Shown piece after piece: positions 1 to 35,261 of a stretch of DNA of 35,261 bases (position 1 is its first letter; the number at the start of each line of letters is the position of its first letter). The DNA is from Bacteroidota bacterium (lineage in GTDB: Bacteria; Bacteroidota; Ignavibacteria; UBA10030; BY39). Where the stretch lies: NCBI GenBank assembly GCA_030017895.1, contig JASEGV010000030.1, positions 1-35,261 on the forward strand. Reading direction: 5' to 3'. The notes beneath the pieces are model-generated. The model searched no databases and was not told the origin of the DNA. It worked only from the letters and a program-made list of their open reading frames with translations. Made by a program: the position numbers and the translations under genes.

Positions 1-1
1 C

Positions 2-55
2 GACGATAAAATCTATAACACTAAACTTATATTTGAATTTTTGGAACTGCCCTAA
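2..55. repeat. Left copy of 54-bp terminal inverted repeat
   Basis: These 54 bases are the exact reverse complement of the last 54 bases of the window (35208-35261). Identity ends abruptly at base 56, which is T here and A in the other copy. Reading outward from either end the sequence begins TTAGGGCAGTTCC. No transposase is visible. A mobile-element end shared by two copies, or a 55-mer assembly junction, are the simplest readings. Confidence 0.9.
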
Positions 56-104
56 TGCATTAACTAAATTTACAGTGGTTATAAAACCCGATTGGTATTA
101 TTAA
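3..104 (+). CDS. darT: 3' end of probable DarT DNA ADP-ribosyltransferase toxin (5'-truncated by window edge)
   Basis: An open frame runs from the window edge to a TAA at 102-104, one base before the darG start. Its last residues are VVIKPDWYY. An ending in Trp followed by aromatic residues is, as I recall it, typical of DarT, the toxin that ADP-ribosylates thymidine in DNA and is encoded directly upstream of DarG. The catalytic part lies outside the window. Codons up to base 55 fall in the 54-bp repeat shared with the right end, so they may not belong to the original darT. If the repeat is an inserted element, the toxin gene is broken and only its last 16 or so codons remain. The call rests on the tail motif and on position before darG; it is plausible but not certain. 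Confidence 0.5.
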   Translation, partial: TIKSITLNLYLNFWNCPNALTKFTVVIKPDWYY

Positions 105-105
105 T

Positions 106-1146
106 ATGTTAAAATTTACAAAAGGAGATATCTTAAAATCAGGTGCGGATGCGCTTGTTAATTCTGTCAACACCCAGGGAGTGATGGGCAAAGGTGTTGC
201 ATTGGCATTTAAAAATTCTTATCCTGAAAACTATAAATCCTATGTAGAAGCTTGCAAAGCCGGCTTAGTAGATGTAGGCAAAATATTTGTTACTCAAACG
301 AATCTATTGTCTCCGCGGTTTATAATAAACTTTCCCACAAAAAAGCATTGGCGTTACCCTTCAAAACTTGAATATGTCGAAGCCGGGCTTAAAGATTTAG
401 TAAAATGGATTTCAGAAAATAATATTCATTCGATTGCTATTCCACCGCTGGGAAGTGGTCAGGGTAAGCTTAATTGGACACACGTCAAAACAGTTCTCAT
501 AAAATATCTCCAGCCTTTATCAGCTTCACTTGATATTTATATATATGAGCCATCAGATATATTTGCTCAAACTGCTGTTTTAAAAGTTGAATCTAAAGCA
601 TCGTTTACTCCGGTCAGGGTAATGTTATTATATCTTATGAAGCAATACAAAGTAATGGGAAACGAAATTAATCTTTTGGTTATTCAGAAACTTTCATATT
701 TTTTGCAGAGATTTGGTGAACCGATGCGGCTTAAGTTTGAAAAAGGTTGGTACGGTCCTTATGCACATAACCTTATACCTGTTTTGAAAATCATGAATGG
801 GAATTATATACAATTTCGTGCAGGTTCTATTAAACCTGAAACCATCATTACGTTAAAACCATCGATGTTTCATGATCTGGATTTCTATTTTAAGAATACA
901 TTAACAAATGATCAAACAGAAAGAGTAAGTCGAGTTTTAAATTTTATCGATGGATTTGAATCGCCATTTGGTTTGGAGCTTCTTGCTACTGTCGATTTTA
1001 TATTGCAAAATGACAAAGGTAAAAATACACACGAAATACTTTCAGGAATACAGAGCTGGACTCACAGGAAGAAAGAATTGATTAAACCATATCAAGTTGA
1101 TGTTGCTCTTCAAAGGATTAATCAATACCAATTATCCAGCAATTAA
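106..1146 (+). CDS. darG: DarG-like antitoxin: macro domain plus Panacea-type C-terminal domain
   Basis: A 346-residue protein. Residues 1-155 are a macro domain: GDIL at 7-10, the NSVNTQG loop at 19-25 with GKGVA after it, NFPTKKHWRYPS at 75-86, and IPPLGSGQG further on. DarG enzymes remove ADP-ribose from thymidine in DNA, and a lysine of the TK-HW motif (Lys-79 or Lys-80 here) is catalytic in studied members. From about residue 165 the protein has the helical domain linked to SocA/Panacea antitoxins (QKLSYFLQRFGEPMRLKF, then GWYGPYAHNL). In DarG this part binds and blocks DarT directly. Length matches the family. The start lies one base after the upstream stop, which fits translational coupling with darT. 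No integron-like site is visible around it. The main doubt is whether the toxin gene is intact. Confidence 0.85.
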   Translation: MLKFTKGDILKSGADALVNSVNTQGVMGKGVALAFKNSYPENYKSYVEACKAGLVDVGKIFVTQTNLLSPRFIINFPTKKHWRYPSKLEYVEAGLKDLVKWISENNIHSIAIPPLGSGQGKLNWTHVKTVLIKYLQPLSASLDIYIYEPSDIFAQTAVLKVESKASFTPVRVMLLYLMKQYKVMGNEINLLVIQKLSYFLQRFGEPMRLKFEKGWYGPYAHNLIPVLKIMNGNYIQFRAGSIKPETIITLKPSMFHDLDFYFKNTLTNDQTERVSRVLNFIDGFESPFGLELLATVDFILQNDKGKNTHEILSGIQSWTHRKKELIKPYQVDVALQRINQYQLSSN

Positions 1147-1168
1147 ATACTAAATCTAATTATCAACA

Positions 1169-1220
1169 CACCCGCTCCAATTCACATAAAAACAGCGCGC
1201 TTATAGTGGGTTTTTCTTTT
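1169..1220 (+). terminator. Weak candidate terminator after darG
   Basis: ACCCGCT can pair with AGTGGGT (one G-T pair), followed by TTTTCTTTT. The loop is long (about 28 nt) but holds the self-complementary AGCGCGCT. It lies in the right place to end the darTG transcript, but the structure is not a classical tight hairpin. Confidence 0.25.
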
Positions 1221-1226
1221 ATATCC

Positions 1227-1398
1227 ATGGGACGAATAGAGGATCGGAAAGAAGATCCGCTATGGAAGAATGGATAGCATTGTCAGGTAAATTCCATGTT
1301 TAATAAGGAAGAGTTTGAATTGGTTTACTTTTGGAAAAAGTAAAGCGAAAGCTATTGTGAAGTTCTATGATGCGATAAAAAAGTTTACTGAAGACTGA
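1227..1398 (+). pseudogene. Decayed small gene with several frameshifts, function unknown
   Basis: The gap between darG and nuoA holds coding-looking pieces in changing frames. One begins MGRIEDRKEDPLW at 1227, continues as EEWIALSGKFH in frame 2 from about 1265, then MFNKEEFE at 1296 back in the first frame. It ends as WFTFGKSKAKAIVKFYDAIK with a stop at 1396-1398 in frame 1. Joined, they would give a protein of about 55-60 residues with even amino-acid use. No single frame is open throughout. I do not recognise the family. This is an inference from apparent continuity of coding sense; chance is not excluded. Confidence 0.35.
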
Positions 1399-1418
1399 AC
1401 TGATATTGCAATTCAGTC
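1393..1418. other. Hairpin in the nuo leader region
   Basis: GACTGAA (1393-1399) pairs perfectly with TTCAGTC (1412-1418) around a 12-base loop; GAAGA and TCTTC extend it with a bulge. It is followed by an AT-rich stretch with a T7 run before nuoA. It could end leftward transcripts or shape the nuo 5' leader. No clear promoter boxes could be assigned. Confidence 0.3.
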
Positions 1419-1489
1419 CAAATCTTCATATATTTTTCAAGTTTTTTTATGAAAAATAGTATATATATCAAATTTGGAGTTGTTTCTAC

Positions 1490-1912
1490 ATGCTAAATGA
1501 CTTCGGCCGTGTGCTATTATTCTTTATTATCGCCGGCATTTTTGTTACTTTAGGCTTAGTTACCGCTTGGGTTATCCGGCCGAAACGACCATATCCCGAT
1601 AAGCTTACTACTTATGAATGCGGCGAAGACCCCGTAGGTTCACCGTGGGTTAAATACAACATCCGCTTTTATGTGGTTGCTCTCATCTTCCTCATCTTTG
1701 AAGTCGAAATTCTATTCCTTTTTCCTTGGGCGCTCGTGTATCAGGATTTAGGACTTTTTGCATTCATCGAAATGGTTATTTTCCTTGTAATACTATTTGT
1801 TGGTTATGCCTATGTTTGGGTGCGAGGCGATTTGGATTGGGATAGACCCGAACCGGATATTCCTTTCATCACTTCTCTTAATAAAAAAAAATCTTCCACT
1901 GCAGCTAAATAA
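1490..1912 (+). CDS. nuoA: NADH-quinone oxidoreductase subunit A
   Basis: A small membrane subunit of respiratory complex I (140 residues). It has three hydrophobic helices, at about 8-28, 62-83 and 88-110. The conserved loop [12 protein letters not shown] follows helix 1, and [12 protein letters not shown] is the family signature at helix 2. The C-terminal tail is longer and lysine/serine-rich compared with compact homologues. It is the first gene of the nuo cluster; its stop (1910-1912) is four bases from the nuoB ATG. The start is preceded by an AT-rich region with no evident Shine-Dalgarno sequence. Confidence 0.95.
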
Positions 1913-1916
1913 ACTA

Positions 1917-2417
1917 ATGGGACTTTTAGATAAACGTTTTGAAAATAGCAATATAGTTATTACGACAATAGACGACTTGCTTAACTGGGCGAGACTTTCG
2001 TCGTTATGGTATATGCAATTCGGACTTGCCTGTTGTGCAATTGAGATGATGGCAACTGGTGCATCGCATTACGATTTGGACAGATTCGGTGCAATACCGC
2101 GTGCAACTCCGCGCCAAGCCGATGTTATACTTGTAACCGGAACAGTTTCAATTAAAATGGCTGAGCGTATAAAACGTTTGTATGATCAAATGGCTGAGCC
2201 ACGTTACGTAATCTCGATGGGAAGCTGTGCCAACTGCGGCGGACCCTATTGGGAACACGGCTATCACGTCCTCAAAGGTGTCGATCGTATTATTCCTGTC
2301 GATGTTTATATTCCCGGCTGTCCACCACGTCCTGAAGCGCTCCTCGAAGGACTTATAAAACTTCAGGAAAAGATTCGAAAATCAAGTTTAGTCGAAACAA
2401 AAAATCATAAATCATAA
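1917..2417 (+). CDS. nuoB: NADH-quinone oxidoreductase subunit B (cluster N2)
   Basis: A 166-residue subunit carrying the N2 [4Fe-4S] cluster that passes electrons to quinone. The ligand cysteines are visible: the adjacent pair Cys-39/Cys-40 in [10 protein letters not shown], Cys-104 in MGSCANCGG and Cys-135 in IPGCPPRPE. The ATG at 1917 is chosen. A longer open frame back to 1797 overlaps nuoA and would add 40 residues with no family similarity, while [12 protein letters not shown] is a typical N-terminus. Only four bases separate it from nuoA, suggesting coupled translation. The last dozen codons ([11 protein letters not shown]) are A-rich and run into a low-complexity junction before nuoC. 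Confidence 0.95.
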
Positions 2418-2439
2418 ATCCAAAAGCCAAAATCTAAAA

Positions 2440-2919
2440 ATGTCTCCACAAGAAATACAAAATAAAATCACCGAAAAATTTGCCGATGCAATTGTTGAAG
2501 CAAAAGTCGAGGGTGTTCTCGAACCGTACGCAAAAGTGAAAGCTGAAACGATACGGGAAATCTCTTCTTTTATGCGGGATGATTCTGATTTACAATTCGA
2601 TACACTTATGTGTTTGAGCGGAATGGATTACGGTAAAGGAATTTTAGGAGTTGTTTATAATTTCGGGTCGATCGCTAAAAAACATAAGTTCACACTCAAG
2701 GTTGAAGTACCTGTTGATTCACCAAATATTCCTTCGGTTGAATCGGTGTGGCGAACAGCCGATTGGCACGAACGCGAAGCATTCGATTTGTTTGGAATTG
2801 TTTTTACCGACCATCCCGATTTACGCAGAATACTTTTACCGGAAGATTGGGAAGGACATCCTTTAAGGAAAGATTATCAGGTTCAGGAATTTTATCATGG
2901 TATGAAGGTACCATATTAA
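2440..2919 (+). CDS. nuoC: NADH-quinone oxidoreductase subunit C (30-kDa subunit)
   Basis: A 159-residue hydrophilic connecting subunit of complex I. The family signature is clear in the second half: SVWRTADWHEREAFDLFGI at about residues 103-121, then HPDLRRILLPEDWEGHPLRKDY. It is a stand-alone NuoC, not the NuoCD fusion of enterobacteria. The N-terminal 80 residues are the usual variable alpha/beta part. It stands 22 bases after nuoB, and its stop is one base from the nuoD ATG. Confidence 0.95.
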   Translation: MSPQEIQNKITEKFADAIVEAKVEGVLEPYAKVKAETIREISSFMRDDSDLQFDTLMCLSGMDYGKGILGVVYNFGSIAKKHKFTLKVEVPVDSPNIPSVESVWRTADWHEREAFDLFGIVFTDHPDLRRILLPEDWEGHPLRKDYQVQEFYHGMKVPY

Positions 2920-2920
2920 T

Positions 2921-4066
2921 ATGGCAGAATTGATTCAAACTCAGGATAGAAAACTCCGCACCGAAGAGATGGTAATTCAGATGGGACCTCAGCACCCGTC
3001 AACACATGGGGTTCTCAGGTTGGAAGTTACCGTCGAAGGTGAAATTGTTACGCATGTAAAGCCATACATCGGTTATTTACACAGATGTTTTGAAAAACAC
3101 GCTGAACAGATGGGCAACTATTCGCAAGTGATTCCTTATGTTGACCGGATGGATTATGTTGCCGCAATGTCGATGGAGTGGAGTTACGTTTTGGGGATGG
3201 AACGCATGCTAAGTATTCAAGTCCCCGAGCGTGTTGAGTACATACGAGTAATAATGGCTGAACTTCAGCGGATTGCATCGCACATTATTGCTATCGGAAC
3301 TTTCGGACTCGATTTAGGTGCGTTTACACCGTTCCTGTTTTTACTGCGCGACCGCGAAATGATTTTAGAAATTTTCGAACGGACATGCGGCGCTCGTCTA
3401 TTGTATAACTATTTCTGGATAGGCGGACTTTCACACGACGTTCCTCTCGACTTTGTTGATAGAACTCGTCAGTTTTGCAATACATTTAAAAAAACAATTG
3501 TAGAAGTAAACAACCTACTTTCGTACAACGAAATTTTTATCAAGCGGACAGCGAATGTCGGAATTTTACCGGCTGAAGTTGCAATTAATTATGCATCATC
3601 AGGACCAGTGCTGCGTGGTTCAGGTGTAGATTGGGATTTGCGGCGCGACGATCCTTACGGCATTTACAATCGCTTCGATTGGCAGCCTCAGATTGGAAAA
3701 GGTGAACGTGGAACTATCGGCGATTGCTGGGACCGTTACATTGTCCGTTGCCGCGAGATGGAACAAAGTATAAAAATCATCGAGCAGGCGATTGAAAAAT
3801 TACCCGACGGCGATGTTCAATCGGCAATTCCAAAACGAATTCGTCCAAACGCAGGCGAAATTTATGTTCGCACCGAAGCTCCTCGCGGCGAATTAGGTTT
3901 CTATATTGTCAGCGATGGAACCGGATCGCCTTACCGAGTTAAAAGCAGGTCATCCTGTTTTGTGAACCTATCCGTTTTACCCGAAATTACTCGCGGTTAT
4001 ATGATTGCTGACCTCGTTGCAATTTTAGGAAGTATTGATATTGTGTTGGGTGAGATAGATAGGTAA
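2921..4066 (+). CDS. nuoD: NADH-quinone oxidoreductase subunit D (49-kDa subunit)
   Basis: A 381-residue subunit that, with NuoB, forms the quinone-reducing site. The N-terminal MGPQHPSTHGVLRLEV carries the quinone-site His region. GYLHRCFEKHAE and the YVDRMDYVAAM motif follow. The C-terminal half has the hydrogenase-like fold remnants RGELGFYIVSDGTGSPYR and ends in GSIDIVLGEIDR, the normal end of the family. The ATG overlaps the context of the nuoC stop with one base between them. The 75 bases after it contain an A-rich degenerate repeat, then nuoH. Confidence 0.95.
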   Translation: MAELIQTQDRKLRTEEMVIQMGPQHPSTHGVLRLEVTVEGEIVTHVKPYIGYLHRCFEKHAEQMGNYSQVIPYVDRMDYVAAMSMEWSYVLGMERMLSIQVPERVEYIRVIMAELQRIASHIIAIGTFGLDLGAFTPFLFLLRDREMILEIFERTCGARLLYNYFWIGGLSHDVPLDFVDRTRQFCNTFKKTIVEVNNLLSYNEIFIKRTANVGILPAEVAINYASSGPVLRGSGVDWDLRRDDPYGIYNRFDWQPQIGKGERGTIGDCWDRYIVRCREMEQSIKIIEQAIEKLPDGDVQSAIPKRIRPNAGEIYVRTEAPRGELGFYIVSDGTGSPYRVKSRSSCFVNLSVLPEITRGYMIADLVAILGSIDIVLGEIDR

Positions 4067-4141
4067 AGAATAATGAAAAATAATAATATAGAAATAAATT
4101 TAAAATCAGAAATCCGAAGTCCGAAATTCGAAATCTAAAAG

Positions 4142-5164
4142 ATGGATAAATTTTTAACCGACATATTAGGAAGTGAAATATTTGCATACATAATAATCGC
4201 GATATTGCCGCTTGTGTTTATCATTCCTTACGCGTTGTTTGCAGTATGGCTTGAGAGAAAAATTTCAGCATTTATGCAAGACCGATTAGGTCCGATGTAT
4301 ACCGGCGGTTGGCACGGATGGGCACAGACGATTGCAGATATCCTTAAACTTATTCAAAAAGAAGATATCGTTCCATCGGCAGCCGATAAAAAACTTCACT
4401 TGATTGCTCCGTTTTTAGTGTTTATCGGTTCTTATGCTGCATTTGCGGCAATCCCGTTCAGCAGCGAATATATCGGCAGTCATCTAAATTTGGGTATCTT
4501 CTTTATTATTGCGGTATCGTCACTTGTGGTAGTCGGTTTGTTGATGGCAGGCTGGGCGTCGAATAACAAATGGTCGCTCTTCGGTGCTATGCGTGCGGCT
4601 GCTCAAATTGTCAGCTACGAAATCCCGACTGCCCTTGCATTGCTTGCTGTAATTATGATTGCCGGAACTTTGAATCTTCAGGAAATTAATCACATGCAGA
4701 GCGGTTGGTTCTGGAATTGGTTTATCTTTGCAAAGTTTCCATTCGTCTTCATCGCATTTTTAATTTACTTCGTAGCATCACTTGCTGAAGTCAACCGGAC
4801 TCCTTTCGATATTCCTGAAGCTGAATCGGAACTTGTTGCCGGTTACCACACCGAATATACCGGGATGAAATTCGCAATGTTCTTTTTAGCTGAGTATGCA
4901 AATATGTTTGCCGTCTCGGCGATTGCAGCTGCAGTTTTTCTCGGTGGTTGGAACAGTCCCTTTGGTAATTTTATGAGTGGACCAATCTGGGGCGTGTTCT
5001 GGTTTGTTACAAAAGGTATGTTCTTTATCATTGTTCAAATGTGGTTGCGATGGACTTTACCCCGCACGCGTGTCGATCAGTTGATGTATATATCTTGGAA
5101 AGTCCTAACTCCGTGGGCATTTGTTTGCATATTCGGAATTGGACTGTGGATTATGTTACAATAA
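4142..5164 (+). CDS. nuoH: NADH-quinone oxidoreductase subunit H
   Basis: The membrane subunit (340 residues, about eight helices) that joins the peripheral arm to the proton-pumping chain and lines the quinone channel. Conserved stretches are visible: [17 protein letters not shown] at about 31-47, the LKLIQKEDI loop, and the acidic [20 protein letters not shown] at about 217-236, which includes the quinone-site glutamates. Length matches the family. The order D-H without E, F, G in between is that of eleven-subunit complex I clusters. The start is 75 bases after nuoD. Confidence 0.95.
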
Positions 5165-5215
5165 ATAAAAAGAATTATTAGTTCTTATTTCGATTGTTCA
5201 TTATTCAATATAATT

Positions 5216-5788
5216 ATGAAACAGTATTTTAAAGACATATTTACATCTATCTGGACAGTGCTGATTGGTATGCGCATCACTTTCTCGCATCTGTTTGTGC
5301 CTGCTGTAACGATACAATATCCGACAGTAAAAATGACACTCCCCGAACGCGCACGTAATCGTTTGTATGTTAATATGGACGATTGCATCGGATGCTTGCA
5401 GTGCTCGAATGCCTGTCCGGTGAATTGCATAGATATTGAAACCGTGAAATCGTTACCGACTGAAGATTTGGGTTTGACTTCAAAAGGAACGAAGAAACGC
5501 TTATATGTAACCGAGTTTAAAATTGATATCGGAAAATGCTGTTACTGCGGGCTTTGTGTTCCGCCTTGTCCTACTGAATGTATATTTATGACCGATACAT
5601 ACGAATTCTCGGAATATAAACGGCACGATTTGATATATAATTTTTGCACGATGACAGAAGACGAAATTACACGTGTAAAAACACAAGCAGCAGAAGCCGA
5701 GAAGGAAGCAGCAGCTAAAAAAGCAGCCGCAGCAAAACTCGCAGCAACGGCTAAACCTGAACAATCTAAAACCGAAAATCCAACATAA
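5216..5788 (+). CDS. nuoI: NADH-quinone oxidoreductase subunit I (two [4Fe-4S] clusters)
   Basis: A 190-residue ferredoxin-like subunit. Two CxxCxxCxxxCP motifs are present: Cys-57/60/63/67 and Cys-108/111/114/118, each with a distant cysteine (Cys-71 and Cys-122). They bind clusters N6a and N6b, which lie between the dehydrogenase part and N2. The N-terminal 40 residues are amphipathic and anchor it to the membrane arm. The C-terminus has an unusual Ala/Lys/Glu-rich tail of about 40 residues (AEKEAAAKKAAAAKLAATA), probably helical, absent from short homologues. It stands 51 bases after nuoH and six bases before nuoJ. Confidence 0.95.
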   Translation: MKQYFKDIFTSIWTVLIGMRITFSHLFVPAVTIQYPTVKMTLPERARNRLYVNMDDCIGCLQCSNACPVNCIDIETVKSLPTEDLGLTSKGTKKRLYVTEFKIDIGKCCYCGLCVPPCPTECIFMTDTYEFSEYKRHDLIYNFCTMTEDEITRVKTQAAEAEKEAAAKKAAAAKLAATAKPEQSKTENPT

Positions 5789-5794
5789 AAAATT

Positions 5795-6304
5795 ATGAGT
5801 TTGATTGATATACTATTTTACTTCTTTGCAACAATCGCTGTAGTTTCAGCGTCGATTGTTGTTTTTTCAAGAAATATAATTTACTCGGCTTTTTCGTTGT
5901 TGTTTACTTTTTTTGCAGTAGCCGGACTTTACGTTCTGCTGAACGCCGATTTTCTTGCTATTACTCAATTGCTTATTTATGTCGGCGGTATTTTAGTGTT
6001 GATGTTATTCGGTGTAATGTTAACTCATAAAGTTGTAAGTGTTGATATGAAAACAGGTACGTTAAAAATTTTACCGGCTGCACTTATTACTTCGATGATT
6101 GCAGGAACTCTAATCGGCATCTTTACTGTAACCGATTGGAAGGTTGTACCGGCACAAAACGGCGACCCAATGCCAACCGCCAAAGCGATTGGCGAAATGT
6201 TTATGACCACCTGGCTCTTACCCTTCGAGGTTGCATCAGTGGTTTTGTTGGTCGCACTAATCGGTGCTGCAATTTTAGCAAGAAGAAACAAAGAAGAGAA
6301 ATAG
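5795..6304 (+). CDS. nuoJ: NADH-quinone oxidoreductase subunit J
   Basis: A 169-residue membrane subunit with five predicted helices. The family hallmark near the second and third helices is seen: SAFSLLFTFFAVAGLYVLLN followed by DFLAITQLLIYVGGILVLMLFG, including the pi-bulge helix important for coupling quinone reduction to pumping. The C-terminal helix (FEVASVVLLVALIGAAILAR) is the normal family end. Only six bases separate it from nuoI, so both are almost surely cotranscribed. A 43-base gap leads to nuoK. Confidence 0.93.
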   Translation: MSLIDILFYFFATIAVVSASIVVFSRNIIYSAFSLLFTFFAVAGLYVLLNADFLAITQLLIYVGGILVLMLFGVMLTHKVVSVDMKTGTLKILPAALITSMIAGTLIGIFTVTDWKVVPAQNGDPMPTAKAIGEMFMTTWLLPFEVASVVLLVALIGAAILARRNKEEK

Positions 6305-6347
6305 TGTCTGAAAACAGAAAACAAAAAAGAAAATTGACAGGCAATTA

Positions 6348-6659
6348 ATGTTACAAATAGGATTAACGCATTATTTAGTTTTGAGCGCCATTTTATTTTC
6401 ACTTGGAATTTTGGGTGTTGTAACTCGCCGTAATGCCATTTTAGTATTGATGGGCATCGAATTAATTCTTAATGCAGCAAATATAAATTTTATCGCATTC
6501 TCTCGTTACGGCACTTTTAATTTAGACGGTCAAATGGCTGCCATCTTTGTAATAGTCCTCGCAGCAGCCGAAGCTGCAATTGTTTTAGCAATCGTTTTAA
6601 ACATATATAAAACTTTCCACACTGTGAACGTTGATGAAATTAATAAGTTGAAAGAATAG
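6348..6659 (+). CDS. nuoK: NADH-quinone oxidoreductase subunit K
   Basis: A 103-residue MrpC-like membrane subunit with three helices. It has the typical [20 protein letters not shown] region and [12 protein letters not shown]. The two membrane glutamates of the family are present, one in [11 protein letters not shown] and one in [13 protein letters not shown]. It sits in the usual place between nuoJ and nuoL, nine bases ahead of the nuoL ATG. Confidence 0.95.
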
Positions 6660-6668
6660 TTTGAAGAT

Positions 6669-8936
6669 ATGAACCAGGAATTAATTTTAATATTAACAAT
6701 TTCAAACCTGCTGATACCATTTGTATCTTTTTTGATATTAATATTTTTCGGTAAACGACTTCCACGCGGCGGCGATATTGTCGGAACATCTCTTTTATTT
6801 GCTATGCTTGCTTCAGCTTTGACTGCGATGCTTTCCAAACTTGTTCTCTTCCCCGATGAAGTGATACAGGTTTCCTTCAAATGGCTCACTTTCGGAACTG
6901 TTCCTTTTATCGGTCAACTCGATTTACATTTAGGAATGGTTGTCGATAATCTTTCTTCGATTATGGTAGTCGTTGTTGCAATTGTCAGTGCACTTGTTCA
7001 TCTCTTCTCAATCGGATATATGAAAGATGACATTCGCTACTCCCGCTACTTCGCTTATCTTGGCTTTTTCACATTTTCGATGATGATTATTGTTATCACA
7101 AATAACTTTTTTACAATGTATGTTGGTTGGGAATTAGTTGGTATCAGCTCGTATCTGCTAATCGGCCATTGGTTCGAGAAGAAGTCAGCATCCGATGCTG
7201 CGATCAAGGCATTCATTGTAAATCGCATTGGCGACCTCGGAATGTTTGCCGGTGTGATGATAGTATTTTTTACGTTCAGAACATTCTCGTTCGATGCAAT
7301 TTTTTCAGCGATTGCGGACGGTCAAATTCCGATGGGAAGCGAAACCTGGTTGACCGCTGCCGGTATTCTAATTTTTTGCGGTGCAATCGGCAAGTCGGCA
7401 CAATTTCCACTTCACGTATGGCTGCCCGACGCTATGGAAGGTCCCACACCTGTTAGTGCATTGATTCACGCCGCAACTATGGTTGCCGCCGGCGTTTATC
7501 TTGTCGCTCGCGTATTTGTTATGTTCACAGCCGATGCATTAATGTTTATTGCTTACATCGGAGCTATAACTGCTTTCGTTGCCGCAACAATTGCAATAGC
7601 TCAAAACGATATTAAAAAAGTTTTAGCTTACTCAACAATTTCTCAACTCGGTTATATGATTATGGGACTTGGAGTTGGAGCTTACACAGCCGGATTCTTC
7701 CACCTCGTAACACACGCAATGTTCAAAGCCGGTTTGTTCCTTGGTTCGGGTTCGGTTATTTACGGAATGCATCACGCTCTTCATAATCAGCACGATCATC
7801 ATACCGACCCGCAGGATATTCGCAATATGGGTGGCTTGAAGAAAAAGATGCCTGTTACATTCTGGACTTTCCTGATTTACACACTTGCGATTTCGGGCGT
7901 GCCGCTTACTTCCGGGTTCTTGAGTAAAGATTCAATATTGGCTGGCACACTCGCTTATGGAAATTTAACGGGACATTTTTTGATTCCGGTTATCGGATTC
8001 TTAGTTGTCGGGCTTACAGCTTTCTATATGTTCAGGGTTGTGATAATTACATTTTTCGGTGAACACAAAGATAAGCACCGCTTCGACCTTATTCACGAAT
8101 CACCGGCAGTTATGACGCTTCCATTAATAATATTTGCAGTTTTATCTTTCTTTGCATTTTACTCGTTCAATCCGTTCGATGCAACTGCAGGATGGATTTA
8201 TCAGTTGTTGCCCCGTCCTGAATCGGTCGTTTCGATGGCAATGCAAGCAGCGAGCATCCAAATATTCGGCGAGGCATTTCATCACGCTCATTATCCTGCA
8301 ATGTTTTTATCACTGGCTGTTGCCGGCTTAGGTATTCTTTTAGCTTTCGCAACTTACTACTGGAAAAAAATTAACGCCGATGCAATCGCAAAACGATTCA
8401 GCGGTGTTCACAAGTTTTTACTCAACAAATGGTACTTCGATGAATTGTACGGTTTTGTTTTTGTTGCAGGTACTCACGCTGTAACGCGAATTATGCGATG
8501 GTTCGATAACAATATTATTGATGGGCTTGTGAACAACATAGGAAGTTGGACAGTTGCCTTTACACTTGGATATAAAGAACAATGGAAATCTCGAACATTA
8601 AGCAGTTCAGTTTACTTGACGGTTGCTTCGCTTACGTCAGTTTTAGTCGGAATATTTTCAGCGTCAGCACTTTGGCCCGAAGCATCCGGATTTTTTAATT
8701 ACATCGGTGCAATTGCAGGTGGTCTGCTCGCCGGACTGCTAACATTGTTTGGTTTTTGGGTGGGCGCCGGCGGTTTCGATAAATATGTCGTCGATGGTAT
8801 GGTGAACGGTGTTGCCTACTTATCAGGTTTCTTCGGTTTAGTTTTTAGAAAATTTCAAACTGGTCGGGTCCAAACATATTTAATTTTTGTGATGTTTGGA
8901 TTTATGATATTGTATTTTGTTTTTAGAACGTTTTAA
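6669..8936 (+). CDS. nuoL: NADH-quinone oxidoreductase subunit L (antiporter-like)
   Basis: The largest antiporter-like subunit (755 residues), which pumps protons at the far end of the membrane arm. Visible signatures are GWELVGISSYLLIGHW, the discontinuous-helix region FPLHVWLPDAMEGPTPVSALIHAATMVAAG, and FHLVTHAMFKAGLFLGSG. It is longer than enterobacterial NuoL (about 610 residues). The extra length includes a His-rich loop (HALHNQHDHHTDPQD) after the FKAGLF helix and an extended C-terminal part with the amphipathic transverse helix and extra membrane segments. Such long forms are usual outside proteobacteria. No frame disruption is seen. Confidence 0.95.
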   Translation: MNQELILILTISNLLIPFVSFLILIFFGKRLPRGGDIVGTSLLFAMLASALTAMLSKLVLFPDEVIQVSFKWLTFGTVPFIGQLDLHLGMVVDNLSSIMVVVVAIVSALVHLFSIGYMKDDIRYSRYFAYLGFFTFSMMIIVITNNFFTMYVGWELVGISSYLLIGHWFEKKSASDAAIKAFIVNRIGDLGMFAGVMIVFFTFRTFSFDAIFSAIADGQIPMGSETWLTAAGILIFCGAIGKSAQFPLHVWLPDAMEGPTPVSALIHAATMVAAGVYLVARVFVMFTADALMFIAYIGAITAFVAATIAIAQNDIKKVLAYSTISQLGYMIMGLGVGAYTAGFFHLVTHAMFKAGLFLGSGSVIYGMHHALHNQHDHHTDPQDIRNMGGLKKKMPVTFWTFLIYTLAISGVPLTSGFLSKDSILAGTLAYGNLTGHFLIPVIGFLVVGLTAFYMFRVVIITFFGEHKDKHRFDLIHESPAVMTLPLIIFAVLSFFAFYSFNPFDATAGWIYQLLPRPESVVSMAMQAASIQIFGEAFHHAHYPAMFLSLAVAGLGILLAFATYYWKKINADAIAKRFSGVHKFLLNKWYFDELYGFVFVAGTHAVTRIMRWFDNNIIDGLVNNIGSWTVAFTLGYKEQWKSRTLSSSVYLTVASLTSVLVGIFSASALWPEASGFFNYIGAIAGGLLAGLLTLFGFWVGAGGFDKYVVDGMVNGVAYLSGFFGLVFRKFQTGRVQTYLIFVMFGFMILYFVFRTF

Positions 8937-8967
8937 TCAATTAACATTACGGAGTAAATAAGCTTCA

Positions 8968-10572
8968 ATGGAACTACAATTTCTTAACATAGGAATATTA
9001 ACTTGGATAACATTCTTACCAATCATAGGAATGATATTTATTCTCTTAATTCCTAAACAAAATGGGAATGCAATACGGTGGACCTCGGTGGTCTTTACCG
9101 GCTTACAGGTAATTCTTGCTGTCCTAATTTATTTAGGGTTCAATAGAAGTCTTCCCGGAATCAACAATGCTGAAACATTTCAATTTGTAGAAAAATTTGA
9201 TTGGATCAATGTTCAAAGTGTACCTTGGGTCGGCAGAATTGATATCGATTACTTTGTAGGCATCGACGGTTTAAGTGTTACGATGGTTTTGTTAACAGCC
9301 CTTATTTCTTTCATCGCGGTTTTTGCATCCTGGAACATCAAGAAATCACTTAATGGTTACTTCGCACTTTTACTGCTTTTAGATACAGGTATGATGGGTG
9401 TGTTCGTATCGCTCGACTTTTTCCTGTTCTACGTTTTTTGGGAAGTAATGCTGCTACCGATGTACTTCTTAATTGGAATTTGGGGCGGACCACGCCGCGA
9501 GTATGCTGCTATTAAATTCTTCCTCTATACATTATTCGGAAGCGTGTTGATGCTTCTCGTAATGTTAGCCCTTTACTTTAGTGTCTCTTATGTCGACCCT
9601 GCAACAGGCGAAAAAGTTCACACATTCAATATGTTGATGATGATGGACCCCACTAACTACGATCCGAACTCTTTGCTTGGTGGACTTCATACATTTTGGC
9701 GATACATAGCTTACGTAGGATTGTTCATAGGTTTTGCAATCAAGGTCCCAATATTTCCGTTCCACACCTGGTTGCCCGATGCACACGTGGAAGCTCCGAC
9801 TGCAATCAGCGTTATATTAGCAGGTGTTTTGTTAAAGATGGGAACTTACGGGTTGCTCAGAGTTTCGTTCCCGATGTTTCCCGATGGAATGGTTTACTTT
9901 GCAATTCCGCTTGCAATACTTGGCTTTATAAATATAGTGTACGGGGCGCTGGTTGCTATGGCGCAAACCGATTTTAAAAAGTTAATTGCATACTCAAGTA
10001 TCAGTCATATGGGTGTAGTAATTTTAGGTATGGCTGCACTTAACACGCAAGGCGTAACCGGTGCAGTAATGCAGATGTTCAATCACGGAACAATCACTGC
10101 GATGCTCTTCTTGATTGTTGGTGTAATTTACGACCGTGCACACACACGCGGACTTAACGATTTTGGCGGACTTGCTCAGCAGATGCCGCGTTATACTGGT
10201 GTTGTAACGATAGCTTTTTTTGCGGCACTCGGTTTACCGGGTTTAAGCGGATTTATCAGTGAAGCATTTTCATTTTTAGGCGCATTTCAGGTTTTCCGGT
10301 GGATTACAATTGCATCAACTTTAGGTATTGTGCTGACTGCCGCTTATATGTTATGGACTTTTCAACGGGTTTTTCTTGGAACACTTCCCGAAAAATGGAA
10401 AGACATACAAGATATCAACGGACGCGAGTTGTTTACTTTAGTCCCTTTAGCTATAATCGTGATTATTTTAGGAATTTATCCGAGTCCGTTAATTGATTTG
10501 ATGAATTCATCAGTGAATCATCTAGTTGAATTTGTAAGTGCCGGTGCCGGTATGCCGATGCCAACACCATGA
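8968..10572 (+). CDS. nuoM: NADH-quinone oxidoreductase subunit M (antiporter-like)
   Basis: An antiporter-like proton-pumping subunit (534 residues, about 14 helices). Conserved elements are FYVFWEVMLLPMYFLIGIWGG with the key membrane glutamate, IKVPIFPFHTWLPDAHVEAPTAISVILAGVLLKMGTYGLLR in pieces along the discontinuous helix, and KKLIAYSSISHMG. The C-terminus ends with a short Pro/Met-rich tail. It follows nuoL by 31 bases. It is separated from nuoN by 174 AT-rich bases, the largest gap in the cluster. Confidence 0.95.
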   Translation: MELQFLNIGILTWITFLPIIGMIFILLIPKQNGNAIRWTSVVFTGLQVILAVLIYLGFNRSLPGINNAETFQFVEKFDWINVQSVPWVGRIDIDYFVGIDGLSVTMVLLTALISFIAVFASWNIKKSLNGYFALLLLLDTGMMGVFVSLDFFLFYVFWEVMLLPMYFLIGIWGGPRREYAAIKFFLYTLFGSVLMLLVMLALYFSVSYVDPATGEKVHTFNMLMMMDPTNYDPNSLLGGLHTFWRYIAYVGLFIGFAIKVPIFPFHTWLPDAHVEAPTAISVILAGVLLKMGTYGLLRVSFPMFPDGMVYFAIPLAILGFINIVYGALVAMAQTDFKKLIAYSSISHMGVVILGMAALNTQGVTGAVMQMFNHGTITAMLFLIVGVIYDRAHTRGLNDFGGLAQQMPRYTGVVTIAFFAALGLPGLSGFISEAFSFLGAFQVFRWITIASTLGIVLTAAYMLWTFQRVFLGTLPEKWKDIQDINGRELFTLVPLAIIVIILGIYPSPLIDLMNSSVNHLVEFVSAGAGMPMPTP

Positions 10573-10746
10573 AATTTATGATTTTAGAATTGTTTTAAAT
10601 TTTGAATTTTGAAGTAAATTTCAACATTAGAACTACGCTAATGAAAGTATTAGTGCTTAATTGAGAATTGTAATTCGTTTTTTGAGTGAAAATACTTGAA
10701 TATCAACACGATAAATATTAATAAAAACACCTCAAATTAAAATATA
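10573..10746. other. AT-rich gap between nuoM and nuoN
   Basis: This is the largest non-coding gap inside the nuo cluster. It holds short imperfect stems, for example GCTAAT pairing with ATTAGTGC around 10634-10653, and no open frame worth calling. It could carry an internal promoter for nuoN or an RNA-processing site; no firm boxes can be named. Confidence 0.3.
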
Positions 10747-12240
10747 ATGTTACAACAAATATTAGACAGCTTAAAAATTTTTCAGCCAGAAATTACTCTC
10801 ATTATTGTTTTATGTGCGGCTATACTGATTGATTTAATCATGAAAAACAAACCGCAGCTTATTGCATTGATTGTGATGGCTGGTTTGTTTTTAGCCGGGT
10901 ATTTTGTAATCCAACAAAGTGGAGTAGCTGTTTCGATTTTCAGTGATATGTTTGTTGTCGATTCGTTTTCAGTTTTCTTCAAAGTAATTATTTTACTTAC
11001 TGCAATTTTTGTGGTTATCTTTTCGATGCAGTCGAAGGAACTTAACAACGGAAAACGGAAATTGGGCGAGTATTACGCTTTCGTTATTTCTATGACTTTA
11101 GGAATGTTGTTGATGACCGGCGCCAGCAATTTACTGATGATGTATCTTTCCATCGAACTTACATCTTTAAGCTCATACATACTTGCAGGATATAAAAAAG
11201 AAACTCCCGATTCCACTGAAGCATCTCTCAAATATATCATCTATGGGGCGGTTTCTTCGGGTATGCTGCTTTACGGAATTTCGATTTTATACGGGCTTAC
11301 AGGTTCGTTGAATATATACGACGTAAATCAAACACTACAACAAGGCGGAGTCAGCTTGCTTCCTTTGATAGCCGCAAACCTTTTAATGATTGTCGGCTTT
11401 GGTTTTAAAATATCTGCAGTTCCGTTCCACTTCTGGACACCCGATGTTTACGAAGGCGCGCCTATCACAATTACGGCATTCTTATCAGTCGCATCGAAAG
11501 CTGCCGGCTTTGCTCTGATGATTCGTTACTTCTTTGTAGGTTACTACGACCCGCTTGCAAGTGCAATCAACGGTTATTTTACGACTGTTAGCGGATTTGA
11601 GTGGCACATTATCATCGCTGTTCTTTCAGTCGCTACAATGACGATCGGAAACTTCACAGCAGTTTGGCAAAATAATCTCAAGCGTCTACTTGCTTATTCG
11701 AGTATTGCCCACGCCGGTTATATGATGATGGGTGTAGTAGTATTAAATAACGAAGGAATTTCTGCAATAATGATTTACTTCGCCACTTACTTGTTTATGA
11801 ACTTAGGTGCTTTTTACATCGTGATGTTGATTGCAGACAAAATAGGGAGTGAAGATATCGATTCGTATAAAGGTTTAGGTTATAAAGCACCGTTTATGGC
11901 TGTGGTGTTAGCGATATTTTTGATTTCGTTAACAGGACTTCCGCCAACTGCCGGATTTATCGGGAAGTTATATCTCTTCGCAGCGCTGATAAACAGCGGA
12001 TGGATTTGGCTTGCCATAGTCGGTGTGTTAAACAGCGTTGTATCGCTTTACTATTATGTCCGCATTTTCAGAAATATGTTTTTACGCGACATAGATATCG
12101 AACACGAACCAATCAAGTTTCGTCCGGCTCATTTTATTGTGGCACTATTATTAGTTATTCCGACTTTGGTTTTAGGTTTGTATTTCGGTCCGCTTGTCGA
12201 TTTTGCACAAGCATCGGTAGGAATACTCGGTATTAAGTAG
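10747..12240 (+). CDS. nuoN: NADH-quinone oxidoreductase subunit N (antiporter-like)
   Basis: The third antiporter-like subunit (497 residues). Family signatures are YLSIELTSLSSYILAGY with the membrane glutamate, GFGFKISAVPFHFWTPDVYEGAPITITAFLSVASK in the discontinuous helix, and NLKRLLAYSSIAHAGYMMMG. LTGLPPTAGFIGKLYLF lies in the C-terminal half. This completes the A-B-C-D-H-I-J-K-L-M-N set. The electron-input subunits NuoE, NuoF and NuoG are not in this window; the complex may use another donor or they may lie elsewhere. No clear terminator follows before 12335. Confidence 0.95.
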   Translation: MLQQILDSLKIFQPEITLIIVLCAAILIDLIMKNKPQLIALIVMAGLFLAGYFVIQQSGVAVSIFSDMFVVDSFSVFFKVIILLTAIFVVIFSMQSKELNNGKRKLGEYYAFVISMTLGMLLMTGASNLLMMYLSIELTSLSSYILAGYKKETPDSTEASLKYIIYGAVSSGMLLYGISILYGLTGSLNIYDVNQTLQQGGVSLLPLIAANLLMIVGFGFKISAVPFHFWTPDVYEGAPITITAFLSVASKAAGFALMIRYFFVGYYDPLASAINGYFTTVSGFEWHIIIAVLSVATMTIGNFTAVWQNNLKRLLAYSSIAHAGYMMMGVVVLNNEGISAIMIYFATYLFMNLGAFYIVMLIADKIGSEDIDSYKGLGYKAPFMAVVLAIFLISLTGLPPTAGFIGKLYLFAALINSGWIWLAIVGVLNSVVSLYYYVRIFRNMFLRDIDIEHEPIKFRPAHFIVALLLVIPTLVLGLYFGPLVDFAQASVGILGIK

Positions 12241-12334
12241 ATAACCGATTGTGAATAAATCAGTTACGGCTTCTCTGTTTTAACGCTGAATTTATCTATT
12301 TGCTCCTTTTCAAAAATATTCTTTTATTTGTGCC

Positions 12335-13372
12335 ATGAAATTATTATTTCTCTACATAATATGTGTTAATATTGTATTTTCACTTGATGAGAATTACTTT
12401 AGTAAGAAGGTCGAGGAGGATTCGGTTATTTATCAATATCGAATATTAGGTGATGATATTATGTGGAAAAACACATCTGCAATTGACCACCAATTATGGT
12501 CGAAACTCCCCGGCGGTATATATCAATTTGAAATCCGCGAATACTATCCGCAGCAAAATCGTTATAGCGAGATTATTTCTTTTACCATAGAAACGGAACG
12601 ACCATTTTGGGAGCAACTAAATTTTTGGTGGCTTCATATAGTTGTTATTTTAATTTTCTTTTGGTTAATTCGTAAATACGAGTTAAAAAATAAATATATT
12701 TCGAAGCAGGCAATTCAAGAAAAGCAGCGAGCTGTTGAAACGGAACGAAGCCGCATTGCTCGCGATTTTCACGACGGCATTGGAAGTTCACTTTCACAAA
12801 TATCAATTACATTGGATGTTGCAAATAAAAAGTTATCTTCCGGAGATATTACAGCAGCTCAACAAGATATTAATCTTACGGCATCAACAGTACATACCTT
12901 AATGAATGGCTTACGGGATATTATCTGGGCATTAGACCCATCAACAAATAGTTATCAGGATTTGACAGCTTTTATCCGGCACTACGCTGCCCGATTTCTT
13001 CAAACGAAAGGTATAAAATTATTTTTTGAATCTGATTCCAATAACGAAAAGCTCTTCTTTACTTCCGAATTCCGTAGAAATATTTTCTTCATAACCAAAG
13101 AAGCTCTAACGAATGTATGTAAATATTCAAAAGCCACAAAAGTTGATTTCGAAATTAAGATCAAAGGTAACGAATTCATTTTGGCGATTGCTGATAACGG
13201 TTGTGGATTCGAACATTGCATTGAAAACACGGACCCGCGAAACGGGAAAGGGCTGAATAATATGACTGCACGCGCTGAAGCTTTGGATGGAATTTTGAAC
13301 ATCCAATCTATTAAGGATAAAGGAACTTTTATTTCACTGAAGATTCTAAAATTAGATTCGCACATCATTTAA
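12335..13372 (+). CDS. Membrane sensor histidine kinase (Y_Y_Y-like sensor, HisKA_3)
   Basis: A 345-residue sensor kinase. Residues 1-17 look like a signal sequence. Residues 32-86 resemble the periplasmic Y_Y_Y domain (YQYRILGDDIMW, then LPGGIYQFEIRE). A membrane helix spans about 97-113. The cytoplasmic part has a HisKA_3 dimerisation domain with ERSRIARDFHDGIGSSLSQ (phospho-acceptor His-146). An HATPase_c domain follows: N box with Glu-256 and Asn-260, G1 DNGCGF at 287-292, G2 GKGLNNM at 304-310. Relatives usually carry about 700 residues of beta-propeller repeats before Y_Y_Y; these are absent, so the sensor is short. It is followed 50 bases later by a NarL-type regulator, its probable partner. 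Its signal is unknown. Confidence 0.85.
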   Translation: MKLLFLYIICVNIVFSLDENYFSKKVEEDSVIYQYRILGDDIMWKNTSAIDHQLWSKLPGGIYQFEIREYYPQQNRYSEIISFTIETERPFWEQLNFWWLHIVVILIFFWLIRKYELKNKYISKQAIQEKQRAVETERSRIARDFHDGIGSSLSQISITLDVANKKLSSGDITAAQQDINLTASTVHTLMNGLRDIIWALDPSTNSYQDLTAFIRHYAARFLQTKGIKLFFESDSNNEKLFFTSEFRRNIFFITKEALTNVCKYSKATKVDFEIKIKGNEFILAIADNGCGFEHCIENTDPRNGKGLNNMTARAEALDGILNIQSIKDKGTFISLKILKLDSHII

Positions 13373-13421
13373 CCACATTAAAATGTGTTTGAAATTAGTA
13401 AATATATGATATATTTTATCT

Positions 13422-14072
13422 ATGGTGAAAACTATTAAAGTAGCAATCGTAGAAGACGATAATGTAATCCGAAACGGTATCGAGTATGTATTGAATAATA
13501 CGCTGGGCTTCGAATGTGTGGGCTCGTTTAATTCGGGTGATGTAGCTCTGAAAAAATTGGCTATTGATGATGTTGATGTTGTGCTGATGGATATCAATAT
13601 GCCCGGTATTTCGGGAATTGATTGTGTTAGAGAACTTCGAAAACGCAGATCCGATTTGAATATCTTAATGCTCACTGTTTACGAAACATCGGATAATATT
13701 TTTAGGTCGTTAACTGCCGGAGCCAGCGGATATGTTTTGAAAAACACACCGATGGATGAATTGTTGAAAGCAATAATAGAGCTTAACGAAGGGGGCGCCC
13801 CGATGTCCAACGAAATAGCCCGCAAAGTTATTAAAGCATTTCAAACAAAACCTGCCGAAGAAACTGAAGAATTATCGAAAAGAGAATATGAAATCGTCTC
13901 AGAATTAGCCAAAGGATTGACTTACGAAGAAATTGCAGATAAACTATTTATCAGCATCGAAACCGTCCGTTTTCATATCAAAAATATGTATAGCAAGCTC
14001 CACGTCCACTCCCGTACCCAGGCAGTGATGAAAGTATTTCAGCAGGGGAATTTGAATCATAATAATTTGTAA
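13422..14072 (+). CDS. NarL/FixJ-family response regulator (REC + LuxR HTH)
   Basis: A 216-residue DNA-binding response regulator. The receiver domain (about 6-120) has the acidic pair Glu-11/Asp-12, phospho-acceptor Asp-57 in DVVLMDINMPG, Thr-85 and Lys-107. The C-terminal LuxR-type helix-turn-helix (about 146-210) includes LSKREYEIVSELAKGLTYEE and the recognition helix ISIETVRFHIKNMYSKL. It lies just downstream of the HisKA_3 kinase, the standard pairing for this class. Target genes cannot be deduced; the gene after it is a hybrid kinase that could belong to the same network. Confidence 0.9.
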   Translation: MVKTIKVAIVEDDNVIRNGIEYVLNNTLGFECVGSFNSGDVALKKLAIDDVDVVLMDINMPGISGIDCVRELRKRRSDLNILMLTVYETSDNIFRSLTAGASGYVLKNTPMDELLKAIIELNEGGAPMSNEIARKVIKAFQTKPAEETEELSKREYEIVSELAKGLTYEEIADKLFISIETVRFHIKNMYSKLHVHSRTQAVMKVFQQGNLNHNNL

Positions 14073-14101
14073 AGGTTTAATAGTTAATAAGGATAAATAG
14101 T

Positions 14102-16195
14102 ATGAATAATTCAGAAATAAAAATCTACCGAAAAACGATTGCGAGCTATTTTGTTTTAGCAGTCATCATTCTGGTCTTCACGTCGTTAAATTTTTATTAC
14201 AACCATTCAATTTTGAAGTTCATATTTTTTGAGGCACTGTTATTGACAGGTATTGTCCTTTGGATAATAGGGAAAACTCGAAAATATTTAGTTAGCAACA
14301 TGCTTGCAATAGCAAAAACAAAAGATAGTGCCGAGGATAAATTAATCGAACAGACTATGCAGTTGCTAATTACAGCTCTTGAAGCGGCTGCGAATTCAAT
14401 TATGATAACCGATAAATCTGGAAATATTCAATGGGTGAACAACGCATTCACATTGCTAAGTGGGTATTCGAAAGAAGAGGTTATAGGAAAAAATCCTCGT
14501 TTTCTGAAGTCAAATAAACTTGATCCGAAATTTTATCAAGACCTGTGGGAAACAATTCTTGCAGGGCATATTTGGAGCGGAAGATTAGAAAATCTGCGTA
14601 AAAATGGAACCTCATATATCGATGAATCGATAATCACACCTGTAACAGATAACAACAGCGAGATCACACATTTTATTGCTATAAAGCAGGATGTAACAGA
14701 CAGAATTAAAACGGAAAATCAGCTCAAAGAATTAGAACAAAAGTACCGAAGTTTTTTTGAAGACGATGTTACGGGTGATTACATAACAACAACGGATGGT
14801 CAAATATTAATGTGCAACCCGGCATTCGCTGAAATGTTTAGATTTCCATCTGTGAGGGAGGCGCTGCATACAAACAGTGCAACTCTATACCGTGATGTTA
14901 ATCCCTTTGCAGTATTACTCTCAAAATTGGTAAAATATAAAAAGCTTAATAATTACGAAGTCGAAATGGTCAGAAAAGATGGCTCTTTGGCTTATATCAT
15001 CGCAAATTACATAGGTGTTTTCGATGAGTCGGGAATGCTTCAAGAGATTAAAGCGTATCTGATAGATGATACCCGAAGAAGAATGCTCGAAAATCAACTT
15101 ATCCAAACTCAAAAGATGGACGGAATCGGAACGTTTGCGAGCGGGATTGCCCATGATTTCAATAATATATTAGGGATAATACTCGGACATGCTTCGTTAA
15201 TAGAAGCACAAAATTATGATATAAAGGTGGAGGGAAAAAGTATTCAAGCTATTACTGAAGCCGCGTTACGGGGTGCGGAAGTCGTAAAACAATTGTTGAC
15301 TTTTACACGGAAAACTGAGATGTATCGTGAATCTGTCCAAATAAATGATGTTGTCTCTGATGTAATGAAACTTATCGGCGAAACATTCCCCAAAACTATT
15401 AATACTATATTACATCTTGAAGAAAACTTACCCCCACTTGTTGCCGATAGAACCCAACTGCATCAGGTGCTCTTTAACCTATGCGTCAATGCGCGCGACG
15501 CAATGCCGCAAGGAGGCGAACTACATATATCAACACAACTGAGAAAAAATTCCCAAGAATATATTATACTCAAAGTAAGAGATACCGGAACCGGAATGGA
15601 AGAGAAAGTAATTAACCGGATATATGAACCCTTCTTCACCACGAAAGATCTTAATAAGGGAACCGGTTTGGGACTCTCCGTCGTATTCGGAATTATTCAG
15701 AACCATAAAGGTTTTATTGAAGTAAAAAGCAAGTTAGGTGCAGGTAGCGAATTTATTATTTCCTTACCGTTAATAAACAATGAAATTATAATTAAGAATA
15801 ATGAGCTTACTGACCACACTACTCTCGTGGGAAATGAAACCATATTAGTTATTGAAGATGAACAATCATTAAGAGATTTGATGAAAGAATTTTTGATTTC
15901 AAATGGATATAAAGTTATAACTGCAACCGATGGCGAGGAGGGACTTATTGTTTATAAGCAGAATATCAGTGAAATAAAATTGGTTTTCTCAGATATTGGA
16001 TTACCGAAAATCGATGGTTTGACTTTGTTTGAAAATATGAGAGCGATACTTCCGGAAGTAAAAACAATACTTACAAGCGGTTTTTTAGCGTCTAACAAAA
16101 AGTCTGAAATCATAAATGCCGGGGTGAAAGATTTTATACAAAAACCATATCACCCGGAGGAAGTTTTAAAGAAAATCAGGAAGGTACTTGATTGA
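14102..16195 (+). CDS. Membrane PAS-PAS hybrid histidine kinase with C-terminal receiver
   Basis: A 697-residue hybrid kinase. Two membrane helices (about 14-30 and 38-57) are joined by a very short loop, so sensing is probably cytoplasmic or in the membrane. PAS domain 1 is at about 85-203 (ITDKSGNIQWVNNAF ... GYSKEEVIGKNP). PAS domain 2 is at about 213-325. The HisKA motif GIAHDFNNILGIILGHASL has phospho-acceptor His-351. HATPase_c shows the N box NLCVNARDAMPQGGEL, DTGTGM, and EPFFTTK with GTGLGLSVV. A receiver domain (about 578-697) has Glu/Asp at 585-586, phospho-acceptor Asp-631 and Lys-681. It has no output domain, so it probably passes phosphate on or tunes itself. Its 3' end overlaps coaX tail to tail by 20 bases. 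Confidence 0.9.
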   Translation: MNNSEIKIYRKTIASYFVLAVIILVFTSLNFYYNHSILKFIFFEALLLTGIVLWIIGKTRKYLVSNMLAIAKTKDSAEDKLIEQTMQLLITALEAAANSIMITDKSGNIQWVNNAFTLLSGYSKEEVIGKNPRFLKSNKLDPKFYQDLWETILAGHIWSGRLENLRKNGTSYIDESIITPVTDNNSEITHFIAIKQDVTDRIKTENQLKELEQKYRSFFEDDVTGDYITTTDGQILMCNPAFAEMFRFPSVREALHTNSATLYRDVNPFAVLLSKLVKYKKLNNYEVEMVRKDGSLAYIIANYIGVFDESGMLQEIKAYLIDDTRRRMLENQLIQTQKMDGIGTFASGIAHDFNNILGIILGHASLIEAQNYDIKVEGKSIQAITEAALRGAEVVKQLLTFTRKTEMYRESVQINDVVSDVMKLIGETFPKTINTILHLEENLPPLVADRTQLHQVLFNLCVNARDAMPQGGELHISTQLRKNSQEYIILKVRDTGTGMEEKVINRIYEPFFTTKDLNKGTGLGLSVVFGIIQNHKGFIEVKSKLGAGSEFIISLPLINNEIIIKNNELTDHTTLVGNETILVIEDEQSLRDLMKEFLISNGYKVITATDGEEGLIVYKQNISEIKLVFSDIGLPKIDGLTLFENMRAILPEVKTILTSGFLASNKKSEIINAGVKDFIQKPYHPEEVLKKIRKVLD

Positions 16196-16955
16196 CATTC
16201 ATCTCGTAAATCAACCTTGCACCCTCAAGCACTAACCAAGGTTCGCAGTGAATTTTAAAAGTGCTTTTTTGGCAAATGAATTTTGAGTAGCCGCCTGTCG
16301 CAAGGATATGGGCTTTTTTGCCCAATTTGTTTTCGATGCGTTTAATCATTCCCTCCATTGCATCTAATGCGCCGTACATAATGCCCGATTGCATACTTTC
16401 GACTGTGTTTTTGCCGATTACATTTTCGGGGAAGTGGAGTTCGATTTTAGGTAAACGTGCAGCACGCCTGTGCAATTCGCCGCCGGCTGTTTCTATTCCG
16501 GGCGATATCACACCTCCAAGATAATCGCCACGTGGCGAGATAACATCGAACGTGGTGGCTGTTCCAAAATCTACAACAATAGCCGGACCCCCATATTTTT
16601 TATAAGCAGCAACAGCGTTGCATAAACGGTCGGCACCCACAGCCGTCGGGTCATCGTATTTTATTTTTATCCCAAGTCTTAATGCAGCCGATACGATTAC
16701 CGGTTTTACTTGAAAATACTTTTCAGCCATACGTTTAAAAATATCAGTTAAATTTGGAACAACTGATGAAATTATTACTCCCCCCATATTGATTAAAGGT
16801 AAATTAATTTGCTCGCATAATAATTTCACGATTAAAAAACATTCGTCTTCGGTTCTTGTAATTGTGCTCGAGAGCCGCCAGTGTGATATTAATTTTTCTT
16901 TATTAAATACTCCAACTACGGTATGAGTATTTCCGATATCAATAGATAGTAACAT
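16176..16955 (-). CDS. coaX: Type III pantothenate kinase
   Basis: The first enzyme of coenzyme A synthesis: it phosphorylates pantothenate, with an ASKHA-fold active site. The 259-residue protein begins MLLSIDIGNTHTVVGVF (catalytic Asp-6, phosphate-loop GNT). It has AVGADRLCNAVAAYKKYG and VVDFGTATTFDVI in the middle, GGVISPGIETAGGELHRRAA at the substrate site, and ILATGGYSKFI near the end. Length is normal for the type III family. It lies nine bases after birA on the same strand, a frequent cofactor-gene pair. Its stop codon lies inside the 3' end of the convergent hybrid kinase gene. Confidence 0.93.
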   Translation of the reverse strand: MLLSIDIGNTHTVVGVFNKEKLISHWRLSSTITRTEDECFLIVKLLCEQINLPLINMGGVIISSVVPNLTDIFKRMAEKYFQVKPVIVSAALRLGIKIKYDDPTAVGADRLCNAVAAYKKYGGPAIVVDFGTATTFDVISPRGDYLGGVISPGIETAGGELHRRAARLPKIELHFPENVIGKNTVESMQSGIMYGALDAMEGMIKRIENKLGKKAHILATGGYSKFICQKSTFKIHCEPWLVLEGARLIYEMNVNQVPS

Positions 16956-16964
16956 AGCATATTC

Positions 16965-17744
16965 TCACAATTGTTTGTTGATGGTTACATCGCCGGAAAA
17001 TAATTTTATCTCGTTAGCCCCCGTTTCAAGAATTAAACTGCCGTCTGAGTCAATCCGGAGAGCTTTTCCGTGTATTTGTTTTTCAAAATAAGAAACTGAT
17101 ATTTCTTTTCCAAACATCTTGCATCTATTTCTCCATTCTGTCAAATATTCTTGATAATCTCTACGTATGAGTCGGAAATACATATCTTCAAACCATTTTA
17201 GTATTTCAACTAACAAAATTACTCTGTCGATTGTTTTTCCGAACTCATTCTTTAAGGAGGTAGCATTTAAATTTATTTCATCAGGAAATAATTCTTGATT
17301 AACATTCAAGCCGATACCGACGATGATACGTTTCATTTTATGAGTGGAAGTTGATTCAATCAGAATTCCGCAAGTTTTTTTTCCGTTTATCAAAATATCG
17401 TTGGGCCACTTACACTCAGCTTCTAAATTTGTAACAGCTTCAATTGCTTTTGCAACAGCGGAGGCAGTCAGCAGCGGCAGTAACCCGATTTTATTCAGCT
17501 CTGATTCAGGTTTTAAAATAATTGAAAAAGTAAGATTTTTTTCTTTCTCGCTTTCCCATTTACGGTTGAATCTACCACGACCACCGGTCTGCTCTTCAGC
17601 AATTATCACCATTCCGTTTATTGAATCAGTTTCAGGAAGTGTTTTTGCATAAGTATTGCTTGAGTTGATAGTCTCGAATGAAATAATATTTCTACCAACT
17701 ACTTTGGTTGTTAAATTATTTAATATTTTATCTTTGTCGATCAT
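16965..17744 (-). CDS. birA: Biotin-[acetyl-CoA-carboxylase] ligase, catalytic type without HTH
   Basis: Attaches biotin to the carrier lysine of biotin-dependent carboxylases through biotinyl-5'-AMP. The 259-residue protein has the biotin/AMP loop GGRGRFNRKW at 54-63, CKWPNDILINGKKTCGILIE at about 113-132, and IVGIGLNVNQ. A small SH3-like C-terminal domain follows. There is no N-terminal helix-turn-helix, so it is a ligase and not a repressor of biotin genes. It is upstream of coaX on the same strand with a nine-base gap, so both are likely one transcript. Confidence 0.92.
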   Translation of the reverse strand: MIDKDKILNNLTTKVVGRNIISFETINSSNTYAKTLPETDSINGMVIIAEEQTGGRGRFNRKWESEKEKNLTFSIILKPESELNKIGLLPLLTASAVAKAIEAVTNLEAECKWPNDILINGKKTCGILIESTSTHKMKRIIVGIGLNVNQELFPDEINLNATSLKNEFGKTIDRVILLVEILKWFEDMYFRLIRRDYQEYLTEWRNRCKMFGKEISVSYFEKQIHGKALRIDSDGSLILETGANEIKLFSGDVTINKQL

Positions 17745-17867
17745 AAATCAGATTGATTATACCAAAATAGGATTTGAAAAACAACGATAATTATTTTAAG
17801 CATCAAAACAATTTTTCATACATATCTGCCATTTTACGTTTCGCTATTCAGGTTTCGACACCACGTA

Positions 17868-17880
17868 TGACAGTATGTCA
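17868..17880. promoter_or_regulatory. Candidate activator-binding palindrome upstream of hsp20
   Basis: TGACAgtaTGTCA is a perfect five-base inverted repeat with a three-base centre. It sits about 110-120 bases upstream of the sigma-54-like promoter, the usual distance for an enhancer-binding protein. A second, looser pair AATGC/GCATT lies about 50 bases further on. A role as an upstream activator site is inferred from position only. Confidence 0.35.
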
Positions 17881-17980
17881 GTTAGATAATTTTATATGTT
17901 GATTGAATGAAAATGCACAACATACTATAACGCATTGAAAAATAGTAAGTTAAAACAATTATAGTGTAATTACTGGATAC

Positions 17981-17995
17981 TGGCACGATGCTTGA
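17981..17995 (+). promoter_or_regulatory. Sigma-54-type promoter ahead of hsp20
   Basis: TGGCACGATGCTTGA matches the sigma-54 (RpoN) pattern TGGCAC-R-N4-TTGC at every consensus base through TTG, with correct spacing. The only mismatch is A for the final C of the -12 element. It would start transcription near 18005, giving a leader of about 45 bases before the hsp20 ATG. Sigma-54 control of small heat-shock genes is known for enterobacterial ibpB, which makes the match plausible. The rest of the 307-base gap 17745-18051 shows no open frame. Confidence 0.55.
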
Positions 17996-18051
17996 GTGTA
18001 ATAATGTCAGAAATATAAATAACCAAAACAAATAACTATAGGAATATAAAA

Positions 18052-18480
18052 ATGACACTAATAAAATTTTCACCATTCAGAGAAATTGAAACTCTCGAAA
18101 ATCAAATCCAAAAAATATTTAATGACTTTCCACTTACACGCAGAATGAGTGGTTCTTTCATCCCCTCTATCGATTTACGCGAAGACGAAAAGAATCTGTA
18201 CCTTACTGCTGAATTACCGGGCATCGAAAAAGAAGAAGTAAAAATTTCTCTTCATAATGATGTGCTTACAATTAGCGGTGAGCGGAAACGTGAAGAGAAA
18301 AAGGAAAAAGAAAATTTCTACAATCTCGAAATGTGCTACGGAACGTTCAACCGTTCGGTAACCCTCCCTGTCGAAGTGGATAACGAAAAAATTGAAGCGA
18401 ATTTCAAAAATGGTATCTTGAAAATTCAAATGCCTAAATCGAATCCGAAAGATATTTCGAAGACGATAGAGATTAAGTAA
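18052..18480 (+). CDS. Small heat shock protein, Hsp20/alpha-crystallin family
   Basis: An ATP-independent holdase chaperone of 142 residues. The alpha-crystallin domain spans about 38-130: PSIDLREDEKNLYLTAELPG, VKISLHNDVLTISGERK and the FNRSVTLPVEV strand region. The GILKIQMPK end strand follows, and the tail ends TIEIK. The N-terminal arm is short. A sigma-54-like promoter lies upstream and a strong terminator 28 bases downstream, so the gene is probably a single-gene transcript separate from dnaK. The context with dnaK and clpB fits a disaggregation role: Hsp20 keeps aggregates accessible to DnaK and ClpB. Confidence 0.93.
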   Translation: MTLIKFSPFREIETLENQIQKIFNDFPLTRRMSGSFIPSIDLREDEKNLYLTAELPGIEKEEVKISLHNDVLTISGERKREEKKEKENFYNLEMCYGTFNRSVTLPVEVDNEKIEANFKNGILKIQMPKSNPKDISKTIEIK

Positions 18481-18507
18481 CAATTTGAAAAAAAGATAGA
18501 ACGAACT

Positions 18508-18547
18508 GAGTAAGGATCGTAGTTTTACGCATCCTTACTCTTTTCTT
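18508..18547 (+). terminator. Rho-independent terminator after hsp20
   Basis: GAGTAAGGAT pairs perfectly with ATCCTTACTC, and inside it CGTA pairs with TACG around a GTTT loop. The stem is followed directly by TTTTCTT. This is the clearest plus-strand terminator in the window and separates hsp20 from dnaK. Confidence 0.88.
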
Positions 18548-18562
18548 AATTTAAAAAATAAA

Positions 18563-18584
18563 TCCGCCAAAGGCGGAAAAGGAG
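18563..18584 (+). promoter_or_regulatory. Leader hairpin next to the dnaK ribosome binding site
   Basis: TCCGCC-AAA-GGCGGA forms a six-base GC-rich hairpin that ends right where the Shine-Dalgarno AAAAGGAG starts, seven bases ahead of the dnaK ATG. It could affect dnaK translation or mRNA stability. It has no U-run, so it is not a classical terminator. Small CCGCC/GGCGG palindromes also occur elsewhere in the window (32292). Confidence 0.45.
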
Positions 18585-18591
18585 AAACAAA

Positions 18592-20526
18592 ATGGCTGGT
18601 AAAATAATTGGAATTGATTTAGGAACTACTAACTCGGTTGTTGCCGTAATGGAAGGTAACGACCCGGTTGTAATTGCGAATCCGGAAGGTTCGCGTACAA
18701 CTCCGTCGGTTGTGGCATTTACAAAATCCGGTGAACGGCTTGTTGGTCAAGCGGCAAAGCGGCAAGCAGTAACAAACTCGCAAAACACGGTGTTTTCTAT
18801 CAAACGGTTTATGGGACGGTTCCATAACGAAGTAAATGAGGAAATGAAACTTGTTCCATATAAAGTAATACAAGGAGATAACAATACCGCACGCATCCAG
18901 ATAGACGATCGTGTATATTCGCCGCCAGAAATAAGCGCTATGGTTCTGCAAAAAATGAAACAGACTGCCGAAGATTATTTAGGACAAAAAATTACAGAGG
19001 CAGTTATTACGGTACCTGCGTATTTCAACGATGCACAGCGTCAGGCAACAAAAGAAGCTGGAGAAATTGCCGGACTGACTGTCCGACGCATTATCAACGA
19101 GCCAACGGCTGCTGCTTTAGCTTATGGACTTGATAAGAAAGCAAAAGATATGAAAATCGCAGTATTCGATTTGGGCGGAGGAACTTTCGATATTTCGATT
19201 CTTGAACTTGGTGATGGTGTGTTTGAAGTTAAATCGACAAACGGCGATACTCACCTCGGCGGAGATAACTTTGATCATCGCATCGTAGATTATCTTGCAG
19301 ACGAATTCAAGAAAAATGAAAGTGTCGATTTACGCAAAGACCCGATGGCTTTGCAGCGTTTACGTGAAGCAGCCGAAAAAGCAAAAATCGAATTATCACA
19401 ATTAATGCAAACCGACGTTAATCTGCCGTTCATCACCGCAACTGCCGATGGTCCCAAACACTTAAATATCAATATCACGAGAGCTAAATTTGAAACACTC
19501 GTCTCTGACCTTGTAGATAGATGCTTTCATCCTGTCGAAAGTGCTTTAAAGGATTCAGGATTATTGCCGAATCAAATCGACGAGATTATTTTGGTAGGCG
19601 GGATGACTCGTATGCCACGTATTCAACAACTTGTAAAAGATATTTTCGGTAAGGAGGGACATAAAGGAGTTAACCCGGATGAAGTCGTTGCTGTAGGAGC
19701 GGCTATCCAAGGCGGAGTTTTAAGTGGTGATGTTACCGACGTCCTTCTGCTCGATGTTACTCCACTGGCATTGGGAATTGAAACACTCGGAAATGTGATG
19801 ACCGTTTTGATTCCATCTAACACCACAATCCCGACTAAGCGGAGCGAAATATTCTCGACTGCAGCCGATAGTCAAACATCCGTTGAGATTCATGTTCTGC
19901 AGGGTGAGCGTCCGATGGCAATTGATAACCGGACTTTAGGCAAGTTCCATCTCGATGGTATTCCACCGGCGCCACGCGGTGTTCCACAAGTCGAAGTTAT
20001 ATTTGATATAGATGCTAATGGAATGTTACACGTTGCCGCAAAAGATAAAGCAACAAGTAAAGAGCAAAGTATTAGAATTACTTCTTCGAGCGGACTGACA
20101 AAAGAAGAAATCGAGAAAATGAAAACTGATGCCCAGTCGCACGCTGCTGAAGATAAAAAACGAAAAGAAGAAATTGAAACAAAGAACCAAGCCGACAATC
20201 TTGTTTTCCAAACACGCAAGCAGATTACAGATTTGGGAGATAAAATTCCTGCTGATGTTAAATCCAAATTAGAATCGGCTACCGATGCACTCGATGCAGC
20301 AGTTAAAGCCGGCGTTCATGCTGATATTAAATCGAAAATGGAAACTTTGAACAATGTTTGGAACGAAGCTTCATCAAAGATGTATGAAAATGTAAAATCG
20401 CAGCCGGGTGCTGAAGGCTTCCAAGGCGGCCAGCAACAAGCTCAACCCGAAACCGAAGAGAAAAAAGAAAAAAGCAAGGCAGTTGAAGATGCCGATTTCG
20501 AAGTGGTTGAAGATAAGGATAAGTAG
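18592..20526 (+). CDS. dnaK: Molecular chaperone DnaK (Hsp70)
   Basis: A 644-residue ATP-dependent chaperone. The nucleotide-binding domain starts [19 protein letters not shown]. It has [33 protein letters not shown], the [16 protein letters not shown] phosphate loop, and [13 protein letters not shown]. The linker [16 protein letters not shown] leads to the substrate-binding domain, and a helical lid begins at about 515. The C-terminal tail is Gln/Glu/Lys-rich and ends EVVEDKDK, close to the usual EEVD-like bacterial end. A good Shine-Dalgarno (AAGGAG) precedes the ATG. GrpE and DnaJ are not next to it, so they are probably encoded elsewhere; clpB follows. Confidence 0.97.
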
Positions 20527-20527
20527 T

Positions 20528-20677
20528 TTGATTAGATGGAAAGGCGGAAGTTCGATTGCTTCGATTACCGCCTTTCACGATTTCCAGTCCAATGACAAAC
20601 AAGAAGTTATCGAGATCCTAATAGAAAAAAAGCCGGAAAGAATTAGGAAGAACAAAAAAGCGGGAAAATTTGAATAA
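20528..20677 (+). CDS. Possible short reading frame between dnaK and clpB
   Basis: A 49-codon frame starting with TTG directly after the dnaK stop and ending two bases before the clpB ATG. Its second half is rich in charged residues (EILIEKKPERIRKNKKAGKF). It matches nothing I recognise and has no ribosome binding site. The same stretch contains an AAAGGCGG/CCGCCTTT inverted repeat (about 20540-20574) without a U-run. It may be non-coding. Confidence 0.15.
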   Translation: MIRWKGGSSIASITAFHDFQSNDKQEVIEILIEKKPERIRKNKKAGKFE

Positions 20678-20679
20678 TT

Positions 20680-23319
20680 ATGCAATTCCAAAAATTCACA
20701 ATAAAATCGCAGGAAGCTGTTCAAACTGCACAGGAGATTGCTTCAAGTTACAGCAATCAAGCCATTGAGCCCGAACACTTATTAGCGGTGCTCGTTCAAG
20801 ATTCGGAAGGCGTTGTTGTTTCTGTTCTTCATAAAATTGGTACTAACTTAAACTACATCAAAATAAAAATTAATGAAGCGATTGAGAAACTTCCAAAAAT
20901 TACAGGAGCTGGAGCCGGCAACCAATATATAAGTTCAACTCTTACACAACTTTTTGATTTTGCTCTAAAAGAAGCTCAGCAATTAAAAGACGACTATGTA
21001 AGTACGGAACATTTACTTTTAGGAATTTTGGAATCGAAGCAATCAACCGCAGCTAAGATTTTACAAAGTCAAGGTGTTACAAAAGAAGAAATTTACAAAG
21101 CGCTAAAAGATATACGCGGAACACAGCGTGTAACCGACCAAACTCCTGAAGAAAAATACCAGCCATTGCAACGCTTTGGTCGCGATTTAAACGAGCTTGC
21201 ACAAAAAGGAAAACTCGATCCTGTGATTGGAAGGGACGAAGAAATCCGACGTGTGCTGCAAGTGCTATCGCGGCGAACCAAAAATAATCCTGTTTTAATT
21301 GGTGAGCCCGGTGTAGGAAAAACCGCAATCGCTGAAGGAATTGCAACACGCATTGTGCAAGGCGATGTTCCCGAAAGTTTAAAGTCAAAAAGAATTGTGG
21401 CGTTGGACTTAGGGGCGCTTGTAGCGGGAACAAGTTTCCGCGGTCAGTTTGAAGAACGCCTGAAAGCTGTTTTAAAAGAAGTAACTGATTCGGACGGCGA
21501 AATTATATTATTTATCGATGAACTTCATACGCTTGTAGGTGCGGGGGCGGCGCAGGGCGCTGTTGATGCGGCTAATATGTTGAAGCCGGCATTAGCAAAA
21601 GGCGATTTGCACGCAATTGGCGCTACAACTATAGATGAGTATCGCAAGCATATCGAGAAAGATGCGGCTCTTGAACGGCGCTTCCAGCCTGTGCTGATCG
21701 ATGAACCGAACATCGAAGAAACAATTTCGATTTTGCGCGGACTCAAAGAGCGGTATGAAGTTCATCACGGCGTCCGGATTACTGACGGTGCCTTGATAAG
21801 TGCTGCTGAGTTGAGCCACCGGTATATCAGCGACCGCTTTTTACCCGACAAAGCAATTGATTTGATTGATGAGGCAGCTTCAAAACTTCGTATCGAAATA
21901 GATTCGTTGCCGGAAGAACTCGATGAGGTAGAACGTAAAATTAAACTATTGGAAATCGAACGCGAAGCCATTAAACGGGAGTTGATTGATTATTCTAATG
22001 AGCTGAAAAAAGGAAGCATCGAAGAAAGACTCAATCAGGTAGGAAAAGAAATTTCTGAAATAAACGCGAAGAGTTTAGAATTAAAAGCCCATTGGCAGAA
22101 CGAAAAAGACCTGATTCATTCGATTCGAAAGATGAAGGAAGATATAAAAAATGCCAAGCAGGAAATCGAGATACGTGAACGCGATGGCGACTTAGCACGA
22201 GTTGCCGAGTTAAAATACGGTGTGATAAATTCGATTGAAAAAGATTTGAAAGCTACTTCGGGAAAATTACAGGAAATTCAAAAAGGGAGAAAAATGCTTC
22301 GCGAAGAAGTTGATTCGGAAGATATTGCACAGGTAGTAGCGAAGTGGACAGGAATACCTGTTACTCGCATGGTTGAAGGCGAGCGAAAAAAGTTATTGCA
22401 TTTAGAAGATCGTTTGCACCAAAGAGTTGTCGGACAGCAAGAAGCGGTGCGAGCAGTGAGTGAAGCAATCCGAAGGAGTAGGGCAGGTTTGCAGGACGAG
22501 AAGAAGCCCATCGGTTCGTTCATTTTTTTAGGAACAACAGGTGTTGGAAAAACAGAACTTGCACGCGCATTGGCAGAAGTTCTTTTCAACGACGAAAACG
22601 CACTTATCCGGATAGATATGAGTGAATATATGGAAAAATTTTCTGTATCCCGTTTAATCGGTGCACCGCCGGGATATGTCGGTTACGAGGAAGGTGGTCA
22701 GCTCACTGAGGCAGTTCGCCGCAAACCTTACTCAGTTGTTCTACTCGATGAAATTGAAAAAGCACATCCAGAAGTTTTCGATGTATTGCTGCAACTGCTT
22801 GATGACGGACGGCTTACTGACAGCAAAGGGAAGACAGTTAATTTCAAGAATACGATTATAATAATGACTTCAAATATCGGAACGCCGTTGATTCAAGATA
22901 ATATGCACTTATTAAATAGCGAAAAGCGCGACGAGATATTCAGTGAGTTGAAAGCCCGATTATTTGATTTGTTGCGGCAAACAATACGACCTGAATTTAT
23001 GAACCGTATCGATGATATTATACTTTTTAAACCACTTTCGATTGAAGACATCCGGAGTATTGTCGATATACAACTAAAGCGGCTCGAAGCGATGATGCAA
23101 AAAAATGGAATTAAACTGATTATCGGAAATGAAGCAAAAGATTGGCTCGCAAAGTTGGGTTATGAACCAAGTTATGGTGCACGACCATTAAAACGGACAA
23201 TTCAGAAATATATCGTCAACCATCTTTCCGAAAAAATTTTATCCAACGATGTTGTTGCCGGCGATACAGTTGAAGTTCGGTTGGATAAACGCGGATTGAT
23301 TGAGTTTGTGAAATTGTGA
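20680..23319 (+). CDS. clpB: ATP-dependent disaggregase ClpB
   Basis: A hexameric AAA+ machine that pulls proteins out of aggregates together with DnaK. The 879-residue protein has the Clp N domain (about 1-148) and NBD1 with Walker A GEPGVGKT at 208-215 and Walker [12 protein letters not shown] coiled-coil M-domain spans about 400-530. NBD2 has Walker A GTTGVGKT at about 618-625, Walker [12 protein letters not shown] and the pore loop [13 protein letters not shown]. The NBD1 pore loop [13 protein letters not shown] is also seen. The M-domain marks it as ClpB and not ClpA or ClpC. It follows dnaK by 153 bases and ends 12 bases from the convergent ettA stop. Confidence 0.97.
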
Positions 23320-23331
23320 GATTGAAAAGAA

Positions 23332-25005
23332 TCAACCTCGGAACATTTTTTTATACTTAATCCGGTGAGGCCTGTCGGTTTCGATTCCTAAAATTTTCTT
23401 TCTGTGTTCTTCATACTCAGTGTAGTTACCGTCAAACCAGATAGCATTGCTATCCCCCTCGAAGGCGAGTATGTGTGTTGCTACTCGGTCGAGGAACCAA
23501 CGGTCGTGAGAAATAATTACTGCACAACCGGCGAAGTTCAATAGCGCCTCTTCAAGTGCCCGAAGTGTGTTCACATCGAGATCGTTAGTTGGTTCGTCGA
23601 GTAATAAAACGTTTGCACCCGCACGTAAAACTTTTGCAAGATGCACACGGTTTCTCTCGCCGCCTGAAAGTGCGCCTGTCGGTTTTTGCTGATCTGTTCC
23701 GCTGAAGTTGAATCGTGCAACATACGCGCGAGAGTTCACTTCGCGGTTACCTAACATTATCAAGTCTTCGCCGCCGGAAATTTCCTGCCAAATTGTTTTT
23801 TGTGGATCGAGCGGACGATTTTGATCGACAAACGCAAGTTTAACTGTATCACCAAGTATGATTGTGCCGGCATCAGGTTTTTCCGGTCCGGTAATCATAC
23901 GAAATAGCGTAGTTTTACCTGCACCGTTCGGGCCGATAATACCGATAATGCCACCTGCGGGCAAACTGAAGTTCAGGTCATCATAAAGAATAATATCGCC
24001 GTACGCTTTGACGACATTTTCAGCACGAATGACGATGTCCCCCAATCGTGGTCCCGGCGGAATATAAATTTCAATATCCTCATTCCGGTTTGTGTTATTT
24101 TCAGCAAACATTTTTTCGTAAGCTGCAATCCGTGCTTTGCTTTTTGCGTGGCGACCTTTGGGATTTAATCGTATCCAATCCAATTCCCGTTGCAATACTT
24201 TTTGTCTTTTAGATTCTTGTTTTTCTTCAACAGCTAACCGTGCCTTCTTTTGTTCAAGCCACGATGTGTAATTTCCTTGGAATGGAATCCCTTCGCCGCG
24301 GTCAAGTTCAAGAATCCATCCGGCAACATTATCAAGAAAATAACGATCGTGTGTAACGGCTATAACAGTTCCTTTATACTGCGAGAGATGCTGCTCAAGC
24401 CATCCAACCGATTCTGCGTCAAGGTGATTTGTAGGTTCGTCAAGCAACAAGACATCAGGTTCTTGAAGCAGGAGACGGCATAATGCAACACGTCGCCGCT
24501 CGCCCCCTGAAATAACAGAAACTAAAGTTTCACCCGGCGGGCATCGCAGTGCATCCATCGCTTGCTCAAGTTTGCTGTCGATGTCCCAAGCGCCGATATG
24601 ATCGATTTTTTCCTGAAGCATCGCTTGTTTTTCAAGTAACGCATCGAAATCAACATCCGGTTCTGAAAACTTTGCATTGACAGATTCGAATTCCTTCAAT
24701 AACTTGACTGACTCCTGTGCTCCTTCTTCAACAATTTCTTTCACGGTTTTATTGGGGTCCAACTCTGGTTCCTGTGAAAGGTAACCGAATGTTATTCCTT
24801 TTTGAGCAGTAATTTCTCCAAGATAATCTTTATCAACACCGGCGACGATTCGAAGAAGCGTACTTTTACCGGAACCGTTCAAGCCTAACACACCGATCTT
24901 CGCACCATAAAAGAAGGATAGATATATATCCTTCAACACTTGCTTGTTCGGTTTGTGAACCTTGCCAACACCGATCATCGAAAAAATTATTTTATTATCA
25001 GTCAT
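23332..25005 (-). CDS. ettA: Energy-dependent translational throttle protein EttA (ABC-F)
   Basis: A soluble ABC-F ATPase that binds the ribosomal E site and links translation to energy state. The 557-residue protein has two ATPase cassettes. Cassette 1 has Walker A GLNGSGKST at 41-49, signature ISGGERRRVALC and Walker B DVLLLDEPTNHLD with Glu-190. Cassette 2 has Walker A GPNGAGKTT at 358-366, ALSGGERNRVHLAK and NVLLLDEPTNDLD with Glu-471. The toothpick linker lies at about 245-300, followed by PPGPRLGD, the EttA hallmark. Length fits EttA rather than shorter Uup-like relatives. It is a single gene on the minus strand, convergent with clpB. Confidence 0.93.
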   Translation of the reverse strand: MTDNKIIFSMIGVGKVHKPNKQVLKDIYLSFFYGAKIGVLGLNGSGKSTLLRIVAGVDKDYLGEITAQKGITFGYLSQEPELDPNKTVKEIVEEGAQESVKLLKEFESVNAKFSEPDVDFDALLEKQAMLQEKIDHIGAWDIDSKLEQAMDALRCPPGETLVSVISGGERRRVALCRLLLQEPDVLLLDEPTNHLDAESVGWLEQHLSQYKGTVIAVTHDRYFLDNVAGWILELDRGEGIPFQGNYTSWLEQKKARLAVEEKQESKRQKVLQRELDWIRLNPKGRHAKSKARIAAYEKMFAENNTNRNEDIEIYIPPGPRLGDIVIRAENVVKAYGDIILYDDLNFSLPAGGIIGIIGPNGAGKTTLFRMITGPEKPDAGTIILGDTVKLAFVDQNRPLDPQKTIWQEISGGEDLIMLGNREVNSRAYVARFNFSGTDQQKPTGALSGGERNRVHLAKVLRAGANVLLLDEPTNDLDVNTLRALEEALLNFAGCAVIISHDRWFLDRVATHILAFEGDSNAIWFDGNYTEYEEHRKKILGIETDRPHRIKYKKMFRG

Positions 25006-25034
25006 AGAAAATTTTAATATTGTAAATGGATTAA

Positions 25035-25063
25035 ATAAAAAAGGTCGAAAAAAATTTCGACCT
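25035..25063 (-). terminator. Terminator of the tRNA-Pro transcript
   Basis: On the minus strand AGGTCGAAA pairs with TTTCGACCT around a short T loop and is followed by a T6 run and ATTT. It lies about eight bases downstream of the tRNA 3' end and before ettA, so the tRNA is probably transcribed as its own unit. Confidence 0.85.
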
Positions 25064-25071
25064 AATTATTG

Positions 25072-25146
25072 TCGGGGTGAGAGGATTCGAACCTCCGACT
25101 TCTTGGTCCCAAACCAAGCGCTCTAACCGGGCTAAGCCACACCCCG
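25072..25146 (-). tRNA. tRNA-Pro (anticodon UGG)
   Basis: On the minus strand a full cloverleaf is visible. The acceptor stem is CGGGGTG/CACCCCG with discriminator A. The anticodon arm is CTTGG-TTTGGGA-CCAAG with TGG at 25109-25111. The T-arm loop is GGTTCGAATCC. CCA is not encoded. Reading UGG, it would decode all or most CCN proline codons. The first base pair C-G at the acceptor end is typical of bacterial tRNA-Pro. Confidence 0.95.
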
Positions 25147-25258
25147 TGAATGAAAAACTTTATTTTGCATTAAAAATATACAAAAATATCAGATAACTTG
25201 CAATTTGTTGAAAATACAATTAATTTTAGTCGAAATATTTCCCACATAATTATATAAT

Positions 25259-25630
25259 ATGAAACATACTACAATACTTTTTGTTGATGACGACCCCGAT
25301 ATTCGCCGGGCTGTATCCGATGGTTTAACTGAAAAAGGTTACAAAGTTATTACTGCCGATGGCGGTTTAACAGCCCTGAATTTACTTGAAACAATTATAC
25401 CAAATTTAATTATCACCGATCTAAGAATGGAACCGATGAACGGTTTCGATTTTTATCAAACGGTTAAAAACAATAAGAAATTTCAAGATATTCCTTGCTT
25501 CTTCCTGACAGCGATTAGCGACCCACTCGCCGAAAAATACAGCCATGATTTAGGAGTTGACTCGTATCTAATTAAACCGATTGACCTTGATGAGTTGGAC
25601 TTAGTAATCCGTACAAAATTAAAAATTTAG
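25259..25630 (+). CDS. Single-domain response regulator (REC only)
   Basis: A 123-residue CheY-like receiver without an output domain. The active site is intact: Asp-10/11/12 in FVDDDPDIRR, phospho-acceptor Asp-54 in LIITDLRMEPMNG, Thr-84 and Lys-106 in YLIKPIDLDEL. Such proteins act by protein contact or as phosphate relays. It lies ten bases upstream of a membrane protein with a kinase-like dimerisation segment, so the two probably work together. The output is not known. Confidence 0.88.
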   Translation: MKHTTILFVDDDPDIRRAVSDGLTEKGYKVITADGGLTALNLLETIIPNLIITDLRMEPMNGFDFYQTVKNNKKFQDIPCFFLTAISDPLAEKYSHDLGVDSYLIKPIDLDELDLVIRTKLKI

Positions 25631-25640
25631 AGAGAATGAA

Positions 25641-26183
25641 ATGCAAATTTTCAAAAATAAATTGTTTGAAAAGATAAAAACTTTTGTAAATAAGTACCCG
25701 TTAATTATAGCAGCAGTCATAATTTATGCCTATTATCTGCTTACCTCTGTAAATTATTTTCAGAACCATAATACAAAAAAAGGGTTTCTTGATTATGTTT
25801 TACAGTTCGATTCATTATTTTTTATGTGGTTAGCCACAGCGGCTTATGTGCAAATTCAAAAACTACGCACAGACAAACATAGTAACACTATGCGGAACTT
25901 TCAATTGGAGAAGCAGTTGGAATTTCAACAAATCCATACAAAAGTAGTAAACGAAATTTCTGCTCTGTTGCAAGACAATGTGAATAATCCGCTTGCTGTT
26001 ATTTCGATTACTACAAAAGAAATTCGCAGGAAGTTCGAATCGGATACAGAAATAATCCGCTGGCTCGACCGAATTGATTCTTCAATGCAAAGAATTCATA
26101 ATACAATACGCGATATTCAACTCTACGAAACTCAAAAACTACTTGAAGAATCAAACACGAACTTATCAAATACGGAAAAGTAA
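25641..26183 (+). CDS. Membrane protein with kinase-type dimerisation segment lacking the His and the ATPase domain
   Basis: A 180-residue protein with two membrane helices (about 19-37 and 51-71). A cytoplasmic coiled segment follows (about 80-165). Residues 110-122, LQDNVNNPLAVIS, align well with the HisKA core HE-NNPLAVI, but the phospho-acceptor His position is Asp-112. No HATPase_c domain follows; the protein ends 60 residues later. It therefore cannot act as a normal kinase. It could be a docking or phosphatase-like partner of the adjacent receiver, or a degenerate remnant. The frame is intact with no sign of lost downstream coding. A TTG or ATG start of the patatin gene follows at once. 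Confidence 0.6.
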   Translation: MQIFKNKLFEKIKTFVNKYPLIIAAVIIYAYYLLTSVNYFQNHNTKKGFLDYVLQFDSLFFMWLATAAYVQIQKLRTDKHSNTMRNFQLEKQLEFQQIHTKVVNEISALLQDNVNNPLAVISITTKEIRRKFESDTEIIRWLDRIDSSMQRIHNTIRDIQLYETQKLLEESNTNLSNTEK

Positions 26184-26211
26184 ATTGTTTCCATTTTTTA
26201 AAAATGTAAAC

Positions 26212-28896
26212 ATGCTGATTTTCTTTCTTTTATGTTGCTTCTTCACTCAAACAATTTTCCCACAACAAAAACATATTTTACTTTCTGAAAATTGTAAAAC
26301 CGATCTGCAAAACAATGCTAAATTGAAAGTCGGGTTTGTATTGAGCGGTGGCGGTGCACGAAGTTTGGCACAAATCGGTGTTCTCAAAGTTTTTGAAAAG
26401 TATAATATTCCTATCAACTTGATTGTCGGCAACAGTATGGGATCGATAGTCGGCGGGTTATACTCTGCCGGCTATTCTGCTGCTGATTTGGAAAGTATCG
26501 TCATCTCTACCAATTGGTCAGAAATCCTTTCGCTTACCGACGAAACGAAAAGAACCGAACTTTTTATCGATCAAAAGCAGTCAAAAGACAGGGGCTTCTT
26601 AATTATCCGGTTCAACGGACTCGAACCTATTATTCCATCTGCGGTTTCCGGTGGGCAAAGGGTTACAAATTTTTTGAACAAACTTGCTCTCCAAGCTCTT
26701 TATCATCCGCAACCGAGTTTTGACGATTTAAAAATCCCGTTTCGAGCTGTTGCCGCCGATGTAATATCGGGCAAGCGTTTCATTTTTAAAAAAGGTTCCC
26801 TCTCTGAAGCGATGCGTGCAAGCGTGGGTGTACCGTTGATGTTTTATCCGTTGGAAAAAGATTCACTGGCGTTGATAGACGGAGGAGTTGTTACTAATAT
26901 TCCTGTTGATGTTGCAAAAGATGAGAACTGCAACGTTGTTCTCGTGGTGAACTCAACCAGCGAATTAATAAATTTAGAGAAACACGCCGCACCATGGGAG
27001 GTTGCCGATCAAATAATTACGATTATGATGCAAAACTCCAATCAGGAACAAATGGCGTTGGCTGATATAGTACTCAAACCGGAAATCGGAAATCAATTAT
27101 CATCCGATTTTAGCGACGTAAAATATCTGATAAAAGCGGGAGAGGAAATAGCTGAAAATAATATCCAATCAATTCTATCTTTAATCGACGCAAAAAATAC
27201 CACCAATAATCATGATGAAGGATTGGTATTCACTAACGTATTGTTCCATTTTGCGGGCGATTCAATACCGGAAGAAATTAAAAAAGAAATCATAGAGAGT
27301 AAAAACATCGGGAAAGTTACGCAAAAGGAATTATTGGAAGATATTAACATTATTTCTTCCTTAAAAATATTTCAAGATGTTCATGTCGATATTGTTGATG
27401 ATTCTATGTTTCATCATATTACTTACCAAACAAAATATTATCCATTTGTAAAAAAAATAATATATTCCGGTAACGTAAAATTTGAAAACACGGAAATTGA
27501 TTCCACCTTTTCCGGATTATTGGGCGAGCGTTTCAATACCGGGAAATATAATTTAGCCCGCGAACAACTTCTTCAAAAATATAGATCAAAAGGGTTAAGT
27601 CTCGCCCGAATTGATTCGATGAAATTAGACCGTGAAAATGAATTATTATCATTCATAATTAATGAAGGGGTTATTAAACAAATACAATTTATAGGTAATG
27701 ATCATACGGCAGAATATGTTTTACGAAGGGAGTTCCCTCTTAAAAAGGAAGACGCATTTCAAATAAACGCAGCGGAACGGGGAATTTCTAATTTGAGCAG
27801 TCTTGGTTTGTTCGAGTATGTTTTACTGGAAATTCAAAACGATGAAAACCGTAAACCTATCGTTGTAGTTAAAGTGAAGGAAAGATCAACCGATATCATA
27901 AAATTGGGAGTAAATGCAAACGATGAACGCGGGTTAATTTTTAATATCGATTTACGTGATGCTAACTTTCGGGGGCACGGTGAAGAACTTGGGATTAATT
28001 TTTTAGTCAGTAGCCGCATCAGAGTTGCCGAATTTGAGTATAAAATAAGGAGAATTTTCCACAGTTATTTGACTTTTAATTTTAAATTTTATCATAATTT
28101 ACAAGATATTTTTACATATCAGGACGAACTCATTCCTCCTTCAACAGATTGGAAACGTGTACAATTTGGTGAATATCGTTTTATCAAATACGGCGGTTCG
28201 CTGAGCTTCGGTACTCAACTCGAACGGCTCGGAAATATGATGTTAGAGTATAGGCGAGAGATACACGAAGTAACGGAAATCAAACGTGGGGGTGTTTATC
28301 CCGAAAAATATCCCATTTCAATATTCAAAGTTGCAACAGCCATAGATTCAAAAAATCGGATGCCATTTCCAACAGAAGGAATGTATCTTTCGATTGCTTA
28401 TGAGTCGGCAATCAAAGAATTCGGAAGTAAATTTTCGTTTACAAAGTTAACATTGACGTTTGAAAATTACTATACTCTTTTTTCGAATCATACATTTCGA
28501 CCAAAATTATTTTTTGGAGTAGCTGATGCGACTCTTCCGCTTACCGAACAGTATTCGTTGGGAGGAATGAATTCATTTTTTGGTTTGAGGGAGTACGACA
28601 GTCGCGGCAGACAAATTTTGCTTTTTAGCGGCGAGTATCGTCTCCGTTTTCCATTTAAATTTATTTACGATACATTCATTTCATTCAGGTATGATATGGG
28701 AATGATATCAAGTCTACCACAAGAAATTAAGCTTGTCAACATGCGGCACGCAACCGGTTTTCAATTAGGCTTCGATTCTCCCATCGGTCCGGTATCAGCC
28801 GCAGTAGGCAGAAGTTTTTATCTCCCTGCAAAAATAAAATCGCCGCTTTCCAAAGGTCCTTGGCTTCTCTACTTTTCAATCGGAATTGATATATGA
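26212..28896 (+). CDS. Patatin-like phospholipase with surface-antigen (BamA-like) barrel
   Basis: A protein of about 894 residues. A hydrophobic signal sequence (1-18) leads to a patatin lipase domain (about 38-350). It has oxyanion loop GGGARS at 46-51, the nucleophile elbow GNSMG with Ser-75, and the catalytic DGG with Asp-223. POTRA-like repeats follow (about 390-590), then an Omp85-type barrel (about 600-894) with the SLGGMNSFFGLREYDSRGR motif. This is the layout of PlpD-like type Vd autotransporters and outer-membrane lipases. The ATG at 26212 gives the best signal peptide. An in-frame TTG at 26185, one base after the previous stop, would add nine residues. The stop overlaps the next gene's start (ATGA). 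The released or surface-held lipase substrate is unknown. Confidence 0.88.
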   Translation: MLIFFLLCCFFTQTIFPQQKHILLSENCKTDLQNNAKLKVGFVLSGGGARSLAQIGVLKVFEKYNIPINLIVGNSMGSIVGGLYSAGYSAADLESIVISTNWSEILSLTDETKRTELFIDQKQSKDRGFLIIRFNGLEPIIPSAVSGGQRVTNFLNKLALQALYHPQPSFDDLKIPFRAVAADVISGKRFIFKKGSLSEAMRASVGVPLMFYPLEKDSLALIDGGVVTNIPVDVAKDENCNVVLVVNSTSELINLEKHAAPWEVADQIITIMMQNSNQEQMALADIVLKPEIGNQLSSDFSDVKYLIKAGEEIAENNIQSILSLIDAKNTTNNHDEGLVFTNVLFHFAGDSIPEEIKKEIIESKNIGKVTQKELLEDINIISSLKIFQDVHVDIVDDSMFHHITYQTKYYPFVKKIIYSGNVKFENTEIDSTFSGLLGERFNTGKYNLAREQLLQKYRSKGLSLARIDSMKLDRENELLSFIINEGVIKQIQFIGNDHTAEYVLRREFPLKKEDAFQINAAERGISNLSSLGLFEYVLLEIQNDENRKPIVVVKVKERSTDIIKLGVNANDERGLIFNIDLRDANFRGHGEELGINFLVSSRIRVAEFEYKIRRIFHSYLTFNFKFYHNLQDIFTYQDELIPPSTDWKRVQFGEYRFIKYGGSLSFGTQLERLGNMMLEYRREIHEVTEIKRGGVYPEKYPISIFKVATAIDSKNRMPFPTEGMYLSIAYESAIKEFGSKFSFTKLTLTFENYYTLFSNHTFRPKLFFGVADATLPLTEQYSLGGMNSFFGLREYDSRGRQILLFSGEYRLRFPFKFIYDTFISFRYDMGMISSLPQEIKLVNMRHATGFQLGFDSPIGPVSAAVGRSFYLPAKIKSPLSKGPWLLYFSIGIDI

Positions 28897-31007
28897 CTTT
28901 TTTAAATCCATTAGTTTTGTTCGGTTTAATCGGGGCTGCAATTCCTCTCATCATTCATTTACTAAATCTACGAAAACTCCGAACGATTGAATTCAGCACG
29001 CTGACTTTCTTAAAAGAACTTCAGCAAACTAAAATCCGCCGGCTTAAATTAAAGCAAATTTTACTTTTAATTATTCGTACGTTGATGGTGATTTTAATCG
29101 TATTAGCTTTTTCGCGTCCGGCGCTGCGAGGGACTATCTTAGGAGGTATCGGCGCACACTCGTTATCGACTGTGCTAATAATTTTAGACGACTCGTTCAG
29201 CATGATGCCGCAAGATGAAGAGGGGGAACTCTTCAAACAGTCGAAGGAATCAGCTTTAAAAATTTTGGATTTGATGAAAGAAGGCGATGAAATTTACATA
29301 ATTAAACTATCAAATCCAGAATCGGGTGAGTTAGTCCCTTCGAACGATATTGCTATGGTAAAAACAGCGATTCGAGAGAGCCAAATTTCACAAATTCGAA
29401 ATCCTATTGAACCGGCTCTCCGCCTTGCGTCAAAAATTTTGAGTAAATCGAAAAATGCAAACAAAGAAATTTACATCATCAGCGATTTTCAGAAAACACT
29501 ATTCGAGCATCCGGATAAATTGTTAAATCAAACCGCTTCGCTATTTGACGAAGATACGAAATTCTTTTTAATCGAGGTTGGGAAGAAAGAAATTCAAAAT
29601 GTTGGAATCGATTCCATAATTGTGCTAACCAAAATATTTGAAAAAAACAAACCGGTTAATCTTACAGCTGTAATTAAAAATTACGGCAGCATCGAATTAA
29701 AAAATGTTGTTGCAAGTTTATATTTCGACGGAGTGAGAGTTGCACAAAGCAGTCTCGACTTAGGTGGAATGGGCACTGCAACGGCTAATTTTTCGGCAGT
29801 ACCAAAACGGACAGGTTTTTTAAAGGGATATGTTGAATTAGAGACCGATGCTTTAGAATTTGATAACAGAAGATTTTTTACAATCAATGTTCCTGAGAAA
29901 ATTAGCATCACATTTATCTCGAATCCCGACGAGTCCCGATTTGTGAAGTTAGCTTTAACTGCAACTGCCACCGAATATTCTAATTTACTTTTCGAGATTA
30001 ACGAATTTCTGCCCTCTCGCTTTCCGGTAGTAGATTTGAAAAAAACGGATGTTTTAGTTATATCGAATTTCACAAATATTTCACAATCGGATGTTCAACG
30101 TATCAAATTATTTGTTGAACAGAGAAAAGGGTTAATTTTATTTGCACCTGAAAATGCTCAATTACAGAATTTTAACGGACTGTTATCAGCTTTGAATATT
30201 CCATTAGTCGAAAGTATCGGAACGGCTAATTTTACATTCAAGGAATTGGATTTTGACCATCCGATTTTCGATGGCATGTTTACGAAGGATAAGAAAGAAA
30301 AAGAAAGACGACTCGATTCACCCGAAATTTATACATTTGCTAAACGCCCGACAGGCAGAGAGGGGCATTCGATTATCTCGATGAGTAATGGAAATCCATT
30401 CCTTACGGAACACAAGTTCGGTAACGGAACTGTAATATTATATTCCATTTCTCCAAAACTGTCCTGGTCGAATTTTCCACTTAAAGGAATTTTTGCGCCA
30501 ATCATTTATCGTTCTGTGCATTATACTGCTGCCAACGAAAAGCTTGGTGAGTCTGTAATCGTCGGAAAAGAAATCAGCATAAAATTAAGCGGTAATAAAA
30601 CTGCGTCCGTAAAATGGAAATTAATTGCCCCGGATGCGAGCGAAGAAATTATCAGCACGTTACAAAAAACAGGTGGCGGCAGCGATGTTTTGCACTTAGG
30701 GAAACTTATAAAATCGGGTATATACGAGTTAACACCCGGCGCCAGCACCGAAGCTTTGCTTGCTGTAAATGTTGATAAAGCAGAATCGGATTTGAGAAAG
30801 ATTCCCAAAGAAGAAATGTCGGGATATTTTCAACGGTACAATATTCAGGAATCGAATATTGTTTCAATCACTACTAACGAGAAAATTCAGGAGACGGTAT
30901 TGGCAACCCGATTTGGTGTGGAGCTTTGGAAATATGCTGTCATCTTCGTGTTATTCCTCGCACTTCTCGAAATGTTTATTGCTTACGATCGTAGAAAAGA
31001 AAAGTAA
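28893..31007 (+). CDS. BatA-like membrane protein with VWA domain
   Basis: A 704-residue protein. The N-terminal BatA-type domain (about 1-80) has two helices: NPLVLFGLIGAAIPLIIHLL, then LKQILLLIIRTLMVILIVLAF. A von Willebrand A domain begins at about 94 with an intact metal site, Asp-99, Ser-101 and Ser-103 in LDDSFSM. Long beta-rich periplasmic regions follow, including a glutamine-amidotransferase-like segment around 380-480, and a last membrane helix sits at about 681-698. The tail is basic. Such proteins are widespread in Bacteroidota and relatives, and their role is largely unknown. The start overlaps the patatin gene by four bases and the stop overlaps hflX by one, indicating tight coupling. 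Confidence 0.85.
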   Translation: MTFLNPLVLFGLIGAAIPLIIHLLNLRKLRTIEFSTLTFLKELQQTKIRRLKLKQILLLIIRTLMVILIVLAFSRPALRGTILGGIGAHSLSTVLIILDDSFSMMPQDEEGELFKQSKESALKILDLMKEGDEIYIIKLSNPESGELVPSNDIAMVKTAIRESQISQIRNPIEPALRLASKILSKSKNANKEIYIISDFQKTLFEHPDKLLNQTASLFDEDTKFFLIEVGKKEIQNVGIDSIIVLTKIFEKNKPVNLTAVIKNYGSIELKNVVASLYFDGVRVAQSSLDLGGMGTATANFSAVPKRTGFLKGYVELETDALEFDNRRFFTINVPEKISITFISNPDESRFVKLALTATATEYSNLLFEINEFLPSRFPVVDLKKTDVLVISNFTNISQSDVQRIKLFVEQRKGLILFAPENAQLQNFNGLLSALNIPLVESIGTANFTFKELDFDHPIFDGMFTKDKKEKERRLDSPEIYTFAKRPTGREGHSIISMSNGNPFLTEHKFGNGTVILYSISPKLSWSNFPLKGIFAPIIYRSVHYTAANEKLGESVIVGKEISIKLSGNKTASVKWKLIAPDASEEIISTLQKTGGGSDVLHLGKLIKSGIYELTPGASTEALLAVNVDKAESDLRKIPKEEMSGYFQRYNIQESNIVSITTNEKIQETVLATRFGVELWKYAVIFVLFLALLEMFIAYDRRKEK

Positions 31008-32281
31008 TGATGAACATAAATTTTACCAGCGAAAAAGAAAAATCGATAGTGGTAGGTATTAAACTTCCAAGTCTAACGCGTCAGCATGTTAATGATTACT
31101 TGGATGAACTTGTTCTACTCGCCGATACGGCGGGCAGCGAGGTTGTGCACCGTATAGTGCAGGAGCGGGTTAGAATTGAAGCATCGACTTTTATCGGAGC
31201 AGGAAAGGCAGAGGAGATTGCAGAATTAGTTAAAGAGGAGAATATTAATTTAGTGATTTTCGACGACGACCTTTCGCGAACACAGGTTCGGAATCTTGAA
31301 AAAATTATTAACTGTAAAATTGTTGATAGAAGCGGTTTGATACTTGATATTTTTGCTTCGAGGGCGAAGTCGAAAGAAGCGATGACACAAGTTGAGTTAG
31401 CCCAATTGCAATACACCATCACACGGTTAACACGAATGTGGACTCACCTCTCGAAACAATACGGAGGCATAGGCACTAAAGGTCCCGGTGAAACCCAAAT
31501 CGAAACCGACCGTCGTGCAATACGTAAGAGGATACAATTATTAAAAGAAAAACTTACTCAAATTGATAAAGAGCGTGAAATACAACGGAAAGGCAGAAAA
31601 GATTTTACACGTATCGCACTTATCGGTTACACGAATGCAGGAAAATCGACTTTGATGAATGGACTCGCTGATGCAGATGTGTTTGTTGAAGACAGGTTGT
31701 TTGCAACACTCGATACTACTGTTCGCATAATGCAGCTTCCTCATTCTCAAAAAGTTTTACTTTCCGATACTGTTGGTTTTATACGGAAGCTGCCTCCCAA
31801 CCTGATTGCTTCGTTCAAAAGTACGCTTGCTGAAGTTGTTGAAGCTGATATTCTTCTACATGTAGTGGATGTGAGCCATCCCCTTTTTGAAGAGCATATA
31901 CAAACAGTAATCTCTACTATCGAAGAGTTAGAAGCGGAATCAAAAACAACAATTTTGGTTTTTAATAAAATTGATGCCCTTATCGATCGAACAATTTTGA
32001 ATGAGTTAACCAAAAAGTTCGTCGGTTCAATTGCTGTTTCCGCATTAAGAGGAATTAATATTCCGGCGCTGAAAGAAAAATTGTTCAGTTATGTATCAGA
32101 AGAATTTATTGAACGGGTTGTCGAAACTGATCATTTAAATTATAAAGTCATCTCTAAACTTCACGATATCGGTGAAATATTAGAAAAGAAGTTTGGTAAT
32201 AAAAAAGTTTCAATCAAAATACGGTTCAATAAAAAGCGTTTGGGCGACTTCGAAAAACTACTTGCAAAAATAAAATCATAA
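31007..32281 (+). CDS. hflX: GTPase HflX
   Basis: A ribosome-associated GTPase of 424 residues that splits stalled or hibernating 70S ribosomes. The N-terminal HflX domain has FIGAGKAEEIAELV at about 62-75 and the glycine-rich QYGGIGTKGPGETQIETDRR at 151-170. The G domain has G1 GYTNAGKST at 207-215, G3 DTVGFIRKLP and G4 NKID. The ATG at 31007 shares its first base with the previous stop (TAATG). A second ATG follows at once at 31010, so the true start may be three bases later. It lies last in the run of overlapping genes. Confidence 0.95.
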   Translation: MMNINFTSEKEKSIVVGIKLPSLTRQHVNDYLDELVLLADTAGSEVVHRIVQERVRIEASTFIGAGKAEEIAELVKEENINLVIFDDDLSRTQVRNLEKIINCKIVDRSGLILDIFASRAKSKEAMTQVELAQLQYTITRLTRMWTHLSKQYGGIGTKGPGETQIETDRRAIRKRIQLLKEKLTQIDKEREIQRKGRKDFTRIALIGYTNAGKSTLMNGLADADVFVEDRLFATLDTTVRIMQLPHSQKVLLSDTVGFIRKLPPNLIASFKSTLAEVVEADILLHVVDVSHPLFEEHIQTVISTIEELEAESKTTILVFNKIDALIDRTILNELTKKFVGSIAVSALRGINIPALKEKLFSYVSEEFIERVVETDHLNYKVISKLHDIGEILEKKFGNKKVSIKIRFNKKRLGDFEKLLAKIKS

Positions 32282-32291
32282 ATCATAAATC

Positions 32292-32308
32292 CCCGCCCGA
32301 CCGGCGGG
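32292..32308. repeat. Small GC-rich palindrome after hflX
   Basis: CCCGCC and GGCGGG form a six-base hairpin with a five-base loop directly after a low-complexity AAATCATAAATC run behind the hflX stop. There is no U-run, so termination is doubtful. It resembles the hairpin ahead of dnaK and may be a dispersed short palindrome. Confidence 0.5.
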
Positions 32309-32480
32309 AATGTAAAATCATCATTAAACATATGCCGAAACGCATCATCACCGCTAATTGCAAAGCATATAAATTTTCTTGCTTCCGATTCGTTAATTTA
32401 AAAATCCGTTCTTCTCTTTGGAAAAAACAGTTGTAATGCTTAATATAAATAATCAAAAACAAAATTTAAAAGGAAAAATT

Positions 32481-33323
32481 ATGAAAACACAATTGGCTCA
32501 ATTAGTTTCGATGGTTCTAATTACGATGTTAATTGCCACCTCAGTTGTGGCGCAGGAGAGTTTTAAATTAGAATATAAATTCGAAAAAGGGGAAACATAT
32601 CGTTACAAAGATGTTACATCGGGTAAGATGACGCAGGAAATGATGGGGAAAGAAATGAAGATGAGCAGTGAGGGGGAAAAAGTGGTAAAATTTATTGTCG
32701 ATGATGTATCCAAAACCGGAGATTTTACAATTACGACATCTACCGATTCGATGAAAATTTTCAGCAGTACACCTATGGGCGATACAACAATTTATCCGAA
32801 AGAATTATTGGATAAATGTACTGTTGCAATTTTTTCGAAAAAAGGGAAAAAACTTTCTGAAAATGTGATTGACTCTATTAAACAGTCCAGCAGACTGGCG
32901 GGTATGGCATCGGTTGAACCAATTAAATTTCCTATTCTTCCAGATGACGCAATCGCTATCGGAAAGACTTGGAATTCTTTAACTGTTGATACAGTCGATC
33001 GTATGGGTGGAAAAGTATTAACTACTACTGATATCGAATTTACACTTGTTGGAAAAGAGGAAAAACTTAATTACGACTGTTTAAAAATTACATTCAAAGG
33101 AAAAACCGAAATCGAAGGGAAGGCATCTGTTCAAGGTATGGAATTGATGATTGAAGGTTCAGGAAAAATGAACGGCAGTTTCTATTTTGATCCAAAATTT
33201 GGAATAGTCGTTTTTGAAGAGACAGAAATTGATTCTGAAATGACAATGGCAACTACCGGCGAGCAAGCAATGCTTATACCGATTACACAATTTGCTAAGA
33301 ATATACGCACGTTGGTGAAGTAA
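32481..33323 (+). CDS. Secreted or periplasmic protein of unknown function (DUF6263-like)
   Basis: A 280-residue protein from the ATG at 32481, which has a Shine-Dalgarno (AAAAGGA) eight bases ahead and starts a clear signal peptide (MKTQLAQLVSMVLITMLIAT, cleavage after VVA-Q). An upstream ATG at 32418 would put 21 polar residues before the signal and is rejected. The mature part is beta-rich and begins LEYKFEKGETYRYK, a pattern I associate with DUF6263-type proteins of Bacteroidota; the link is tentative. It is Met- and Lys-rich and has no cysteine-based lipobox. It stands apart from hflX by 199 bases. Confidence 0.75.
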   Translation: MKTQLAQLVSMVLITMLIATSVVAQESFKLEYKFEKGETYRYKDVTSGKMTQEMMGKEMKMSSEGEKVVKFIVDDVSKTGDFTITTSTDSMKIFSSTPMGDTTIYPKELLDKCTVAIFSKKGKKLSENVIDSIKQSSRLAGMASVEPIKFPILPDDAIAIGKTWNSLTVDTVDRMGGKVLTTTDIEFTLVGKEEKLNYDCLKITFKGKTEIEGKASVQGMELMIEGSGKMNGSFYFDPKFGIVVFEETEIDSEMTMATTGEQAMLIPITQFAKNIRTLVK

Positions 33324-33381
33324 TAAAAAGGAGCTTTATTGTCGTGTGGTTATATGCAGTTATCTCTTAAGATTCCCTGAT

Positions 33382-33795
33382 TTATTGTTTCTTCACAACT
33401 AATTTGCCGGCTAAGTAACCCATAGGAATATAAGCTCCCGCTAAGTCCAAAATAGTAAACCAGATAGGCGAAGGAAGCATGAAAGTATTGGCGATACCTC
33501 CAATAAGGAAAAAGAGACCAATTGCCAATGCAAATTTCATTTTATGGTTTACGGCATTTATTGCAGCCAGAAAAGCACCTGCAAATGTCCCCAGAGCATG
33601 AGCTAAAAATGGCAAAATAAAATGTTCGGGTTGGAACAAATGCATAGATGCTTTCAACCCTTCCATTGTGGTAACATCGGCTCCATCGGGAGGTGGAATA
33701 ATTGAGCCGCTTATCATGATGATTCCCATATTCACAGCACTTCCGAGTATAATACCGATTACGATTGCTAAAATGTTTCTAATGATTTTTTTCAT
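33382..33795 (-). CDS. Small integral membrane protein, unknown function
   Basis: A 137-residue protein with four hydrophobic segments (about 5-30, 60-83, 87-107 and 111-132). It has a short polar loop PPPDGADVTTMEG after the first segment and a basic tail. It resembles small conserved membrane proteins seen across bacteria that I cannot name. It is encoded on the minus strand, the same direction as the cassette-like region to its right, but no cassette-type site separates it from its neighbour. No function can be assigned. Confidence 0.7.
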   Translation of the reverse strand: MKKIIRNILAIVIGIILGSAVNMGIIMISGSIIPPPDGADVTTMEGLKASMHLFQPEHFILPFLAHALGTFAGAFLAAINAVNHKMKFALAIGLFFLIGGIANTFMLPSPIWFTILDLAGAYIPMGYLAGKLVVKKQ

Positions 33796-33867
33796 ATTAT
33801 TTGTCTTGTTTTTATTTCTTGTCCAGCATTGAAGCCATACATATCAATAATTTTTGCCTTAGGATAA

Positions 33868-34391
33868 TTAATGTTTGTTTTCTTGGTAAAAGTTATGGAT
33901 AAAACCCAATGAGATATTATTTACTTTTCTGAAACCACATTGTCCTTTCGAAATAGCTCGGAAAGTATCACAGAAATAAGTGTCAAATGCTGGAATGAAT
34001 CCAAAAACTCCAAGTAAGACCTTTGTTATCAAAGTTAAATCTTTATTGCCATTTAGAATAAGTCGTTCTTTAATCTCTTTATATATGCGAAGATGCTTAA
34101 CACTATGCTGTAATAAAAAACTTGAACCACGAAACATTCCCCATCTTGCTAAGTAAAAGCCAAGCACTAAACAGCTTTTTTCAACGTCTTTATTCAAGTC
34201 GTTTGTTGTCCGAAAGTAATTATTGTAATAATCAAACGAAGTATACCTGTCGTCTGGTTTTGATTTAGATTTAAAATCTTCTATTATCGATTCTATTTGT
34301 TTTTTAGGTTGTGTTTGTCTTTTTTAGAATTCTTACTAACGTCAAACCGTAGTGTATTTAGGTCAAGTAGAACCGATTGCAAGTTCTTCAT
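33868..34391 (-). pseudogene. Conserved-looking hypothetical gene split by a one-base frameshift
   Basis: On the minus strand an ATG at 34391 opens MKNLQSVLLDLNTLRFDVSK and stops at 34293. A second frame, with no start of its own until a TTG at 34197, continues as QIESIIEDFKSKSKPDD and RYTSFDYCYNNYF to the stop at 33868. The frames meet at an A6 run (tctAAAAAAgac, plus 34314-34319). One extra A would give a single protein of about 174 residues. The second part (EKSCLVLGFYLARWGMFRG, SSFLLQHSVKH) looks like a real conserved family that I cannot name. The cause may be a natural mutation, a sequencing error, or slippage on the A run. Confidence 0.65.
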
Positions 34392-34506
34392 TAGTCAGTT
34401 TAAATTTAGAAATTTGTTTTCTAATTCTTGCCACTAATTTAAGTTTCCTTTTTTGATCAAGAAAAAGATATTCTTTTGGTGGCTGATATTGAATTTTGTT
34501 TATAAC
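34363..34506 (-). CDS. Short start-less reading frame, possible gene fragment
   Basis: Forty-seven codons are open on the minus strand between a TAA and a TGA, with no ATG, GTG or TTG start. The translation (YQPPKEYLFLDQKRKLKLVA, then RIRKQISKFKLTNEEL) has the balanced charge of a true protein end. It overlaps the 5' end of the frameshifted gene by 29 bases. It may be the remains of an earlier cassette gene that lost its 5' part. I do not recognise it. Confidence 0.3.
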   Translation of the reverse strand, partial: VINKIQYQPPKEYLFLDQKRKLKLVARIRKQISKFKLTNEELAIGST

Positions 34507-34564
34507 TTATCTATAATCCCGTTAGCACCGGAAATTATTTTTGTCCCGAAAAATGGGGAATTGC

Positions 34565-34671
34565 AGTTAACGTATGCAACAAAAATGCTGTTCCGCTTGA
34601 CACGATGATAGACCAATTTCTTTATGTGGCAAGCGGGATGGTTCATTTTTACATTTTTGTTGCTGTTATCT
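34565..34671 (-). other. attC-like palindromic recombination site A
   Basis: Outer boxes are AGATAAC (minus strand, at 34671-34665) and GTTAACT (at 34571-34565). Inside, GCAACAAAAATG (34576-34587) pairs perfectly with CATTTTTGTTGC (34652-34663), and TTCCGCTTG (34591-34599) pairs with CAAGCGGGA (34630-34638) with one wobble. The remaining 30 bases form the apex. This two-stem arrangement with a variable apex and about 107 bases total matches integron attC sites in architecture. The box sequences differ from the class 1 integron consensus. The site lies 18 bases after the stop of the SEC-C gene, the normal place for a cassette's own attC. Confidence 0.55.
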
Positions 34672-34684
34672 GAAGTTGCGTCTC
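34665..34684 (+). repeat. 20-bp inverted repeat flanking the SEC-C gene, left arm
   Basis: GTTATCTGAAGTTGCGTCTC on the plus strand. Its partner is the reverse complement at 35021-35040, with one difference (G to A at the eleventh base). The arm includes the outer box of site A and the spacer toward the SEC-C stop. Confidence 0.9.
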
Positions 34685-34689
34685 TATGG

Positions 34690-34962
34690 CTATTCATATT
34701 TCTTTAAGCAACATTTCTTAAATTTTAAACCACTACCACACGGACAAGGATCATTGCGTGCTACTGTGGGCTTGTCTATGATCGTCATTGTGTTAGGAGA
34801 AAGGAGCCGCTCCACATCGGAGAAGTCTTCAGGCTTATTTGGTTCTATTCCTACAATAACTTTCCAACCGTGTTTATTACAGAGCGCCATTACCTCTTCA
34901 GCTTTTTCCATTGTCTGAACACGAGCTACGGCTGGTCGTTTCTCACTCCCTAATTTTGCCAT
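34690..34962 (-). CDS. Small SEC-C motif (zinc-binding) protein, PBPRA1643-like
   Basis: A 90-residue protein ending in the SEC-C motif [19 protein letters not shown], which binds zinc through CxC and CC cysteines as in the SecA C-terminus. The N-terminal part ([40 protein letters not shown]) resembles the small SWIM/SEC-C family named after PBPRA1643; that link is from memory. Members are short and of unknown function, possibly contacting other proteins or nucleic acid. The gene stands alone between two attC-like sites on the minus strand, 18 bases before site A and 71 after site B, the layout of a single-gene cassette. No transmembrane segment or signal is present. Confidence 0.8.
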
Positions 34963-35020
34963 AATTTTTCCTACTCAATTATTTCTCATCTACTTACATG
35001 CTTTCATGGTAGATATATCT

Positions 35021-35040
35021 GAGACGCAATTTCAGATAAC
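35021..35040 (-). repeat. 20-bp inverted repeat flanking the SEC-C gene, right arm
   Basis: Reverse complement of the left arm at 34665-34684 with a single mismatch. On the minus strand it starts GTTATCTGAAATTGCG, that is, the R'-side box of site B plus the first bases of the cassette. Confidence 0.9.
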
Positions 35041-35131
35041 GTTTGCGGCTATGCGAAGTTGCCCGAAGCGTAGCGTAGGGCAATTTGGGAGAGGGCGGTA
35101 CTCCGCCCGAACCGCATAGCCGCTGTTGTGT
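35034..35131 (-). other. attC-like palindromic recombination site B with two internal hairpins
   Basis: Outer boxes are ACACAAC (minus strand, at 35131-35125) and GTTATCT (at 35040-35034). GCGGCTATGCG (35045-35055) pairs perfectly with CGCATAGCCGC (35113-35123). Inside are two further hairpins: TTGCCC with GGGCAA, and GGGCGG-TACT-CCGCCC. The site lies between the end of an unidentified gene (stop at 35165) and the SEC-C gene. It shares with site A the AACAGC and ACGTTA contexts around the boxes. Confidence 0.55.
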
Positions 35132-35164
35132 GATGTGCTTGGAAATATTCATTCATTATGACCC

Positions 35165-35261
35165 TCATCTGACTCTTATAATTACTTTTCCTTGTGCATG
35201 TTTCTCTTTAGGGCAGTTCCAAAAATTCAAATATAAGTTTAGTGTTATAGATTTTATCGTC
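35165..35261 (-). CDS. 3' end of an unidentified gene running off the right edge
   Basis: On the minus strand a frame is open from the window edge to a TGA at 35165-35167. Its last residues are NFWNCPKEKHAQGKVIIRVR. The stop lies about 35 bases before site B, as expected for the gene of the preceding cassette. The first 17 codons lie in the 54-bp repeat and are therefore the same as those of the darT-tail frame at the left edge, in the same reading frame. I do not recognise the protein. If the repeat is an inserted element, this is only a truncated tail. Confidence 0.4.
   Translation of the reverse strand, partial: TIKSITLNLYLNFWNCPKEKHAQGKVIIRVR
35208..35261. repeat. Right copy of 54-bp terminal inverted repeat
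   Basis: Exact reverse complement of bases 2-55. Together the two copies place the same outward-facing sequence at both ends of the window, a common sign that assembly stopped at a multi-copy sequence. Confidence 0.9.

Follow-up and report, generated by a model that had tools for sequence, protein, structure and literature searches.

Several described systems rely on a HisKA domain that lacks part of the kinase machinery, and the roles of such pseudo-kinases in two-component signalling are largely open. A well-studied one is DivL of Caulobacter, a His-less HisKA-type protein without kinase activity that works with the receiver DivK. As described in the part of the source cited here, DivL binds DivK~P, does not need kinase activity, can dispense with its CA domain and is not a phosphatase but stabilises DivK~P (PMC4211667). 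The residues that matter for phosphatase activity are known from CrdS, where, in the passages cited, the acid at position +1 from the phospho-acceptor His is needed for kinase but not for phosphatase activity, the Asn at +4 is needed for phosphatase activity, and loss of the His itself weakens that activity only slightly (PMC3510030). The half-life of CrdA~P is 53.5 min alone and 0.7 min with wild-type CrdS; with the H371A, E372A and N375A variants it is 2.6, 0.4 and 47.6 min, respectively (PMC3510030). The His is missing in 722 of 76,471 HisKA domains, and an excerpt of PMC12632262 reports that the way in which His loss is distributed over HisKA and HisKA_3 domains does not favour phosphatase activity as a general role. 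Finally, archaeal 'HisKA, no HATPase' proteins have been described, for which a phosphatase role was suggested, and the same paper also mentions REC proteins that have a HisKA but lack HATPase (PMC5847659).

The locus described here lies in a stretch of 35,261 nucleotides from a Bacteroidota bacterium, referred to as the window. A gene for a single-domain receiver, R, is followed on the + strand, 10 nt after its stop, by the start of a gene for a small membrane protein, K (Table 1). A sequence-only reading had described a receiver with a complete active site beside a membrane protein with two membrane helices, a HisKA-like core, Asp in place of His and no catalytic domain. Both descriptions stand. 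R matches Pfam Response_reg (E 2.9e-21) and has an intact Asp/Asp, Asp, Thr, Lys site, with D10, D11, D54, T84 and K106 unchanged across the five R-K receivers aligned from the window's family; for K, the description agrees with hydropathy, the structural model and Pfam.

Table 1. Features of the R-K locus in the window and of two related loci discussed in the text.
Feature	Position	Strand	Basis
R, receiver-only response regulator of 123 aa with its phospho-acceptor site intact	25259..25630	+	Response_reg E 2.9e-21
R Asp54, phospho-acceptor (with D10, D11, T84, K106)	25418..25420	+	invariant in five aligned receivers
K, 180 aa: pair of membrane helices, then coiled coil and HisKA-like hairpin; lacks His and ATPase	25641..26183	+	
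K membrane helix 1, about residues 19-40	25695..25760	+	hydropathy, model helix 20-42, invariant Tyr31
K membrane helix 2, about residues 54-72	25800..25856	+	hydropathy, start of model helix 49-131, invariant Trp63
K Asp112, at the phospho-acceptor His position	25974..25976	+	82-row alignment
K Asn116 (+4), position needed for HisKA phosphatase activity in CrdS	25986..25988	+	PMC3510030 (passages cited)
K second hairpin helix, residues 136-179	26046..26177	+	AlphaFold model
Patatin/POTRA/Omp85 gene, 28 nt after K; a neighbour, not a member of the pair	26212..28896	+	Pfam Patatin, POTRA, Omp85
His-type K and His-less neighbour, L042 and L065	L042 2851-3960, 4018-4581; L065 3004-4188, 4104-4736 (minus strand)		

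From a basic N-terminus, K runs through a membrane helix, a short loop, a second membrane helix, a basic segment and a coiled coil into the HisKA-like hairpin; by hydropathy, the two membrane helices fall near residues 19-41 and 52-72. Pfam places HisKA on residues 113-162 with E 1.8e-4 and 21.9 bits, under the curated cut-off of 26.9, and gives no other match up to E 10; HATPase_c is absent. The homology is also carried by K's relatives, five of eight scanned passing the Pfam HisKA cut-off (L037, L066, L070, L025 and L047) and three falling under it (L051, L017 and L009). In NCBIfam, K belongs to no family, the best match having E 0.028, while the hybrid protein LvrB is weakly matched by two members of the His type (E 5.6e-7 and 8.1e-7), far under the cut-off. 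A search of solved structures with the K sequence returned two meaningless matches (E 0.22 and 1.2).

The box of K reads QDNVNNPLAVIS, as against the usual HExxNPL type, with Asp112 at the His position, and the frame stops 68 residues past Asp112, which leaves no room for an ATPase. Both hallmarks of a sensor histidine kinase, the HATPase_c domain and the phospho-acceptor His of the H box, are absent from K. The phosphorylatable His of HPt, Spo0B and ChpT proteins is likewise replaced by Asp112, and only the His paralogues discussed below have it. The residue part of a DivL-type pseudo-kinase holds in K, again at Asp112, and the Thr or Asn that HisKA-type phosphatases carry at +4 is present as Asn116.

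The AlphaFold model of K, built from nine sequences, has helices at residues 2-18, 20-42, 49-131 and 136-179, with a mean pLDDT of 73.2 and a pTM of 0.34. In a Foldseek search, rows 1-9 are DHp domains in CpxA or LOV-kinase chains, all at non-significant E values (E >= 0.24), and the VIA alignment of the model with CpxA (Z 8.6) is tied with unrelated helical proteins. The similarity to HisKA thus holds by sequence (E 1.8e-4), while the fold match, with a best E of 0.24, is supportive rather than proof. As its HisKA core suggests, K would probably dimerise through the hairpin in the cytoplasm.

The K family is widespread in the window's order, where a profile from 33 members (E <= 1e-10) finds it in 70 of 98 genomes. 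In a draw from the class, 60 of 294 genomes match when at most 11 candidates per genome are scored, so that absences are soft; under the same scoring, eight full-length matches and a weak one in a 503-aa frame lie outside the order. A draw from the phylum, scored in the same way with equally soft absences, gives 16 matches in 296 genomes, comprising 14 members of the order and two genomes that do not belong to the class, in which a REC-HisKA-like protein is matched. At least 17 loci were found in a scan of named genomes, about half of them matching the HisKA part only, and a K in a 'Bacteroidota bacterium' record is 98 percent identical to that of the window.

Sequence comparison was based on an 82-row alignment of the distinct members in fetched loci, with copies removed and unfetched matches outside the set; Pfam was run on nine of these members. 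Eighty of them end 53-109 residues past the site, too short for an ATPase. L031 is cut by a contig end, and L070 is the sole carrier of an ATPase (HATPase_c) among the 82. In L070 (3579-4577), the two-helix membrane module sits on a complete kinase of 333 aa. Seven columns are invariant in a 33-row alignment, two of them in the membrane helices (Y31 and W63), and the NNPL box is invariant in these rows.

The dN/dS of K between the window and its sister genome is 0.06, and seven other K pairs give 0.04, 0.05, 0.08, 0.07, 0.06, 0.13 and 0.03; eight of nine pairs were computable (0.03-0.13), several with dS above 1, and the ninth was saturated. For R the values are 0.02 and 0.09. K is under purifying selection and is neither a chance frame nor a decaying one. 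The sequence-only reading had argued against recent decay from the intact short frame and the tight spacing, and both the dN/dS values and the spread of the family through the order (70 of 98 genomes) bear that argument out. A break of a longer kinase by assembly or sequencing is rejected because the sister and three further family genomes share the same short frame. Nor does a full-length kinase occupy this place in any of the five family genomes, and among orthologues the Asp and the missing ATPase, whose conservation the same reading had proposed to check, are indeed conserved. As a separate observation, the K match L014 in genome G051 has one in-frame TAA near its start, which may be local decay, a late start or an assembly error.

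Within its own genome K stands alone. Thirty HisKA matches were found, of which 29 have His at the site and only K has Asp, and 27 of the 29 His-bearing matches carry an acid at +1. A further HisKA domain with its His present (HDFNNIL) lies in the window itself, at 15128-15316 in a 703-aa frame. The genome also holds two short HisKA matches that lack an ATPase and keep the His: L223 (232 aa) is a receiver fused to HisKA according to Pfam, while L213 (226 aa) has a Pfam HisKA and no receiver, its first half resembling a degenerate receiver by eye. HisKA proteins of this kind, 223-239 aa long, lacking an ATPase and starting with a receiver or a half that resembles one, occur in the window's genome and in others (L213, L223 and L126-L133); Pfam was run on L213, L223 and L131, and the others are assigned by reading and length.

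Of the 82 rows, 41 carry His at the site, 38 Asp, two Glu and one Gln. On trees built without the site columns, His versus non-His is a single change, with SH-aLRT support of 94 for 82 rows with two columns dropped, and of 96 for 76 rows with columns from the site to +4 dropped; the latter tree omits six long or broken rows, and both are quick trees. Where the f20 rows join the remaining Asp rows, the branches that meet are long, and the Asp side is therefore less securely a single group than the His side. The direction from His to Asp is read from the His of full kinases, as the tree is unrooted. Since both site types occur together in five genomes (G009, G012, G041, G064 and G071), the two types are paralogues.

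None of the 41 non-His members has an acid at +1, as against 17 of the 41 His members. The Asn at +4 is present in 39 of the 41 non-His and 40 of the 41 His members, its loss on the non-His side being confined to two paralogues, L032 and L033. By analogy with the CrdS data, the residue set of K is that expected of a kinase-dead but phosphatase-competent DHp. By sequence K is a relative of the sensor histidine kinases that has no ATPase, and its branch also lacks the His and the +1 acid.

The genes around K tell a more local story. R lies directly upstream of K in all five genomes of the window's family, and a patatin/Omp85 homologue follows K in all five loci. Between genera of this family, identity among the R-K receivers is no more than about 60 percent. 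Outside the family, the closest homologues of R share about 50 percent of its residues in f2 and some 40 percent in f5. In 19 of 20 loci chosen among the best matches in f2 and f5 (L158-L177), these homologues precede not K but the gene of an HGSNAT_cat membrane enzyme; in one of the 20, L169, the HGSNAT frame overlaps R, and its 'up' label is artificial. These loci of f2 and f5 combine a single-domain receiver, itself conserved, with a membrane protein that resembles acyltransferases (HGSNAT_cat). Each of the five family genomes has one HGSNAT_cat gene, on a contig other than that of R-K. R-like receivers are also present in f5 genomes where the K search found none, so R does not need K there.

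A receiver or kinase gene adjoins K, on the same strand and within 400 nt, in 17 of 38 Asp members, eight of 41 His members and none of the three Glu or Gln members. Several of the loci counted have only some 1.5 kb of flanking sequence or reach the end of their contig, and L030, scored as neighbourless in a short locus, has a copy (L073) with a hybrid kinase gene 199 nt downstream, which would bring the Asp count to 18 of 38. The 17 Asp cases comprise the window's family (5/5), f20 (7/7) and five others, including L035, where the receiver gene overlaps K. In f20 the next gene encodes a receiver, which in the two cases scanned is fused to a sub-threshold HATPase match and shows no HisKA match. 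Because relatives share such neighbours by descent, the cases represent few independent events.

By the same measure, 24 of the 41 non-His members have no adjoining receiver or kinase gene, and neither does K in f2 and in most of f5. The neighbours there differ: some f2 loci carry the gene of a type II/IV secretion ATPase, and in f5 there are sigma-70 region 2 and zf-HC2 genes. In the f5 locus L193 (4860-7343), K follows zf-HC2 and sigma-70 region 2 genes on the same strand, and a second K copy, with Glu at the site and without the +4 Asn, lies about 5 kb off. The proposal that a receiver is the partner of K in all relatives is rejected on the neighbour surveys outside the window's family. Tight receiver pairing belongs to the window's family and not to the whole K family. 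K looks like a protein of receiver signalling, and support for R as its specific client is confined to the window's family. Given the 19 of 20 HGSNAT loci and the 24 of 41 neighbourless K, a dedicated R-K station is a lineage-specific hypothesis. The suggestion of the first reading that K may be a docking station or phosphatase-type partner of the receiver therefore divides: the residue pattern fits the phosphatase type, and the dedicated station narrows to one lineage.

The His-type paralogue has a neighbourhood of its own. Of the 41 His members, 30 have a deaminase gene within 400 nt downstream, whereas no non-His member does, which marks the His-type locus as old and stable; the one deaminase scanned matches MafB19-deam and dCMP_cyt_deam_1 in Pfam and reads as tadA. 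Beyond the deaminase, on the other strand, there is often a release-factor gene (L036-L069 and others; PCRF and RF-1 domains in L068). Two loci, L042 and L065, have the His-type K between two REC-kinase genes, one with a normal H box. The other has Asn at the aligned H position, no HisKA match and a full HATPase_c match of E 6e-21 and 4.8e-20, respectively. In these two loci the His is on one protein and the ATPase on the other, which would suit a possible split kinase acting in trans. A further variant is found at L055 (4883-5617), a 245-aa receiver protein whose second half looks DHp-like by eye, with Asp at the His position (VTDKIGNPL); Pfam finds the receiver and no HisKA.

The reading we tentatively place ahead of the others is that K is a kinase-dead, membrane-anchored, DHp-like partner of receivers, most likely a phosphatase. 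K would bind phosphorylated receivers on the face around Asp112-Asn116 and would most likely speed the loss of their phosphate through the retained +4 Asn, with the two-helix membrane segment controlling this activity. The conserved adjacency suggests that in the window's family the main client would be R, whose gene ends 10 nt before that of K. Since K cannot phosphorylate R, the phosphate would come from outside, from a full kinase elsewhere or a small phosphodonor. Against phosphatase activity stand the paralogues L032 and L033, which lack the +4 Asn, the example of DivL, which stabilises its phosphorylated receiver, and the pattern of His loss, which according to the cited part of PMC12632262 does not favour such a general function of pseudo-kinases. 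A DivL-like role as a reader of phosphorylation state or docking platform, in which K would hold R~P unchanged at the membrane and signal to another partner, is nearly as likely, although it too stays below an even chance. DivL itself is the precedent, as a His-less protein that binds DivK~P with kinase activity unneeded and its CA domain dispensable (PMC4211667, in the part cited). The invariant Y31 and W63 are what a partner-binding or sensing part would show in the membrane helices, and the lack of an output domain in R means that a partner must serve as its output. Such a role leaves less reason for an Asn that is catalytic in HisKA phosphatases to be kept in 39 of 41 non-His members, unless the box serves fold or docking only.

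Both of these readings take R as the client, and the 24 neighbourless non-His members and the HGSNAT_cat linkage of R homologues count against that assumption. They would fit a K that does not act on R at all, stands beside it by accident in the window's family and instead serves other membrane or kinase proteins as a structural or hetero-dimerising subunit, as would the differing neighbours of f2 and most f5 orthologues without an adjacent receiver. We consider this unlikely, as the adjacency is kept in 5/5 family genomes despite receivers that have diverged to about 60 percent identity between genera, and other lineages also have a receiver or kinase gene next to K. That K is the decaying remnant of a kinase, as the loss of both His and ATPase could suggest, is highly improbable in view of the low dN/dS of all eight computable pairs, the order-wide presence and the invariant NNPL box and membrane residues in 33 rows. 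On the phosphatase or reader readings, one may speculate more broadly, at a level still clearly below an even chance, that an old bacterial family turned a kinase DHp into a stand-alone, membrane-controlled phosphatase or reader, with the window type, in which His and the kinase acid have been replaced and the phosphatase residue alone remains, as a dedicated off-switch built of kinase parts. Its His paralogue may relay phosphate or be phosphorylated by partner ATPases, a suggestion made because the neighbours in L042 and L065 are His-less but ATPase-bearing.

With its His and non-His branches, nearly all ATPase-less, the K family is a natural experiment that separates the +1 acid from the +4 Asn, and it reduces the question of phosphatase or reader to a 180-residue protein and a 123-residue receiver. 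The category as such is already known from archaeal, REC-HisKA and His-less precedents; a bacterial two-helix membrane family that has lost both His and ATPase, with a His sister paralogue, is undescribed in the open-access literature searched.

A comparison with these precedents shows how the same elements are combined differently. DivL shares with K a HisKA-type domain without the His that works with a receiver. By description, DivL has Tyr at the site, PAS domains and a CA domain, whereas K has Asp, a two-helix membrane hairpin and no CA domain. The archaeal proteins share the ATPase-less HisKA with K; in the part of the source cited, they still have the His, together with sensors of the PAS, GAF or another type, while K is bacterial and has Asp and a bare two-helix membrane part (PMC5847659). 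The REC-HisKA proteins without ATPase (L223, L131, L126-L130, L132 and L133) carry a receiver and an ATPase-less HisKA domain on one polypeptide, but the His is kept in all of them and no membrane helices are seen in the sequences read. A further comparison is with the HisKA phosphatase centre of the CrdS/EnvZ type. Although K lacks the CA domain and the His, which is helpful but not essential for phosphatase activity of the CrdS type, the +4 Asn and the NPL box of that centre are common to both (PMC3510030, passages cited).
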